From Spirochaetales bacterium (GTDB taxonomy: Bacteria; Spirochaetota; Spirochaetia; Treponematales; UBA12059): a DNA stretch of 56,366 nt. Under the pieces are notes generated by a model, which was given only the letters and a program-made list of their open reading frames with translations, searched no databases and was not told where the DNA came from. Location: contig JAFGJV010000059.1 of NCBI GenBank assembly GCA_016928955.1, positions 1 through 56,366 of the forward strand, in the 5' to 3' direction. The first letter of the stretch is position 1. Each line of letters begins with the position of its first letter. Shown one piece after another: positions 1 through 56,366 of this stretch. Both the position numbers and the translations under genes were made by a program.

Positions 1-87
1 GATTTGCGTAGCGGTTGCGGAATATGCAAACAACCGCGAGCAATCGCAGAGCCAATTTCAAAAGTAACAGACTTTTGAAATTGGCGC
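1..87. repeat. Left copy of 87-bp terminal inverted repeat
   Basis: Bases 1-87 are the exact reverse complement of 56280-56366; the identity stops at base 88. The repeat holds two hairpins. The first pairs GCGGTTG (11-17) with CAACCGC (31-37). The second is a perfect 15-bp stem (51-65 with 71-85) around the loop AACAG. No open reading frame of note lies inside. A dispersed palindromic repeat that stopped the assembler fits best. I saw no third copy inside the window. Confidence 0.9.
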
Positions 88-383
88 ATAATCCTTACCC
101 AGCCAAAACACCGGACATCAAAGCTTCGACACACTGGGGAAAACCCGCGCCATTCCGACATTCAACTTTTTTTATACCTCCCGGAACTGTACCGCCTGAG
201 CTCTCCGTCTGTTTATGTGCATGCGCGCGAATCGCCACAGCGGCGGGAAAGGAGGAAAAAACAACCCGCACCGCGTCGCGGGGCGGGGCAAGGGCTCTCA
301 AATGAATTTGCATTCTTTACAAATCCCGAAAGATGCTTCACAATGCCAGCATCTTTTAGTCCCCTCATGTAAGGAGGTTTTAC
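88..383 (+). promoter_or_regulatory. Upstream region of the peptide-transporter operon with a leader hairpin
   Basis: This is a non-coding stretch of about 300 bases. A hairpin pairs AAAGATGC (329-336) with GCATCTTT (349-356) around a 12-nt loop. It sits just ahead of a strong Shine-Dalgarno, AAGGAGG (371-377), for the binding-protein gene. The hairpin could protect the 5' end of the mRNA or act as an attenuator. No convincing -35/-10 pair was found, although the T-rich tract followed by TATACC near 165-178 could supply a -10. Confidence 0.4.
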
Positions 384-2864
384 ATGAAGAAAGCGCTTAT
401 CGCGCTGGCCCTGATCCTGGTCGTAGCGGGTTCCGCGTTCGCCCAGGTCAAGAACGGGCCGATCGTGGACAAGGTGATCTACGAAGTCCGCATGGACCAG
501 ACCCTCGCCACCAAGGACATCATCGAAGGCAAGGCCGATGTATTCTTCCAGGCAGTGCCGGCTGGCGTGCTCCGCGGTTTGTCCGAGGCCGAGAAGGCCA
601 AATTGGACTTCTACGCGGTTCCGTCGGGATCGTGGTCCCTTATGGTCAACCCCATCCCCAACAAGGCCCCGTACACCTGGACCAAGAAGGATGGAACGAC
701 CGAGTTCAATCCCTTCGCCATCAAGGAAGTCCGCTATGCCATGAACTGGCTCATCGATCGCAAGAAGCTGATCGACGAAATCCTGTTCGGCCAGGGCGAC
801 CCGATGTTCGTCCCCATGACCCCCGGTCAGCCCGGTACCTACAAGTACAACCTGATCGCCGCCAAGCTTGGCATGTCAGACCGCGGTAACGAGAAGAAGG
901 CCCTCGCCGACATCGAAGCCGCCATGCAGGCCGCCGCCAACCTGCCCGAGAACAAGGGCAAGCTGGTCAAGTCCGGCAAGTTCTGGCAGTTCAACGGCAA
1001 GGACGTCGCGATCAAATTCCTGATCCGCGTTGACGATCCCCAGCGCCTGACCGCCGGCCGCTACATATCCGACCAGATCGAAAAGGCCGGCATCAAGGTC
1101 GAGCGCCTCGAGCGCGACCGCGCCGCCATCTCCATCGCCTACTACTCCAACCCCGCCGACATAGAGTTCCACCTCTACACCGAGGGCTGGGGCGCCGGCG
1201 CCACACGCGCCTGGTGGGACATCACCATCAGCCAGATGTACAGCCCGTACTACGGCTACATGGCCGGCGGCGCTGACCCCGCCAACTGGAACTATGAGAA
1301 CGCCGAGCTGGACCGCCTTGGCATGAAGGGCCTCAACGGCCAGTTCATGACCGAAGCCGAGTACTGGGCCGACAACCTCAAAGCCACCGAGCTTGGCGTC
1401 AGGGAAGCTGCCCGTATCTACGTGGCCAGCCAGCTTGACAGCTTTGTGGCCAACAAGGCCCGCTTCAACAGCCGCATGGCTTACGGCCTTGGCGACGGCC
1501 TCAACGGCTGGTCCGTCCGCACCGCGGACGTCAAGCCCGTCAACGGCGTCAAGACCCTGCGCATCCTCCAGTTCTCCGCTCGCGGCACCCTGTTCATGAG
1601 CGCCTGGGACCCCATCGGCGTGGACGGCTTCTCTGACGTCTACTCCAGGGCCATGCTCGAGCCCATCATGGACTTTGCCACGTTCGAAGCGCCCAACAGC
1701 GCCCAGGACACCCCGCTCCGCGCCGTCTACGACCCCAAGAAGATCGTCAACAAGACGGTCCTCCAGGGCGACGAGATTAAGGGCCAGATCGCCGTTCCGG
1801 CCACCGCCGTCAGGTATGACAGCGCCACCAAGACCTGGAAGCCCGTGGGCTCCGGCGTCATGGCCTGGACCTCCGGCGTGTACGGCTACAAGTACGGCAA
1901 GTGGCACCATGGCGTCATGCAGGACATGACCGACATCATCCACGGCATCGCCTTTGGCACCGAGTGGGTGACTGAGGACGGAGCCGGCGACAAGTACTAC
2001 GACGCCAGCTACTCCTCCCAGATCAAGCCCGGCCTGGACCTGATCAAGGGCACCATCATCAACAAGAACGGCACCTTTGGCCGCTACTTCGACTACCAGT
2101 GGCCCATGGACGTTAACCGCACCGCCGCCAACGGCGCCGTCAGCGCGACCATGCCGTGGGAAATCACCGAAGCCCTGGCCCTCCTTGTGGCCGAAGGCTC
2201 CAAGAGCAGCACCGTCTACAGCTTCACCAACACCGAGGGCATCACCGAGGTCGACGTGATCGCTGAGAAGTGCGTAGCCGACATCAAGGCCAAGCTGCAG
2301 GACATGGTCGCCAAAAAGCACGTGCCCGTGGCCCTCAAGGCCTACACCACCGCCGACAAGGCAGTGGCCCGCTACAACGCGGCCATCAAGTTCATCGACA
2401 CCTATGGCCACGCCATGATCTCCCAGGGTCCCTTCTACATCAGCAAGATCAGCACCCAGACCAACTCCGTCGAGCTGACCGCTTTCCGCGACTACGTGTA
2501 CAAGAGTGACTACTGGCCCAAGGCGTTCCGCACCACGATCACCAAGATCGAGAACGTGAACATCCCGGCCACCGCCACCCGCAAGGCCGACCTCAAGGTA
2601 GACGTCACCGCGTCCACCTACGTGTACCCGGACGTGGCCACCACGCCGGTTACCAACAAGGCCAAGGTTACCGTAGCCATCCAGATGCCCGACGGCACCG
2701 AGAAGGTCTACAACGCCAAGTACAGCAAGGCTGGTCTCTTTACCGCGACCATCCCCGCCAAGGACCTTGGCGCCATGAAGCCCGGTTCCTACACCGTGGT
2801 CATCATGTCGTCCCTGGCCGGCGAGGCTCCGTCGGTAGTACCGAAGACCCTCGTCCTGTTCTAA
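384..2864 (+). CDS. Peptide-family ABC transporter substrate-binding protein (SBP family 5)
   Basis: Periplasmic binding component of an oligopeptide/dipeptide-type ABC importer. The start has a textbook AAGGAGG seven bases upstream and opens a signal peptide: KK, a hydrophobic core, then AFAQ with cleavage near residue 20. At 826 aa it is much longer than the roughly 540 aa usual for DppA/OppA. The last 100 residues look like a beta-sandwich (Ig-like) extension. It is first of five co-directional genes, followed by two permeases and two ATPases, so it supplies the ligand. A GC-rich hairpin before the next gene would let it be made in excess. The early isoleucine codons are all ATC, unlike many genes in the window, consistent with high expression. 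Substrate unknown. Confidence 0.85.
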   Translation: MKKALIALALILVVAGSAFAQVKNGPIVDKVIYEVRMDQTLATKDIIEGKADVFFQAVPAGVLRGLSEAEKAKLDFYAVPSGSWSLMVNPIPNKAPYTWTKKDGTTEFNPFAIKEVRYAMNWLIDRKKLIDEILFGQGDPMFVPMTPGQPGTYKYNLIAAKLGMSDRGNEKKALADIEAAMQAAANLPENKGKLVKSGKFWQFNGKDVAIKFLIRVDDPQRLTAGRYISDQIEKAGIKVERLERDRAAISIAYYSNPADIEFHLYTEGWGAGATRAWWDITISQMYSPYYGYMAGGADPANWNYENAELDRLGMKGLNGQFMTEAEYWADNLKATELGVREAARIYVASQLDSFVANKARFNSRMAYGLGDGLNGWSVRTADVKPVNGVKTLRILQFSARGTLFMSAWDPIGVDGFSDVYSRAMLEPIMDFATFEAPNSAQDTPLRAVYDPKKIVNKTVLQGDEIKGQIAVPATAVRYDSATKTWKPVGSGVMAWTSGVYGYKYGKWHHGVMQDMTDIIHGIAFGTEWVTEDGAGDKYYDASYSSQIKPGLDLIKGTIINKNGTFGRYFDYQWPMDVNRTAANGAVSATMPWEITEALALLVAEGSKSSTVYSFTNTEGITEVDVIAEKCVADIKAKLQDMVAKKHVPVALKAYTTADKAVARYNAAIKFIDTYGHAMISQGPFYISKISTQTNSVELTAFRDYVYKSDYWPKAFRTTITKIENVNIPATATRKADLKVDVTASTYVYPDVATTPVTNKAKVTVAIQMPDGTEKVYNAKYSKAGLFTATIPAKDLGAMKPGSYTVVIMSSLAGEAPSVVPKTLVLF

Positions 2865-2883
2865 GCCTACAAGTAGGTTTTCA

Positions 2884-2909
2884 GGCGGCGTCCCGCAAGG
2901 GGCGCCGCC
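2884..2909 (+). terminator. Partial terminator-like hairpin between binding protein and permease genes
   Basis: GGCGGCG (2884-2890) pairs with CGCCGCC (2903-2909), and inner CCC/GGG pairs close a GCAA loop. There is no proper T-run after it, so it is more likely a processing or attenuation hairpin that lowers expression of the downstream permease genes than a full stop. Confidence 0.5.
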
Positions 2910-3002
2910 CTTGTTCAAGGCAGCGCTTCCGAACGCCCGTCCGACAGACATCCCTTGACAATCGGAAAGCTCACGCCTATCCAACGTTTTTTAGGTGGCA
3001 GT

Positions 3003-4043
3003 ATGTACAAGTGGTTTGCGCTGAAGCGCATTCTCCGCGGCCTGTTCATGTTCGTCCTGCTGATGTTCATTTTCTCCTGGCTGTTCAACCAGGTTACGGA
3101 GAAGACCCAGCGGGACCAGATAGATGAACGGATCAAGCAAGAGTCCATGCGACTCAAAAACGTCAGACCCGAGCAAATGCTGGAATGGCGCCTCAACCGG
3201 GAGGACCAGCTCATAAAGCTGTACCGCCTGGACCGGCCCATGATGGAACGGGTCCTGTACCGCGCCCTCAGGGGCGTTACCTTTGACTTTGGCGACTCGA
3301 CCGTGATCAAATCAGGCAAGGGCGAGCGCGAGGTCAGGGCCATCATCTTCGAGGCTTTGCCGCGGACCATGGTCCTCTTTACCACCGCGGCGGTCATCCA
3401 GATGCTCATAGGCATCAGCCTGGGCCTCAAGAAGGCGCAAAAACCGGGCGGAAAGCTGGACAAAGCAACCAGCTTTACCACCATGCTCGTGTTCGGCATG
3501 CCATCCTGGTGGCTTGCCATGATGCTCATCCTGTTATTCGTCTACGTTCTCAAGCTGTTCCCATCCGGGGGACTCAACTCTGTGCCCACGCCTGAAGGCT
3601 TCATGTTCTTCCTTGACCGCCTCAAGCACATGGCACTACCGCTTTTGACCCTGGTCCTCCTCGGGTTCTGGGGCATGTCCTTCACGATCCGCAACATCGT
3701 GCTGACCATACTCCAGGAAGACTACATCATGAGCGCCCGCGCCCGCGGCATCCCCGAGCGCAAGGTCCTGTTCGGACACACCCTCCGGACCGCGGCCCCG
3801 CCCCTGGTGACCATGGTGCTCCTCGGGCTCCTCGGTTCCATAGGCGGCGCGATTATCTTCGAAGGTATTTTCTCCTGGCCTGGACTCGGCAACCTGTATT
3901 GGATAGCCGTCCAGCAAAACGATATACCGGTGCTCATGGGAGACCTGGCCATCACCACGGCCCTCTGGCAGGGAGGACTCATCGTGCTAGACCTCACCTA
4001 CGGCTTCCTCGATCCGCGTATTAAGGTAGGAGGCAAGGCATGA
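3003..4043 (+). CDS. ABC transporter permease, OppB/DppB family
   Basis: First membrane subunit of the peptide-type importer. The ATG at 3003 is chosen because AGGTGG lies just upstream and the protein then begins MYKWFALKRILRG, typical of the family. A TTG at 2955 would add 16 residues with no ribosome site. An N-terminal membrane helix is followed by a short periplasmic part and a cluster of helices. A family-typical EAA-loop region (ARARGIPERKVLFGHTLR, about residues 242-260) contacts the ATPases. Length 346 aa is normal. The stop overlaps the next start (ATGA), implying coupled translation. Confidence 0.88.
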   Translation: MYKWFALKRILRGLFMFVLLMFIFSWLFNQVTEKTQRDQIDERIKQESMRLKNVRPEQMLEWRLNREDQLIKLYRLDRPMMERVLYRALRGVTFDFGDSTVIKSGKGEREVRAIIFEALPRTMVLFTTAAVIQMLIGISLGLKKAQKPGGKLDKATSFTTMLVFGMPSWWLAMMLILLFVYVLKLFPSGGLNSVPTPEGFMFFLDRLKHMALPLLTLVLLGFWGMSFTIRNIVLTILQEDYIMSARARGIPERKVLFGHTLRTAAPPLVTMVLLGLLGSIGGAIIFEGIFSWPGLGNLYWIAVQQNDIPVLMGDLAITTALWQGGLIVLDLTYGFLDPRIKVGGKA

Positions 4044-5458
4044 GCGCCAAAAAAAGCAACTCGCGCTTCCAGGAATTCTGGGACGACTTCAGGCGGGAAA
4101 AGTCCGGCCTCATAGGCTTGGGCATCCTGGCCGTCGCCATCCTGGTGGTCATCTTCGAGCCGTTGTTCCTGCCCTACAAGGACGTGAACGAAGGCAACTG
4201 GCGCAACATTTCATACTGGGAAGACAACTCGTCGGCCGCGCCTCCGGCGTGGACCAACATCTTCACCTCCAAAAAGTCCGCCGTGTCCACCACGTTCAAC
4301 TCTCCCGAGGTAAGCACCGAGGAAGACCCGAACTACGGGCTGGTGACCACCTACTCGTTCAAGTACAACTACAAGTACGACCTTCCGCCCCTGGACCTGA
4401 TCATAAGGGCCAAGGCGTCGGGCATGTCACTCTTCCTCATGGAGCTCGAGCGCCCGGACGGCAACATAGTGCCGGTCGGCGAGCAGTTCTTCGAGGGCCT
4501 GAACGAGGACCAGATACGCTTCTCCATGGACACGGACGCGGCGAGCAACGCGTACGAGTTCGCGCGCCAGTTCGCCAGCGAGGAAGCCCTGGCCAACAGC
4601 GACTCAACCACCATCCGGCCGACCTTTGTGGCCTTCTCGGAAACAGGGTCGGACATGCTGAGCGCGCGCGTCCCGCTCAAGGGCACCTACACCCTGCGCA
4701 TCAGGGTGCCGTCGTTCATCACCGACGACAGCAACAACGTCCTTGAGGACCTGCGCCTGATCGTGACCGGCCGCGTATCCGGCATTCTGGGCACGGACAC
4801 CTACAAGCGCGACATCTTCACGGGCATCGTGGCCGGTCTCAAATGGGCCCTGTTCATAGGCCTGGCCACCTCCGTGGTGTCGGTCCTGTTCGGCGTCATG
4901 TACGGCATCATAAGCGCGTATTTCGGGGGCTTTGTGGACACGAGCATGCAGTTCGTGTACCAGATATTCGCCGGCATACCGGTCATGCCCCTGCTCATCG
5001 TGCTCGCGGCCATCTTCAAGCCAAGCATATGGATCATCATGGGCGTGATGATCGTGTTCAGCTGGACCGGCTCGGTCATGACGGTTCGCTCCATGGCCTT
5101 CCAGATCAAGGAAGAGACCTTCGTGGAGGCGGCCAAGGCCCTGGGCTCCGGCAAGTGGCGCATCATCTTCAAGCACATAGCGCCCATCCTCCTGCCCTAC
5201 TCCTTCGCGAGCATGGCCCTGGCCGTGCCCGGCACCATCGTGTACGAGGCGTCCCTGTCCCTCCTGGGCCTGGGCGACCCCACCATCATCACCTGGGGGC
5301 AGATACTCCACGACGCGCAGAATTCTGGCGCCACGCTGAACGGCCTGTGGTGGTGGATCGTGCCGCCCGGCTTGTTCATCGCCCTCATGGGAGCCACCTT
5401 TGCCTTCCTGGGTTTTGCCATGGACAAGATCCTGAATCCCAAGCTGAGGACGAGGTAA
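4040..5458 (+). CDS. ABC transporter permease, OppC/DppC family, with large extracytoplasmic insert
   Basis: Second membrane subunit of the importer. GGAGG sits seven bases before the ATG, which overlaps the preceding stop. The protein is 472 aa against about 300 for standard DppC. The extra roughly 170-200 residues (about 50-250) lie after the first membrane helix. They are rich in beta-strand-like and acidic segments and would face the periplasm. The C-terminal half carries the permease helices and the EAA loop (about residues 355-375, EAAKALGSGKWRIIFKHI). The insert may dock the equally oversized binding protein; that link is inference. Confidence 0.87.
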   Translation: MSAKKSNSRFQEFWDDFRREKSGLIGLGILAVAILVVIFEPLFLPYKDVNEGNWRNISYWEDNSSAAPPAWTNIFTSKKSAVSTTFNSPEVSTEEDPNYGLVTTYSFKYNYKYDLPPLDLIIRAKASGMSLFLMELERPDGNIVPVGEQFFEGLNEDQIRFSMDTDAASNAYEFARQFASEEALANSDSTTIRPTFVAFSETGSDMLSARVPLKGTYTLRIRVPSFITDDSNNVLEDLRLIVTGRVSGILGTDTYKRDIFTGIVAGLKWALFIGLATSVVSVLFGVMYGIISAYFGGFVDTSMQFVYQIFAGIPVMPLLIVLAAIFKPSIWIIMGVMIVFSWTGSVMTVRSMAFQIKEETFVEAAKALGSGKWRIIFKHIAPILLPYSFASMALAVPGTIVYEASLSLLGLGDPTIITWGQILHDAQNSGATLNGLWWWIVPPGLFIALMGATFAFLGFAMDKILNPKLRTR

Positions 5459-5461
5459 ACC

Positions 5462-6429
5462 ATGGATAAGATCCTCGAAGTCAAGAACCTGAAACTGTAC
5501 TACCACACCAACAAGGGCGCGGTGAAAGCGCTGGACGACGTCACCTTTGACCTGTACAAGGGCGAGACGCTCGGCCTTGTGGGAGAGTCCGGCTGCGGCA
5601 AGACAACCACGGGCGTGGCCCTGTTGCGCATGCCCAGCCCCCCCGGCCGCATAGAGGAAGGGTCCCAGATCATCCTTGACGGCCGCGACATCATGCCCCT
5701 GACCGAGCGCCAGATCCGCAAGGACGTCCGCTGGGAAGAGGTGGCCATGGTGTTCCAGGGAGCCATGAACTGCCTAACGCCGGTGTACACCATCGGCAAG
5801 CAGATGATGGAAACCCTGCAGGAACACCGGGAGATGGAGAAGAAGCAGGCCGAGGAACTCATCAAGGAGTACCTGAGCCTGGTCGGCCTTCCGCCCGAAG
5901 TGATGGGCCGCTACCCGCACGAGCTGTCGGGCGGCATGAAGCAGCGCATCGTCATAGCCACCGCCCTGTTCCTCAAGCCCAAGGTGGTCATCCTGGACGA
6001 GCCCACCACGGCCCTTGACGTGATCGTGCAGGCCCAGATCATCAACCTGCTCAAGAAGCTGAAGAAGACCTTTGACCTGTCCTTCATCTTCATCACCCAC
6101 GACCTGTCGCTCGAGGCCGAGGTTTCCGACCGCATATGCGTCATGTACGCCGGCAAGATAGCCGAGCTGGGCACCAACCAGCAGATATACGGCAAACAGG
6201 GGCCCATGCATCCGTACACGGAGAAGCTCCTGCAGGCGACGCCCCTCCTCAGGAAAAAGGTCGAATCGCTTTCCTTCATACCGGGCGCCCCGCCGGATCT
6301 CATCGATCCCCCAACGGGCTGCCGCTTCCATCCCCGCTGCCACAAGGTCATGGACCGCTGCAAGGTGGAAGAGCCGCCGCTCATAGAGGTTGAACCCGGT
6401 CACATGGTGGCCTGCTGGAGGTGCGTAAA

Positions 6430-6433
<4 letters not shown>
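5462..6433 (+). CDS. Peptide ABC transporter ATP-binding protein, OppD/DppD family
   Basis: Cytoplasmic ATPase that powers the importer. Walker A is GESGCGKTT (residues 41-49), the signature is LSGGMKQR (155-162) and Walker B is VVILDEP (175-181). The C-terminus has the oligopeptide-ATPase extension with a cysteine-bearing GCRFHPRC segment and further Cys residues. The gene starts three bases after the permease stop, with GAGGT upstream. Its end overlaps the start of the partner ATPase gene. Length 323 aa is typical. Confidence 0.92.
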
Positions 6434-7449
<1,016 letters not shown>

Positions 7450-7474
7450 CGAACGTCTGGTCTATTTGACGACG

Positions 7475-7505
7475 AAAAGGCCGCCCCCTACGGGCGGCCT
7501 TTTTC
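7475..7505 (+). terminator. Rho-independent terminator of the peptide-transporter operon
   Basis: AAAAGGCCGCCC (7475-7486) pairs with GGGCGGCCTTTT (7492-7503), with a short loop and a T-run. It lies 25 bases after the last stop of the five-gene operon. Confidence 0.9.
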
Positions 7506-7551
7506 TGTTCCCGGGCACGTTCGGCCGGCAACAAGCGTCGCTCAAGAAAAC

Positions 7552-8151
7552 CTAACGACCCTTTTTGCCCAGCATGCCCATGATGTCGTCCAGGGGGTTG
7601 CCGTCGCCGTCCGCGTCCAGCATGGACAAAAGTCCGCCTCCGGCCTGCGACGCGCCGCCCCGGGAGCCCGAGCCGCCGAGCACGCCGCCCAGGAGACCGC
7701 CAAGGCTACCGAGTATGCCGCCGGAGCTCTTCTTGGCCGTTGTGGCGCCAGATCCTGATTTCTTGGCCATGAAGCCGCCCACCAGCATGGCCAGCATGGG
7801 GAGCATTTTTTTGAGCGTGTCTGCGCTCAGGCCGGATTTTTTCGACGCGTCTGCCGCCACCGCCCTGCTCACGTCCTTGGTGCCGAATATGGCGCCGAGC
7901 ACGTTGTTGCCCATATCTACGTGCGTAGGCTGGTTGGACAGCACGTCGTCGGCCAGGCCCGCGCCGCCGAGCTTGCCAAGAAGTGACCCCAGGCCCGATT
8001 CACCGTCTGAGCCCGCACGCTTTTTGAAACCGCCCATCACCGCCGGAAGGAGGGCCTCAGCTCCCGACGCGGCGTCTTTCTGGCTCAGGCCAAGTTCTTT
8101 GGCTATGGTCCCCAGGCCTCCGGCCTGCTTGATTAATTCCTGCACATTCAT
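7552..8151 (-). CDS. DUF937 domain-containing protein
   Basis: Conserved protein of unknown function, 199 aa. The start is taken at MNVQELIKQAGG, the usual DUF937 opening, with GGAAGGA upstream; a longer frame from 8229 lacks support. The body is a helical DUF937 domain (residues 1-130), then a Gly/Ser-rich low-complexity linker. The C-terminus contains DADGDGNPLDDI, which resembles a calcium-binding DxDxDG loop. No signal peptide is seen. It is a solitary minus-strand gene; a weak TTGACC element upstream may be its promoter. Confidence 0.75.
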   Translation of the reverse strand: MNVQELIKQAGGLGTIAKELGLSQKDAASGAEALLPAVMGGFKKRAGSDGESGLGSLLGKLGGAGLADDVLSNQPTHVDMGNNVLGAIFGTKDVSRAVAADASKKSGLSADTLKKMLPMLAMLVGGFMAKKSGSGATTAKKSSGGILGSLGGLLGGVLGGSGSRGGASQAGGGLLSMLDADGDGNPLDDIMGMLGKKGR

Positions 8152-8289
8152 GGTTCTGTCCTTCCCGCTTTGGTGATTGCGCCAGATGGGCACACACGTA
8201 AGCATCGACCCGAAACGGCGAAGGGTCAAGGCAAAACGGGAATCAGCTCCTGAGTGACAGACCGTATACGTGATGTCGCCGCGCTCGGT

Positions 8290-9003
8290 TCAGGCCAGGC
8301 CTCGCGTCTCCGGCTCGCCGCGCTTGACCAGGTAGAAAATCAGGTAGGTAAGCGCTATGAAGAACGAGAAGGCCAGGGAGAACAGGAGGGCGGCCGGGTC
8401 GGACAAGGTGCCAAAGGCTGCGGCCATGGCCTGGAAGGGATGGAAGATCAGGTCCCAGGAATTGAAACGCGAGAAGCGGCCAAGGTGTATGCCAAAACCG
8501 GACAGCAGGATGGCCGGCGCCAGCAGGGCCCAGCCGGCCACGCGGCCGAACTGCCTGCGCAGGAGGCCGTGCATGGAATACATGGAAACCAGCCCCAGAA
8601 AGTGCCCTACAAAGGCAAACGCGGCGTTCATGATCACGTCAAACCACAGGAGGTCCAGTTCGGACAGCCAGCTTGCCGCCGGCTCTCCAAGATTGGACTT
8701 GCGTATCACGTGGATGAAGTCGGTGAAAATATACGGGGCGTTCGGGTAGAAGGCCAGCCAGGCCACAAAGGCGCCCACCGTCCACAGGGCGGCCGCGCGG
8801 GTTCCCTCATGCCGCTGCGCCATGACCCTGCCCGCCTGGGCGCAGCCCACGGGCACGGCCGCCAGGATCAGGTTCCACACCAGAAAGCCCTGGGAAAAGC
8901 GACCGGCCACCAGAAAGCGGAGCAACACCAGCAATATGAGCGACGCGAAGGACAGCACGATGACGAGGCTCAGATTTGACGGTAGCCGGTTTCTGTCGGG
9001 CAT
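8290..9003 (-). CDS. DUF1361 family membrane protein
   Basis: Integral membrane protein of 237 aa and unknown function. Several hydrophobic helices are evident. The diagnostic DUF1361 stretch AFYPNAPYIFTDF lies near residue 85-97. A GAGAG motif precedes the ATG. It lies 54 bases downstream of thrS on the same strand, separated by a very stable hairpin, so it may be partly co-transcribed with thrS and so indirectly under T-box control. No substrate can be assigned. Confidence 0.72.
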   Translation of the reverse strand: MPDRNRLPSNLSLVIVLSFASLILLVLLRFLVAGRFSQGFLVWNLILAAVPVGCAQAGRVMAQRHEGTRAAALWTVGAFVAWLAFYPNAPYIFTDFIHVIRKSNLGEPAASWLSELDLLWFDVIMNAAFAFVGHFLGLVSMYSMHGLLRRQFGRVAGWALLAPAILLSGFGIHLGRFSRFNSWDLIFHPFQAMAAAFGTLSDPAALLFSLAFSFFIALTYLIFYLVKRGEPETRGLA

Positions 9004-9011
9004 CGCTCTCC

Positions 9012-9038
9012 GGCGGCCGCCGCAACGCGGCGGCCGCC
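9012..9038 (-). terminator. GC-rich hairpin after thrS
   Basis: An 11-bp perfect stem (9012-9022 with 9028-9038) with a 5-nt loop lies in the 54-base gap between thrS and the DUF1361 gene. No T-run follows on either strand, so it may be a weak terminator or a processing site. Confidence 0.4.
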
Positions 9039-9057
9039 TTCCTCCTTCAGGAATGGT

Positions 9058-10791
9058 TCAGATATCCAAGGCCTTCTGGTCGACCTTGTCCTTGAGATAG
9101 GCCACAAAGGCCTCGGGCTTCATGGGCTCCATCTGGCGCCCGTCGCGCATGCGCACCGACGCTGTGCCCTCGTCGCGCTCCTTGGCGCCCACCACCAGCA
9201 TGTAGGGAACCTTCTGGCCCTGCGCCAGGCGGATCTTGGCGTTCATGCGCTCGTCGGACAGCATGGCATCCACGCGGACGCCTTCCCGCCTCAGGATGTC
9301 TGCCACCGATTTGGCGTAGTCGGCAAAGTCCGGACCCACAGGTATGACGGCTGCCTGCACGGGAGCCAGCCACACCGGGAAGGCGCCGGCGGTGTGCTCA
9401 AGGTACACGCCGAAGAAACGCTCGATCGAACCCAGGAGGGCGCGGTGCACCATGTACGGCCGCTTTTTCTGCCCGTCCGAGTCCACGTAGGTCATGTCAA
9501 AGCGCTCGGGCTCGTTGAAGTCGAACTGTATAGTGGTCAGCTGCCATTCGCGGCCTATGGCGTCCTTTACCTTGAGGTCTATCTTGGGCCCGTAGAAAGC
9601 GCCGCCGCCCTCGTCCAGCTCGTAGGCAAGGCCTTCCTTGTCTATGGCCTTCTTAAGCGACGCCATGGCCTCGGCCCACTTGGCAGGCTCGCCCACGGCT
9701 CCGTCGCCCGCCGGCCTGGTTGCCAGGTACGCCTTGATGTCCTTGAAGCCCAGGGTCTTGTGCATGTGCAGGCTGAAGCGCAGGACCTCCAGGATCTCGT
9801 CTTCGATCTGCTCGGGGGTGCATATGATATGTGCGTCGTCCTGGGTAAAGCCGCGCACGCGCATCAGGCCGTGCAGGGACCCGGCCCGTTCGTAGCGGTA
9901 CACGGTACCGAGCTCGGCCCAGCGCAGGGGCAGGTCGCGGTACGAGTGCACGCCGCTGTTGTATATCATGATGTGGAACGGGCAGTTCATGGGCTTAACG
10001 TAGTAGTCGTCCTCGTCCACCTTCATGGGCGAGTACATGCCTTCCTTGTAGAAGCCCAGGTGCCCGGAGGTTTCCCACAGCCAGCTTTTCCCGATGTGCG
10101 GGGTGAAGAGTATCTCGTAGCCGTTCTTGTAGTGCTCGTCGCGCCACCAGTTCTCAAGCGACACCCGGAAACGGCCGCCCTTGGGGTGCCAGTAGATCAG
10201 GCCCGGGCCTGCTTCCTCGTGGGTGCTGAAGAGGTCCAGCTCCTTGCCCAGCCGACGGTTGTCGCGCTTTTCCGCCTCCTCAAGCATTTTGAGGTGGGCT
10301 TCCAGCTCGGCCTTGGTGGCAAAGGCGTACGCGTATATGCGGGTCAGCATGGGGCGCTTCTCGTCGCCGCGCCAATAGGCGCCGGCCACCGCGCGCAGCT
10401 TGAAGGAGTCCGGCCTGAGCTCTCGGGTAGACGCCACGTGGGGACCGCGACAGAGGTCGCGGAATTCGCCCTGCTCGTACACGCTGATGGTGCCGTCTTC
10501 AAGGCCGTCGATCAGCTCCAGCTTGAAGGGTTCGGCCGCGAACATGGCCTTGGCCTCTGACTTGCCCACTTCCAGGCGCTTGAACTCTGCCCCGGACGCT
10601 ATGATCCTGAGCATCTCTTTCTCGATGGCGGGGAAATCATCTTCCCGTATGGGAGAGGGCAGCTGGAAGTCGTAGTAGAAGCCGTCGTCTATGGCGGGCC
10701 CAATGGCTACCTTGGTGCCCGGATAGAGTTTGACCACGGCTTCGGCCATGACATGGGACAGTGAGTGACGGATGGTCTCGATGGGTTGCAT
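9058..10791 (-). CDS. thrS: Threonyl-tRNA synthetase lacking the TGS domain
   Basis: Charges tRNA-Thr with threonine in the cytoplasm. At 577 aa it is shorter than the roughly 640 aa standard form, because the protein starts directly at the editing domain (MQPIETIRHSLSHVMAE, zinc/editing motif HxxxH at residues 9-13, later CRGPH). The N-terminal TGS domain is absent. The class II catalytic core is complete: motif 2 (RYERAGSLHGLMRVRGF), the TQDDAHIIC segment and motif 3 near GSIERFFGVYLEH, followed by an anticodon-binding domain. It is preceded by a T-box leader, so expression should rise when uncharged tRNA-Thr builds up. Confidence 0.95.
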   Translation of the reverse strand: MQPIETIRHSLSHVMAEAVVKLYPGTKVAIGPAIDDGFYYDFQLPSPIREDDFPAIEKEMLRIIASGAEFKRLEVGKSEAKAMFAAEPFKLELIDGLEDGTISVYEQGEFRDLCRGPHVASTRELRPDSFKLRAVAGAYWRGDEKRPMLTRIYAYAFATKAELEAHLKMLEEAEKRDNRRLGKELDLFSTHEEAGPGLIYWHPKGGRFRVSLENWWRDEHYKNGYEILFTPHIGKSWLWETSGHLGFYKEGMYSPMKVDEDDYYVKPMNCPFHIMIYNSGVHSYRDLPLRWAELGTVYRYERAGSLHGLMRVRGFTQDDAHIICTPEQIEDEILEVLRFSLHMHKTLGFKDIKAYLATRPAGDGAVGEPAKWAEAMASLKKAIDKEGLAYELDEGGGAFYGPKIDLKVKDAIGREWQLTTIQFDFNEPERFDMTYVDSDGQKKRPYMVHRALLGSIERFFGVYLEHTAGAFPVWLAPVQAAVIPVGPDFADYAKSVADILRREGVRVDAMLSDERMNAKIRLAQGQKVPYMLVVGAKERDEGTASVRMRDGRQMEPMKPEAFVAYLKDKVDQKALDI

Positions 10792-10799
10792 AGGTACGC

Positions 10800-11150
10800 T
10801 CCCGACACGGAAAAGGCCCCCGCGGGGCGCGTCCTTCCGCCCCGCCGGACCGTTCCCGGCGTTTTAGCGTAAGGACGAACTCCGTAGGGGCCTGTCATGG
10901 GCCTACCGCCGCCGGACAACGTCCGGTAGCGGTGCGGAATCCGCGGTACCACCTTACTTCGGGCCGGTGCCTTGGCCGCCGGTCCGCGCTCTCGTTCCCT
11001 GTAACGGGAGAACCCGGCATCCATTAATCGCGCGGGGCGCTTTCACGGGTGCGGCTCCGGAGTGGTTTTCCGTGGGTCCCGACGGCGCCCTTCCAGCCTG
11101 GGGGCGTCCTCTCTCTGGACGGGATGATCCTTGTACTCGTCTCCATCAAA
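10800..11150 (-). promoter_or_regulatory. T-box riboswitch (threonine specifier ACC) upstream of thrS
   Basis: Reading the minus strand, Stem I begins with GATGGAGACGAGTAC (11147-11133). It continues with the AGAGAG element (about 11116-11111) and a GGCTGGAAGG apical segment (about 11098-11089). The specifier region AAAACCACTCCGGAGC places ACC (Thr) at 11066-11064. The conserved T-box AAGGTGGTACCGCGG lies at 10955-10941. A terminator hairpin then sits just ahead of the gene. All the classical elements appear in the right order, and the specifier matches the enzyme. Uncharged tRNA-Thr should pair with ACC and with UGGU and favour read-through. Confidence 0.92.
10811..10851 (-). terminator. Intrinsic terminator of the thrS T-box leader
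   Basis: On the minus strand GGTCC (10851-10847) and GCGGGGCG (10845-10838) pair with CGCCCCGC (10829-10822) and GGGCC (10819-10815, one G-U pair). TTTT follows at 10814-10811. A competing helix can form between CGTCCTT (10877-10871) and AAGGACG (10836-10830). This fits a switchable leader terminator. Confidence 0.7.
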
Positions 11151-11162
11151 GCCTGTGGGAAG

Positions 11163-11191
11163 AATATGCCGCAGCTTTTGTCCCGCGTCAA
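11163..11191 (-). promoter_or_regulatory. Sigma-70-type promoter of the thrS leader
   Basis: On the minus strand, TTGACG (11191-11186), a 17-base spacer and CATATT (11168-11163). The predicted transcript start falls about 10 bases before the first T-box Stem I sequence. Confidence 0.7.
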
Positions 11192-11491
11192 GCCTGGCCA
11201 GCGGGGTCGGGCGCCTCCCCGCGCCACGGCCCACAGTCGTCATCATTCGAGAGAAAAATAATCATTGCCCCAGGATGCCCCAGCTTGCTATAGTTATGGC
11301 TTGGGTTCTGTAAAAATGGATGCGGCCGGACGCATATCGCGCACCCCGGCCAAGCCAGGCCGCCCCATGGCGTGTGATATCTCGACACCAGGCCCAGCCC
11401 GCGCCCGCGCGGCGCGGCGGCCTTAATCGCGGCCAGTTCCTCGCAAGGACCCATCGGAGGCTCACATAACCAAGGGCGAAAGGTAGAAGCC
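11192..11491 (+). promoter_or_regulatory. Intergenic region with candidate promoter for the B12/opine operon
   Basis: About 300 non-coding bases between the divergent thrS leader and the next gene. A plausible plus-strand promoter is TTGCCC (11265-11270), an 18-base spacer and TATAGT (11289-11294). This would give an mRNA leader of about 190 bases. No riboswitch motif, including a B12 box, was recognised in it. Confidence 0.35.
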
Positions 11492-13351
11492 ATGAACACA
11501 CGTCTGGCCAGGGGAGACACGATTGGCCTTTTGAGAACCAGCGTGGACGCGCATACCCTGGGCATAGCGGCCATAGAGGAGAGTCTGTCCGCCTGCGGCA
11601 TACGGGCCGAACGGGGTGACGACGAGCTTGCGCACGCCCTGTGCGAGGCCCCCGTGGAGCGTCTGTCCGCCATACTTACCCCCTGGGTGAGGGCAAAGGG
11701 CATAACGGCAATAGGGTTCAGCTACCGCCTGGATCCGGAAGACGGAGTCCTCTATTTCGGGCGGCTGTGGGAGGCCCTTGAGCGCGCCGGTCTCTTCTCG
11801 TGGAAGGGCGGCCCGGTCAAGGGCCTGTATTTCGCAGGGCTTCCGCCGAGCTGTGCCCTGGTCCAGGAACGTTTCCCCCGCGTGGCGGGTCTGTTCCATG
11901 GCGACGAGTCACCCGCGGAGAGCCTGGCCATACTCGGCGTGGAACACGCCAGCATGCCGCTGTCCTTGGCCCAAGGATCCGCCTACGACGAGGACCGCAT
12001 GGCCTTCGGGCGCGAGCTTGTGGCCGCTGGCGGCTGGAAGTCAGTACGTCCGCACGAGCGGTCCTACCCCGGATTTGGCCAGCGTGGAGACGGCCTTGTG
12101 GCCCGCGTGGACTATCATCGAGCCCGAGGCCTGGGGCCGCTCATGCGCGCCCACGTGGGCCCCTACCTGCCCGACCGCAAGGAAGCCGTGGACCTTTTCC
12201 TGGACTGGACGCGGACCCTGGCCACGGCGGGCCTCTTGGACATACTGTCCGTCGGCAGTTCCCAGCTTACCCAGGAAGCCTTTGGGCATGACTGGGCGGA
12301 CAGGCCAAACGGCGGCGGCGTGCCCATAAACTCGGAGGACGAATTCCACGCCGTGTGGAAAGCGGCGCGGCCTATGCTGGTCCGGGCGTACTCCGGCACC
12401 AGTGACGCGGCGGGCATGGCCGGCATCCTTGAGCGAACCATAGACATAGCGTGGCACGCCCTGTCGTTCTGGTGGTTCTCACGCTTGGACGGCCGAGGAC
12501 CGCATCCCGTGGACAGGAACCTCCGCGAGCATTTTGCCGCCCTCCGCGTCATAGCCGCCAGCGGAAAGCCCTTTGAGCCCAACGTTCCCCATCATTTCGC
12601 CTTCCGCGGGGCAGACGACCTGTCCTACGTGGTGTCCGGTTACGCGGCCGCGCGCGCCGCCAAGGCCACGGGCATCAAAACCCTGGTGCTCCAGACCATG
12701 CTGAACACGCCCAAGCACACCTTTGGCGTCCAGGACCTGGCCAAGGCGCGAGCTCTCCTGGCCCTCACGCGCGGCCTTGAGGACGGCGGTTTCCGTGTCA
12801 TTCTCCAGCCCCGCGGCGGCCTGGATTACTTCTCCCCGGACGAGGACAAGGCCAAGGCCCAGCTGGCCGCGGTCACCGCCCTCATGGACGATATAGAGCC
12901 CGGGCGCAACGACAGCCCGGACGTCATCCACGTGGTCAGCTACACGGAAGGCAAGCGCCTTGCGGACCCGGACGCGGTCAACGACAGCGTCCGCCTTACA
13001 CGGCACGCCCTGGCCGAGTGGCGCAAACAGCGCGCGCAGGGGCGGGCCGCGGGATGGCTGGGCGACGCGGCCGAGCGGAGCTCGGCTTTGGAAGCCCAGG
13101 CGCGTTCGTACATACACGCCATGGAGGAAGACATACCCGACCCGTACACGCCGGACGGCATGCACCGCATGCTGAAGGATGGCTGGTTTGCCCTGCCCTG
13201 GCTCGCTGCCGAGCGGGACCAGTACGCGGCCGCCGCGTCGTGGCTCACCCGGCCGGTCGACGGAGGGGTGGCCGTGGTGGACGCGGAAGGCAAGGCCGTG
13301 CCGCTGGACGAACGGATCCGCATCATACGCGAAAGGAGGGCCCGTGGCTAA
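11492..13351 (+). CDS. Putative cobalamin-binding, glutamate-mutase-like fusion protein
   Basis: A 619-aa protein that I read as a cobalamin enzyme but cannot name. Near the N-terminus, VDAHTLGIAAIEESLSACG (from about residue 18) has the DxHxxG signature of B12-binding domains, followed by further Rossmann-like strands (GFSYRL, GLYFAG). The remainder (about 200-560) resembles the barrel of methylaspartate mutase E: RAYSGTSDAAGMAGI recalls its RHGTPDSRLLAEI, and the NTPKHTFGVQDLAKA segment recalls its TPHEAIGIPTKEA. In classical glutamate mutase these are two separate subunits; here they would be fused. Its stop overlaps the opine dehydrogenase start. A methionine-synthase-like enzyme is an alternative. 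Confidence 0.5.
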   Translation: MNTRLARGDTIGLLRTSVDAHTLGIAAIEESLSACGIRAERGDDELAHALCEAPVERLSAILTPWVRAKGITAIGFSYRLDPEDGVLYFGRLWEALERAGLFSWKGGPVKGLYFAGLPPSCALVQERFPRVAGLFHGDESPAESLAILGVEHASMPLSLAQGSAYDEDRMAFGRELVAAGGWKSVRPHERSYPGFGQRGDGLVARVDYHRARGLGPLMRAHVGPYLPDRKEAVDLFLDWTRTLATAGLLDILSVGSSQLTQEAFGHDWADRPNGGGVPINSEDEFHAVWKAARPMLVRAYSGTSDAAGMAGILERTIDIAWHALSFWWFSRLDGRGPHPVDRNLREHFAALRVIAASGKPFEPNVPHHFAFRGADDLSYVVSGYAAARAAKATGIKTLVLQTMLNTPKHTFGVQDLAKARALLALTRGLEDGGFRVILQPRGGLDYFSPDEDKAKAQLAAVTALMDDIEPGRNDSPDVIHVVSYTEGKRLADPDAVNDSVRLTRHALAEWRKQRAQGRAAGWLGDAAERSSALEAQARSYIHAMEEDIPDPYTPDGMHRMLKDGWFALPWLAAERDQYAAAASWLTRPVDGGVAVVDAEGKAVPLDERIRIIRERRARG

Positions 13352-14513
13352 AACGAGGGACGAACGAATCCTGTCGCCGCTCAAAAAGGCGGCGGCCAAG
13401 GGCAAGGAGCTCAGGTGGTGCGTGGTGGGCGCCGGCAACGGCGGCCTGGCCATGGCGGGGCATCTGGGCATCATGGGTTTTCCCGTCAGCATATACAACC
13501 GCACGGACGAGCGCCTGGCCGGCGTCCGGTGGCACGGCGGCGTCCATGTGGACGGCGACGTCAACGGCTTTGGGCCCGTGGGCGTGGCCACCAGCGAGAT
13601 GGGGGAGGCCCTTGAGGGCGCTGATGTGGTCATGGTGGTCACGCCGTCCACAGCCCACGGCTGGCTGGCTGCCCAGATGGCGCCCTACCTGACCGACGGC
13701 CAGCTGGTCGTCCTCAACCCGGGGCGCACCGGCGGCGCCCTGGAATTCCGCAAGGTGCTCCTGGACCAGGGCATACAGGCCAAGCCGGTCATAGCTGAGG
13801 CCCAGACCTTCATATACGCGTCCAGGGCCTACACGCGCCACGACGCCCACATATTCAAGATCAAGAACGAGGTGGCCTTGGCTACCCTGCCCTCGTACTG
13901 GATACCGGACGCCCTCAACGTGCTCCGCATAGCCTTTCCGCAGTTCACGGCGGGCGGCAACGTGCTGGCAACCAGCGTGGAGAACATAGGCGCCGTCTTC
14001 CACCCCGCCCTGACCATACTCAACGCCGGCTGGATAGAGGCCACCGGCGGCGACTTTGAGTACTATATCCAGGGCATCACCCCGTCCGTGGCCAAGGTGC
14101 TCGAACAGGTCGACGCCGAACGCCTGGACGTGGCCCGCGCCCTGGGGCAGAGAAGCGTGTCCGCGCGCGAGTGGCTGTACCTGAGCTACGACTCAACGGG
14201 CAAGAACCTGTATGAGGCCATACGCGACACCGCCGGCTACCACGGCATCAAGGCGCCGCCGAGCGTGGCCCACCGCTACATCTGGGAAGACGTGCCCATG
14301 AGCCTTGTCCCCCTGTCGTCCATCGGGGCGATGCTTGGCGTGGCCACGCCGACCATAGACATGGTCATACGCCTGGGCTCCCTGCTCCACGGCCGCGACT
14401 ATTACGCCGAGGGCCGCACGGTGGAGCGCCTGGGCATAGCCGGCCTCGGAATCAAAGCCATACACCGCATCGTCGCCGATCCAGACGAGCCAGACGGAGG
14501 TACACCCACATGA
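13344..14513 (+). CDS. Opine dehydrogenase (NAD/NADP octopine/nopaline dehydrogenase family)
   Basis: Oxidoreductase of 389 aa that joins an amino acid and a 2-oxo acid, or splits the resulting opine, using NAD(P)H. The start is the GTG at 13344: AGGAGGG lies four bases upstream and the frame then runs VAKTRDER. An upstream ATG at 13179 would overlap the previous gene by 170 bases. A Rossmann motif WCVVGAGNGGLAMAGHL (from about residue 26) is followed by the family's C-terminal helical domain with ENIGAVFHPALTI, which holds the probable catalytic His. It overlaps the cobalamin-type gene by 8 bases and the next gene by 4, so the three form one operon. Substrates are unknown. Confidence 0.85.
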   Translation: MAKTRDERILSPLKKAAAKGKELRWCVVGAGNGGLAMAGHLGIMGFPVSIYNRTDERLAGVRWHGGVHVDGDVNGFGPVGVATSEMGEALEGADVVMVVTPSTAHGWLAAQMAPYLTDGQLVVLNPGRTGGALEFRKVLLDQGIQAKPVIAEAQTFIYASRAYTRHDAHIFKIKNEVALATLPSYWIPDALNVLRIAFPQFTAGGNVLATSVENIGAVFHPALTILNAGWIEATGGDFEYYIQGITPSVAKVLEQVDAERLDVARALGQRSVSAREWLYLSYDSTGKNLYEAIRDTAGYHGIKAPPSVAHRYIWEDVPMSLVPLSSIGAMLGVATPTIDMVIRLGSLLHGRDYYAEGRTVERLGIAGLGIKAIHRIVADPDEPDGGTPT

Positions 14514-15196
14514 ACCAATTCTTGGACGCGGTAGTGCGCGTATGGACGGGGATGCCCCTGATCCTGACCACCTTTATCACCCTGATAGCAGGCTGGCTGG
14601 CCGCCGTACTGTCCCGCTTTTTGGTCACCAAGACCCTCAAGATCCTCCGCGCGGACAAGCTGAGCGAGCGCCTGGGCGTGGACGAATTCCTCCGCAAGGG
14701 CGGCGTCCAGTACTCGGTCATACAGCTCATCGGCGTGCTGACCTTCTGGATATTCATAGGCGCCACCCTCATCATCATATCCACCATGCTGGACATCACG
14801 GTGGTGACGGCCCTGTGGAACCGCGTGCTGTCCACCCTGCCAGGCGTGTTCGCCGGACTGCTTATCACGGCGCTGGGCATCATCCTGGTGACCTTCTTTG
14901 CCAACTTCACCCTGACCATAGCCAGGAACGCGGGCTGGCCGCAGGCGGACCTTTGGGGCAAGGCAATCAAGTACTCGGGCATCTTCGTGGTCGCCCTCAT
15001 AGCCCTGGAGCAAATAGGCTTCCGCGGCAACGTGCTGTCCTACCTGCTCCTCATAGCCTTTGCCGCGCTGGCCCTTGGGCTGGCCCTGGCCTTTGGCCTG
15101 GGCTGCAAGGACCTGGCCCGGGGCTGGATGGAACGCGTCATCCGCAACCTGCGCGAGCGCGGGCGGAGCGCCCATCCCACGGACCTGGAAGGTTAG
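14510..15196 (+). CDS. Mechanosensitive-channel-like TM-helix protein
   Basis: A small membrane protein of 228 aa with an N-terminal helix (LILTTFITLIAGWLAAVLSR) and further helices. It contains two repeat-like segments (LPGVFAGLLITALGIILVTF and the helix pair ending ALGLALAFGLG) seen in the conserved TM-helix family related to MscS/CmpX. It lacks the MscS beta domain, so channel function is uncertain. The start overlaps the opine dehydrogenase stop (ATGA), tying it to that operon, perhaps as an exporter or membrane sensor; that role is speculation. Confidence 0.65.
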   Translation: MNQFLDAVVRVWTGMPLILTTFITLIAGWLAAVLSRFLVTKTLKILRADKLSERLGVDEFLRKGGVQYSVIQLIGVLTFWIFIGATLIIISTMLDITVVTALWNRVLSTLPGVFAGLLITALGIILVTFFANFTLTIARNAGWPQADLWGKAIKYSGIFVVALIALEQIGFRGNVLSYLLLIAFAALALGLALAFGLGCKDLARGWMERVIRNLRERGRSAHPTDLEG

Positions 15197-15284
15197 CGCC
15201 AGCCTTATTGGTCGCCTGGAGACATTGAGGCGCGTACGGGCGCTGCCGTCTCTGCCGGCGCCCGAGCCGCCAGGCGCCCGTCCT

Positions 15285-15313
15285 TGCCCGCCCGGTGCCC
15301 GTACACTAGACTT
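15285..15313 (+). promoter_or_regulatory. Candidate promoter for the PhnD-like/histidine kinase operon
   Basis: TTGCCC (about 15285-15290), a 17-base spacer and TAGACT (about 15308-15313). It is followed 29 bases later by the ATG, which has a strong GAGGGGGG ribosome site. Confidence 0.4.
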
Positions 15314-15341
15314 TCCTCTATAGGGACAATGAGGGGGGTCT

Positions 15342-16220
15342 ATGTCCGGGCGTCGGCATGGCATTGTTTCTCTCTTGGTTGCGTCCGCCATGGCCGTCGT
15401 GTGCGTGTCGTGCCAAAAACCGGCCGCCCAGCCAGCTTCCCTGCCCGTACAGGCCGCCGAACCCCTGAGCTTTGGCGTGGCCCCCATATATGACGTCAAA
15501 AGCACCCTTGCCCTGTTCCAGCCCTGTGCCGACATACTGACCGAGGCCCTGGGCAGGCCGGTTCGCGTGGTAACGGCCGAGGACATCAACTCGTTCATAC
15601 AGCGGGCCGCGTCGGGGGACTACGACTTTGTGTGGATTACCATCTACGGGTATATGGAGCTTCAAGAGCAGGCGGGCTGGGAGATACTGGCCTCTGGCAG
15701 GCCGGAATTCAGAGGCATCGCCGTGGTACGCACGGATTCAGCTATCCAGACGCCGGCCGACCTCAAAGGCGCTCGCGTGGCTGCGGTCAGCCCGCGCTCC
15801 TTTGGCGGGTACCTGTTCCTCAGGCCCCTGGTCAAGGAGGCGGGCCTGTCCATGGACACTGACATGAGCGTTAGCTTCCACGACAGCGTCCAGAGCCTTC
15901 CGTTCCTGGTGGTCAACGGTAAGGCAGACGTGGCCCTGTTCGGCGAGGATTCCTACGCCCGCTCGCCCGTATACAACAGCACCAAGGACCAGCTCAGGGT
16001 CATAGCTGTAAGCCCGCCCATACCTCAGTTCCCCTTCGCCGCGGCTCCCGACTTGCCGCCCGACATCAAGGATGGGCTCCGGGAAACTCTCGGGTCCATT
16101 TCCGGCCGCGACGAGCGCGAACGTACCTTCCTCAAGGGACTGGTGCTCGAGCGTATGGCGCCGGCCAAGGATGAGGATTACGCCGGGTTCCTGGCTTTCT
16201 ATAAGGCAGCGCTTGAATGA
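15342..16220 (+). CDS. PhnD-like phosphate/phosphonate-family periplasmic binding lipoprotein
   Basis: A 292-aa protein with a signal peptide ending in VCVSC; Cys24 is the probable lipidation site. The mature part follows the PhnD fold: FGVAPIYDVKSTLALFQPCADIL near the start, DYDFVWI in the middle, and a PADLKGARVAAVSPRSFGGYLF strand-turn typical of this family. No transporter subunits lie nearby. Instead its stop overlaps the start of a hybrid histidine kinase, so it is probably a ligand sensor for the kinase. The ligand is unknown. Confidence 0.82.
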   Translation: MSGRRHGIVSLLVASAMAVVCVSCQKPAAQPASLPVQAAEPLSFGVAPIYDVKSTLALFQPCADILTEALGRPVRVVTAEDINSFIQRAASGDYDFVWITIYGYMELQEQAGWEILASGRPEFRGIAVVRTDSAIQTPADLKGARVAAVSPRSFGGYLFLRPLVKEAGLSMDTDMSVSFHDSVQSLPFLVVNGKADVALFGEDSYARSPVYNSTKDQLRVIAVSPPIPQFPFAAAPDLPPDIKDGLRETLGSISGRDERERTFLKGLVLERMAPAKDEDYAGFLAFYKAALE

Positions 16221-18100
16221 CGACCACACAGAAGCGCGGGCGCCGCCAGCCGGTCAGGATCAGGGCCGTAGCCTTGGTCGCCTTTGGCCTGGCCGGCCTT
16301 ATAGCAACGGTGATCGTTGGCATGGCGTCCATGCTCAGATTCAGAGACAGCGCCATGGACCAAAGTAAAGCCTACGCCCACATGCTGGCAGAATCCCTGG
16401 CCATAGCCGCCATCGATCCCCTGGTCATAGAAGCATACGTGTCCCTTGAGGGCGCTGTGGGCATGTACGCCAGCCGGACGGACGTTACCCGAGTGCTTGT
16501 ATGCGACTATGCCGGCAGGGTCGTGGCGTCAAGCGACCCAGGATTGCTCGGCTCGTTCCCGCCGGGCTTGGCCGACGGCGTGACGGAGCCATCGGGCCAC
16601 CTATCCGACTCCGGCTGGGAGCACACGGTTGGCAGGGACAGCTACGAGGCGGGCGCGCGCGTACGCTGCGCGGGAGCCAACCTTGGCGCTGTATACGTCA
16701 CGGTGTCCCTGTCGTCCATTCGTTCGTCCATGGCCACCATCCTCCTGTTCATCGTAGTGACCGGTCTTGGCGCATGGGCCATATCGCTCTTTTTTGCCCA
16801 CGGCATGTCCCGCCTCATAGCCGTCCCCGTGGAAAAAGTCACGGACCTGGCCGGCCGCATAGCCGGCGGCGACTTCAACGTGGAACCACAGCCTTCAGGC
16901 ATACGCGAGCTCGACCAGCTTGGCAAGGCCCTGGCCTGGATGGCCACGGCCATACGCACGCGCGAGGGAGAACTGTCCGCGGCCCGTGAGGCTGCGGATA
17001 GGCAGAACAAGGCCAAAAGCGTGTTCCTGCAGGCCGCCAGCCACGAGCTTCGCACGCCGCTCAACGGCATCCAGGGCATACTGTCGGTGTCGCACGACCA
17101 ATGCGAGCATCCCGACAGAGCGGCCCTGCTCGCCCAGCGGGTATCCCAGCTTTCCATGATTGTGGACGGGCTCATGGACGTGGCCTCTTTTGACGCCGGG
17201 CCGCCCTCGCTCATACATGAAGCCTTCCCGTGTTCAGAATTGGTGGCCGACTTGCGCACGGCCGCCCGTATGGCCATGGAGACGTCGCGCCTGGAACTGG
17301 TAGAGGATATAGGCACTTTGCCCGCACGGCTTGTGGGTGACGAGCGTCGCCTTGTCCAGGTAGGCAGGCAATTCCTGTCTAATGCGGCCAAATTCGCCAC
17401 CGCGGGCCCCGTTCGCCTAGGGCTCTCCTACGGTGACGGCATTTTGAAACTCAGCGTATCTGACGGAGGGCCCGGCATAGCACCGGAAAGACGCGCCGAG
17501 CTGTTCAAACCCTTTGATATTTTGGATGATCCGCGAACCAGAAAGTCCGGTGGAGCCGGCCTGGGCCTGGCCATAGCGGCAGGCATCGTCAGGGCCGCGG
17601 GCGGGTCCGTGGCCGTGGAGGATAGCCCGGATGGCGGAGCACTGTTCACAGCGCAGTTCCCCGTACAGGCCCTGGAAAAAGAAGCCGAATCGGCGCAGAC
17701 CAGGCCAGGCCAGGACGCCACCCCCGGGGAACCCGGTGAAAAAACGGTGCTTTTGGTTGAGGACGAGGCCATCAACCGGCTATACGCCAAAAACCTGCTC
17801 AAACGCTCGGGGTACCGCGTGGCAGTGGCCGCTGACGGCCAGGAGGCGGTGGATATGGCCATGCGCAGCCGCTTTGACATCATCCTCATGGACATAGGGC
17901 TCCCGGCCATGAGCGGCATTGAGGCCGCCAGGCGCATACGCTCGGCGTCTGGCCTGAATACGGCCTCTCCCATCATCGCCGTCAGCGCCCACGACCTGCC
18001 GGACGACCGCAGGCTGTGCCAAGAGGCCGGCATGGACGGCTTTGTCCCAAAACCCATCAACGAGCGGGAGCTCCTGGAAAAAATGGCGTCCGCCTGCTAG
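16217..18100 (+). CDS. Hybrid sensor histidine kinase/response regulator
   Basis: Membrane-bound kinase of 627 aa. An N-terminal helix (residues 15-38) and a second one (about 173-195) flank a periplasmic domain of about 135 residues, followed by HAMP. The HisKA motif ASHELRTPLNGIQG has the phospho-accepting His near residue 276. The ATPase domain shows NAAKFA (about 389), DGGPGIAPE and GGAGLGLAI. A C-terminal receiver domain (VLLVEDEAINRLY onward) has the acceptor Asp in LMDIGLP (about 559) and KP at the end. No separate output regulator is adjacent. It is translationally coupled to the PhnD-like lipoprotein. Confidence 0.93.
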   Translation: MTTTQKRGRRQPVRIRAVALVAFGLAGLIATVIVGMASMLRFRDSAMDQSKAYAHMLAESLAIAAIDPLVIEAYVSLEGAVGMYASRTDVTRVLVCDYAGRVVASSDPGLLGSFPPGLADGVTEPSGHLSDSGWEHTVGRDSYEAGARVRCAGANLGAVYVTVSLSSIRSSMATILLFIVVTGLGAWAISLFFAHGMSRLIAVPVEKVTDLAGRIAGGDFNVEPQPSGIRELDQLGKALAWMATAIRTREGELSAAREAADRQNKAKSVFLQAASHELRTPLNGIQGILSVSHDQCEHPDRAALLAQRVSQLSMIVDGLMDVASFDAGPPSLIHEAFPCSELVADLRTAARMAMETSRLELVEDIGTLPARLVGDERRLVQVGRQFLSNAAKFATAGPVRLGLSYGDGILKLSVSDGGPGIAPERRAELFKPFDILDDPRTRKSGGAGLGLAIAAGIVRAAGGSVAVEDSPDGGALFTAQFPVQALEKEAESAQTRPGQDATPGEPGEKTVLLVEDEAINRLYAKNLLKRSGYRVAVAADGQEAVDMAMRSRFDIILMDIGLPAMSGIEAARRIRSASGLNTASPIIAVSAHDLPDDRRLCQEAGMDGFVPKPINERELLEKMASAC

Positions 18101-18163
18101 CAGGCGCCTGAACCGCCCGCCCACCTTGTTTTTTGCCCCCGGAACGGGTATTTTTACACAACG

Positions 18164-18475
18164 GTGGCAGATCATTCAGATGTGGAAAGCGGCGTACTCG
18201 TCGAGGACGCCCAGGAAACCAGGGAGCCGGATGAATACCGGGTCATACTCCTCAACGACGACTTCACCACGATGGAATTCGTGGTGGCTGTCGTGGTGTC
18301 CGTATTCCACAAGACCGTCGATGAGGCGACGCGCATCATGCTGGACGTGCACCGCAGAGGCCGGGGCATGGTAGGCGTGTACACGTATGACATAGCCGCC
18401 ACCAAAATTCAGCGCGTGCACGCTATGGCGCGGGACAAGGGTTTCCCGCTCAAATGCATCATGGAGAAGGCATAG
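18164..18475 (+). CDS. clpS: ATP-dependent Clp protease adaptor ClpS
   Basis: Adaptor of 103 aa that binds proteins with bulky hydrophobic N-terminal residues and hands them to ClpAP. The conserved core is present: YRVILLNDDFTTMEFVV, then HRRGRGMVGVYTYDIA and a C-terminal helix. The start is a GTG with no clear Shine-Dalgarno; another GTG six codons on is possible. clpA begins six bases after its stop, the classic pairing. Confidence 0.93.
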   Translation: MADHSDVESGVLVEDAQETREPDEYRVILLNDDFTTMEFVVAVVVSVFHKTVDEATRIMLDVHRRGRGMVGVYTYDIAATKIQRVHAMARDKGFPLKCIMEKA

Positions 18476-18481
18476 TTCACG

Positions 18482-20782
18482 ATGAAGGTAAGCCAGCAAG
18501 TCCAGGCCATATTCAACGCCGCGTACAACGAGGCCAAGCTCAGGAACCACGAGTACCTGACGCCGGAACACATCCTGTACGCGTCCCTGTCCTTTGAGCC
18601 GGTTAGGGCCATACTCACGGCCTGCGACGCGGATCTTGAGAACCTTAAGCAGGGCATGGAGGCGTATTTCGACCAGAAGATACCCGCGGTCAAGGACCAG
18701 GAGCCCATACAGACGGCCGGTTTCCAGAGCGTCATAGAGCGGGCCGTGCTGCAGTCCCAGGGCTCAGGCAAGCCGGAAGTCGGCATACCGGAAGTCCTTG
18801 TGTCCCTCTTCGACGAGGAGCGCAACTACTCCGCCTATTACCTGCGCAAATCCGGCGTCAACCGTCTCCACCTCCTTGAGGTGATCAGCCACGGGTCCGA
18901 CGCGGACGACGTTCCGCCTCCGGTGTTTGACGACCAGCACGACGACCAGGGCCCCTCCCCGTTCTCCGATCCGGACGACGAGGAAGCGGGCGCCAGGGCC
19001 CGCACCCGAACCACCATCAGGCCGGGCGCCCTTGAGCGCTTTACCACCGACCTGACCAAGCTGGCCAGAGAAGGCAAGCTGGAACCGGTCATAGGCCGCG
19101 AATCCGAGATAGAGCGCACCGTGCAGGTGCTGTGCAGAAGGCTCAAGAACAACCCCATTCACGTGGGCGACGCCGGCGTGGGCAAGACGGCCATCACCGA
19201 GGGCCTGGCCCAGCGCATCGTGGCGGGCACGGTGCCGGCGCGTCTCCGCGACTACGCCATCTTCAGCCTGGACATGGGCTCGCTGATAGCCGGCACCAAG
19301 TTCCGCGGCGACTTCGAGGAGCGGGTCAAGCGCGTGGTCGACGAGCTGCTCAAGAAGGAAAAGGTGATCCTGTTCATAGACGAGATCCACACCATCGTGG
19401 GCGCTGGATCGGTGACAGGCGGATCCATGGACGCGTCCAACCTCCTGAAGCCCGCCCTCACCTCGGGCCGCCTCCGCTGCATCGGCTCAACCACCTATGA
19501 CGAGTACAACAAATTCTTCGACAAGGACCGCGCCCTGTCGCGTCGCTTCCAGAAAATAGACATCGTTGAGCCCACCGTGGGCGAGGCCGTGGACATACTC
19601 AAGGGCCTCAGGCCCAAGTACGAGGAATACCACGACGTCCGCTACGACGACGAGGCCCTGGAGCTGGCGGCCAGGCTGTCCAGCCAGTTCATCACCGAGC
19701 GCCGCCTGCCTGACAAGGCCATAGACGTGATAGACGAGGCCGGCGCCTGGGCCCGCATACGCGCGTTCAAGGCCGGCGACGAGGCCGCCGGCACCCTGGG
19801 CATAGGGCGGCCCGAGATAGAGACCGTGGTCGCCAAGATCGCCCGCATACCGGAAAAGAGCGTGGGCCAGGACGAGCGCGACCGGCTGGCCCACCTGGAG
19901 CCGGACCTCAAGGCCGCCGTGTTCGGCCAGGACACCGCCATAGACGCCGTGGTCCGCGCGGTCAAGCGCAGCCGCGCCGGCTTCCGCTCCCCGGACAAGC
20001 CCGTGGCCAACTTCCTGTTCGTGGGGCCAACCGGAGTCGGCAAGACGGAACTGGCGCGCCAGCTGTCTGCCACGCTGGGCATAGCCCTGCATCGCTTTGA
20101 CATGTCCGAGTACCAGGAAAAGCACACGGTCAGCCGCCTGATCGGCTCGCCGCCCGGCTACGTGGGCTACGAGGAAGGCGGCCTGCTCACGGACGCCATC
20201 CGCAAGACGCCGCACGCCGTGGTCCTCCTGGACGAGATCGAGAAGGCCCACCCGGACGTGTACAACATCCTCTTATCCATCATGGATTACGCCACCCTGA
20301 CGGACAACCAGGGCCGCAAGGCGGATTTCCGCAACGTGATCCTGATCATGACCAGCAACGCGGGCGCCCGGGACATAGGCAAGCCGCTGATCGGCTTTGG
20401 CGAACGGGCCTTCACCGAGAGCGCCATAGACGACGCGGTGCAGAAGGCCTTCACGCCCGAATTCCGCAATCGCCTGGACGCGGTGGTGCGCTTCGGCCGC
20501 CTGCCCGCGCCCGTCATCGAACGCATCGTGTCCAAGGCCCTGGACGAGTTCCGCGCCCAGCTGACGGAGAAGAAGGTGACCCTGGACGTGTCGGACGCGG
20601 CGGTCAAGCGCCTGGCCGAGCTGGGGTATTCCGATGAGTTCGGCGCGCGCAACGTCGGCCGCGTGGTCGAGGACAAAATCAAGACCTGGTTCGTGGACGA
20701 GGTCCTGTTCGGACGCCTGCGCGACGGCGGCGCCGTATCCGCCGACGTCAAAGACGGCGAGATTACGCTCACGGTCGCCTGA
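18482..20782 (+). CDS. clpA: ATP-dependent Clp protease ATP-binding subunit ClpA
   Basis: Hexameric unfoldase of 766 aa that feeds substrates to ClpP. It has an N-domain (1-150) that would bind ClpS and an acidic linker (DDEEAGARA). The first AAA+ module has Walker A GDAGVGKT at about residue 229. The second has GPTGVGKT at about 515, with Walker B VVLLDEIEKAHPD. A PLIGFGE segment supplies the IGF-type ClpP-binding loop. ClpS lies directly upstream and Aat two genes downstream, which points to the leucine N-degron pathway. No clpP is in the window. Confidence 0.95.
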   Translation: MKVSQQVQAIFNAAYNEAKLRNHEYLTPEHILYASLSFEPVRAILTACDADLENLKQGMEAYFDQKIPAVKDQEPIQTAGFQSVIERAVLQSQGSGKPEVGIPEVLVSLFDEERNYSAYYLRKSGVNRLHLLEVISHGSDADDVPPPVFDDQHDDQGPSPFSDPDDEEAGARARTRTTIRPGALERFTTDLTKLAREGKLEPVIGRESEIERTVQVLCRRLKNNPIHVGDAGVGKTAITEGLAQRIVAGTVPARLRDYAIFSLDMGSLIAGTKFRGDFEERVKRVVDELLKKEKVILFIDEIHTIVGAGSVTGGSMDASNLLKPALTSGRLRCIGSTTYDEYNKFFDKDRALSRRFQKIDIVEPTVGEAVDILKGLRPKYEEYHDVRYDDEALELAARLSSQFITERRLPDKAIDVIDEAGAWARIRAFKAGDEAAGTLGIGRPEIETVVAKIARIPEKSVGQDERDRLAHLEPDLKAAVFGQDTAIDAVVRAVKRSRAGFRSPDKPVANFLFVGPTGVGKTELARQLSATLGIALHRFDMSEYQEKHTVSRLIGSPPGYVGYEEGGLLTDAIRKTPHAVVLLDEIEKAHPDVYNILLSIMDYATLTDNQGRKADFRNVILIMTSNAGARDIGKPLIGFGERAFTESAIDDAVQKAFTPEFRNRLDAVVRFGRLPAPVIERIVSKALDEFRAQLTEKKVTLDVSDAAVKRLAELGYSDEFGARNVGRVVEDKIKTWFVDEVLFGRLRDGGAVSADVKDGEITLTVA

Positions 20783-20791
20783 AAGCCCCGG

Positions 20792-20828
20792 CGGGCCGCT
20801 CCTCCAAGGCACGCCTCCCGCGGTCTTT
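20792..20828 (+). terminator. Possible terminator after clpA
   Basis: GCGGG (20791-20795) can pair with CCCGC (about 20817-20821) across a long loop, followed by CTTTTT. The stem is weak, so this is tentative. Confidence 0.3.
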
Positions 20829-20829
20829 T

Positions 20830-20840
20830 TGTGCTATACT
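20830..20840 (+). promoter_or_regulatory. Extended -10 promoter element (TGTGCTATACT)
   Basis: TGTGCTATACT matches an extended -10 (TGn followed by TATACT) upstream of the PAP2 gene. The identical 11-mer occurs upstream of glgA on the other strand (49198-49208). No clear -35 precedes it. Confidence 0.45.
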
Positions 20841-20898
20841 TGTGGACGGGCCGCCTGGGTGCGGTCCGTCGCCACTCAATTATATTTCGGAGCCCGGC

Positions 20899-21906
20899 AT
20901 GCCCACCAGCGAGACCCTACCCAAGCCCGTTCGCGTGCTTCCTACCGACCTGATCGTATTCGCCGAGGCGGCGTTCCTGTCCGCCCTGTGCTTTGCCCAC
21001 CCCCATGCCGGCCCCTTCTCGGTCATGGGCGTGAGCCTGTCGGCCGCGTGGATGGCTGGCGTGCTGGACGCGGCCCTGGCCGTCCTGGCCCTGGCCATGC
21101 CGGTGCTGGTCAAGCCGGACGCCCATCCCGTCCTGCGCTTCTTGCGGACCTTCTATCCCCAGCTTCTGTCCGCCCTGTTTTTCTTCCAGGTCATCTTCCT
21201 GTCGTCCCTCGTATTCGGGGGCTACAGCCATGACGCCTTTTTCGAGTCCATAGACCAGGCGGTGTTCGGTTTCCAGCCAGCGCGGGAATTCAGCGCTGCC
21301 TTCTCCCACAACGCCTGGCTCAACGAGCTCATGTTCACCGCCTACTGCTCGTATTTCGTGCTGCTGGCCGTAACCCCGTGGATACCCTGGTTCATGGGCC
21401 GCAAGGACGAGGCCGAGCGCCAGCTGTTCGTGTTCGTGGCCCTGTCGGCCATCTTGGACATCTGGTACGTGTTCTTCCGCGTCCAGGGGCCAAAATACTG
21501 GATGCCCGATCTCCGCGAGCTGTGGTATGGGCACTTCCAGGGCGGGCCCATCACCCATTTCTTCCAGAACGGCGTGGATACCGTGACCCTGTCCGGAGCT
21601 GCCTTCCCGTCGTCGCACATGGCCGAGATGACCATGTTCTGCATCCTGGCGGCCCGCAGCCACAAAAAACTGGCCGCCTTCTACGTGCCCTGGACCGTGA
21701 TTATCGGCGCGGCGACCATCTACCTCTACGCGCATTACGCCGTAGACTCAGTGGCCGGCGTTGTGGTCGGCCTGGCCCTGACCTATGCCCTGCTCGCGCT
21801 GTCAGGCCGCGCGTCCGCGCTCGCTGGTTCCGTTGCCTCGCTGTACGGACGACTGCGCCTGTGGTTGGCCAGGCGGCCGGGAATTGCCAAGGCGCCGCCG
21901 GCATGA
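20899..21906 (+). CDS. PAP2-superfamily membrane phosphatase / phosphotransferase-like protein
   Basis: A membrane protein of 335 aa with about six helices. The PAP2/Aur1-type phosphatase motifs are visible near the C-terminus: FPSSHMAEM (contains SxxH) and YAHYAVDSVAG (HxxxD). The ATG at 20899 is chosen because GGAG sits seven bases upstream; a GTG at 20842 has no ribosome site. It probably acts on lipid phosphates or transfers inositol-phosphate-like head groups, but the substrate cannot be read from sequence. The stop overlaps the aat start. Confidence 0.8.
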   Translation: MPTSETLPKPVRVLPTDLIVFAEAAFLSALCFAHPHAGPFSVMGVSLSAAWMAGVLDAALAVLALAMPVLVKPDAHPVLRFLRTFYPQLLSALFFFQVIFLSSLVFGGYSHDAFFESIDQAVFGFQPAREFSAAFSHNAWLNELMFTAYCSYFVLLAVTPWIPWFMGRKDEAERQLFVFVALSAILDIWYVFFRVQGPKYWMPDLRELWYGHFQGGPITHFFQNGVDTVTLSGAAFPSSHMAEMTMFCILAARSHKKLAAFYVPWTVIIGAATIYLYAHYAVDSVAGVVVGLALTYALLALSGRASALAGSVASLYGRLRLWLARRPGIAKAPPA

Positions 21907-22679
21907 GGACGGGCGTCGACCCGAACTTTCCCTGGTACGAGGCCCATGAAGGCTTCTCCTTTCCCCCTCCGGACCGCGCCGATCCCCGCGGCATCGTGTG
22001 CACGGGCGGCAACCTGTCGCCGGGCCTGCTCCTATCGGCCTACAGCCAGGGCATCTTCCCGTGGTACAGCTCCGGCGAGCCCCTGATATGGTGGAGCCCG
22101 GATCCGCGCTTTGTGCTCTTTCCTCAAGAACTGCACGTGTCCGGCACCATGCGCAAAATCATCAAAAAACGTCGCTTCAGGCTCAGTGTGGACCAGGCGT
22201 TCGGCAGGGTGATCCGGGCCTGTTCCGGCGTCAAACGGCCGGGACAGCGGGGCACCTGGATAGTGCCGGACATGGTGGACGGCTACGAGCGCCTGCACGC
22301 CCTGGGCTACGCCCATTCGGCGGAAGCATGGCTTGACGACGAGCTCGTGGGAGGCCTGTACGGCGTTTCCCTAGGCTCGCTGTTCTTTGGCGAGTCCATG
22401 TTCAGCCTGGTTCCTGACGCGTCCAAGGCGGTGTTCATACCTCTGGTGTGGCGCCTGGCCGACGAAGGCTGTACCCTGATCGACAGCCAGGTGCGTACCG
22501 ACCATGTGGCCGGCATGGGCGGCCGCGACATCATGCGGAGCGAGTACCTGGGCATCCTGTCCGCCTGCATCCGCCACCCGGGCTTCAGGGGTAACTGGGG
22601 CTCGCTCTTTCCCGATTTCCCCGAGTCCGGCCCCTGGAACGCCCTTGCCGGCGGCAAAACGGCAAATCCGCAGGAATAA
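21903..22679 (+). CDS. aat: Leucyl/phenylalanyl-tRNA--protein transferase
   Basis: Adds Leu or Phe from charged tRNA to proteins with N-terminal Lys or Arg, marking them for ClpS-ClpAP. The 258-aa protein shows the family signatures GGNLSPGLLLSAYSQGIFPW and WWSPDPRF, then GLYGVSLGSLFFGESMFS and the C-terminal LIDSQVRTDH. The ATG at 21903 overlaps the PAP2 stop; earlier in-frame starts lie inside PAP2. With clpS and clpA nearby it completes the bacterial Leu/N-degron pathway. Confidence 0.95.
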   Translation: MRTGVDPNFPWYEAHEGFSFPPPDRADPRGIVCTGGNLSPGLLLSAYSQGIFPWYSSGEPLIWWSPDPRFVLFPQELHVSGTMRKIIKKRRFRLSVDQAFGRVIRACSGVKRPGQRGTWIVPDMVDGYERLHALGYAHSAEAWLDDELVGGLYGVSLGSLFFGESMFSLVPDASKAVFIPLVWRLADEGCTLIDSQVRTDHVAGMGGRDIMRSEYLGILSACIRHPGFRGNWGSLFPDFPESGPWNALAGGKTANPQE

Positions 22680-22730
22680 GCGCTTCCCGCTTTGCCAAGA
22701 CCCGTTTTTCAGGGTATCGTTTGCCTGTAG

Positions 22731-22750
22731 GGCCGCCTTTTCCGGCGGCC
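22731..22750 (+). promoter_or_regulatory. Hairpin next to a ribosome-binding site
   Basis: GGCCGCC (22731-22737) pairs with GGCGGCC (22744-22750) around TTTTCC, ending directly before the GGGAAGGG ribosome site of the next gene. It could act as a weak terminator for aat or modulate initiation. Confidence 0.4.
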
Positions 22751-22760
22751 GGGAAGGGCC

Positions 22761-24575
22761 ATGAACGTCATCTTTATCGAACTGCCCAAACAAGACCCGG
22801 ACGGAGAGTCGGCGCGCGACTCGGTGCCGTACGCGGCGGCCAGACTGGCCGCCCAGGCTGAAGCCCGAGGCGCCCTGGCCCGCGCGGACTGGGCTTTTCT
22901 TGACCAGGACACGTCCGACCACGGCGGCGACGCGGCCGTATGCTCGGCCGTGCTTAGCGCCCAACCCGAGCTGGCCGTATTTTGCCTCCGGTCCTGGAAC
23001 CTGGACAGGAGCATTTGGGTTGCCAAACGCATACGCGCCCTCCTCCCCGCCACCCATCTGGCCGCCTTCGGCCCAGAGGCCGCCGATTCGTCCGGCCTCC
23101 TGCGCGAACAGGCCTTTGACGCCATCATTGAGGGCGAGGCAGAGGACGCCTTCCTGGACCTTCTTGAGGACGCGGCCAACCGCTCCCTGAAACCCCGCTA
23201 CACGTCGGCCGCGCCCGCGAACTTTGTGGCCCTGCCCGACCCCTACCTGGCCGGCGTCCTGGCCCCGGCTCCGGGCAAGCCCGTATACTTCGAGGCCCGC
23301 AGGGGCTCGGGCCGCGCCTGCCCGCTACGCTACGAGCCATGGCCGCAGGGCCTGGTGCGCGAAGCGCCCAAAGACCACGCGCCCAGGCTGCTCAGGCTGG
23401 CGTCGGACAAGGGAGCCTCAGGCTTCCGGATCAGGGGCGGGGCCTACCCGCAGGGCCCGGACGCGGCATCTGCACTCAAGGCCCTGGCCGCCGCGAACGA
23501 AGGCGGCGTGCCCGTGTACGCCGAGCTGGACCCGTCGGCCATAGGAGACGATGAGGCGTTCCTGTGGTCGGACGCCGCCCTTGCCGAGGCCCGGGCGCCC
23601 CTGGTCAGCGTCAACCCTGCCAGCCTGTCCGCCCTCGGGCTCAGCCTGGACCGCGACGCCTTTGAGGCAGGCATCCACGCCCTGTGGACCCAGGGCCTCC
23701 ACGTCAAACCCGCCCTGATCTTGGGCCTCCCGCACGACGCGTACGAGAACGTCATAGACAGCTTTGACTACCTGGGCATGGCCGGCATGGGCCAGGACAC
23801 GGAACTCTGGCCCCTGGCCGTAAAGCCGGGCACCCTCATACGCGCGTCCACCCACGACTACGGCATACGGGAATTCCTGGAACGGCCCCCGTACTGGACC
23901 GTGGAAACCGAGTGGATGGAAGAGGACGATTTCCTGGACGCGGTGGCCGATTTTGAGGAAAGCTTTGACGTTGCCCTGGCCGCCCCGGTCAAACCCTGCT
24001 TCAAGCCCAGCCGCGGCGGTTTTACGTCCTTTGCCGACCTCCGGACGGACTCCGGCCTGGACGCCCTCGTGATGTCGCCCGAAAAACTGGCGTCGTCAGT
24101 GACCCTGCTGCTGTCGGCCGACGACCCTGACCAGGCTGCCCGCGTGGCCAGGGCCGCCCGGTCGCTCAAGCGGGAGAATCCGTACACGCTGTGGCAGCTG
24201 GTCCTGGTGTCTGACGCCGGTCTGCCCCCGGACGCCGTGCTGTCCCGCCTGGCGGACGCCTTTTCCCAGCCCGAACATTATTTTGAGCTGGAGCGCCTGT
24301 ACTCTCTGGATCCCCAGCCGACGTTCCAGACCCGCCTGTTTTTCTGCACCCGTTCCGAGCCCCTGGCCCTGAGGGCGCTCAAGGAGCTCCCCAGGCTGGA
24401 AACCCTGTACCTGCTTGGACAGGCCCTGCCCGGCCCCAAGCTCCTTGAGGCCTTTCCCTTCCTGGCCTTTGACCGCGACGCCACGCCCTTTGAGCTTCTC
24501 TATGACGTGATGAGCGCCTACCGCGACTTCCCGGACCTCCTGGTGGAAGCCCCCAGGGAGCTGTTCGGTCCATAA
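22761..24575 (+). CDS. Radical-SAM/B12-binding-like protein lacking the cluster cysteines
   Basis: A 604-aa protein with the layout of a B12-binding-domain radical SAM enzyme. The N-terminal Rossmann-like part includes LRSWNLDRSIWVAKRIRALL (about 79-98), like the cobalamin domain of BchE-type proteins. A barrel follows, with HVKPALILGLPHDAYEN resembling the family's late strand. Where CxxxCxxC should occur the text reads ARRGSGRACPLRYEPW (about 175-190), leaving a single Cys, so no iron-sulfur cluster can form there. The C-terminal 200 residues are unassigned. Intact reading frame and codon use argue for a maintained pseudoenzyme rather than decay. Confidence 0.6.
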   Translation: MNVIFIELPKQDPDGESARDSVPYAAARLAAQAEARGALARADWAFLDQDTSDHGGDAAVCSAVLSAQPELAVFCLRSWNLDRSIWVAKRIRALLPATHLAAFGPEAADSSGLLREQAFDAIIEGEAEDAFLDLLEDAANRSLKPRYTSAAPANFVALPDPYLAGVLAPAPGKPVYFEARRGSGRACPLRYEPWPQGLVREAPKDHAPRLLRLASDKGASGFRIRGGAYPQGPDAASALKALAAANEGGVPVYAELDPSAIGDDEAFLWSDAALAEARAPLVSVNPASLSALGLSLDRDAFEAGIHALWTQGLHVKPALILGLPHDAYENVIDSFDYLGMAGMGQDTELWPLAVKPGTLIRASTHDYGIREFLERPPYWTVETEWMEEDDFLDAVADFEESFDVALAAPVKPCFKPSRGGFTSFADLRTDSGLDALVMSPEKLASSVTLLLSADDPDQAARVARAARSLKRENPYTLWQLVLVSDAGLPPDAVLSRLADAFSQPEHYFELERLYSLDPQPTFQTRLFFCTRSEPLALRALKELPRLETLYLLGQALPGPKLLEAFPFLAFDRDATPFELLYDVMSAYRDFPDLLVEAPRELFGP

Positions 24576-24604
24576 CGGGCCGCTCGCCGTCCGGTCGGAT
24601 GCCG

Positions 24605-25585
24605 CTAGTAGTTGGCGGCCAGATCCACCCGGTGCCGAGCGTCGCCCGAATCCAGCCACAGCGCCACGTTGTCCACCGTCTGCCTGGCGTTAAGGCCCAC
24701 AGCCTCGTGGGTGGAGCCGGCCACATGCGGAGACAGTATCACGTTGGGCAGTTCGTGGATGGGATGGCGCGACGGCGCGCCCACGGTGGACCCGGCTTTT
24801 GGATAGGTGTACCACACGTCCAGTCCGGCGCCGGCCAGCGTGCCGTCCGTGAGCGCCTGGTAGAGCGCATCCTCCACCACAACCTCTCCGCGGCCAACAT
24901 TGATAAGCCAGGCGCCCTTCATGGCGTCCAGCTCGGCCTTGCCGAGCAAGCCTCTGGTTTCGTCGGTTAGGGGCAGGGTTATGAAGACGATCTTGGCGCC
25001 GTCCACCGCCGCCCGTATGTCCGTACCCACCTCGTCAAAATACGGAGGCGGGGTTTGCCCGGACTTCCTCCGGTAGCCGACCACATGGCAATCAAAGGCC
25101 TTGAGCAGGCGCGCCAAGGCCTGGCCTATGGCCCCCACGCCCAGGACGGCGCAACGGTAACCAAAGATGGAATGCCAGAAGTCCTCCGCGCCCTTGCCCA
25201 CCCAGAATCCGTGCCAGCGCCCCTCCCGCAGGTCGTTGTGGTACTCGACGATCCTGCCAAAGCCGGCCAAGGCCAGGGCCAGAGCCCGCTCGGCCACGCT
25301 GCCCGAGTTGCCGTGGCAGTTGAACACGCTGACTCCCCGCTCCGTCAGTATGTCCGCCGGCAGGTGGTTAAGGCCCACAAAGGGCACGAACACAGCCTTG
25401 AGCTTGTCAGCCGTCCGGAAGTGTGCCGCGTCTATAGGATTGGCCACCACGGCGTCCAGCTCGGGAAACACGGCCAGGCACTCGTCCATGCCGCGCACTA
25501 TGGTCACTCCTGGATGCGACGCTTCCAGCCGGTCAATCTCGGCCTTCCACACGCCCCCCGCTGGCAGGCAAAAGCCAATGTTCAT
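24605..25585 (-). CDS. D-2-hydroxyacid dehydrogenase family protein
   Basis: NAD(P)-dependent oxidoreductase of 326 aa acting on 2-oxo/2-hydroxy acids. The start MNIGFCLPAGG has GGAGGG upstream; a longer frame runs into a terminator. The nucleotide site is AVLGVGAIGQALARLL (about 166-181). Catalytic Arg lies in NVGRGEVV and His in SPHVAG. The usual catalytic Glu, five residues after the Asp in LDVWYTYP, reads Tyr, which I believe is shared with a DVWYxYP subgroup. The exact substrate is unknown. It lies downstream of the sigma-factor gene but behind that gene's terminator. Confidence 0.8.
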   Translation of the reverse strand: MNIGFCLPAGGVWKAEIDRLEASHPGVTIVRGMDECLAVFPELDAVVANPIDAAHFRTADKLKAVFVPFVGLNHLPADILTERGVSVFNCHGNSGSVAERALALALAGFGRIVEYHNDLREGRWHGFWVGKGAEDFWHSIFGYRCAVLGVGAIGQALARLLKAFDCHVVGYRRKSGQTPPPYFDEVGTDIRAAVDGAKIVFITLPLTDETRGLLGKAELDAMKGAWLINVGRGEVVVEDALYQALTDGTLAGAGLDVWYTYPKAGSTVGAPSRHPIHELPNVILSPHVAGSTHEAVGLNARQTVDNVALWLDSGDARHRVDLAANY

Positions 25586-25629
25586 CGCGTCCCTCCTTGC
25601 CTGGGCGGCGAGTGTCGCCCGCTTCACCG

Positions 25630-25662
25630 CAAATAAAACGGGGCGCCCCGTTAGGCGCCCCG
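25630..25662 (-). terminator. Rho-independent terminator of the sigma-factor gene
   Basis: On the minus strand CGGGGCGCC (25662-25654) pairs with GGCGCCCCG (25647-25639), followed by TTTTATTT. It lies 45 bases past the sigma-factor stop. Confidence 0.85.
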
Positions 25663-25706
25663 CTCCCGTGACACAGCCCTGTCGTCGGACCAATCGGCGC
25701 GGGTGC

Positions 25707-26717
25707 CTACATCACTTCCTGGTACTCTGCCAGCTGCTGGAGCTCCTTGAGCTTCTGTATGGCCTTTTCCTGGATCTGGCGCACGCGCTCGCGGGTGATG
25801 CCGAGCAGCTTGCCGGTCTCCTCAAGGGTCAGGGGCCCCTCGCCGTTGAGGCCATAGCGCAGGGTTATGATGGTGATTTCTCGCTGGTTCAGGTTCTTGA
25901 GCACGCTGCCGAGGGTGTCCTGCAGGGTCATGCTGAACACTTCCTCAAAGGGCTCCACGGCGCTCTCGTCCTTGATGAGATCCGACAGATGGGTAACGTT
26001 GTCCTCGTCCACCGTGGTGTCCAACGACGCCGTTTCCTGGGACAGCTTCATGATCTCCTTGACCTTGCGGGGATCCATGCCAAGCTTGTCGGCCAGCTCG
26101 TCGGAATTGGGATCCCTGCCGAGTTCCTGGGTCAGCTGTTTGGCCACAAAATAGCACTTCTTGATCGTATTGAGCATGTGGATGGGTATGCGTATCACGC
26201 GCCCCTTGTCCGCCAGGCTCTTGATGATGGCCTGCCGGATCCACCAGGTGCCATAGGTGGAAAACCGGCACCCTCGGGTATAGTCGAAGCGTTCCACGGC
26301 CTCAATGAGGCCGATATTGCCCTCGTCTATGATGTCCAGGAGGGACAGGCCGCGGTGCTGGTAGTTCTTGGCTATGGACACCACCAGGCGCAGGTTGCTG
26401 GATATCATGCGGTTTTTGCACTGCAAGAGCTCGGTCTCGTGCTTGGTATGGTCGCGCTTGTACGCGTCCGAGCGGATCGATCCGCTGTCCTTGAGGTTGT
26501 CCAGGGCCGCCATGGCGTGGCGGGATTTCTGGATGCGCTCGCCCAGGTCCAGTTCCTCCTCGGCGGTCAAGAGGGGGTATCTGGATATCTGCTTGAGATA
26601 CAGGGCCAGGGGATCTGTTTCCTTGGCGGGCTTGGGTTTCTTGACCTTTTTCTGGATGATAAGCTTGGCTTTTTCCGGACGACGCTGAACTTTTTTCTCT
26701 GTAGCGCTTTCGATCAT
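25707..26717 (-). CDS. RNA polymerase sigma-70 family factor (RpoD/RpoS-like, group 2)
   Basis: Directs RNA polymerase to promoters; 336 aa. A Lys-rich head of about 32 residues precedes region 1.2 (DPLALYLKQISRYPLLTAEEE). Region 2 has NLRLVVSIAKNYQHRGLSLLD, the EGNIGLIEAVERFDY segment and the TYGTWWIRQAI promoter-melting segment. Region 3 and region 4 (LTLEETGKLLGITRERVRQIQ) follow. Region 1.1 is absent and the protein is small for a primary factor, so a second-tier or stress sigma factor is likely, though it could be the housekeeping one. GGGAG precedes the ATG. Confidence 0.9.
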   Translation of the reverse strand: MIESATEKKVQRRPEKAKLIIQKKVKKPKPAKETDPLALYLKQISRYPLLTAEEELDLGERIQKSRHAMAALDNLKDSGSIRSDAYKRDHTKHETELLQCKNRMISSNLRLVVSIAKNYQHRGLSLLDIIDEGNIGLIEAVERFDYTRGCRFSTYGTWWIRQAIIKSLADKGRVIRIPIHMLNTIKKCYFVAKQLTQELGRDPNSDELADKLGMDPRKVKEIMKLSQETASLDTTVDEDNVTHLSDLIKDESAVEPFEEVFSMTLQDTLGSVLKNLNQREITIITLRYGLNGEGPLTLEETGKLLGITRERVRQIQEKAIQKLKELQQLAEYQEVM

Positions 26718-26797
26718 ACGAGCTCCCTTAAGGGGCGCAGGGCCCGGCCACGTTACCGTTCGTATGGCGACAGCTCCATACCTGACACGCCGTGTGA

Positions 26798-26825
26798 ATT
26801 GTACTCAGATTTTTACTAAAATCAA
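26798..26825 (-). promoter_or_regulatory. Promoter of the sigma-factor gene
   Basis: On the minus strand, TTGATT (26825-26820), a 16-base spacer and TACAAT (26803-26798), in an AT-rich pocket. The leader is about 75 bases. Just upstream (about 26836-26863) lies an imperfect 11-bp dyad, CAAATTCGTCG / CGATGAATTTG, around AAAAAA, which could be an operator or a weak terminator of the LysM gene. Confidence 0.65.
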
Positions 26826-26927
26826 ATCTTTTCCGCCAAATTCGTCGAAAAAACGATGAATTTGCGCGTTATTCACACAATAATGAACAGAAATTCAAGA
26901 ACCCCGCCCAAGCACGGCAAAAACAGG

Positions 26928-27710
26928 TCAATCCCTGGGAGCTTTTGCCGGATCGAGCGACTCGGCGCCCTTGAACACAAAGAAATATACCGATGCCCCG
27001 CCCTGCCCGTCTGGAGCGGCTGTACCCACCACCACGCCCTTTCTCACGGTGTCGCCTACCTTGACGGACAGTTCGTCCGCTCCGCCGTATACATACACCA
27101 GGCCGTCCGGCGCCTGGACAAAGGCCACCTTGCCGAAACCGCCCCTGAAGGGACCTGCGGATATCACCGTGCCCGCACGGATCGCGCTTATCTGGGCGCC
27201 CGGCTTTACGGCTATGGCCGCTCCCCTAATCTTGCCCTGCAGATAGGACAGCTCGCCCTGGGCTGGCCATTGGCCGGCGGCCGCTTTTTGCGCCACGGCC
27301 GGCACGCTGGGTGCAACGGGGGCAGCGGGCTGGGTATCGGACGCCTGGGAAGCCACCAGAAGTTTCTGGCCCGGCTGTATGACGTCACTTTTTAGCTTGT
27401 TGGCCAGCTTGAGCTGGTCCACGCTCATGCCAAAGCGCTTGGCTATGGAATAGAGGGTGTCGCCGGGCTGCACCGTGTAGCTGACAAGAGCCGTGGCCCC
27501 CGGGATCTCCAGCCGGGTCCCTGGCATGACCTTGGCGGGATCCTTGATGCCGTTGAGCGCTATGAGTTCGTCCAGCTTGACGTCATAGCGTCGGGCGATG
27601 GCATACAGCGTCTCGCCCTTGGCCACCACATGGAACGTGGGGTCGGCCGCCAGGGCCGGGAAGAGGGCAAGTATGAGTAGTAGGCTGAGGGCGAGTCGTT
27701 TCCCGGTCAT
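26928..27710 (-). CDS. LysM protein with degenerate LytM/M23 domain
   Basis: An exported cell-wall protein of 260 aa. The signal peptide ends around AALAADP (residue 21). Two LysM repeats follow: VVAKGETLYAIARRYDVKLD (about 28) and YTVQPGDTLYSIAKRFGMSV (about 78), each of the peptidoglycan-binding type. The last 110 residues have the M23 fold pattern, with GFGKVAFVQ and VKVGDTVRKGVVVG. The zinc ligands are missing: no HxxxD, and YFFVFK stands where HxH is expected. It therefore resembles inactive LytM activators such as NlpD/EnvC rather than a working endopeptidase. Confidence 0.8.
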   Translation of the reverse strand: MTGKRLALSLLLILALFPALAADPTFHVVAKGETLYAIARRYDVKLDELIALNGIKDPAKVMPGTRLEIPGATALVSYTVQPGDTLYSIAKRFGMSVDQLKLANKLKSDVIQPGQKLLVASQASDTQPAAPVAPSVPAVAQKAAAGQWPAQGELSYLQGKIRGAAIAVKPGAQISAIRAGTVISAGPFRGGFGKVAFVQAPDGLVYVYGGADELSVKVGDTVRKGVVVGTAAPDGQGGASVYFFVFKGAESLDPAKAPRD

Positions 27711-27794
27711 TCTACTTCATCATCGGGCGGGACGCAGCGCTCCTTGAGAGCCTCCGGCCCAAGACAAGAGCTTGCGGCGGGCGAGCGTGGCTGA

Positions 27795-28643
27795 TCAGGG
27801 ATCCTGCCGCTTGCCTGCCGGTCCGGAGCCGTCAAACAGCCAGGTGCCAGCGTCGTCTATCAGCCTGGACAACAGCACGATATGCACCTCTCCCTTGGCC
27901 CGTTCCGTTTCCCTGGCCCAGGTGGCGGGCGTGTAGCGGGCCGCCAGGGCTGCTTTGCGGGCCTGGGCCAAGCCCGACAGCCGCTCCCGCTCGCTCCCCG
28001 AGGCTCCGGCGGCGCAGAGCGAGCCCAAGAGATAGGCTGACAGCAGGGAAAGGACGCGGTCTTTGGCGCCCAGCAGGGCCTCCAGGGCTGGCGCAGCGTC
28101 CTGGGTGCGCTTGAGGAGGACCAGACTGAACGCGTGGTAGAACGACAGCCACGAGGCGTTGTCCCCGCCGGCATGTCCCTCCAGCGACGCTATAAAACGC
28201 TCAGCGCCCTCGTGATCCTGACCCAGGAGCCTGGCCGCGGCAAAGGCCACGGCGTCGCGGCGCACCGCCGCAGGCTTGTTGGCAGACAGCTCGTTCTCAA
28301 GCCTCTTGACCGCGGCCAAATCCGACCTGAGGAGCGACGCGTTGATGAACAGCCGCACGTAACGCCGGTTGTAGCGGCCCTTCTTGAAAATCCTGTCGTC
28401 CAGCCAGGCCGCCAGGGCAGCCCAGTCCTCCGACTCAACCAGGGCAAACAACTTCCAGTTTGACAGGAAAAAAGCGTTGAACGCCGCCAGCACGACCAGG
28501 AAGAAGGCTCCCAGCGGCCAGTTTTGAGCCCACACCGCTCCCAGGTACTCGCCGTCCAGAAGGAACAAGGGCATCAAAAAAATGAATGAAAACGAGAAGA
28601 TAAGCGTTATATTGAAAAGAAAGAAAATAGCCTTAAACTTCAT
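27795..28643 (-). CDS. Membrane protein of unknown function with helical-repeat region
   Basis: A 282-aa protein. The start is placed at MKFKAIFF, with GGAG upstream; a frame from 28658 adds five residues. Two hydrophobic helices lie at about residues 5-25 and 41-60. The rest is an Ala/Leu-rich soluble region of paired helices reminiscent of TPR or related repeats, with alternating small and large residues. I do not recognise a family. It sits downstream of a shared intergenic region and ahead of the LysM gene on the same strand. Confidence 0.6.
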   Translation of the reverse strand: MKFKAIFFLFNITLIFSFSFIFLMPLFLLDGEYLGAVWAQNWPLGAFFLVVLAAFNAFFLSNWKLFALVESEDWAALAAWLDDRIFKKGRYNRRYVRLFINASLLRSDLAAVKRLENELSANKPAAVRRDAVAFAAARLLGQDHEGAERFIASLEGHAGGDNASWLSFYHAFSLVLLKRTQDAAPALEALLGAKDRVLSLLSAYLLGSLCAAGASGSERERLSGLAQARKAALAARYTPATWARETERAKGEVHIVLLSRLIDDAGTWLFDGSGPAGKRQDP

Positions 28644-28753
28644 GTCGCTCCGTCCCAATAATAGAGATGAGGATGCGCGTGAAACGTGCCCGGTTCCCCT
28701 GGCCGCTCACAACGGCACGGACGCGTTGTACGGGGGCGGCCGGGGCCGCGATT

Positions 28754-28763
28754 GCGCGCAAGC
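28754..28763. promoter_or_regulatory. Palindrome in the divergent intergenic region
   Basis: TTGCGCGCAA is a perfect 10-base palindrome about 25-35 bases before the HD-GYP start and between two divergent genes. It could be a regulator site, or chance in GC-rich DNA. Confidence 0.25.
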
Positions 28764-28788
28764 ATAAAGTATACCCAGAGAGGGGTCA

Positions 28789-29955
28789 ATGGGCATGAAC
28801 AACGTAGCGCTCAAGGACCTGGGACCGGACACGTTTTTTGACGCGCCCGTGTTCCTGGACGAATCCTATATCCTGCTCACGCCGGAAACGCCGGTTACAT
28901 CCACCCTGGTCAACCATTTGGCCGAGTGGGAATTCCGCCAGGTCCAGACCGAGGGAACGGCCGGGGGCGCCCCGGCGGACGCCGGAGACTCGGGAGGCGA
29001 CGACGAGGCCGAGGAGGCCAAGCCGGTCACCAGCCAGTCGGCGGACGACAAGGAAAACCTGGGCAAGGTGTCCCAGTTCTACGAGCAGTTCCTCAAGTAC
29101 GTGGAAGCGGTGTACACGCGCTACGTGACCAAGAACGAGATCATCCTGAAGGAGCTGTCGGACAGGGTAAAGACCCTGTGCGACGTGATTGCGGAAAACA
29201 AGCGCTACATGCTCAGGATACTGAGCGCCAGCGCCGCGTCGTCCAACTACCTGGTCAACCACTCGGTACGGTCCACCATCCTGGCCATCGTGCTCGGCAG
29301 CAACCTGAAGCTTCCCCCGCACCGGCTCATAGAGCTGGGCGTGTCCTGCGTGCTCCACGAGATAGGCATGGTCCGCCTGCCACCCCAGCTGTACATGGCC
29401 GGCCGTGCCCTGACCCCGGCGGAGCGCAAGTCCATCACAGCCCACCCCATCCTGGGCTACAACATTCTCAAGGACAAAAAATTCCCGCTGGCCATCAGCC
29501 TGGTGGCCCTGGAGCATCACGAGCGGATGAACGGCACGGGGTACCCGCGCGCCTTAAGCGGCGACAAGATATCCCTGTACGCCCGCATCGTGGCGGTGGC
29601 CTGCTCCTACGACGCGGTAACCGCGGCCCGTCCCTTCAGGGAGGCCCGCGAGGGCTACGAGGGCATGGTCGACCTGCTCAAGAACGACGGCAAGCAATAC
29701 GACGACACCGTGATCCGCTCACTGGTGTACTCCCTGTCGATCTACCCCATCGGCTCCTATGTCCTTCTTACCAACGGCAAAAGCGGCCAGGTCATAGACG
29801 TCAACCCGGACAATCCCCGCTACCCGGTGGTGCTGGTCCTGGGCTCGCGCACGCCGGACGGCAAGGAGACCATCATCCAGACAGCCGAGCAGGGCGTGCG
29901 CATACTCAGGCCCATGACCCACCAGGAGGCCGAGGGTCAGCGCACGGAGGGCTGA
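28789..29955 (+). CDS. HD-GYP domain protein with altered metal ligands
   Basis: Resembles cyclic-di-GMP phosphodiesterases; 388 aa. The N-terminal 130 residues include a low-complexity acidic Gly/Ala stretch. The HD-GYP domain (about 150-320) has HHERMNGTGYP, the HP of AHPILGYNIL and the substrate Arg of TAARPFR. The normal HDIGK reads LHEIGM, and the downstream D of AVADxxDA is Cys (AVACSYDA). With two metal-site changes, activity could be weak or lost and the domain may only bind the nucleotide. The start at 28789 or 28795 follows AGAGGGG. PPi-phosphofructokinase lies 140 bases downstream. Confidence 0.82.
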   Translation: MGMNNVALKDLGPDTFFDAPVFLDESYILLTPETPVTSTLVNHLAEWEFRQVQTEGTAGGAPADAGDSGGDDEAEEAKPVTSQSADDKENLGKVSQFYEQFLKYVEAVYTRYVTKNEIILKELSDRVKTLCDVIAENKRYMLRILSASAASSNYLVNHSVRSTILAIVLGSNLKLPPHRLIELGVSCVLHEIGMVRLPPQLYMAGRALTPAERKSITAHPILGYNILKDKKFPLAISLVALEHHERMNGTGYPRALSGDKISLYARIVAVACSYDAVTAARPFREAREGYEGMVDLLKNDGKQYDDTVIRSLVYSLSIYPIGSYVLLTNGKSGQVIDVNPDNPRYPVVLVLGSRTPDGKETIIQTAEQGVRILRPMTHQEAEGQRTEG

Positions 29956-30094
29956 CGGCCAAGGCGGCGGATTCGTGCGCCGGCGTTCTTGCCCAGTAAA
30001 GCCGTTTTTGGGTACGCTCATGACCTGGAGGCAGGCCGGCCAAACACGGCGCAGCCTCCGATAGCATAGCGCACCCGCGCCCAAGGAGCCCGCC

Positions 30095-31762
30095 ATGGAC
30101 CTATCCCCCTTGCAGACCGCCCGTTACGCGTACAAACCCAAGCTGCCGGCCGCCCTGTCCGGTCGTCCGGAGGACATACAGGTGGAGCTCGGCCAGCCCA
30201 CGGAAGCCGTTGACGACCGCCAAGCCCTCAAGGCCGTGTTTCCGCTCAGCTACGGCAAACCCCTGGCCTCGCTCAAGCGCGGCTCCCAGCCCGGGATGAA
30301 GCGCACGCTGACCATGGGCGTCATCCTGTCCGGCGGCCAGGCCCCCGGCGGCCACAATGTCATAGCGGGCATCTTTGACGGGCTCAAGGCTGGATCGCCG
30401 GAATCCAGGCTCCTGGGCTTCAAGGGCGGCCCCGGAGGTCTCACGGACAACAAGTTCGTGGAGCTGGACGCGGCCACCATAGACGCGTACCGGAACACCG
30501 GCGGCTTTGACATGATAGGCTCGGGCCGCACCAAGATAGAGACCCCTGAGCAGTTCGCGGCGGCCGCCAGCGTGGCCAAAAGCCACGGTCTGGACGCCCT
30601 GGTGGTGGTCGGTGGGGACGACTCCAATACAAACGCCGCCCTCCTGGCCGAGTACTTCCTCAAGGAGAAGGTGCCCTGTTCGGTGCTGGGCGTGCCCAAG
30701 ACCATAGACGGCGACCTCAAGAACGACCACATAGAGGCCAGCTTCGGCTTTGACACGGCCACCAAGACTTACTCCGAACTCGTCGGCAACATCGAGCGCG
30801 ACGCGGCCAGCGCCCGCAAGTACTGGCACTTCATCAAGCTGATGGGACGCTCGGCCAGCCACATAGCCCTGGAATGCGCCCTGGCCACCGGTCCCAACGT
30901 GGCGCTGATATCCGAGGAAGTTGAAGCCCGCGGCCTGACCCTGGCCCAGCTTTGCGACGAAATCTGCGACTCCATCCGGGCGCGCGCCGCCAAGGGCATG
31001 AACTTTGGCGTGGTGCTTGTGCCCGAAGGCCTGATCGAGTTCATACCCGAGTTCAAGATCCTGATATCCGAGCTCAACGACCTGTTGGCCGCCCATGAGG
31101 CCGAGTTCAAGGCCCTGGCCGACGACGGCGCGCGCGTTGGCTTTGTGGCGTCCGCCCTCAAGGCGTCGTCAGGAACCTTGTACAAGGGCCTTCCGCAGGA
31201 TATACAGCGCCAGCTCATCATGGACCGCGACCCGCACGGCAACGTACAGGTGTCGCGCATAGAAACCGAGAAGCTCCTCATAGCCCTGGTGGAAAAGCGC
31301 CTGGCCGCGCTCAAGGCCCAAGGCTCGTACTCGGGATCGTTCAGCGCGCTGGCCCACTTCTTTGGCTACGAGGGTCGCTGCGCCTTCCCGTCCAACTTTG
31401 ACGCGGATTACTGCTACTCCCTTGGCTACACGGCCTGGGCCCTGGCGGCGGCTGGCCTTACGGGCTACCTGTCCAGCGTGCGCAACCTGGCCAGTCCGGC
31501 GGCGGAGTGGCAGGCCGGCGGCGTGCCGTTGACCATGATGATGAACATGGAGAAGCGCCACGGCAAGGAAAAACCGGTCATTCGCAAGGCCCTGGTCGAG
31601 CTGGACGGCGCGCCCTTCAAGGCCTTTGCCGCCAAACGCGCGGCCTGGGCCGTGGACAGCGCGTACCGCTTCCCGGGCGCCATCCAGTATTACGGTCCCC
31701 CCGAGGTGTGCGACCGCCCCACTGAGACCCTGATCCTGGAATCCGCCGCGAGGGAGCGGTAA
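30095..31762 (+). CDS. pfp: Pyrophosphate--fructose-6-phosphate 1-phosphotransferase (long type)
   Basis: Glycolytic enzyme interconverting fructose-6-phosphate and fructose-1,6-bisphosphate with pyrophosphate instead of ATP. The 555-aa length and extra N-terminal 70 residues match the long plant/spirochaete type. Near residue 174 the motif [16 protein letters not shown] has Asp at the position that selects pyrophosphate. [10 protein letters not shown] (about 200) and [14 protein letters not shown] follow. AAGGAG sits six bases before the ATG. The next gene starts seven bases after its stop. Confidence 0.93.
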
Positions 31763-31769
31763 AAGGACC

Positions 31770-32183
31770 ATGAGCGACCAGGAAGGCTCGCGGGGACCCA
31801 TGCTGTTTTACACGCCCCAGGTGATAGACCACTTTACCAATCCGCGCAACGTCGGCGAGCTGGCGCCGGAGGACACCGACGGCTACGCATGCATAGGCGA
31901 CCCGGGCTGCGGCGACGAGATGAAGCTGTGGATCCAGGTGCGTGACGGCCGGATACAGAGGATAGCCTTCAAGTCATACGGGTGCCCGGGCGCCATATCG
32001 ACCAGCAGCATGCTGACCGAGCTGGCCAGCGGCCTGAGCGTGGAGGCTGCGTCCAGGATCACGGACGACGACGTGGTCAACGCCCTTGGCGGCATCCCGG
32101 AAAACAAAAAGCACTGCTCCCTGCTCGGGGTACAGGCCCTTCAGGCGGCGCTCGCGTCGTACCACGACAAGCGGCAGGAATAA
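31770..32183 (+). CDS. IscU/NifU-type iron-sulfur cluster assembly scaffold
   Basis: A 137-aa scaffold on which iron-sulfur clusters are built. Three conserved Cys regions are intact: GDPGCGDEMKL, YGCPGAIST and NKKHCSLLG. The start has AAGGA upstream; a shorter start at MLFYTPQ is possible. There is no cysteine desulfurase, HscA/B or ferredoxin gene beside it, which is unusual. It is probably co-transcribed with the phosphofructokinase gene. Confidence 0.88.
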   Translation: MSDQEGSRGPMLFYTPQVIDHFTNPRNVGELAPEDTDGYACIGDPGCGDEMKLWIQVRDGRIQRIAFKSYGCPGAISTSSMLTELASGLSVEAASRITDDDVVNALGGIPENKKHCSLLGVQALQAALASYHDKRQE

Positions 32184-32227
32184 AAAAACCGCCCTGGGCA
32201 AAACCTATCACGGTTTCCCGGGGCGGT
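32182..32227 (-). terminator. Rho-independent terminator of the CoA-disulfide reductase gene
   Basis: On the minus strand ACCGCCCCGGG (32227-32217) pairs with CCCAGGGCGGT (32198-32188, one wobble) and runs into TTTTTTTA. The stop codon of the convergent scaffold gene lies within the T-run. A second GC hairpin follows around 32232-32262. Confidence 0.8.
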
Positions 32228-32288
32228 AGCGCCGCGGGCGGGCGCCTGAGGGGCCCGCCCGTCCATCATTCAATCTACCAAGGCTTGA

Positions 32289-33986
32289 TTATTTCTCCCT
32301 GGGATACGGCCAGGCCATGATGCCGCCTTCCATGACCCTGACGTTCTTCCAGCCATTGCCCTCTAGCACCAGGGCCGCCTCGTAACCGCGCAGGGATATC
32401 TTGCAGAAGCAGATGATCTCCTGGTTCTTGTCGGCGGGCAACTCGTTCAGGCGCTTGCGCAGGGCTCCCAGAGGTATGAGGGTTTCGCCTATGCCCAGGC
32501 GCATGGCCTCGAACTCGTCCGGCCCGCGGGCGTCCAGGATGAACGGTTTCTCCCCCGCGTCCAGCTTCTTTTTCACGTCCACCACGGATATGCCCTTCAT
32601 GCGGTCCTTGATCTTATTCTGCATGATGTGGGCCGCGGCTATGGCATGGTCTATGGCCAGGGAGAACGGGGGCGCGTAGGGAAGGTCCGCGTTGACCATG
32701 TCGTCCACGGTCAGCCCGCCCTGTATGGCCAGGGCCCACTGCGCAACCTGCTTGGCCACGTTGCCAGGGCCAACCACCTGGGCGCCCAGGATCTTGCCGG
32801 TCTTCTTGTTGGCCACCAGCTTGGTCACGACCACCTTGCCGCCCATGAAGCCGGGCTTGTCCGGGCTGGCGTTCACGGCGGTGATCACGTCGGTAAAGCC
32901 GTTTTTGAGGGCGTTGCCTTCAGACAGGCCCGTTGCGCCTGCGGAGTACTCGAACACTTTGCATATACCGGACTGGACGGTGCCGGGGAAGGTGGCCACG
33001 TCTCCCATGATGACGTTCTCGCCGGCCACGCGGCCTTCCAGGTTGGCCAGGTCGCCATAGGGGGCAAGCACCTTCTTGCCGGTCAGGCGGTGCTGGATTT
33101 CCACGCAGTCGCCCACGGCGTATATGTCCTTGTCGCTGGTCCGCATGTGGTTGTCCACCTCGATGCCGCCGAGCGCGCCTATGGTCAGGCCCGCATCCTT
33201 GGCCAGCTTGACGTTGGGGATAACGCCTATGGACACCACGGCCAGCTCGCACTCGAGCTCGGTGCCGTTCTTCAGCTTGACGCCCGTGATGTGCCCGTCC
33301 TTGCCCAGGAATTCCGCCACGCCGTTGTTGACGATCACATTGGCGCCCTTGGACCTGGCATGGTTCTCAACCAGCTTGGCCATTTCCCAGTCCAGGAAAG
33401 TCAGGATCTGGGGCAGCATCTCGACGATGGTCACCTCTATGCCGGCCTCATGCAGGGCCTCGGCGGTCTCAATACCGATGAGGCCGCCGCCCACCACCAC
33501 GGCCTTCTTGACCGAGCGCTGGTCGCGCACGCCGCGGAGGAAATCGGCGTCGGACATGGACTGCAGGGTGCTGATGCCTTTGAGGTCGATGCCGGGAATA
33601 GGGGGCATGCGGGGAACCGCGCCGGTGGCTATGATCAGCTTGTCGTACGGCAGGGAGCCGGTCTCGCCATTGTCCAGCTTTTTGAAGGCCACGGTTTTCT
33701 TGGCGCGGTCTATGGCCGTCACTTCGGTGCTGGTACGCGCGTCTATGGATTTGGCGTTCAGGTAGTACTTGGAGTCGCGCACCACGCCGGTGGCCGTGCA
33801 AATCAGCTGGTTGCGGTCGTCAAAAGTGCCGCCCACGTAGTAGGGGTAGCCGCAGGACGCCATGGACAGGTCGGCGCCTTTCTGGAGCAGTATGATGTCG
33901 GCGTGCTCGTCCAGGCGCCTGGCCTTGGCCGCAGCCTTGGGGCCGGCGGCTGATCCGCCGATGATGATGATTCGTTTTCTATCCAT
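32289..33986 (-). CDS. CoA-disulfide reductase-like flavoprotein with C-terminal rhodanese domain
   Basis: A 565-aa fusion. The flavoprotein part begins with an FAD site (IIIIGGSAAGPKAA). Cys45 in SMASCGYPYY is the single active-site cysteine of the CoA-disulfide reductase/NADH oxidase family. An NAD site (VVVGGGLIGIETAEAL) and GDCVEI near the second FAD strand follow. The last 100 residues are a rhodanese domain with active-site loop CKISLRG (CX5R). Such fusions are known to reduce CoA disulfide or CoA persulfide and to work in sulfur or redox stress. GGGAGG precedes the ATG. Confidence 0.9.
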   Translation of the reverse strand: MDRKRIIIIGGSAAGPKAAAKARRLDEHADIILLQKGADLSMASCGYPYYVGGTFDDRNQLICTATGVVRDSKYYLNAKSIDARTSTEVTAIDRAKKTVAFKKLDNGETGSLPYDKLIIATGAVPRMPPIPGIDLKGISTLQSMSDADFLRGVRDQRSVKKAVVVGGGLIGIETAEALHEAGIEVTIVEMLPQILTFLDWEMAKLVENHARSKGANVIVNNGVAEFLGKDGHITGVKLKNGTELECELAVVSIGVIPNVKLAKDAGLTIGALGGIEVDNHMRTSDKDIYAVGDCVEIQHRLTGKKVLAPYGDLANLEGRVAGENVIMGDVATFPGTVQSGICKVFEYSAGATGLSEGNALKNGFTDVITAVNASPDKPGFMGGKVVVTKLVANKKTGKILGAQVVGPGNVAKQVAQWALAIQGGLTVDDMVNADLPYAPPFSLAIDHAIAAAHIMQNKIKDRMKGISVVDVKKKLDAGEKPFILDARGPDEFEAMRLGIGETLIPLGALRKRLNELPADKNQEIICFCKISLRGYEAALVLEGNGWKNVRVMEGGIMAWPYPREK

Positions 33987-34050
33987 GAAGGTGCCTCCCT
34001 ATACACGCGGGCCTTGCTGGCGTGCGTGTCAAATCGATGATTAGACAGTT

Positions 34051-34066
34051 ATTGGCATTTGCCAAT
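34051..34066. promoter_or_regulatory. Palindromic operator candidate downstream of the CoA-disulfide reductase promoter
   Basis: ATTGGCATTTGCCAAT has 7-bp inverted arms (ATTGGCA / TGCCAAT) around two bases. It begins 12 bases downstream of the -10 box, so a bound repressor would block early elongation. No matching regulator is identified. Confidence 0.55.
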
Positions 34067-34077
34067 TTACGCCCCTA

Positions 34078-34105
34078 GGTATACGCCATGAGCCATTCAT
34101 GTCAA
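34078..34105 (-). promoter_or_regulatory. Strong sigma-70 promoter of the CoA-disulfide reductase gene
   Basis: On the minus strand, a perfect TTGACA (34105-34100), a 16-base spacer and TATACC (34083-34078). A run of A/T bases just upstream (34106-34140) could act as an UP element. Confidence 0.75.
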
Positions 34106-34186
34106 GTTTTTTTTATATAGTATTTTGTATAGGTAATTTTTTCCATATTTAACCGAACGCTATGAAGCACGCCAAAAACGCGCGCG

Positions 34187-34222
34187 CAAAAAAAGCCCCC
34201 GGCGCTTGAAGGCCGGGGGCTT
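34187..34222 (-). terminator. Rho-independent terminator of the FecR-lipoprotein gene
   Basis: On the minus strand AAGCCCCCGGC (34222-34212) pairs with GCCGGGGGCTT (34203-34193), followed by a run of T. It lies about 20 bases past the stop. Confidence 0.88.
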
Positions 34223-34243
34223 GAGTCCACTGAGGGCGGCCGT

Positions 34244-36532
34244 CTATTTGCCGATCTTGGCAGGGTCGATTTTGAGAAGCCGCCCGGCGCCGGTACCGAC
34301 ATAGATGAAGCCGTCGGCGAACAAGGGCCGAGCGCTGATTTTGCCTCCCAGCGGCACCGTGCCGATTAGCTCGAAGGGCTGTACCCTGGCCGCCACCAAC
34401 GAACCGTCGGCTGTGCCGTAATACAAGACGCCCTTGGTGAGCAGAGGAGGCGCCGTGACGCCGCTTATGGGTTCCATGATCTGGTCGCCGTCCAGGGTGT
34501 AGCCAAAGACGGTCTGTTTGCCGTAGGCAAAGACGCCTTCCGGCCCCATTTCTAGGTCGGAGAACACGCCGCTTGAATCTGGCAGGGGGCGCTCCCAGGC
34601 CACGCTCATGGTCGCAAGGTCAACCATCACGAGGAGGCCCTTGCGGTCGGCAAAGGCGGCTTTGGTGCCCAGTATGCGCGGGGCCAGGGCCACGGGCTGG
34701 CGGGCGCCGGTCTGGACCTGGGCGCTTACCTCGCCGCTCTCCAGATCGATCAGCATGAACACGCCCTTCTGATTAACGATGGCTGCCATGCCCTCGTAGT
34801 TGGCGGGCGTCATGGTAGTGCCGCCAGGCACCGGAATGGAACGGACCACCTGGCCGGTCTTCTCGTCCAGGACGTCCAGGCTCGTCATGGTGGGATACAC
34901 AACGGCGTTGGGGAAGGGCACCACCCGGTTGCCGAGCACGTGGGAACGGGCGCCGTCCAGAGGCACGCGGAACAGGACCTTGCCCCTGGCCGCGTCTATG
35001 GCCAGGAATTCGTTGGAACCGGAATAGTAGACAATATCCTTGAAGGGCACGGCCGACGCCAGCTCCGCGCCGCGGTTGGCCGTCTCAACGGTCCACAGCA
35101 CCTTGCCGCCGGGCCCCACGCCGCTGATCACGCCTTTGGGATCCGACAGCACAAAGATGTTCGCCGCCTGCGCCTTGACCACGCCGCCCGCGACCGCGCC
35201 GCGGAACACCTGCCAAGCGCTGACTACCTGGGTGGCCTTGGCCGGCGCGGGGGCCGCCGGTTTGGGCGTTACCGCCGGTTTCGGCGTGACCACCGGCTTG
35301 GGTTGGACGGCCGGCGCTGCAGGCTGGGCTGCGGTTGCGGGCTGGGTTTCTACGTCGCCGGGCTGTCCCGGCTGGACCATGGCCACGGGTTTGGCCGCGG
35401 ACGGTTCCTTGATCTGGTCTATAAGTTTGAAGGCGTCCCGGGCGGGAGCGTCTTTCTGTATCTTGACGGGAACCGGGGGCTTGAGCTGGGTATCGGCTTG
35501 CGCGCTCATGCGGTCAAGGATCCTGGCCACAGAGTCAACGGCCTGGTCCACGGGCCTTCCGGCCTGGGCGGCAGCGGGGGCCGGCCTTGGGGCACCGGGA
35601 GCGGCCTCTTCCATACGCGCCGCCAGGGCGGCCGGCACCACGGATGTGGTGAACACGCGGTCGCCAGCCGTGATCAGTGCGCGTTTCTGCCTGAGGGCCG
35701 GAGGTGGCCCCTGTTCTGCCTGAGCCCCTTCCTGTCCGGCGGCCAGCGCCGCCTCGGCCTCGGCAGCGTCCACCAGTACCTGGACCGTTTCCGCAGGAAT
35801 GGCCGCCACTTCCTTGGCCAGCTCGCTGTATACCAGGGCGGCCTGGGCCGCGTCGTCTTCGTCCACGGTCAGTTCCTGGTCGGCTTCCACAATGACGGCG
35901 CCGGACACTATGCTCTGCACGGCGGCGGCCGCCACGGGATTGGTCTCTGCCTGGTCCAGCAGGTCGTACACGTCCTGGCTGACCGGCAGCATTGCCACCT
36001 TGCCTTCCTTGACGGCAACCGTGGTGCCTTTGACCGAATCGGTGCTGATCACGAATTCCGTGCCGCGCACGCCGGCCACGCTGGTTTCCGTGCGTATCAT
36101 GTAGGAATCGTTGCCGGCCAGCTTGCTGACCTTGTTGAGTATGGTGCCTATGGCCAGGCTGCCGTCCACCTGCGAGGAGGTATCGGACAGGGCCAGGGTA
36201 TTGATCATAAACAAGGTTGACGGCTGGACGCGGACGGCCGCGCTGCCGCCGAACTGCACCTCGCACACGCCGTCCGGGCCGGTGCGTATGCTGTCGTCGG
36301 CCTCAACGCTGTCGCCTATCTCTAGGGTGGCCCACGACCCCTCACGCCCGCGCTCCACAAAGCCCTCAACGTACACGCAGGTGGCGCTGAAGGTGGTGGA
36401 TGGCAGAACAGTTTCCGCGGTGTCCGCGGCCTGGCCCGCCCGCCCGGTCGGCTCCGTCTCCGGGACTCTATCCGAGCACGCCACGGCGAGCAGCAGGACA
36501 AAAACCAGCCCTAAGGCGGCATAGCGTTTCAT
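34244..36532 (-). CDS. FecR-domain lipoprotein with C-terminal beta-propeller
   Basis: An exported 762-aa protein. The signal peptide ends in LLLAVAC with lipid-bearing Cys19. A FecR domain (about 50-185) shows the TSVAGVRGTEF signature. A Pro/Ala/Lys-rich linker (about 395-440, repeated TPKP units) leads to a PQQ-like propeller with repeats such as LAIDAARGKVLFRVPL. The propeller probably faces the periplasm as a binding surface. No sigma factor or TonB receptor is adjacent, so the FecR part is probably structural here rather than an anti-sigma device. Confidence 0.82.
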   Translation of the reverse strand: MKRYAALGLVFVLLLAVACSDRVPETEPTGRAGQAADTAETVLPSTTFSATCVYVEGFVERGREGSWATLEIGDSVEADDSIRTGPDGVCEVQFGGSAAVRVQPSTLFMINTLALSDTSSQVDGSLAIGTILNKVSKLAGNDSYMIRTETSVAGVRGTEFVISTDSVKGTTVAVKEGKVAMLPVSQDVYDLLDQAETNPVAAAAVQSIVSGAVIVEADQELTVDEDDAAQAALVYSELAKEVAAIPAETVQVLVDAAEAEAALAAGQEGAQAEQGPPPALRQKRALITAGDRVFTTSVVPAALAARMEEAAPGAPRPAPAAAQAGRPVDQAVDSVARILDRMSAQADTQLKPPVPVKIQKDAPARDAFKLIDQIKEPSAAKPVAMVQPGQPGDVETQPATAAQPAAPAVQPKPVVTPKPAVTPKPAAPAPAKATQVVSAWQVFRGAVAGGVVKAQAANIFVLSDPKGVISGVGPGGKVLWTVETANRGAELASAVPFKDIVYYSGSNEFLAIDAARGKVLFRVPLDGARSHVLGNRVVPFPNAVVYPTMTSLDVLDEKTGQVVRSIPVPGGTTMTPANYEGMAAIVNQKGVFMLIDLESGEVSAQVQTGARQPVALAPRILGTKAAFADRKGLLVMVDLATMSVAWERPLPDSSGVFSDLEMGPEGVFAYGKQTVFGYTLDGDQIMEPISGVTAPPLLTKGVLYYGTADGSLVAARVQPFELIGTVPLGGKISARPLFADGFIYVGTGAGRLLKIDPAKIGK

Positions 36533-36569
36533 GGTACCCCCATTCGGAGCCTAAGCCCCCGCGTACTAG

Positions 36570-36598
36570 ATTATACGGCGTTCACAATCGCGTATCAA
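36570..36598 (-). promoter_or_regulatory. Promoter of the FecR-lipoprotein gene
   Basis: On the minus strand, TTGATA (36598-36593), an exact 17-base spacer and consensus TATAAT (36575-36570). GGGGGT precedes the ATG. Confidence 0.82.
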
Positions 36599-36608
36599 CC
36601 AAGCCCGC

Positions 36609-36637
36609 TTGCGAAAAGCTCGGTCGCCGGATACTAT
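36609..36637 (+). promoter_or_regulatory. Candidate leaderless promoter for the TPR/zinc-ribbon gene
   Basis: TTGCGA (36609-36614), a 17-base spacer and TACTAT (36632-36637). The ATG follows only six bases after the -10, so transcription would begin at or next to the start codon. No Shine-Dalgarno is present. Confidence 0.5.
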
Positions 36638-36643
36638 GGAACG

Positions 36644-39100
36644 ATGTTGCGTTTCTTGCGGACGTTTTTCGGCAAAAAGTCACCTCAAAACCCCGGCCCC
36701 CGGCCAGAGGAATTATGGACAGCCGACCTCCGCGGCAAAGAAGACTGCCGTTTCAGCCTTGAGGACCAGGGAACGTATGCGGCCAGGCTGGAGCACGGCC
36801 GCCTGGAACTTGAGCTCCGAAGGGGCAATCTCTTTGCCTGGACGGAGGCCGCGGCCCGGGAATACGCCGACGCGGTCATAGAGGCCGAGATCGAGCCCGC
36901 ACCCGGCGGCTCGGCGGGGTTCCTGTTCCGCATGAGCGACGACTCCACCTTCATGTACGCGCTGGTGTCGTCATCCGGCGCGGTCAGGCTGGATGCCGTG
37001 TTCAACGGCGAGCCCCGCCCCGTGGTGCCGTGGACCGATTGCCCCTGGGCCGCAGGAGCGTCGTCCATGCTCATGACCCTGGTCATGCGCGGCCGCCGCT
37101 ATCTGATGCTCCTGAACGGCCGTTGGGCCCTTGAGGCCGACGACGACACGGTCGAGGCCGGCCGCCTGGCCTTTGCCGCCCAGGCCTATGACGGCCCCGG
37201 CGGCCTGGCGCGGCTGTCCTCCCTGCGGGTAGAATCCCGCCCCGTCGAGGTGGAGGTGGAGTATACCCGCTACGCCCGCGTGCTTGTGCCCGACCCAGAC
37301 CAGCGCCGCCGGGTCGCCGAGTCCTTGTTCGGCTCGGGCTCGTACACGGCGGCCCTGGTGCATATCCGGAAGCTCGGTGACCGGGCCGTGGCATCGGACC
37401 GTTTCCTTGAGGCCGAATGCCTTCTCAGGCTGGGCCTGACCGCGGATGCCAAGACGGCCCTGGATGCATGCCTGGCCATGGAACCCGGGCACCGGGAAGC
37501 CATGGAGGAAAACTACAACGTCCTGTACCTTGAAGGCGACTATACCGCCCTCAGGGACGGCCTTCTTTCCGACCAGGCCAGGCTGGATGCCAGCCCCCGC
37601 CTCCTCAACCTCCTGGGCCACGCCCACTACAATCTGGCCGCCTGGACCGACGCCGCCCTGGCCTACGGCAGGGCCGCCGACCTGGATCCGGCCATGCCCC
37701 TGTACCGGCGCAACCAGGCGACAGCCCTGGAGAAGGCCGGACGCCCACAAGACGCAGCCGGTGCCTGGCTGGACGCGGCCCACGCGTTCTACGACCAGGC
37801 CGCCTGGGACGACGCGGAAGCCGCTTCCGCCAGGCTCAGGGACCTCCGCTTCGACGAGGCCGCCCTGGACTCGTTCGACGGGCGGGTGGCCTGGGCGCGC
37901 GGCGACCTGGCGGAAGCCGAACGCCGGTTTTCCAAGCTCAAAAAGCGCTCGGCCCTGGACGCGCCTGGCGCCTACATATACGGCCTCATGAGACTGAAGG
38001 CGGGGAGGCGCGCCGATGCCCTGGACCTGTTCCGCCAGGCTGCCGCCCTTGAGCCGTCAGAGGCCCTGTACCAGTTCCGCGTGGCCGAAAGCCTGTACCT
38101 GGAGGGCCTGTCCGGCCAACCGGACTTTGCCCAGGCCCTGGATAGCGCCCTCAGCCTGGCTCCGGACGACGGCTGGAGCCTCAACCTGGCCGGCCAGGTC
38201 AAGCTGGACGGCGGGTCAGCGGCCGAGGCGGAGGCCCTCTTCCGCAGGGCGGCGGCCGTCCTGCCTGACGATGTGGAGCCAAAGGTCAACCTGTCGGAGG
38301 CCCTGTCCAGGCTCGGCCGCCTGGAAGAGGCCCTGTCGGTGCTTGACGGCCTTGAGGCGGGCAAACCCGCTGTGCTTAACCAGCGCGGCAACGTGCTGGC
38401 TACGGCGGGCAGGCTGGAAGACGCCGCGCTCGCGTATGAGCAAGCCGTGGCCCTGGCCGGCGCCTCGCCGCGCCTGACCGAGCCCGCCCTGCCCGACTAC
38501 CTGACCAACCTGGCGTCCGCGTACATGGAGCTGGGCAGGTGGACGGACGCGGAGGACGCCCTCAGGCGCTCGCTTGGCATCAGGGAGGACGCCCGCGCCA
38601 TCATGCTGATGGGCGACGTGGCCGAGGTCCTGGGCGACCTGGTGAGGGCCGAGACGGCCTACCGGGCCATTCTCCAAGACGACCCGGACAACAGCCAGGC
38701 CCTTCGTCGCCTGGCCAGGCACTACCTGGGGCGGGCACGCTGGGCCGACGCGGAAAAGACGGCCGGACGCCTTGAGCCCCTGGATCCCGACGAGGCCGCC
38801 CGCGTCATGGACGCCGTGCGCGATGCCACCACGGAGCGCCTGTCCTGCGCGTCCTGCGGCAGGGTATGGACCTGCCCCAAGCCCGTGCCCCGGACGCCCG
38901 CGTCGTCGCTGCGGGGAGAACTGCCGCCGGACGCCCCTGCGGGGTCCTGCCCTGCCTGCGGCGCCGTGTACTGCGTGGCCTGCCGCCTGCCCTATCTTGA
39001 GGACGGGCGCTTTACCTGTCCCGAATGCGGCCAGCGCCTCAACCTGAACGACGAGCGCGTGCGCTGGCTGGCCAGGAAAAGCGCGGAGGGCCGGCAATGA
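36644..39100 (+). CDS. TPR protein with C-terminal zinc-ribbon domain
   Basis: An 818-aa protein. The first 200 residues look beta-rich (VIEAEIEPAPGGSAGFLFR), like a lectin-fold domain. Residues 210-720 are a long run of TPR-like helix pairs (for example YNLAAWTDAALAYGRAADLD and WTDAEDALRRSLGI). The C-terminus has paired CxxC groups (CASCGRVWTC, CPACGAVYC, CPECGQ) that can hold two zinc ions. No signal peptide is obvious. It is probably a protein-interaction scaffold; the actual role is unknown. Confidence 0.72.
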   Translation: MLRFLRTFFGKKSPQNPGPRPEELWTADLRGKEDCRFSLEDQGTYAARLEHGRLELELRRGNLFAWTEAAAREYADAVIEAEIEPAPGGSAGFLFRMSDDSTFMYALVSSSGAVRLDAVFNGEPRPVVPWTDCPWAAGASSMLMTLVMRGRRYLMLLNGRWALEADDDTVEAGRLAFAAQAYDGPGGLARLSSLRVESRPVEVEVEYTRYARVLVPDPDQRRRVAESLFGSGSYTAALVHIRKLGDRAVASDRFLEAECLLRLGLTADAKTALDACLAMEPGHREAMEENYNVLYLEGDYTALRDGLLSDQARLDASPRLLNLLGHAHYNLAAWTDAALAYGRAADLDPAMPLYRRNQATALEKAGRPQDAAGAWLDAAHAFYDQAAWDDAEAASARLRDLRFDEAALDSFDGRVAWARGDLAEAERRFSKLKKRSALDAPGAYIYGLMRLKAGRRADALDLFRQAAALEPSEALYQFRVAESLYLEGLSGQPDFAQALDSALSLAPDDGWSLNLAGQVKLDGGSAAEAEALFRRAAAVLPDDVEPKVNLSEALSRLGRLEEALSVLDGLEAGKPAVLNQRGNVLATAGRLEDAALAYEQAVALAGASPRLTEPALPDYLTNLASAYMELGRWTDAEDALRRSLGIREDARAIMLMGDVAEVLGDLVRAETAYRAILQDDPDNSQALRRLARHYLGRARWADAEKTAGRLEPLDPDEAARVMDAVRDATTERLSCASCGRVWTCPKPVPRTPASSLRGELPPDAPAGSCPACGAVYCVACRLPYLEDGRFTCPECGQRLNLNDERVRWLARKSAEGRQ

Positions 39101-39125
39101 GGCCCGCGCATTTCCTTTTATCATA

Positions 39126-39154
39126 TTGCCATTTTCCCGTCCAACGGGTACTAT
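39126..39154 (+). promoter_or_regulatory. Promoter of the lolA-like gene
   Basis: TTGCCA (39126-39131), a 17-base spacer and TACTAT (39149-39154), 35 bases before the ATG. Confidence 0.6.
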
Positions 39155-39188
39155 TGCTCGATTCTCCCTTAATGGTAGGTACACGCCC

Positions 39189-39854
39189 ATGAAATTCAGA
39201 TATGCCCTCCTGGCCGCCCTGCTCGCGTCGGCCGCTTACGCCCAGGACATCCTGACGGCCGACCAGTTCTTCCGCTCTGTGTCTGAAACCTACGCGGGCA
39301 TCAAGGACTACGAAGCGGCCATCACCGTGCGCACGTCCAAGCAGTCCATGAGCGGCACGGTGTCGTACCTGGCGCCATCCCTCATGCGCGTGGACTTTAC
39401 CCAGCCGGCCGGCCAGGTGATCGTGTACAACGGCGAGACCATGGTGGTGTACGTGCCGGAACTCCGCGTGGTGCTCAACCAGCAGACCTCCGCCACCTCG
39501 GGCTCGGCGGCGGCCACCGGGAACGGACTCCGCATGCTCGGCAGCAACTACAAAATCAGCTTCCTGGTTGGCCCCGAGCCCGTGCCCCTGTCGGAGACGG
39601 AATCCGAGAGCGTGATCAAGCTCCTGCTTACCCGCAACAGCGTGGCCGAGGGCTTTAGGACCATCACCCTTTCCATCAACCCAAAGACGCTCCTGATACG
39701 CCGCTTGGAAGGCGTGACCATGACGGGCGAGACCCTGTCCTACGACTTTTCCAACATTCGGCTCAATCAGGGCATACCGGCGGCCCGCTTCCTGTACGAC
39801 ACGCCGCCGTCTGCCAACGTGTACAACAATTTCCTGTTCAGCTCAGACAACTAG
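39189..39854 (+). CDS. Outer-membrane lipoprotein carrier LolA-like protein
   Basis: A periplasmic 221-aa protein that would ferry lipoproteins from the inner to the outer membrane. The start at MKFRYALLAALLASAAYAQ gives a clean signal peptide; an earlier frame start at 39126 is unlikely because it lies inside the promoter. The mature part follows the LolA pattern (YAGIKDYEAAITV, GTVSYLAPSLMRVDFTQP, QVIVYNGETMVVYVP). It is followed 20 bases later by a RodZ-like gene, an order I associate with spirochaetes. Confidence 0.82.
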   Translation: MKFRYALLAALLASAAYAQDILTADQFFRSVSETYAGIKDYEAAITVRTSKQSMSGTVSYLAPSLMRVDFTQPAGQVIVYNGETMVVYVPELRVVLNQQTSATSGSAAATGNGLRMLGSNYKISFLVGPEPVPLSETESESVIKLLLTRNSVAEGFRTITLSINPKTLLIRRLEGVTMTGETLSYDFSNIRLNQGIPAARFLYDTPPSANVYNNFLFSSDN

Positions 39855-39873
39855 CAGGATGAGGTAGGATCAC

Positions 39874-40977
39874 ATGAACGCCATCGGAGAGCAGTTCCGT
39901 ACCGCGAGGGAAACCAGAAACCTGAGCCTGGACCAGGTGTCGGCGGACACCAACATAGCCAAACGCTACCTCACGGCCATGGAAAACGAGGATTTCTCCG
40001 TATTCCCCGGCGACCCCTACGTCATAGGCTTTCTCAGAAACTACGCGGACTACCTTGGCCTGGATTCCCAGTCCATGGTCCAGGCGTTCAGGGGCATGCG
40101 CATCCAGGAACAGCCGGTGCCCATAGACGCCCTCCTGTCGCCGCCCAAGACCCCGTGGTGGCCGTTCGCGGCCGGCGGCGGCATCCTGGTCCTGGCGCTC
40201 ATCCTCATACTGGTCTTGCCGGGTCGCGGCAGGAACCCGGATGACGAAGGCGGCGACGCTCCCCGCCAGCCCACCCGCTACGAGCTGTCCCAGCCCACGC
40301 TGGAAAAACGCCTGTACGTGGGCGATAGCGTCCTCGTGAGCTACCTGAACGAACAGCACCTGATCGTCCTCAAGGACATTGGCGACAACGTCGCCATACA
40401 GTCGCCGGTGTCCACCATGCGCTTCATGCTCGGCGAGGAAGGCAGCATAGACCTGGACAGGGACAACGCTCCCGAACTGGTGGCCTTCATAGCCGATTTC
40501 CAGAAGGACGCTCCTGACAAGGGCGCCCTCATACGCTTTACCGCCGCCGCCAGCCTGGGGCTGGGCGCCGAGGATGTAAAGCCGGCCGTTGCCGCGGCCG
40601 AACCCGCTACGGAAACCCAGGCGGCCCCCGAGCGCCCGTCCACCCAGGAATCCGTTGTGTTCTCCGGCAAGCGCAGTCCCCACCCCTTCGTACTCAACGT
40701 GACCTTCCGCAACTACGCCATGTTCCGCCATGAGATCGACCGCAAGGACCGCGTGGAATCCTACTACCACAAGGGCGACCAGATATCGGTAACGGCCACC
40801 AACCAGGCCAAGATATGGTCGTCCAACGCGTCTGCGGCCAAGGTGAACATCCAGGCTTCCGGCGGCCAGAGCATGGACGTGGAGCTGGGCGGCCCGGGCG
40901 AGGTGGTCGTCAAGATCCTGCGCTGGTCCCAGGGCACGGACGGCCTGTGGACCCTTGCCCTGTACGACGTCAATTGA
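39874..40977 (+). CDS. RodZ-like protein: HTH, one membrane helix, DUF4115
   Basis: A 367-aa protein. The N-terminal helix-turn-helix (GEQFRTARETRNLSLDQVSA, residues 5-24) is of the RodZ type, followed by DPYVIGFLRNYADYLGLD. A single membrane helix lies at about 95-113 (FAAGGGILVLALILILVL). A periplasmic part ends in a DUF4115 beta domain (YYHKGDQISVTATNQAKIW). RodZ proteins link MreB to the membrane and affect cell shape; this role is likely but unproven here. A GAGGTAGGAT site precedes the ATG. Confidence 0.82.
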   Translation: MNAIGEQFRTARETRNLSLDQVSADTNIAKRYLTAMENEDFSVFPGDPYVIGFLRNYADYLGLDSQSMVQAFRGMRIQEQPVPIDALLSPPKTPWWPFAAGGGILVLALILILVLPGRGRNPDDEGGDAPRQPTRYELSQPTLEKRLYVGDSVLVSYLNEQHLIVLKDIGDNVAIQSPVSTMRFMLGEEGSIDLDRDNAPELVAFIADFQKDAPDKGALIRFTAAASLGLGAEDVKPAVAAAEPATETQAAPERPSTQESVVFSGKRSPHPFVLNVTFRNYAMFRHEIDRKDRVESYYHKGDQISVTATNQAKIWSSNASAAKVNIQASGGQSMDVELGGPGEVVVKILRWSQGTDGLWTLALYDVN

Positions 40978-41003
40978 CGACAGGCGTCGTCCCTTTTCCC
41001 CGG

Positions 41004-42326
41004 ATGAAATCGTTCTATATCGACAACCACGGCTGCGCCAAAAACCAGGTGGACGCCGAGGAGCTGTCCGCCCGCCTGCGCGCCGAAGGCTGGACCGAGG
41101 CCGACTCGTCGTCAGGCGCGGGCCTCATCATCGTCAACACCTGCGGCTTCATAGAGGACGCCAAGAAGGAGTCCCTGGAGGCCGTCCTGGCGTTCAAGTC
41201 CGCCTATCCGGACAAGCGCGTCCTCATGGCCGGTTGCATGGCCCAGCGTTACGCCGATGCCCTGGGCGCGGAGCTGTCCGAGGCGGACGGCGTGTTCGGC
41301 AACGGCGACCTGTCGCAAATAGGGCAGGCCGCCGACGCCGCCCTGGAAGGCAGGCATGAGGTCAGGGCGCCGGACATACTCCCCTACGCCCCCGGACGCC
41401 GGGACCGGCTCATGGGTTTTCCGCGCCAGGCCTACCTCAAGCTTTCGGAGGGCTGTTCCAACAACTGCTCCTACTGCGCCATACCCCTGATACGCGGCGG
41501 CCTGTCCAGCCGCGATCCGGACGATGCCCTGGCGGAGTTCTCCGCCCTGGTGTCCTCCGGCGTGTACGAGGTGTGCCTCATAGGCCAGGACCTGGGCTCA
41601 TATGGCCTGGACCGCGCCGGGCGCCAGCTCCTGCCGGAATTCCTCTCGTCGCTGTCGTCCGTATCCGGCGACTTCCGCGTACGCTTCCTGTATATCCACC
41701 CCGACCGCTTCCCGCGCGGCATCCTGGACGCCTGCGCCAAAGACAGCCGCATAGTCCCCTACTTTGACCTGCCCTTCCAGCACGCGTCCGCCCCCGTCCT
41801 CAAGGCAATGAATCGCCACGGCGGCCCCGAACGTTACCTGGGCCTCCTTTCCGACATACGCTGGGCCCTGCCAGACGCCGTGGTGCGCTCCACCTTCCTG
41901 GTCGGCTTCCCGGGCGAAGGCGACGACGATTTCCGCGCCCTCCGCGATTTCCAGGACCGGGCCCGGCTGGACTGGCTGGGCGCCTTTTCCTACAGCCGGG
42001 AGGAGGACACGGCCGCCTACGCCATGAAGGGCCAGGTGCCCAAACGGGTGGCGGCCCGGCGCAAGCGCGAGATAGAGGAAGCCCAGCTGCCCATCACCGC
42101 CGCGGCGCTTGAACGCTGGGTTGGCCGCGACCAGCGCGTGCTGGTGGAAGAAGTGATAGACGACGAGGACCTGGCCATAGCCCGCGGGCCGGCCAATGCC
42201 CCGGAGGTAGACGGGGCCGTGGTGGTGGTCGGCGGAGAACCCAAGCCAGGCGATGTTGTGGCCGTGCGCGTGAGCGCCGTGCGCGGCGTCGACCTGGAGG
42301 CGGTGCCCCTTGACCGGCAGTCCTGA
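41004..42326 (+). CDS. rimO: Ribosomal protein S12 methylthiotransferase RimO
   Basis: Radical-SAM enzyme of 440 aa that adds a methylthio group to an aspartate of ribosomal protein S12. The N-terminal domain starts KSFYIDNHGCAKNQVDAEE and has further Cys residues for the auxiliary cluster (VNTCGF, AGCMAQ). The radical SAM motif is SEGCSNNCSYCAIP (CxxxCxxC, about 152-160). A C-terminal TRAM domain closes the protein. The start at 41004 gives the conserved N-terminus although no Shine-Dalgarno is visible. The 3' end overlaps the helicase gene by 17 bases. Confidence 0.92.
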   Translation: MKSFYIDNHGCAKNQVDAEELSARLRAEGWTEADSSSGAGLIIVNTCGFIEDAKKESLEAVLAFKSAYPDKRVLMAGCMAQRYADALGAELSEADGVFGNGDLSQIGQAADAALEGRHEVRAPDILPYAPGRRDRLMGFPRQAYLKLSEGCSNNCSYCAIPLIRGGLSSRDPDDALAEFSALVSSGVYEVCLIGQDLGSYGLDRAGRQLLPEFLSSLSSVSGDFRVRFLYIHPDRFPRGILDACAKDSRIVPYFDLPFQHASAPVLKAMNRHGGPERYLGLLSDIRWALPDAVVRSTFLVGFPGEGDDDFRALRDFQDRARLDWLGAFSYSREEDTAAYAMKGQVPKRVAARRKREIEEAQLPITAAALERWVGRDQRVLVEEVIDDEDLAIARGPANAPEVDGAVVVVGGEPKPGDVVAVRVSAVRGVDLEAVPLDRQS

Positions 42327-44514
42327 GCGGGCCCTGCCGCCCTATCTGGCCGGCCTCAATCCCGACCAGGTGCGGGCCGTGCTCCACGAAAACGGCAACC
42401 TGCTTATCCTGGCGGGCGCCGGATCCGGCAAGACGCGGGTCATAACCACCAAGATAGCCTGGCTGATACGCGAGCGCGGCGTGGCTCCCGAGTCCATCCT
42501 GGCGGTCACCTTCACCAACAAGGCGGCCGCGGAGATGCGCGAGCGGGCCTGCGCCATCGAGCCGGCCTGCGAGCGCGCCAACCTGCGCACTTTCCACTCG
42601 TTCGGCGCCTGGTTCCTGAGGCGCAACGCGGCGGCGGCCAGCCTGGACCGCGACTTTACCATTTACGACGACGACGATTCGACCACCCTGGTCAAGGCCG
42701 CCTTCCCGGACCTGTCGCGACCCGAGGCGTCCCGCCTGGCGTCGTCCATAGCCCGCGCCAAGGACTACGGCCTGGCCCCAGATGACCCCGGCCTGGACAC
42801 GCAGTTTCGGGGCATGCGCGAGTTCCGCCGCATGTACGCCGAGTACGAGCGCAGGCTCCGGGCCACCGGCAACGTGGACTTTGGCGACCTCATAGCCATG
42901 CCGTCCAGGATCCTGGCCCAGGACGAGGCCATACGAAAGCGCTTCCACCAGCGCGTGCGCGTCATCATGGTGGACGAGTACCAGGATTCCAACGTGGCGC
43001 AGTTCGCCCTGCTCAAGGCCCTGGCCGGCCCGGACAGCTATGTGTGCGTGGTGGGCGACGACGACCAGAGCATATACCGCTTCCGCGGCGCCGAGGTGCG
43101 CAACATCCTGTCCTTCCCAGACGAATTCCCCGGCACGGACATCATACGCCTGGAAACCAACTACCGCTCCTTCCAGAACATCCTGGACGTGGCCGGGGCC
43201 GTGGTGGCCAAAAACGAGGGCCGCCTGGGCAAGACGCTCAGGGCGGAGCGCGGACCCGGCAAAAAGCCCGTCCTGGCCGTGCTTGAGGACCACGAGGAGG
43301 AAGCCGCGTACTGCGTGCGCGTGATAGACGCGCGCCTGCGGGCCGGCGGCTCCTTCTCGGACGTGGCCATACTGTACCGCACCAACGCCCAGTCCCTGAC
43401 CTTTGAGAAAACCCTGCCCAAGGCCGGCATACCGGTGCGCCTGGTGGGAGCCGTGCGCTTCTACGAGCGCGAGGAGGTCAAGGACGCCCTGGCGGTGCTG
43501 GCCCTGGCGTCCAACCCGCGCGACGAAGTAGCCTTCAGGCGCGTGGTGAACAAGCCGGCCAGGGGCGTGGGCGATACCACCGCGGGCGCCGTGGTCGACA
43601 TGGCCTACGCGTCCGGCGGCGACCTGCTGGCGTCCTGCCAAGCGGTCACGCCGAGATCGGCCAAATCCAAAGCCGGACTGGCGTCGTTCGTCGCCTTCAT
43701 GGCCGAACTGTCAAGGCGCCTTGGCCCCGGCTCCGGGAGCGGGAATGCCGCGGATGCCGGGAGCGCCGCCGATTTCTCTATGGCCGACCCCCCGGCAGGC
43801 CCGCAGGATCCCGACCATGCCCTGTCCGTCCTGGTCGAGTGGGCCATACGCGAATCCGGCCTGTACGAATACCACAAGGGCCAGGACGCCATAGCCGGCA
43901 CGCAGAAGGCGTCCAACCTGGACGAGCTGGTGAACGCCGCGTCGGACTATGCGCTGGGCCGGGAAGGCCTGTCCGCCTTTTTGGAAGCCGTGGAACTGGA
44001 CCGCGCCCTGTCAGCGGGTGAGACCAGCTCGGAGGCCGTTACCCTGATTACCATGCACAACACAAAGGGCCTTGAGTTCCCCGTGGTGGTGGCCACGGGC
44101 CTCGAGCAGGGCCTGTTCCCGCGCGACGACGACGAGGGCGAGGACCTTGAGGAACAGCGCCGCCTGTTCTACGTGGCCATGACCCGGGCCAAGGACGAGC
44201 TCCACCTGACCTATTGCAGGCGGCGGCTGTACCGGGGCCGCTTCATTGACAGCCCGCCGTCCAAATTCCTGGCGGAAATTCCCAAGGATCTGTTCACCGT
44301 CTTTGGCGGCCGCATAGACCTGGGCGCCGCCGAGGCCCGGTCCACCTGGAAGCCGGGCACGGCCGTTTTCCACGACGACCACGGCTACGGACGCGTGGTC
44401 AAGGTGGCGCCGGCGGGCAACGCTGGCGTGGTCGTCATGGTCCGCTTCGAGACGGGCCGCACCCTGCAGTTTTTTCCCGAGTACGCACGCAAACTGGAGA
44501 TCATAAAAGAATGA
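42310..44514 (+). CDS. pcrA: UvrD/PcrA-type superfamily 1 DNA helicase
   Basis: ATP-driven 3'-5' helicase for repair and replication restart, 734 aa. Motif Q/I is LNPDQVRAVL then AGAGSGKTRVIT (about 35-46); TFTNKAAAEM, VDEYQDSN (motif II), GDDDQSIYRFRGA (III), LETNYRS (IV) and the late motifs VTLITMHNTKGLEFPVV and FYVAMTRAKDEL follow. The TTG at 42310 is the likeliest start, with GGAGG ten bases upstream. The C-terminus ends in a Tudor-like domain (KPGTAVFHDDHGYGRVVKV). Whether it is PcrA, UvrD or Rep cannot be told by eye. Confidence 0.92.
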   Translation: MTGSPERALPPYLAGLNPDQVRAVLHENGNLLILAGAGSGKTRVITTKIAWLIRERGVAPESILAVTFTNKAAAEMRERACAIEPACERANLRTFHSFGAWFLRRNAAAASLDRDFTIYDDDDSTTLVKAAFPDLSRPEASRLASSIARAKDYGLAPDDPGLDTQFRGMREFRRMYAEYERRLRATGNVDFGDLIAMPSRILAQDEAIRKRFHQRVRVIMVDEYQDSNVAQFALLKALAGPDSYVCVVGDDDQSIYRFRGAEVRNILSFPDEFPGTDIIRLETNYRSFQNILDVAGAVVAKNEGRLGKTLRAERGPGKKPVLAVLEDHEEEAAYCVRVIDARLRAGGSFSDVAILYRTNAQSLTFEKTLPKAGIPVRLVGAVRFYEREEVKDALAVLALASNPRDEVAFRRVVNKPARGVGDTTAGAVVDMAYASGGDLLASCQAVTPRSAKSKAGLASFVAFMAELSRRLGPGSGSGNAADAGSAADFSMADPPAGPQDPDHALSVLVEWAIRESGLYEYHKGQDAIAGTQKASNLDELVNAASDYALGREGLSAFLEAVELDRALSAGETSSEAVTLITMHNTKGLEFPVVVATGLEQGLFPRDDDEGEDLEEQRRLFYVAMTRAKDELHLTYCRRRLYRGRFIDSPPSKFLAEIPKDLFTVFGGRIDLGAAEARSTWKPGTAVFHDDHGYGRVVKVAPAGNAGVVVMVRFETGRTLQFFPEYARKLEIIKE

Positions 44515-45290
44515 AACCAGAGACAGATGACCTTCTGCGCCTCCTCTCACCCGTCCGGAGGGTCAGGGGCAACCGCCTGTACACGGCGGACGGCGCTCGC
44601 TACCTGGACCTGTGGCTGGACGGGGGCCGGGCCATCCTGGGCGAGCGCGAGCGGCAGGCAAGGGTTCAGGCGGCCAACGCCGCGGACAAGGGCCTCACGC
44701 GCTGCTACCCGGGCCTCTACGACCGCCGTTTTGCCAAGGCTGTCCTGGCCGCGTGGCCGGGCTTTGCGGCCATCCGCGTGTTCTTGAACGACGAGCGCGC
44801 CTTGGCAGCCCTCGGCCGCCTGGGCGCCAAACCCGAGACGCCCAGAGTCCTCCAGACGCCGTCATCCAGCGCGCGCTTCATCCTGCCCCGCCTGCCCTGC
44901 CCCCGGCCTTTTGCGCCGGCTCCTGTCCTGGCCAGGTCGGAAGCCGATTTCGGGAGCGAGCGCGGCGAACTGGTGCCCCAGCTCATGCTGGCCGCCGGGG
45001 CCAGGGCGCTGGCGTCGTGGGCTGGCGCCGAGCGCGAGGGCTACGGGCCCGGGCTCTGGGCCCGCTTTGACAAAAGGCTGTCCGCGTGGTTCGAGCGGGA
45101 TGGGCCTTGGCTGTGGGCTCGCGGCAGGCCCCGGGGCGCCGAGTACGAGCGCTTCTTCCGGGCATGCATGGCTGGCGGCGCCCTGGTGTCGCCCGATCCC
45201 GACGAGCCGTCAGCCGTACCGCCGGACTTTGACGACGGGGAGCTGGTCAAGCTGGTCCGGGCCCTGGCTTCCGCCGCTCGGGCAGATTGA
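44511..45290 (+). CDS. Degenerate class III aminotransferase-like protein
   Basis: A 259-aa protein of uncertain role. The first 100 residues match the opening of class III aminotransferases: GNRLYTADGARYLDLWLDGGRAILG, then a TRCYPGLYDRRFAKAV stretch. It lacks the PLP-binding lysine region and the large central domain, so it is unlikely to be active. The remainder is unassigned. The ATG overlaps the helicase stop, so it is co-translated with it. Its last 44 bases overlap the convergent transporter gene. Confidence 0.55.
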   Translation: MKPETDDLLRLLSPVRRVRGNRLYTADGARYLDLWLDGGRAILGERERQARVQAANAADKGLTRCYPGLYDRRFAKAVLAAWPGFAAIRVFLNDERALAALGRLGAKPETPRVLQTPSSSARFILPRLPCPRPFAPAPVLARSEADFGSERGELVPQLMLAAGARALASWAGAEREGYGPGLWARFDKRLSAWFERDGPWLWARGRPRGAEYERFFRACMAGGALVSPDPDEPSAVPPDFDDGELVKLVRALASAARAD

Positions 45291-46128
45291 GGGCCAGCAC
45301 ACCGGCCAGGATAAAGGCGCCCCCGGCCAGCTGAACGGCCGACAGCCGCTCTCCCAGGAAAACGGCCGACAAGATTATGGTTACCAGGGGCTCAACCGTG
45401 GACACCAGCGACGCGTCTGACGCGCCTATGGCCTTGATGGCAGCGAACAGGGTCACGATGGGCAGCACCGTGGCGACCAGGGCCAGCCCCAGGAGGCCGA
45501 ACACGGAACCCGGTCCCAAGGGCAGGCGCGTCGATCCGTCTATCAGGGTGACGACCCAATACACCAGCGCGGCCGCCGTCATTACGCAGGTGGTGGCGAA
45601 TACAGGATCCAGGCGGGCTAGCACGCGTTCGCCGGCCACCAGGTATGCCGCGTAACTGGCCGCCACGGCAACGCCGAACACATACCCTATCACCGGATAG
45701 GAACCCCGGGCTCCCAGCGTGAGAACACAGCCGGCCAGGGCAAGGATCAGGGCGGCAAGCTGGCGGCTACGCGGCCGTTCCCTGAATACCAGGGCGGACA
45801 GACCCACCACAAAGGCCGGGTACAGGTACAGAAGCAGGGACGCAAGACCCGGATCCAGATGCCTGACCGTGAGGAAGTACAGACCCGCCTGGGGAGAAAA
45901 GCCCAGGGCTCCAAGAAGCAGGGCCGAGCGGTAGTCGCGCGCGCTCCGTTTCCATCCGCCCCTGGCCAGGAGCCACAGCCACAGGGCGGATGCCGCTATG
46001 GTAAAGCGCCAGGCCAGGGCCTGGGGCACGGAAAAGCCTTCCGCGTACACGAACTTGGCCAGGAGCCCCAGGGTGGCAAAGGATGTTGCCGACACCAGGG
46101 CCAGGCCCACGCCGGCGGCTCTGCTCAT
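45247..46128 (-). CDS. EamA/DMT-family transporter
   Basis: An inner-membrane exporter-like protein, 293 aa, with about ten hydrophobic helices arranged as two EamA repeats (GLALVSATSFATLGLLAKFV and GYVFGVAVAASYAAYLVAGE mark the halves). The second repeat ends with SLVSTVEPLVTIILSAVFLGE, typical of this family. Substrate unknown. The ATG overlaps the upstream stop by four bases, and the 3' end overlaps a convergent gene. Confidence 0.85.
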   Translation of the reverse strand: MSRAAGVGLALVSATSFATLGLLAKFVYAEGFSVPQALAWRFTIAASALWLWLLARGGWKRSARDYRSALLLGALGFSPQAGLYFLTVRHLDPGLASLLLYLYPAFVVGLSALVFRERPRSRQLAALILALAGCVLTLGARGSYPVIGYVFGVAVAASYAAYLVAGERVLARLDPVFATTCVMTAAALVYWVVTLIDGSTRLPLGPGSVFGLLGLALVATVLPIVTLFAAIKAIGASDASLVSTVEPLVTIILSAVFLGERLSAVQLAGGAFILAGVLALNLPERRKPGPGPA

Positions 46129-47630
46129 TTGTCGGTGTCAAACGCCGTGGCGCCAAGCTCGTAGTCGTCGGGACGCAGGCCCGCGCGCACGGACGCCACG
46201 TCGGCCGTCTTGCGCTCGAGTTCGGAAAGGCGCCAGCTGCGGCCGTCCGGGCCCGGATCGCCGCCCTCATACGCCGCAAGGCGCTCAAGCTCGCGGACCG
46301 CGGCCCGGCTATCGGCGGGCCTGGCGGACTCGGGCAGGGAACGCGGATCGGGCGCGGCCACCGAGCCAGGCCGGTCCAAAGCCTGGGCGTAGAGCACGCG
46401 CCTCAGGTTGGCCAGCTTGACGCGCTCGTTTTGGGCCTTGAGGCGGGCGGCGCGCACGGCCGGCACCAGCCAGAACAGGACGGAAAACACGATGGGCACT
46501 ATCCCAAGGCCAACCAGTATGACGTTCACCGCGCCCGGCCCCAAGCCCAGGAATTCATAGAACAGCTTGAGCGTGTACGCGTACAGGGCAGTGCCGCCCT
46601 TGATGACCAGCTTGCCGGCGGGCAGTCCCACGGTCAGGGCGCTGAACAGATAGTACGAGCCAAACAGCAGGTTGACCCCGTTGATGCCCGCGTACCAGGT
46701 GTTGGACGTGCCTGGATTTGCGGAGAAGGGACGCAGGGGAGCCAGCGGGGCGTCGGCCGCTCCGTACCCATCTTCCTGGGCCCTGCGCACAAGGCCGGGG
46801 AAGCGGTAGTACACGGTACCCTGGGGGCTGACCTCGGGACTGCCCTCGAACTCGTACAGGTAGCGGCTGATCTCGGTTTCTGCCTTTTGTGGCGGGAGCC
46901 CCGTGATGGCCATGAAGTCCTCAAGGAGGAGGATGCCGCCGCGCCTGGCCGCCAGGGCGGCCAAAGCCTTGCGCTCCACGGTTCCCTGGTTGGCGCCCGG
47001 ATCAGGCTCGCCGAACACAAAGGAGAAAATAGCCTTGTGGAGGGGCCTCCGCGGCGGCTTGGACTGGGCCCTGGCAGAGCGGTACGCTCCCTCCATGGCG
47101 CGCTGGCCGGGAGTCTTGAACATTTCGTTGTAGAACCAGATGCGGACAAAGAGCTCGATCAGGCGGCCTGCCATGAAACCGCCCCCGGACGATCGCCCGC
47201 GCGAGCGGTTGTCCTTGCCCTGGCCGGCCATAGACGCTACCACGGCCAGCACGGCCAGCAGGATGAAGAGGACAAAATAGCCCACCAGCATGACCATGAT
47301 CCACGCCTTGAACAGGAAGGTGGCCACGGATGCCGCCGTTTTCTTGAAAGCCTTCCAGGAGCGCCTGAGCGATGGCCCGAGGCCCCGGTAGCGGCTGACG
47401 AAGCCGCGCGGAAAGGAATACAGGATCTCACCAGAATCGGTCACTTCCAGGCGGCCTGCATACTCGTCGCTGACCGCGGGGAGCTCGGTCTCAACCTGGT
47501 AGCGGGGAAGGCCCGTGCGGGCGACGAGGTCGGCCACGGTGGCCCGCCCCCTGGTCCTCTTGAGCGCCTTGGTCAGCGTGTCCTGCACCCGGTCGCGTTT
47601 GTAGTCGTATACCTTCTTGACTTCGGCCAT
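46125..47630 (-). CDS. Membrane protein with two winged-helix-like repeats
   Basis: A 501-aa protein not assigned to a named family. Residues 31-76 (TVADLVARTGLPRYQVETEL then a wing-like GEILYSFP) and about 225-275 (LEDFMAITGLPPQKAETEI then GTVYYRFP) are clearly duplicated winged-helix-like modules. Between and after them lie membrane helices (about 98-125 and two near 325-400). A charged C-terminal tail follows. The duplication suggests a membrane-anchored nucleic-acid or protein-binding device. GGAAGGAC precedes the ATG. Confidence 0.6.
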   Translation of the reverse strand: MAEVKKVYDYKRDRVQDTLTKALKRTRGRATVADLVARTGLPRYQVETELPAVSDEYAGRLEVTDSGEILYSFPRGFVSRYRGLGPSLRRSWKAFKKTAASVATFLFKAWIMVMLVGYFVLFILLAVLAVVASMAGQGKDNRSRGRSSGGGFMAGRLIELFVRIWFYNEMFKTPGQRAMEGAYRSARAQSKPPRRPLHKAIFSFVFGEPDPGANQGTVERKALAALAARRGGILLLEDFMAITGLPPQKAETEISRYLYEFEGSPEVSPQGTVYYRFPGLVRRAQEDGYGAADAPLAPLRPFSANPGTSNTWYAGINGVNLLFGSYYLFSALTVGLPAGKLVIKGGTALYAYTLKLFYEFLGLGPGAVNVILVGLGIVPIVFSVLFWLVPAVRAARLKAQNERVKLANLRRVLYAQALDRPGSVAAPDPRSLPESARPADSRAAVRELERLAAYEGGDPGPDGRSWRLSELERKTADVASVRAGLRPDDYELGATAFDTDK

Positions 47631-47676
47631 TGTCCGTCCTTCCGCGCCCCCCGTTTGGGGCGACGCCAGTCCGCCT

Positions 47677-49146
47677 TCAGCGCCTGATCGCTGCCAGAGC
47701 GTCGGAATACAGCCGCTCGTACTCCCTGGCCGAGCGGTCCCAGGAAAATTCCTGGGCCATGGCGCGCCGTATCATGCCGCGCACATGCTCCCTTTTATTA
47801 TAATAAGCCCAGACGGCCCAGCCAACAGTATCGTATATGGAACGGGGCGACAAATGGTCGAACATGAAGCCTGTGCCGGAGCCGGAATCCTGGTCGTAGT
47901 TGGACACCGTGTCCGCAAGGCCTCCCGTGCGATGGACGATGGGCAGGGTGCCGTAACGCAGGGAGTACATCTGGTTGAGGCCGCAGGGCTCGTAACGGCT
48001 GGGCATCAGGAAGAAATCGGAGCCGGCCTCCACCAGGTGGGCCAGGTCCTCCGAGTAGCCGATGCGCGCGCGGAAATTGGGCAAGCGGCCTGACAGGGTA
48101 CGCAGTTCGGCCTCGCACCACGCGTCGCCCGAGCCAAGGACGACGAACTGGATATCCATGTCGCGGCATATGGGCACCGCTGAGCCGTGCGCTGGCCCGA
48201 AGAGCTCGCCAACGCCCTTTTGGTCGGCCAGGCGCGTGACCATGCCTATCAGCGGCACGTCCGGGCGCTCCTCAAGCCCAAAGGCCTTCTGCAGGGCGGT
48301 CTTGCACTGTGCCTTTCCAGACAGGTCCGCGGCGCTGTATCGCGCCGGCAAACGCTTGTCCGTGGCCGGATTCCATTCGTCCGTATCCACGCCGTTCAGT
48401 ATGCCCACCAGGTCGGCGCTCCGGTGCCTGAGGAGCCCGTCCAGCCCCTGGCCAAGCTCGGGCGTCTGGATTTCCCGCGCGTAGCTGGGCGACACGGTGG
48501 ACAGACGGTCGGCGCTGGCCAGGCCGGTTTTAAGCAGGTTGAGGGCTCCGTGGTATTCCAGGCCGGCCCCGTGGTACAGCTCCCAGGGCAGGCCAAAATA
48601 CGGGAAATTTTCCTTTGCGTACACGCCCTGGTAGCCCAGGTTGTGGATGGTGAACACGGTGGCCGAGCGCGAGAACTCGGTGCCGGCCTCCGCGAAGCGC
48701 CTGTAGACGGGTACCAGCCCGGTCGGCCAGTCGTGGGCGTGGAACACGTCCGGAACCCAGCCAAGCTTGCGGCAGAGCTGGAAGGCCGCGCGGGAAAAGA
48801 ACGAAAAGCGGCGGGGATTGTCCGAGTAGTCGCTTTCCGAACGGGAGCCGTACAGGCCTTCCCGGCCGAAATACGCCTCGTGCTCGATGAAGTACACGGG
48901 CACGTCCAGCCCGGGTAGGATGCCGCGGTACACCCCGGACCACTGCTCACCGGAACCCATGGGAACGCCCAGGGGACCCGGCAGAGCCTCAAGGCCGCTT
49001 TTGTCCACGGAGTAGTAGCGTGGGAGCACCACGCGCACGTCGTGACCGAGCCGCTTGAGGGCGCCGGCAAGGGCGCTCACGGCGTCAGCCAGCCCCCCGG
49101 ATTTGGCAAAGGGCGCTGCCTCGCTGGTAACCATCAGGATGTTCAC
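47677..49146 (-). CDS. glgA: Glycogen synthase (ADP-glucose type)
   Basis: Builds alpha-1,4-glucan from ADP-glucose; 489 aa, normal for the family. The N-terminus has MNILMVTSEAAPFAKSGGLAD with the KSGGL substrate loop. HAHDWPTGLVP and the C-terminal SRYEPCGLNQMYSLRYGTLP with PxxGG-like TGGLADTV complete the GT5 fold. AGGAG is 11 bases from the ATG. No other glycogen gene is adjacent. Confidence 0.95.
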   Translation of the reverse strand: MNILMVTSEAAPFAKSGGLADAVSALAGALKRLGHDVRVVLPRYYSVDKSGLEALPGPLGVPMGSGEQWSGVYRGILPGLDVPVYFIEHEAYFGREGLYGSRSESDYSDNPRRFSFFSRAAFQLCRKLGWVPDVFHAHDWPTGLVPVYRRFAEAGTEFSRSATVFTIHNLGYQGVYAKENFPYFGLPWELYHGAGLEYHGALNLLKTGLASADRLSTVSPSYAREIQTPELGQGLDGLLRHRSADLVGILNGVDTDEWNPATDKRLPARYSAADLSGKAQCKTALQKAFGLEERPDVPLIGMVTRLADQKGVGELFGPAHGSAVPICRDMDIQFVVLGSGDAWCEAELRTLSGRLPNFRARIGYSEDLAHLVEAGSDFFLMPSRYEPCGLNQMYSLRYGTLPIVHRTGGLADTVSNYDQDSGSGTGFMFDHLSPRSIYDTVGWAVWAYYNKREHVRGMIRRAMAQEFSWDRSAREYERLYSDALAAIRR

Positions 49147-49197
49147 GGCTTGCTCCTGCGCCTTGGATGATGCGGGCGTGCGTGGGCCCGGACGGGC

Positions 49198-49208
49198 AGT
49201 ATAGCACA
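49198..49208 (-). promoter_or_regulatory. Extended -10 element upstream of glgA
   Basis: On the minus strand TGTGCTATACT, identical to the element before the PAP2 gene. A GC-rich hairpin (GGCGGCC 49211-49217 with GGCCGCC 49238-49244) lies just upstream, between zur and glgA, and may end zinc-operon transcription. Confidence 0.45.
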
Positions 49209-49251
49209 GAGGCGGCCCCGCGGCGTAGCGGCTATGCGGCCGCCGATGCCC

Positions 49252-49641
49252 TCAGGCTCCGCCCGCCTTGGCCGCGCAGTCGGCGCAGTCCCCGGTCAGG
49301 TAGAGGGCGTGGCCCTTGACCCTGATGCCGTATTCCTTTTCGTAGCCGGCCAGGATGCTGTCCAGCACGCAGCTCCCAAGATCCACAAAGCGGTGGCAGG
49401 TCCTGCAGTGGAACCAGTGCCGGTGAGCGGCCGCCGCCTTGACGTAGTAGCGCTCGGTGCCGTGCTCGTCGCAATGGAACACAAAGGACTCGGCAAGACC
49501 CGCGCCTTCCAGGTAGGCCAAAGCCCTGTACACGGTGGCCTGGTCGCAGGATTGGCCTATGGCTTCCATGACCCCAGCGGCCGACAGGGGTTCGGCCGCG
49601 TTGTCAAGGGCAGCCAGTACCCGGCTCCGAGCCTTGGTCAC
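49252..49641 (-). CDS. zur: Fur-family repressor, probably Zur
   Basis: Metal-responsive repressor of 129 aa. The winged-helix part includes CDQATVYRALAYLEGAGLAES. Two CxxC pairs (HCRTCH and DCADCA) hold structural zinc, and His-rich AAAHRHWFHC provides regulatory ligands. As the last gene of the znuA-znuC-znuB operon it is more likely a zinc than an iron or peroxide sensor. The start is a GTG overlapping the permease stop. Autoregulation of the operon is likely. Confidence 0.82.
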   Translation of the reverse strand: MTKARSRVLAALDNAAEPLSAAGVMEAIGQSCDQATVYRALAYLEGAGLAESFVFHCDEHGTERYYVKAAAAHRHWFHCRTCHRFVDLGSCVLDSILAGYEKEYGIRVKGHALYLTGDCADCAAKAGGA

Positions 49642-50507
49642 GCAGCGCCCCGCTTGGAACGACCCTTGCGGCCGGCCAGTCCCCGTAGAGCCGCCCCGGC
49701 CATAAACACGGCGCCCGCCAGGGTAACCACCACGGCACCAGCGGGCAGATCCGCGGCCCAGGCTACGGCCAGACCGCCTGTGGACACCACGACCGACGCT
49801 ATGGTCGCCCCAACCATCATGCCTGCCAGGCTCTTGGCCACATACCCGGCCGTTGCCGCCGGCAGGGTGAGCATGGCAATGACCATGACTATGCCCACAA
49901 AGGTCTGCAGGAGCACCACGGCAACCGCGGTCAGGGCCAGCAGGGCAAGGAAGACGCCCTCCGTTGGCACGCCGCGCGCCCTGGCGAATTCCTCGTCAAA
50001 AGCCACGGCCTCCACCTGGCGGTAGTACCGTATCGCCAGGAGCACTACGATCAGGTCCAGGACCCCAAGGAGCGCAAGGTCCCTGGTCGTCACCAAAAGG
50101 ATGTTTCCAAACAAGTAGCTCATGGGGTCGGCGTAACCGGGAGTGCGCGCCATGAACAGGATGCCCAGGCTCATGCCTATGGCCCAGATGGCGTTTATAG
50201 CGCTGTCCTCGCGCTGTTTGGCCCGGAGCGACACAAAACCTATCAGCGCGGCCGACAATACGGCAAAAACCAGGGCGCCGACCACGGGCGGCAGGCCGGG
50301 CAGGATACCGCGGGACGCCAGGAACAGGGCCAGCCCTATGCCCCCGAGCACGGCGTGGGATATGGCTCCCGCCAGTCCGGCCATGCGCTTGACCGTGACC
50401 ACGGAGCCGAGCACGCCGAACAGCACGGACGACAGAAGGCCGGCCAGGAGGGCGTTACGCACAAAGGGCAGGGCCGGGTCGAACAAAGCCGCTACAAAGG
50501 CGCTCAT
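49638..50507 (-). CDS. znuB: Zinc ABC transporter permease ZnuB
   Basis: Membrane subunit of 289 aa with about eight helices, typical of the metal ABC-3 family (GLAGAISHAVLGGIGLALFL, then LPAATAGYVAKSLAGMMVGA). The start is MSAFVAALF, with the ATG overlapping the ATPase stop; six extra residues from 50525 have no support. The stop overlaps zur (GTGA). Confidence 0.9.
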   Translation of the reverse strand: MSAFVAALFDPALPFVRNALLAGLLSSVLFGVLGSVVTVKRMAGLAGAISHAVLGGIGLALFLASRGILPGLPPVVGALVFAVLSAALIGFVSLRAKQREDSAINAIWAIGMSLGILFMARTPGYADPMSYLFGNILLVTTRDLALLGVLDLIVVLLAIRYYRQVEAVAFDEEFARARGVPTEGVFLALLALTAVAVVLLQTFVGIVMVIAMLTLPAATAGYVAKSLAGMMVGATIASVVVSTGGLAVAWAADLPAGAVVVTLAGAVFMAGAALRGLAGRKGRSKRGAA

Positions 50508-51271
50508 TCCGAACACTCCTTGCACCGGCCCGGATCGGGCACGCTAACGTCATGGAGGACGCGCTTGGCCTTGCCTCCGTACAGCTCGGGCGGAGCGTGC
50601 TCTGCCGGCTCTGCCGTGTGCCGCACGATGCTCCTGCCTGTCCCGGCCCGGTCGCCCACGCAGAGCACCGCGTCGGTGAGGTCGGACACAAAACCGGTGT
50701 CATGGGTGACCACCACGATGGTCGTTGACCCCTTGAGCTCGCCCAGGACCTTGTACAGCCTGTTCTCGCTGGCCGCGTCCATGTTGGCCGTGGGCTCGTC
50801 CAGCACCAGGAGGCGGGGCTCGGACGCCAGGGCCCTGGCCACCAGGACCCTCCTCCGCTGGCCTCCGGACAGGGCCGCGTAGGGTCGGTCGGCCAGATCG
50901 CTGACGTCGGCCCGCTCCAGGGCCCGGTCCACGGTGGCACGGGCGCCCCTCTTCTCCGTCAGGCCATGGAGTACGCCCATGCGCACCACGTCCCGCACGC
51001 TGACCGGGAAGCTTGGGTCGTAGGCGGGCAGTTGCGGCACATAGCCCACATGCGGCCTGGCCGCGTACGCGCTGCCGCCGAGCACCTCGACCTGGCCCCC
51101 GCTTGGCCGCTCAAGGCCCATGATCAGCTTGAGTACCGTGGTTTTGCCCGAGCCGTTCTGCCCGACTATGGCCGCGAACTCGCCCTCGTGCACGTGGAAA
51201 CTGGCCTTATCGAGCACGCTTACCTGTTCGTACGAGAACGACACGTCTAAAAACCGTATGGCTACCTTCAC
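50504..51271 (-). CDS. znuC: Zinc ABC transporter ATP-binding protein ZnuC
   Basis: ATPase of 255 aa. Walker A is GQNGSGKTT (about 38-46), signature LSGGQRRR and Walker B LLVLDEPTANMD. A C-terminal tail ends in CKEC, possibly a metal-binding extra. A GTG start overlaps the binding-protein stop. Together with the neighbours it forms a complete zinc importer. Confidence 0.9.
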   Translation of the reverse strand: MKVAIRFLDVSFSYEQVSVLDKASFHVHEGEFAAIVGQNGSGKTTVLKLIMGLERPSGGQVEVLGGSAYAARPHVGYVPQLPAYDPSFPVSVRDVVRMGVLHGLTEKRGARATVDRALERADVSDLADRPYAALSGGQRRRVLVARALASEPRLLVLDEPTANMDAASENRLYKVLGELKGSTTIVVVTHDTGFVSDLTDAVLCVGDRAGTGRSIVRHTAEPAEHAPPELYGGKAKRVLHDVSVPDPGRCKECSE

Positions 51272-52197
51272 TTGAGGGCCTCCGCTATGGCCGAGCCCAT
51301 GCCGGTGACCACGGCCATCCAGTCATAGGCAAGGTCGTCAAGCTCGACTACCGTGCCTCCCAGAGCCTGGGCCAGGGCCGTGGCCGCGGCGGCGGGGAAC
51401 TGTTTCTGCACAAAGACCGTCTTGGCTCCCTCGGCCTTGGCGCGCTCGACCAGCTCGGCCAGCGTCCTTTGGGTTGGTTCCTTGCCGCCCGTTTCCACGG
51501 CCACCTGCTCTATGCCAAAGTCGTCCAGGAAGTAGCCAAAGGCCGGATGGTACACGAACACAGCCCGACCGCGCGCCGGCGCCAGTTCAACGGCCAGGCG
51601 CTGGTACACGGCGTTGACCTCCGACTCAAAAGCGTCGTACTTGGCCTCATACGACGAGCGGTTCCCGGCGTCCATGCCCGCCAGCGCGTCGCGCATGGCC
51701 CGGGCCTGGGCCAGGGCGCCGGCGCGGCCCAGCCAGGTGTGGGGATCGACCAGAAGGTCGCGCGCTCCAGGCGCCTGGGCTCCATGATCGTCCTCGTCGC
51801 CATCATCATGGTCATCCGCGTCGTCGTGGTCATGGTCGCCCATCAAGCGCTTCGGTGCTTCGGCCGACGCGTCTATGATCACCAGATCAGGATACAGCTC
51901 CCGAACGCGCGGTATGAGGGCGTCCTCAAACTGTATGCCGGTGACAAACCACACGGACGCCGATCCCAGCTCGGCAAGCTGGCGCGGCGAGGGTTCGTAG
52001 TTGTGGGGATTTGCGCCCTGGCCGGCCAGCACCACGGCGGGCACCGTTCCGCCCGTCACGCGGTCCAGGAAGTAGCGCTGGGGTTCTATGCTCACGGCCA
52101 CGCGGAAGGTGTCGTCAGGGGCCGCCTTTGTACACGACCCGCCAAGCACGATGAGGGCAAACATGGCGGCCGCAACGGCCGCTCGGGGGCTTTTCAT
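51268..52197 (-). CDS. znuA: Zinc ABC transporter binding lipoprotein ZnuA
   Basis: A lipoprotein of 309 aa (lipobox with Cys22, LGGSC). Zinc ligands lie in NPHNYEP, DPHTWLG and VYHPAFGYF. Between the first two is a His/Asp-rich loop (DHDHDDADDHDDGDEDDH), a known hallmark of zinc binding proteins that helps capture the metal. GGAGG lies six bases upstream of the ATG. First gene of the zinc operon. Confidence 0.93.
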   Translation of the reverse strand: MKSPRAAVAAAMFALIVLGGSCTKAAPDDTFRVAVSIEPQRYFLDRVTGGTVPAVVLAGQGANPHNYEPSPRQLAELGSASVWFVTGIQFEDALIPRVRELYPDLVIIDASAEAPKRLMGDHDHDDADDHDDGDEDDHGAQAPGARDLLVDPHTWLGRAGALAQARAMRDALAGMDAGNRSSYEAKYDAFESEVNAVYQRLAVELAPARGRAVFVYHPAFGYFLDDFGIEQVAVETGGKEPTQRTLAELVERAKAEGAKTVFVQKQFPAAAATALAQALGGTVVELDDLAYDWMAVVTGMGSAIAEALK

Positions 52198-52224
52198 GGG
52201 ATCCTCCAGTACGATTCGTGGAAG

Positions 52225-52253
52225 AAGATAGCAAAGCCAGGCGTTTTTTGCAA
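52225..52253 (-). promoter_or_regulatory. Promoter of the zinc-uptake operon
   Basis: On the minus strand, TTGCAA (52253-52248), a 17-base spacer and TATCTT (52230-52225). An imperfect dyad GCAAA / TTTGC spans the spacer and could be a Zur site; the match is too short to claim firmly. Confidence 0.6.
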
Positions 52254-52313
52254 GTCATTCGCATTTTTGACTCAATGTCCCTGCCTTGCCACACAGGAAC
52301 CCGCGTGCCGCGC

Positions 52314-52342
52314 TTGACGCCAGCCAACAACGGCGGGATACT
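52314..52342 (+). promoter_or_regulatory. Candidate promoter of the Imm17-like gene
   Basis: TTGACG (52314-52319), a 17-base spacer and GATACT (52337-52342), followed by a short leader and a GGAGGG ribosome site. Confidence 0.5.
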
Positions 52343-52380
52343 CTGCCGGACTTATAACAATTGAGAGACATGGAGGGCTC

Positions 52381-52587
52381 ATGGACTTTGGCGCTATCCT
52401 TATCATACTGGCGGGCGCGTTTACCGTAATCTGTGCCATAGGCAACTGGGACTGGTTCATGGACAGCAGGAAGGCCCGGTTTTTTACCACCCTGCTGACG
52501 CGGAACGGGGCCAGGATCATGTACGGCGTCATAGGCCTTGGCCTGGTCACGGTAGGCGTGCTCCTGCTGGCCGGAATCATCCAGTAA
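52381..52587 (+). CDS. Small two-helix membrane protein, Imm17-like
   Basis: A 68-aa protein with two hydrophobic helices (residues 4-20 and about 48-66) joined by a polar loop. NWDWFMDSRKARFF and NGARIMYGVIGLGLVTVG resemble the Imm17 immunity-protein family of contact-dependent toxin systems. No toxin gene is near, so it may be an orphan defence gene or just a related membrane protein. GGAGGG precedes the ATG and its own terminator follows. Confidence 0.6.
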   Translation: MDFGAILIILAGAFTVICAIGNWDWFMDSRKARFFTTLLTRNGARIMYGVIGLGLVTVGVLLLAGIIQ

Positions 52588-52617
52588 GGCTGGGAGTATC
52601 TAGCCACCAGGAAGGTC

Positions 52618-52660
52618 CAGCCCGCCCCGCGGAAAGCCAGGGCGGGCTGCTTTTTTTTTA
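52618..52660 (+). terminator. Rho-independent terminator of the Imm17-like gene
   Basis: CAGCCCGCC (52618-52626) pairs with GGCGGGCTG (52641-52649), followed by a run of nine T after one C. Confidence 0.9.
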
Positions 52661-52999
52661 CTGAGCCGTGTCGTCGCTCCCCCCGGAAACCGCTTGATCG
52701 TGGCCTTGGTCCACGGGTTTGGCAGGGACGTGGCGATGCACATGGCGCTTTTGATTATTGCCGGTATTCGTGAAGCCCGGCTTGATGAGTATGTGCGCCA
52801 GTACCACCAGGCCCCAGGCCTGCCAGTAGCTGATGGTCGGCAGCTTGAAAATTTCAGGCATAAGCCAGTTCCACAACAGCATGACAACCCAGCCGAACAG
52901 CAGGGCAAGGGCCCCTACCAGAAGCATGCCGCCCAAACCGGCGGCAATGACACGGAGCCAACGCAGGCGCCCGTGGTCGTCAGTAAAAAACCTGTCCAT
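52658..52999 (-). CDS. Small membrane protein coupled to an ECF sigma factor
   Basis: A 113-aa protein with two hydrophobic helices (about 20-42 and 58-73). The sequence WNWLMPEIFKLPTISYWQAWGL resembles a small family commonly found beside ECF sigma factors. The C-terminus is polar and His-rich. It starts nine bases after the sigma-factor stop with GAGGAGGT, so the two are co-expressed. It may be an anti-sigma-like partner; that is inference. Confidence 0.62.
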   Translation of the reverse strand: MDRFFTDDHGRLRWLRVIAAGLGGMLLVGALALLFGWVVMLLWNWLMPEIFKLPTISYWQAWGLVVLAHILIKPGFTNTGNNQKRHVHRHVPAKPVDQGHDQAVSGGSDDTAQ

Positions 53000-53008
53000 G
53001 GTACCTCC

Positions 53009-53533
53009 TCAACAGGCGCGCGGATCGCTGTCCAGCGCCTTCCTCAGTTTTTCCAGGGCGTAACGCTTCCTGGACGCTATGGTGTCGATGGATACGCCTT
53101 CCCGCCTGGCAATGTCCTTCAGAGACAGGTCTCCGCCGTAGACGGCATCCACCACCAGCCTCTGTTCGGGCGGCAGGGCGGCCAGGGCAGCGGCCAGCAG
53201 GCGTCTCTGTTCGGCAAGCTCGGCTTCCGTCTGGGGACCGGGATACAGGCTGTCGGCCAGCATATCCAGCTCTCCCCCGTGGACGTGTTTTTGCCGACGG
53301 ACGGCGGCTTCCCGCCACAGGTCGCGCAAGCCGTTGGCGGCCACCCGCCACAGCCAGCCGGCCAGGTCTCGGATGGGCTCCAGGGCGTCCATGTTGGCGC
53401 ACGCGCGCAGGAAGGCATCCTGCAGAATGTCTTCCGCGTCGTCCGGCCCGCTTTTGCCGCTGAGCCAGGCAAGCAGCCTGCCCCTCTGGTCCCGGTACAG
53501 CTCATCGATGTCTGGTTTCATCTTCGTATCCAT
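53009..53533 (-). CDS. ECF-type RNA polymerase sigma factor
   Basis: A 174-aa extracytoplasmic-function sigma factor. Region 2 (YRDQRGRLLAWLSGKSG and DAEDILQDAFLRACAN) and region 4 (LPPEQRLVVDAVYGGDLSLKDIARREGVS) are clear. The start could be at MDTKMKPDID (53533) or four codons later at 53521; neither has a strong ribosome site. It is coupled to the small membrane gene downstream, a typical regulator pair. Its regulon is unknown. Confidence 0.88.
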   Translation of the reverse strand: MDTKMKPDIDELYRDQRGRLLAWLSGKSGPDDAEDILQDAFLRACANMDALEPIRDLAGWLWRVAANGLRDLWREAAVRRQKHVHGGELDMLADSLYPGPQTEAELAEQRRLLAAALAALPPEQRLVVDAVYGGDLSLKDIARREGVSIDTIASRKRYALEKLRKALDSDPRAC

Positions 53534-53612
53534 CGTCCATACAGACGTGAGCGTTGATGCTTTTTGTCTAAAAAAAATGTTTTGCGCCCGTGCGGCGACT
53601 GACATCCAGCCA

Positions 53613-54425
53613 TCAGCCACCGCCTGACTGGTAACGGCGGAGGCCGGCCTTCCACAGGAGCCAGGCCAGGCCAGCAAAGGGCGCGGCGGCAAACGGGCCC
53701 GCAAGGCCAAGCCACAGGGGCCAGCCCGGAAAAGCCTCCCGCCCAAGGGCCAGGCATACGGGCAGGTACATGACGGAAGCCAGGGGCACGCCCCCCAGGA
53801 ACAGGACGCGCATCCACGGGCGGTGCCCGCTCGCAGGATACGCGGAAGCCTGGCGGCCGCCGTATATGAAGGCGTTCATGAACTCCAGCCCCTCCACCGT
53901 GCGGAAGGTCAGGGCCGCCTGCATGAGGAACACGGATAGGAACACGACCACGCCGGCCAGAAATCCGGCTGCCAGGGCGGCAAGGCCCAGGGGCCGGTAC
54001 CAGGTCGTGCCGGACGAGGCCAGGCTGACGGCCGCCCATACGAACACGGCCAGACCCTGAGCCAGGCGCCCCGCCCGCCTGATGGTCACTTCCCGCCCCA
54101 AAAGCTGGAGCACCGGGGACAGGGGCCGGGTAAGGAGGCGGTCAAAGTCCCCCGTGCGCACCAGGGTGCCCATGAAGTCGAAGCCGTACGCCAGGGCGTC
54201 GGCCAGGGAAAAGGCCATATCCACAAAGCCGTACAGAAAGGCCAGCTCGGGCAACTCCCAGCCGCGGAAGTGCCCAAAGCGCTCGAACAGGGCGTACAAG
54301 CCGCCGAACTCTATGGCGGTGATCAAAAACTGCCCGGCTACCTGGAGCGCCAGGGCCGAACGGTAGCGGAGCTGGCTTCTTACGGACAGCCCGACCAGTC
54401 TGAAATACATGCGCACGGGACCCAT
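53613..54425 (-). CDS. ABC-2 family exporter permease (first of two)
   Basis: A membrane protein of 270 aa with about six helices. Start MGPVRMYFRLVGLSVRSQ with GGGAGG upstream; the longer frame has no support. The family trait is the DFDRLLTRPLSPVLQLLGREV segment near the middle. The neighbouring permease and ATPase complete an exporter of the ABC-2/DUF990 type. Substrate unknown. Confidence 0.82.
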   Translation of the reverse strand: MGPVRMYFRLVGLSVRSQLRYRSALALQVAGQFLITAIEFGGLYALFERFGHFRGWELPELAFLYGFVDMAFSLADALAYGFDFMGTLVRTGDFDRLLTRPLSPVLQLLGREVTIRRAGRLAQGLAVFVWAAVSLASSGTTWYRPLGLAALAAGFLAGVVVFLSVFLMQAALTFRTVEGLEFMNAFIYGGRQASAYPASGHRPWMRVLFLGGVPLASVMYLPVCLALGREAFPGWPLWLGLAGPFAAAPFAGLAWLLWKAGLRRYQSGGG

Positions 54426-54426
54426 G

Positions 54427-55239
54427 TCAGCCTCCCGCCACCGCGATGCGGCCCAGCCTGGACCGGGTATACAGCCAGCCGCCAACAATCAGCGCAAGCA
54501 CCCAGCCTGCCTGGTATGCAGCCTGGCTGAAAACGGCGCGCGGGGGCAGGGTTCCCAGCCAGAAGCGGAATGGCAGATCGGCCAGGCCGCGGAAGGGCAA
54601 CAAGGCGGACAGCCGCTCCACGGGCCCGGACAGAAGCGGCAGGGGCACGATGAGACCCGAGAAAAACATGGACGCCGCGCCGGCTATGGCGCTTGCCCCG
54701 GCAGCGCTCACCTGGCTGAACTGGAAACAGCTGACCACCACGGCAAGGCCGGCCGACGTCAGCGTGGCCAGGGCCATCATTGCCAGAAAGGCCGCAAAAC
54801 CCGCCGGGCTGGCCGGTGCATTGAGGGCAAGCTCGGGCATGCCCAGGGCGGGCAAAAACAGGGCGGCAAAGGCCAAAACGACCCAGAAGCGCAGGGCCAC
54901 GCCGGCCGCCTTCCAGCCCAGGGTGCGGGCAAACCACAATCCAAAGAGGTCGGCCGGACGGAGAAGATCCCTGGCCACCTCGCCGGAGCGTATCAGGTCC
55001 CGGAGCTCAGGATCGGGGCCCCACACCTGGAAGGCCAGGAAGGCCTGGCCGAGCCACACGTAGCTGGCCGTCTGGGCCAGGCCGATGGGAGCACCGGCGC
55101 CGGAGGCGTACCAGGATTCCAGGATATGAACCAGGATGAAACCGAAAAACAGCTGGGTGAACACGCCTGCCAGGGCGGCCGCGCGGTAACCCATAACCGT
55201 TCTGAACCGCGCCCGGAAGGTGGCCAGGTAAGCCCTCAT
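54427..55239 (-). CDS. ABC-2 family exporter permease (second of two)
   Basis: A 270-aa membrane protein of about six helices, paralogous to the preceding permease. Family marks are the YVWLGQAFLAFQVWGPDPEL segment and the RSGEVARDLLRPADLFG stretch. The ATG overlaps the ATPase stop (ATGA). Two different permeases with one ATPase are usual in this exporter family. Confidence 0.82.
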   Translation of the reverse strand: MRAYLATFRARFRTVMGYRAAALAGVFTQLFFGFILVHILESWYASGAGAPIGLAQTASYVWLGQAFLAFQVWGPDPELRDLIRSGEVARDLLRPADLFGLWFARTLGWKAAGVALRFWVVLAFAALFLPALGMPELALNAPASPAGFAAFLAMMALATLTSAGLAVVVSCFQFSQVSAAGASAIAGAASMFFSGLIVPLPLLSGPVERLSALLPFRGLADLPFRFWLGTLPPRAVFSQAAYQAGWVLALIVGGWLYTRSRLGRIAVAGG

Positions 55240-56198
55240 ACGCCGTGTCTCCGGTACAAGGCGGCCACCAGTTCCTCGGCCGGGGCTCCCTCCACTGAAA
55301 GGTCGGCGGCGTTGTACGTACGGGCGGCCGCGGCCAGGGCGGATGCCGCCGACACGCTGGCCGGATCAAAACTCAGGACCAGGTGCGAGCCCGACCGCTC
55401 AAGCAGCTCCATGCCGGGAGGCGTGGCGGGAAGCTCCGCCTGTTCGCCGGCCAGGTCTATCAGTATTCGTTTGCGCACTCCTGCCTCGCGCCTGAGGCTG
55501 GCTATGGTGCCGTCAAACAGAGCCTTGCCCTTGCCTATCAGGATGACGCGGCCGGCCAGGGCTTCAACGTCGTCCATGTCATGGGTGGTGAGTATGACCG
55601 TAACGCCCCGTTCGCGGTTGACGCGCTTTACGAAACCGCGCAGGGCCAGCTTGGACGGGGCGTCAAGGCCTATGGTCGGCTCGTCCAGGAAGAGCAGGGC
55701 CGGCTCGTGCACCAGGGCCGCGGCCAGCTCGCAGCGCATGCGCTGGCCCAGGGACAGCTGGCGCACGGGCGTCCCTATGAAGGCGTCCAGGTCCAGTTCG
55801 CGCCGCAGGATGCCCAGCGTCTCCCGGTAGCGGTTTTTGGCGACGCCATACATGTCGGCAAGAATGTCAAAGGAGTCCAGGGCGGGCAGGTCCCACCACA
55901 GCTGGGTTCTCTGACCGAACACCACGCCCAGGCCACGCACGTGCTCCTTACGGTCTTTCCAGGGAACCCTGCCAGCCACCAGGCAGCGCCCCCCGTCGGG
56001 ATGCAGGATGCCGGACAGGATCTTGATGGTCGTGCTCTTGCCGGCACCGTTGGGCCCTATGTAGCCCACGGCCTCGCCGCAGCCTATCGAGAAGGACAGA
56101 CCGTCCAGGGCGCGCACGTCAGTACGCTGGCGCAAACGGCGGCCTGGCACCTTGGCGCGCACCTGGTACGTTTTACGAAGCTCTTCTACCTGTATCAT
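55236..56198 (-). CDS. ABC-2 family exporter ATP-binding protein
   Basis: ATPase of 320 aa. Walker A is GPNGAGKST, then a Q-loop near GQRTQLWW, signature LSLGQRMR and Walker B LLFLDEPTIGLD. A C-terminal extension of about 80 residues follows, as in exporters of the DrrA/NodI type. The start at MIQVEELRK is preferred over an upstream ATG at 56237, which would add 13 residues of non-family sequence. It is the first gene of the exporter operon. Confidence 0.9.
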   Translation of the reverse strand: MIQVEELRKTYQVRAKVPGRRLRQRTDVRALDGLSFSIGCGEAVGYIGPNGAGKSTTIKILSGILHPDGGRCLVAGRVPWKDRKEHVRGLGVVFGQRTQLWWDLPALDSFDILADMYGVAKNRYRETLGILRRELDLDAFIGTPVRQLSLGQRMRCELAAALVHEPALLFLDEPTIGLDAPSKLALRGFVKRVNRERGVTVILTTHDMDDVEALAGRVILIGKGKALFDGTIASLRREAGVRKRILIDLAGEQAELPATPPGMELLERSGSHLVLSFDPASVSAASALAAAARTYNAADLSVEGAPAEELVAALYRRHGV

Positions 56199-56279
56199 GG
56201 GAACGGGAAGCGTACGCCCGCGCCCTCTCGTCGTCAAGCGGACAAAACGCTTACTACGGGAGCTTTCGGCAAGCTCTAA

Positions 56280-56366
56280 GCGCCAATTTCAAAAGTCTGT
56301 TACTTTTGAAATTGGCTCTGCGATTGCTCGCGGTTGTTTGCATATTCCGCAACCGCTACGCAAATC
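56280..56366. repeat. Right copy of 87-bp terminal inverted repeat
   Basis: Exact reverse complement of bases 1-87, so both window ends point the same repeat outward. It holds the same two hairpins. The nearest gene start is 82 bases away. Confidence 0.9.

What the first reader, a model, noticed from the sequence alone, without database searches (positions are those of the whole stretch)
10800..11191. Threonine T-box riboswitch in a probable spirochaete
Seen: promoter, Stem I start, AGAGAG element, ACC specifier (11064-11066), T-box AAGGTGGTACCGCGG (10941-10955) and an intrinsic terminator, all in the right order before thrS. Known: T-box leaders are described mainly in Firmicutes and Actinobacteria and a few other phyla; I am not aware of their being described in Spirochaetota. 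If the host is a spirochaete this is a wider taxonomic range, either ancestral or acquired with thrS.
Basis: partly seen in the sequence, partly recalled or inferred. Interest (0 to 1): 0.75.

Follow-up and report, generated by a model that had tools for sequence, protein, structure and literature searches.

The report
Threonine T-box riboswitch in a spirochaete
Upstream of the threonyl-tRNA synthetase gene of an uncultured spirochaete lies a T-box RNA switch that most likely senses uncharged threonine tRNA; such switches turn out to be common in spirochaetes, and in this one and many of its relatives one base of the usual contact with the tRNA end cannot pair normally.

Summary
On the minus strand, 11154-10811 is a full-length T-box leader of thrS: conserved promoter, Stem I, ACC specifier, Stems II, IIA/B and III, T-box bulge, antiterminator and intrinsic terminator. 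RF00230 scores 64.1 bits (E 1.4e-13 for the genome), below Rfam's gathering score of 93, probably in part because the antiterminator carries a 52-nt two-hairpin insert. The host is Spirochaetota. It is no isolated case: 72 of 393 genomes of the phylum carry T-boxes, and 62 of 77 hits precede thrS, across 13 families. Spirochaetal ThrS forms one main clade next to T-box-bearing Chloroflexota ThrS, so the leader was probably present early in this ThrS lineage and was later lost in termite-gut treponemes. Papers I could search report none; a 2008 survey counted 0 T-boxes in 6 spirochaete genomes. Unexpected: the bulge reads UGGU although tRNA-Thr has U73, a U-U mismatch. The tRNA is U73 in all 52 spirochaete genomes checked, but the T-box base is U in 36 of 68 spirochaetal thrS leaders; in Firmicutes and Chloroflexota it is A (one G). 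It is a known kind of RNA in a poorly documented phylum, with variant features. All evidence is computational.

The parts
11186..11191 (-). -35 hexamer TTGACG
   Evidence: TTGAC conserved in 16 of 16 relatives in which Stem I start was found
11163..11168 (-). -10 hexamer CATATT, 17-nt spacer
11052..11154 (-). T-box Stem I, 103 nt, with GA motif (GATGGAGACGAGTA) and AGAGAG bulge
   Evidence: alignment; 248 of 269 cells paired and 11 of 27 pairs with compensatory changes among 10 relatives
11064..11066 (-). specifier codon ACC (Thr; pairs with anticodon GGU)
   Evidence: ACC at this place in nearly all spirochaetal thrS leaders
11018..11051 (-). Stem II region
   Evidence: alignment (approximate limits)
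11001..11017 (-). Stem IIA/B element CCGGGTTCTCCCGTTAC
   Evidence: alignment
10961..10990 (-). Stem III with flanking purines
   Evidence: alignment (approximate limits)
10952..10957 (-). antiterminator helix A1, 5' strand GTAAGG
10945..10951 (-). T-box bulge TGGTACC; 10948 (T) is the base that faces tRNA position 73
10936..10944 (-). antiterminator helix A2, 5' strand GCGGATTCC
10884..10935 (-). 52-nt insert in the A2 apical loop: hairpins 10933-10906 and 10903-10889
   Evidence: similar long inserts in the host's family, short loops elsewhere
10875..10883 (-). antiterminator helix A2, 3' strand GGAGTTCGT
10869..10874 (-). antiterminator helix A1, 3' strand CCTTAC
10811..10892 (-). intrinsic terminator: GGCCCC..CGTCCTT / AAGGACG..GGGGGCC then TTTT (10814-10811); shares 10883-10869 with the antiterminator
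   Evidence: -51.4 kcal/mol, z -3.1
9058..10791 (-). thrS, 577 aa, class II ThrRS without an N-terminal TGS domain match
   Evidence: TIGR00418 691 bits; Pfam tRNA_SAD, tRNA-synt_2b, HGTP_anticodon

Best explanation
A transcriptional T-box riboswitch that controls thrS in a spirochaete. Shown by sequence: the promoter, an ACC specifier in Stem I, an antiterminator and a terminator that share the strand 10883-10869, and thrS directly downstream. Inferred from established T-box knowledge: uncharged tRNA-Thr(GGU) pairs by its anticodon with ACC and by its 3' CCA with the UGG of the bulge, holds the antiterminator together, and lets RNA polymerase run into thrS; charged tRNA cannot, the terminator forms and transcription stops. 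Two points depart from the textbook: the fourth bulge base (U10948) faces U73 of tRNA-Thr and cannot form a Watson-Crick or G-U pair with it, and the antiterminator has a 6-bp A1, a 9-bp A2 and a 52-nt two-hairpin insert on top of A2, part of which (GGCCCC) also serves as the base of the terminator. I suggest, without proof, that the stronger antiterminator makes the lost pair tolerable.
For: RF00230 64.1 bits, E 1.4e-13 per genome. ACC specifier in nearly all of 68 spirochaetal thrS leaders. Stem I compensatory changes in 11 of 27 pairs. Antiterminator score 13.2 against 8.0 in shuffles (0.5% of shuffles reach 13, 71% of the real ones do), with covarying positions A1_2, A1_4, A2_3, A2_5. Terminator -51.4 kcal/mol, z -3.1, then TTTT. 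Promoter conserved in relatives. Host has a single tRNA-Thr(GGU) species found here, U73; all three Thr isoacceptors are U73. Same RNA before thrS in 62 of 77 phylum hits.
Against: Score is below Rfam's gathering cut-off. Position 73 mismatch: in the literature UGGN is complementary to NCCA in a majority of T-boxes (PMC7778990, PMC2916919). Several close relatives (L002, L007, L144, L123, L154, L156) have no run of four or more T after the competing hairpin, so termination may not be the mode in all of them, and the run here is only four T. No expression or binding data exist.
Confidence: 0.87

Rival explanations
1. The specifier is read one base later, as CCA, and the switch senses tRNA-Pro(UGG), whose A73 would pair properly with UGGU.
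For: Host tRNA-Pro(UGG) and tRNA-Pro(CGG) have A73, and the triplet one base on is always CCN, a Pro codon.
Against: The A of ACC is constant across leaders while the base after ACC is A, C or G, which is what a Thr specifier predicts and the reverse of what a Pro specifier predicts. ACC stays the same whether the bulge base is U, A, G or C. The gene is thrS. ACC lies at the canonical place in the Rfam alignment.
Confidence: 0.04
2. The leader works at the level of translation, or by both modes, rather than by transcription termination.
For: Close relatives without a T run after the hairpin. Inserts on helix A2 are described as frequent in translational T-boxes (PMC7583486).
Against: Window terminator followed by TTTT; long T runs at the same place in most other spirochaetal families. 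The Shine-Dalgarno sequence is outside the terminator hairpin. Stem I is of the long kind typical of transcriptional T-boxes.
Confidence: 0.15
3. A degenerate T-box that no longer responds to tRNA; the mismatch with U73 reflects decay.
For: U-U mismatch at position 73; loss of the T-box before thrS in termite-gut treponemes.
Against: Compensatory changes in Stem I and the antiterminator, constant ACC and constant TGGNACC, conserved promoter and terminator over 9 families with the mismatch.
Confidence: 0.04

Closest known systems
Transcriptional (class I) T-box leaders of thrS in Firmicutes (Rfam RF00230)
   Same: Long Stem I, ACC specifier, T-box bulge TGGNACC, A1/A2 antiterminator competing with a terminator, placed before thrS.
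   Different: Firmicutes: bulge base A in 25 of 26 and G in 1, pairing with U73; distance between antiterminator strands mostly 13-21 nt against 70 here; 13-16 T-boxes per genome against one here. Firmicute ThrS hits lie in longer open frames (about 640 codons).
thrS T-boxes of Chloroflexota (Anaerolineae and others)
   Same: Thr T-box before a thrS whose protein is the sister group of the spirochaetal one.
   Different: Bulge base A in all of those found, strands 16-22 nt apart with one outlier that is probably mis-scored; 2-7 T-boxes per genome.
Translational (class II) T-boxes of Actinobacteria
   Same: Inserts on helix A2 are described there (PMC7583486).
   Different: The window's leader has a long Stem I and a terminator followed by TTTT.

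Membership tests
T-box riboswitch (RF00230) | covariance-model match over the whole model | tested here: met
   positions 1-219, 64.1 bits, E 1.4e-13 per genome; below the curated gathering score of 93
T-box riboswitch (RF00230) | Stem I with a specifier codon that matches the downstream gene | tested here: met
   ACC (Thr) before thrS; Stem I covariation
T-box riboswitch (RF00230) | 7-nt bulge beginning UGG, between helices A1 and A2 | tested here: met
   TGGTACC 10951-10945; A1 6 bp, A2 9 bp
T-box riboswitch (RF00230) | fourth bulge base complementary to tRNA base 73 (usual, with known G-U exceptions for Trp; not treated here as defining) | tested here: not met
   bulge U against U73 in the host
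T-box riboswitch (RF00230) | terminator (or sequestrator) that excludes the antiterminator | tested here: met
   both use 10883-10869
T-box riboswitch (RF00230) | binding of uncharged tRNA and response to charging | not testable with these tools
   needs experiment

The most novel reading that the evidence does not exclude
Spirochaetota hold a lineage of threonine T-boxes that has given up the base pair with the tRNA discriminator base (position 73), several times independently, and still senses charging by CCA alone, helped by an enlarged antiterminator.
Probability: 0.45. Interest if true: 0.6.

Novelty: new variant of a known kind. Interest (0 to 1): 0.47.

Why it matters
It adds a Gram-negative phylum in which a T-box is common (mostly one copy per genome, for thrS) to a regulatory family that is described mainly from Gram-positive bacteria, and gives a dated-by-phylogeny example of its spread or early presence. 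The repeated U-U mismatch makes a textbook rule, that UGGN matches NCCA, directly testable in a natural setting.

Tried and rejected
Rfam at the gathering threshold gives nothing; the permissive search was needed. The short hairpin GCGGA/TCCGC that Rfam aligned as the antiterminator was rejected, because it is not kept in L007, L123, L142, L154 or L156, whereas the long pairing is kept in every relative. A base-pairing between the bulge GGTAC and the GTACC after the Shine-Dalgarno sequence was considered as a translational switch and dropped: only 5 bp here, and not general. Discriminator bases were first read one base off in four genomes by my acceptor-stem search (G000, G130, G370, G376); the sequence shows T73 in each. 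The firmicute gaps of 38 and 66 (L289, L297) and the Chloroflexota gap of 71 (L048) are probably mis-scored partners. Literature searches for T-box with Spirochaetes, Spirochetes, Sphaerochaeta and Treponema gave no description of a spirochaetal T-box; many subscription papers are not in that library, and TBDB or Rfam may list such sequences.

Full report
What is there. The minus strand from 11191 to 10791 holds, in order, a sigma-70-like promoter (TTGACG, 17 nt, CATATT), a T-box leader and thrS. The covariance model RF00230 matches over its full length with 64.1 bits, E 9.6e-14 for the stretch and E 1.4e-13 for the genome, in which it is the only match. It stays under the curated gathering score of 93. 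The same holds for most spirochaetal hits (25 of 393 genomes have one above the cut-off, 72 at E up to 0.001). The control genomes that ring at that threshold are Bacillus, Lactococcus, Corynebacterium, Thermus and Deinobacterium, as expected, and not E. coli, Caulobacter, Synechococcus, Bacteroides, Thermotoga or the archaea.

Anatomy. Stem I spans 11154-11052. In ten relatives its structure is kept in 248 of 269 cells, with compensatory changes in 11 of 27 pairs. The alignment was folded by RNAalifold on the same sequences, so the percentage paired leans towards the structure; the compensatory changes are the stronger evidence. The specifier is ACC at 11066-11064. The antiterminator is A1 GTAAGG/CCTTAC and A2 GCGGATTCC/GGAGTTCGT around the bulge TGGTACC. 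Over 68 dereplicated spirochaetal thrS leaders the best such pairing scores 13.2 on average against 8.0 in shuffled downstream sequence, and several positions covary. The partner strand was chosen to maximise pairing, which is why the shuffles were given the same freedom. In the window the two A2 strands are separated by a 52-nt insert that folds into two hairpins. The strand distance is 70 in the window and 45-105 in the host's family, mostly 21-39 in other spirochaetal families, and mostly 13-22 in Firmicutes and Chloroflexota. The terminator (10892-10811, -51.4 kcal/mol, z -3.1, followed by TTTT) uses the 3' strands of A1 and A2, so the two states exclude each other. Several close relatives keep the hairpin but lack the T run.

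Host. By remembered genome length only, some complete genomes in the survey may be Spirochaeta africana, Sediminispirochaeta smaragdinae, Treponema azotonutricium and T. primitia; this was not checked.

Distribution. 72 of 393 genomes of the phylum, 41 of 168 genera, have a T-box at E up to 0.001; stricter filters were used, so this is a lower bound. 62 of the 77 hits lie before thrS, in 13 families. T-boxes also precede thrS in named Spirochaetota MAGs and in Chloroflexota, but not in 14 of the 15 termite-type treponeme or related loci listed as L010-L023 and L025 with enough upstream sequence to judge by a motif search (L021 has one). Genomes sampled from Elusimicrobiota, Kiritimatiellota, Riflebacteria, Nitrospirota, Lentisphaerota and others had none.

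Origin. In a ThrS tree of 165 rows (quick search, SH-aLRT only) the main spirochaetal ThrS forms one clade (99) that stands with T-box-bearing Chloroflexota ThrS (96), and T-box-bearing leaders occur on most of its branches. A second, distant ThrS lineage in four spirochaetal families also carries the leader. The simplest reading is a T-box present early in the main spirochaetal thrS lineage and lost in some treponemes; whether spirochaetes and Chloroflexota share it by transfer or descent is open, since the tree is unrooted.

The odd base. By the usual rule the fourth base of UGGN pairs with tRNA base 73. tRNA-Thr(GGU) has U73 in all 52 spirochaete genomes with a T-box in which it was found, including the host, whose three Thr isoacceptors are all U73. 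Firmicutes and Chloroflexota controls also have U73, and their thrS bulges read UGGA, with one UGGG that can wobble. In Spirochaetota the base is U in 36, A in 24, G in 7 and C in 1 of 68 leaders. U with U73 was seen in 27 genomes of 9 families. On the tree at least six changes between pairing and non-pairing are needed. The TBDB paper reports Watson-Crick pairing for the majority and names the Trp family (G-U) as exception. So the mismatch is real in sequence, recurrent, and unexplained. Reading the specifier one base later as a Pro codon would restore the pair but is contradicted by the constant A of ACC.

Known or new. Wels et al. 2008 (PMC2494555) counted 0 T-boxes in 6 spirochaete genomes. 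No paper in the library searched describes one. Automated annotation or TBDB may well contain some. I therefore file it as a T-box, with all defining sequence features met and the discriminator match not met, and call it a variant.

Noticed in passing
L082, L084, L085 (1501-1755 and downstream gene): Tyr-type T-boxes (specifier UAC by eye) in a spirochaetal family (f9) precede a sodium/solute symporter gene (Pfam SSF), suggesting a tyrosine transporter.
   Followed up: partly
L086 1501-3281: A T-box with a UAC specifier precedes a beta-eliminating lyase of the tryptophanase / tyrosine phenol-lyase group; odd, since a switch that turns on in starvation would then control a normally catabolic enzyme.
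   Followed up: partly
L083, L112, L113, L114: T-boxes (specifier probably UAC) before an AMP-binding ligase gene followed by a folP-like gene.
   Followed up: partly
L090, L133, L148, L152: T-boxes with Ile- or Val-like specifiers (AUC, GUC by eye) before genes for a fusion of HTH, cupin and AMP-binding domains.
   Followed up: partly
L118 and L129: Trp-type T-boxes in spirochaetes: before a TrpX-like ABC substrate-binding protein (bulge UGGC) and before trpBA.
   Followed up: partly
L106, L124, L132, L137, L147, L149: A second, distant ThrS lineage (46-51% identity to the window's) in four spirochaetal families, also with a Thr T-box.
   Followed up: partly
L123 around the end of Stem II: Several tandem copies of CAGCTCTGGCTGTT inside the T-box leader.
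   Followed up: no
window 384-7449: An oligopeptide-type ABC transporter operon (solute-binding protein, permease, two ATPases).
   Followed up: no

Follow-up and report, generated by a model that had tools for sequence, protein, structure and literature searches.

The locus described here raises the question of why a gene with the layout of a cobalamin-dependent radical-SAM enzyme is kept without the cluster cysteines. The window, i.e. the whole stretch of 56,366 nucleotides that was analysed, belongs to a genome (G000) of 2.87 Mb in 59 contigs. At positions 22,761 to 24,575 of the forward strand it carries an open reading frame of 604 codons, with an ATG start, GGGAAGGG a short way upstream of it, and a TAA stop, so that the intact frame reported in an earlier note on this DNA is confirmed. 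The product, a pseudo radical-SAM protein of 604 residues, was delineated by combining the reading frame, Pfam searches, ortholog comparison and the predicted fold; it consists of a cobalamin-type Rossmann domain, a radical-SAM barrel devoid of cluster cysteines and a C-terminal domain. In the following, f1 indicates the family to which the window belongs, a spirochaete one, and f4 its sister family.

The place occupied by CxxxCxxC in radical-SAM enzymes is taken by RGSGRACPLRYEPW in the window protein. This sequence, which replaces RGCxxxCxYCxYGK, lies within the former cluster loop (approximately residues 172-200; 23,274 to 23,360, + strand), as defined by alignment and conservation. Residues 179-194 read ARRGSGRACPLRYEPW, where the intact orthologs, used as alignment reference, have RGCPYRCAYCFYGK. 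In the alignment to these orthologs, S183 and R190 occupy the places of the first and the third cluster cysteine, and C187 is the sole cysteine at a cluster position, the middle one; this segment can be aligned in more than one way, with shifts of a few residues. The entire protein contains five cysteines, none of them in CxxxCxxC spacing.

The N-terminal cobalamin-type Rossmann domain (approximately residues 1-145; 22,761 to 23,195, + strand) includes W79 and F103 and was recognized by a sub-threshold match to the B12-binding model PF02310 (16.6 bits against a cut-off of 32.1), by alignment columns and by the alignment of the f4 profile to TokK. The remaining barrel and the segment following it (approximately residues 206-404; 23,376 to 23,972, + strand) were assigned by alignment and predicted fold; SAM-site residues are replaced, and the GLP strand is kept. 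The Radical_SAM profile PF04055 does not match the window protein in the Pfam search, and scores 14.1 bits for the f1 relative L005 (cut-off 29.5) and 52 bits for the f4 copy L024. The C-terminal domain (approximately residues 405-604; 23,973 to 24,572, + strand), delimited by conservation and dN/dS, matches no Pfam family above cut-off; its identity, 0.60 within f1 and 0.47 between f1 and f4, is the highest among the large domains.

The fold was predicted by AlphaFold2 from an alignment of 30 orthologs, composed of 19 f1 and 11 intact f4 rows, and the model thus leans partly on f4. The structure prediction suggested in the earlier note returned a cobalamin/radical-SAM fold with a mean pLDDT of 92.8 and a pTM of 0.91; the model of the f4 copy L024 reached a pLDDT of 91.1. 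Comparison by VIA-align with CysS (9n1d) gave a Z of 31.6 over 394 residues with an rmsd of 3.1, followed by AprD4 (26.9), MgmA (25.0), OxsB (24.3), TsrM (23.8) and TokK (22.9), the alignments with class 1 cobalamin-dependent radical-SAM enzymes extending over about 376-411 residues. TokK ranks at the top of the Foldseek search and is the only PDB sequence match of the window protein (E 8.9e-6), while a search with the intact f4 profile gives E values of 1.5e-27 for TokK and 1.2e-21 for CysS. The radical-SAM barrel fold is therefore present in the window protein, according to the model, in which 11 of 30 input rows were intact f4 copies, and to the PDB comparison; the succession of cobalamin Rossmann domain, barrel and C-terminal domain is also found in the model. 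Reading frame, cysteine count, alignment and fold all bear out the plan originally proposed, a B12 domain plus barrel without CxxxCxxC. Membership of an unrelated protein family, which would have spoken against that proposal, was ruled out by the homology of the f4 profile to TokK and by the fold match to the CysS/TokK group, both pointing to radical-SAM kin. The window protein descends from class 1 cobalamin-dependent radical-SAM enzymes, of which it is a derived and apparently non-catalytic offshoot.

The distribution of the gene was evaluated with a search profile built from 20 orthologs. At E <= 1e-60 the gene was matched in 20 of the 23 f1 genomes, the exceptions being G007, which is 99% complete, and two genomes of 57% and 67% completeness. 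The search of the order (291 genomes) revealed 51 matching genomes, 20 of f1, 30 of f4 and one of f2, and that of the class (394 genomes, E <= 1e-50) 18, of which eight belong to f1, two to f4 and eight to five further families. CxxxCxxC is kept in none of the 20 main-locus copies of f1, and is intact in all 29 f4 copies examined, taken from 29 of the 30 matching f4 genomes. Ten of ten other homologs, i.e. the f2 copy, all eight class-level homologs and an extra copy in the f1 genome G006, also have the full motif. Among the f1 copies the first cluster cysteine is found in 3/20, the second in 5/20 and the third in 0/20, and several copies carry deletions. The homolog search foreseen in the earlier note thus makes the cysteine loss common to all 20 f1 copies. 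In the tree, f1 is a single clade (support 100/100), f4 is supported at 99/97, and once intact outgroups are included the two families group together at 98/89. Alignment and trees, taken together, indicate that the catalytic residues are gone from the whole f1 clade while intact relatives exist. Because f1 forms one clade, a single loss of the motif on the f1 stem would be the simplest history.

A frameshifted or mis-assembled gene was ruled out, as the copies of 20 genomes out of 20 agree, and so was a relocation of the cluster elsewhere in the protein, no cysteine column being shared by more than 7 of the 20 f1 copies. The possibility that each genome holds a dead and an active member of this family was likewise discarded, only G006, one of the 23 f1 genomes, having an intact relative at E <= 1e-60. 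This relative (L060, contig C3) is a distant intact homolog, present besides the dead copy and away from the clp genes, and was possibly acquired horizontally.

Remnants of the cluster are two cysteines in genus g10 and one in the window protein and its nearest relative, and suggest an order of events in which the third cysteine would have been lost first. Genus g10 (L014, L015, L019) keeps the first two cluster cysteines together with a histidine at the under-cobalt position (PHNLDRS), and may correspond to an intermediate stage or to a different ligand state.

The extent of erosion was evaluated by region, as the mean share of f4-invariant sites still matching in f1. This share falls to 0.29 for the cluster loop and amounts to 0.59 for the remaining barrel, 0.77 for residues 366-405, 0.69 for the C-terminal domain and 0.72 for the cobalamin domain; with another, slightly altered set of rows the latter two values become 0.75 and 0.68, respectively. 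The 26-residue cluster loop shows the steepest loss of conservation, with an f1-to-f4 ratio of 0.35 against 0.53 for the lowest non-overlapping window elsewhere, and when sites invariant in f4 were drawn at random, only 6 of 20,000 sets were kept as poorly; for these reasons, the loss at the cluster loop exceeds chance. Compared with one another, the f1 copies are on average least identical in the loop (0.29), followed by the barrel (0.46) and the cobalamin domain (0.50), and most identical in the C-terminal domain (0.60). Three f4-invariant barrel residues, judged by their position to be SAM contacts, are also depleted in f1: E284 and Q288 (0/20 each) and R263 (2/20). All 28 f4 copies in which neither position is gapped have the R263-E284 pair, which appears charge-reversed, as D-R, in 8 of the 20 f1 copies, a swap which suggests that a structural contact was kept and a ligand contact dropped. 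At about 20 positions f1 has a fixed residue that differs from the one in f4. A genome-wide loss of iron-sulphur or cobalamin use was ruled out by an intact paralog in G000, carrying CPYRCAFC. This cobalamin/radical-SAM paralog (L002:1024-3536, contig C45) is about 30% identical and is located on the same strand, directly after a putative Sir2-type deacylase gene.

The explanation favoured here, and considered quite probable, is that the gene encodes an old, maintained, lineage-wide pseudoenzyme of cobalamin-dependent radical-SAM descent, which would now act by binding. It may alternatively be supposed that radical chemistry alone was lost, and that the f1 protein is a cofactor-dependent sensor or carrier to which cobalamin, or another small ligand, still binds. 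The Rossmann domain is indeed kept in f1 (retention 0.72), and so are N80 (18/20) and R83 (19/20); in addition, the tryptophan aligned with Trp76 of TokK is found in 9/20 f1 copies, including W79 of the window protein, although the share in intact copies is 39/39. The Gly-Gly turn, which we take to be a functional motif of the cobalamin domain, argues in the opposite direction: the first glycine of GGP is present in only 5/20 f1 copies, being replaced by F103 in the window protein, against 29/29 f4 copies and 10/10 other intact homologs. The residue under the cobalt, furthermore, varies across f1 (W in nine copies, Y in four, H in four, F and S in one each, with one row gapped), a drift unexpected of a conserved ligand site; passages of PMC13331322 and PMC12846815 place Trp76 of TokK and Trp75 of CysS below the cobalt. 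Since both the glycine and the tryptophan are eroded, cobalamin binding in f1 is doubtful, and a sensor or carrier is regarded as unlikely. That the protein is still an enzyme, its barrel running a different, cluster-free reaction, would find some basis in newly fixed residues, namely D271 (20/20) and an Asp at the old R263 position (16/20). No conserved catalytic constellation was recognized at the old site in f1, however, the former cluster loop is hypervariable and the conserved cysteine column that might replace it is missing, which makes such an enzyme highly improbable.

A gene without present function, slowly decaying on its way to loss, would in turn be expected to show the erosion of several functional sites just described, and other data may be read in the same way. 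The f1 copies evolve faster than those of f4, at 3.24 times the rate of ClpA compared to 1.81 times (a 1.8-fold difference), and at 1.50 relative to Aat compared to 0.72 (about 2-fold). An in-frame TAG is present in one f1 copy, and the gene seems dispensable in G007, as this 99% complete genome lacks it. The frame nevertheless remains open over about 600 residues in 16 of the 17 copies uncut by contig ends, in relatives that share 44-64% identity with the window protein; overall, the 20 f1 copies comprise 16 full-length ones with an open frame, three whose frame is open as far as the contig end that truncates it, and one (L015) with the internal TAG. This stop, at about codon 500 in an assembly of 550 contigs, may be an error or mark a true pseudogene. 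Pairwise NG86 estimates, on which the evidence of purifying selection is based, gave whole-gene dN/dS values far below 1, of 0.065-0.213 in nine of ten f1 pairs, the tenth having saturated dS, and of 0.036-0.294 in the four usable of five f4 pairs. Seven of the nine f1 pairs that could be used have a lower dN/dS in the C-terminal domain than in the cobalamin domain. The positions newly fixed in f1 and the confident predicted fold also speak against decay, which is accordingly held to be very unlikely. The dN/dS check recommended in the earlier note therefore indicates a maintained gene. Intact homologs coupled with decay in this copy had been named there as grounds for abandoning the idea; the former do exist, but the latter is not apparent in the window copy. 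Because f1 copies outpace those of f4 relative to both ClpA and Aat, constraint in f1 appears relaxed compared to the intact form, yet real.

The gene closes a conserved run on the + strand of the window. The run begins with clpS, the N-degron adaptor (18,164 to 18,475; PF02617, NF000672), and continues with clpA, the unfoldase (18,482 to 20,782; TIGR02639, 1079 bits), a PAP2-family gene (20,842 to 21,906; PF14378 and gene order) and aat, encoding the leucyl/phenylalanyl-tRNA-protein transferase (21,945 to 22,679, with an approximate annotated start; PF03588, TIGR00667), 81 bp upstream of the radical-SAM-like gene. The N-degron neighbours noted earlier are thereby confirmed by profile. The PAP2-family gene separates clpA from aat in the window and in some other f1 and some f4 loci, and is missing from others. 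A second Leu_Phe_trans profile match, besides aat, occurs in many f1 and f5 genomes, including G000. Downstream, on the opposite strand, profiles identify a 2-hydroxyacid dehydrogenase and a sigma-70 factor. A riboswitch was discounted, as nothing in the window matches Rfam, and so was a promoter inside the run, where one promoter-like site was detected against 0.9 expected by shuffling.

In all 21 f4 loci examined, aat immediately precedes the gene and has the same orientation, the estimated gap ranging from -13 to +84 bp. The corresponding gap is -9 to +94 bp in 15 of 20 f1 loci; of the others, one has 1.7 kb between aat and the gene, the two of genus g3 are unlinked and two are truncated at contig ends. 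Four loci examined in f3 and f5 contain clpS-clpA-aat without the gene, and so does the f1 genome G007 (L099, contig C61; 99% complete). Because the triad stands alone in these genomes, it is probably the older arrangement, to which the radical-SAM gene was added later. A search with PF03588 detected aat in 224 of the 291 genomes of the order, and aat is for this reason independent of the radical-SAM gene. Within the stretches examined around the f2 copy, the class-level homologs and the extra G006 copy, all of them intact, no clp genes were found, and no neighbour common to these non-operon homologs was seen by eye among their open frames. The genes on the far side of the locus are likewise conserved, and part of the conserved order may reflect inertia.

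The results may be arranged in the following scenario. The ancestor would have been a class 1 cobalamin-dependent radical-SAM enzyme, encoded by the last gene of the clpS-clpA-aat run before f1 and f4 split. The [4Fe-4S] site would then have been lost on the f1 stem, the third cysteine from all copies and the other two from most, and residues of the SAM and cobalamin sites would have eroded. Purifying selection continued to act on the fold, in which the C-terminal domain stands out. As cluster and SAM site are lost and the C-terminal domain is well kept, the f1 protein most likely binds the old target of the enzyme, a partner or substrate recognized by the ancestor. In this respect, passages of PMC11659888 describe substrate and cobalamin binding by the C-terminal domain of TsrM and TokK, and PMC12846815 mentions a residue near the substrate carried by that of CysS. 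The C-terminal domain is not ahead on every measure, its retention of f4-invariant sites being 0.69 compared to 0.72 for the cobalamin domain. We infer that radical chemistry is absent in the f1 protein, and the pseudoenzyme part of the explanation is well supported by sequence. The earlier note had likewise suggested a maintained pseudoenzyme beside N-degron genes, in favour of which family-wide cysteine loss, purifying selection, fold and neighbours can now be cited.

The nature of the partner is a more tentative matter. The tight linkage of the intact form to aat makes Aat, ClpS, ClpA or a client of theirs candidates for this partner, and a role as scaffold or modulator of the N-degron pathway, suggested by gene order, is possible but on the doubtful side. 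The link is weak, since the gene is unlinked in the two g3 genomes, aat is 1.7 kb off in another, and the triad occurs elsewhere in the order without it. A more specific proposal, speculative and rather unlikely, is that the N-degron machinery of these two spirochaete families has a fourth component so far unrecognized: the f4 enzyme would modify a component or client of the pathway, and the f1 protein would be a non-catalytic adaptor, contacting the same partner chiefly through its C-terminal domain. If so, bacterial N-degron proteolysis might include an extra player.

Pseudoenzymes have been well studied among kinases and proteases. Radical-SAM pseudoenzymes are seldom described, chemistry seeming to be the whole point of radical-SAM enzymes. 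The locus provides a matched pair, an apparently working enzyme in f4 and a long-dead, maintained counterpart in f1, and thereby offers a way to explore which tasks such an enzyme has apart from catalysis. We know of no radical-SAM-type component of the ClpS-ClpA-Aat pathway, which the gene normally joins in both families by following aat. In the open-access literature, titles and abstract openings among the matches listed mention neither a link between N-degrons and radical-SAM proteins nor a comparable radical-SAM pseudoenzyme.

Among known systems, the class 1 enzymes TokK, CysS, OxsB and TsrM share with the window protein the plan of Rossmann cobalamin domain, barrel and C-terminal domain; in contrast to them, all f1 copies examined are devoid of the cluster motif, and most also of the SAM-site residues and of the GG turn. 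The best NCBIfam match of an intact f4 copy is the KedN5 family of methylcobalamin-dependent radical-SAM C-methyltransferases (NF033712, 86 bits), to which the window protein is weakly similar (18 bits), both scores being far below the 700-bit cut-off, so that neither is a member. The pseudo-rSAM proteins of peptide-modification cassettes, defined by NCBIfam models and of SPASM type, are likewise radical-SAM-like, lack the cluster motif and accompany a partner system. The window protein differs from them in being of cobalamin type, in its position beside clpS-clpA-aat and in that the corresponding f4 locus carries intact orthologs. The known kind is thus the pseudo-rSAM protein; a case of cobalamin type that combines family-wide erasure, an intact twin at the corresponding locus and N-degron linkage did not appear among the matches listed in the open-access literature.
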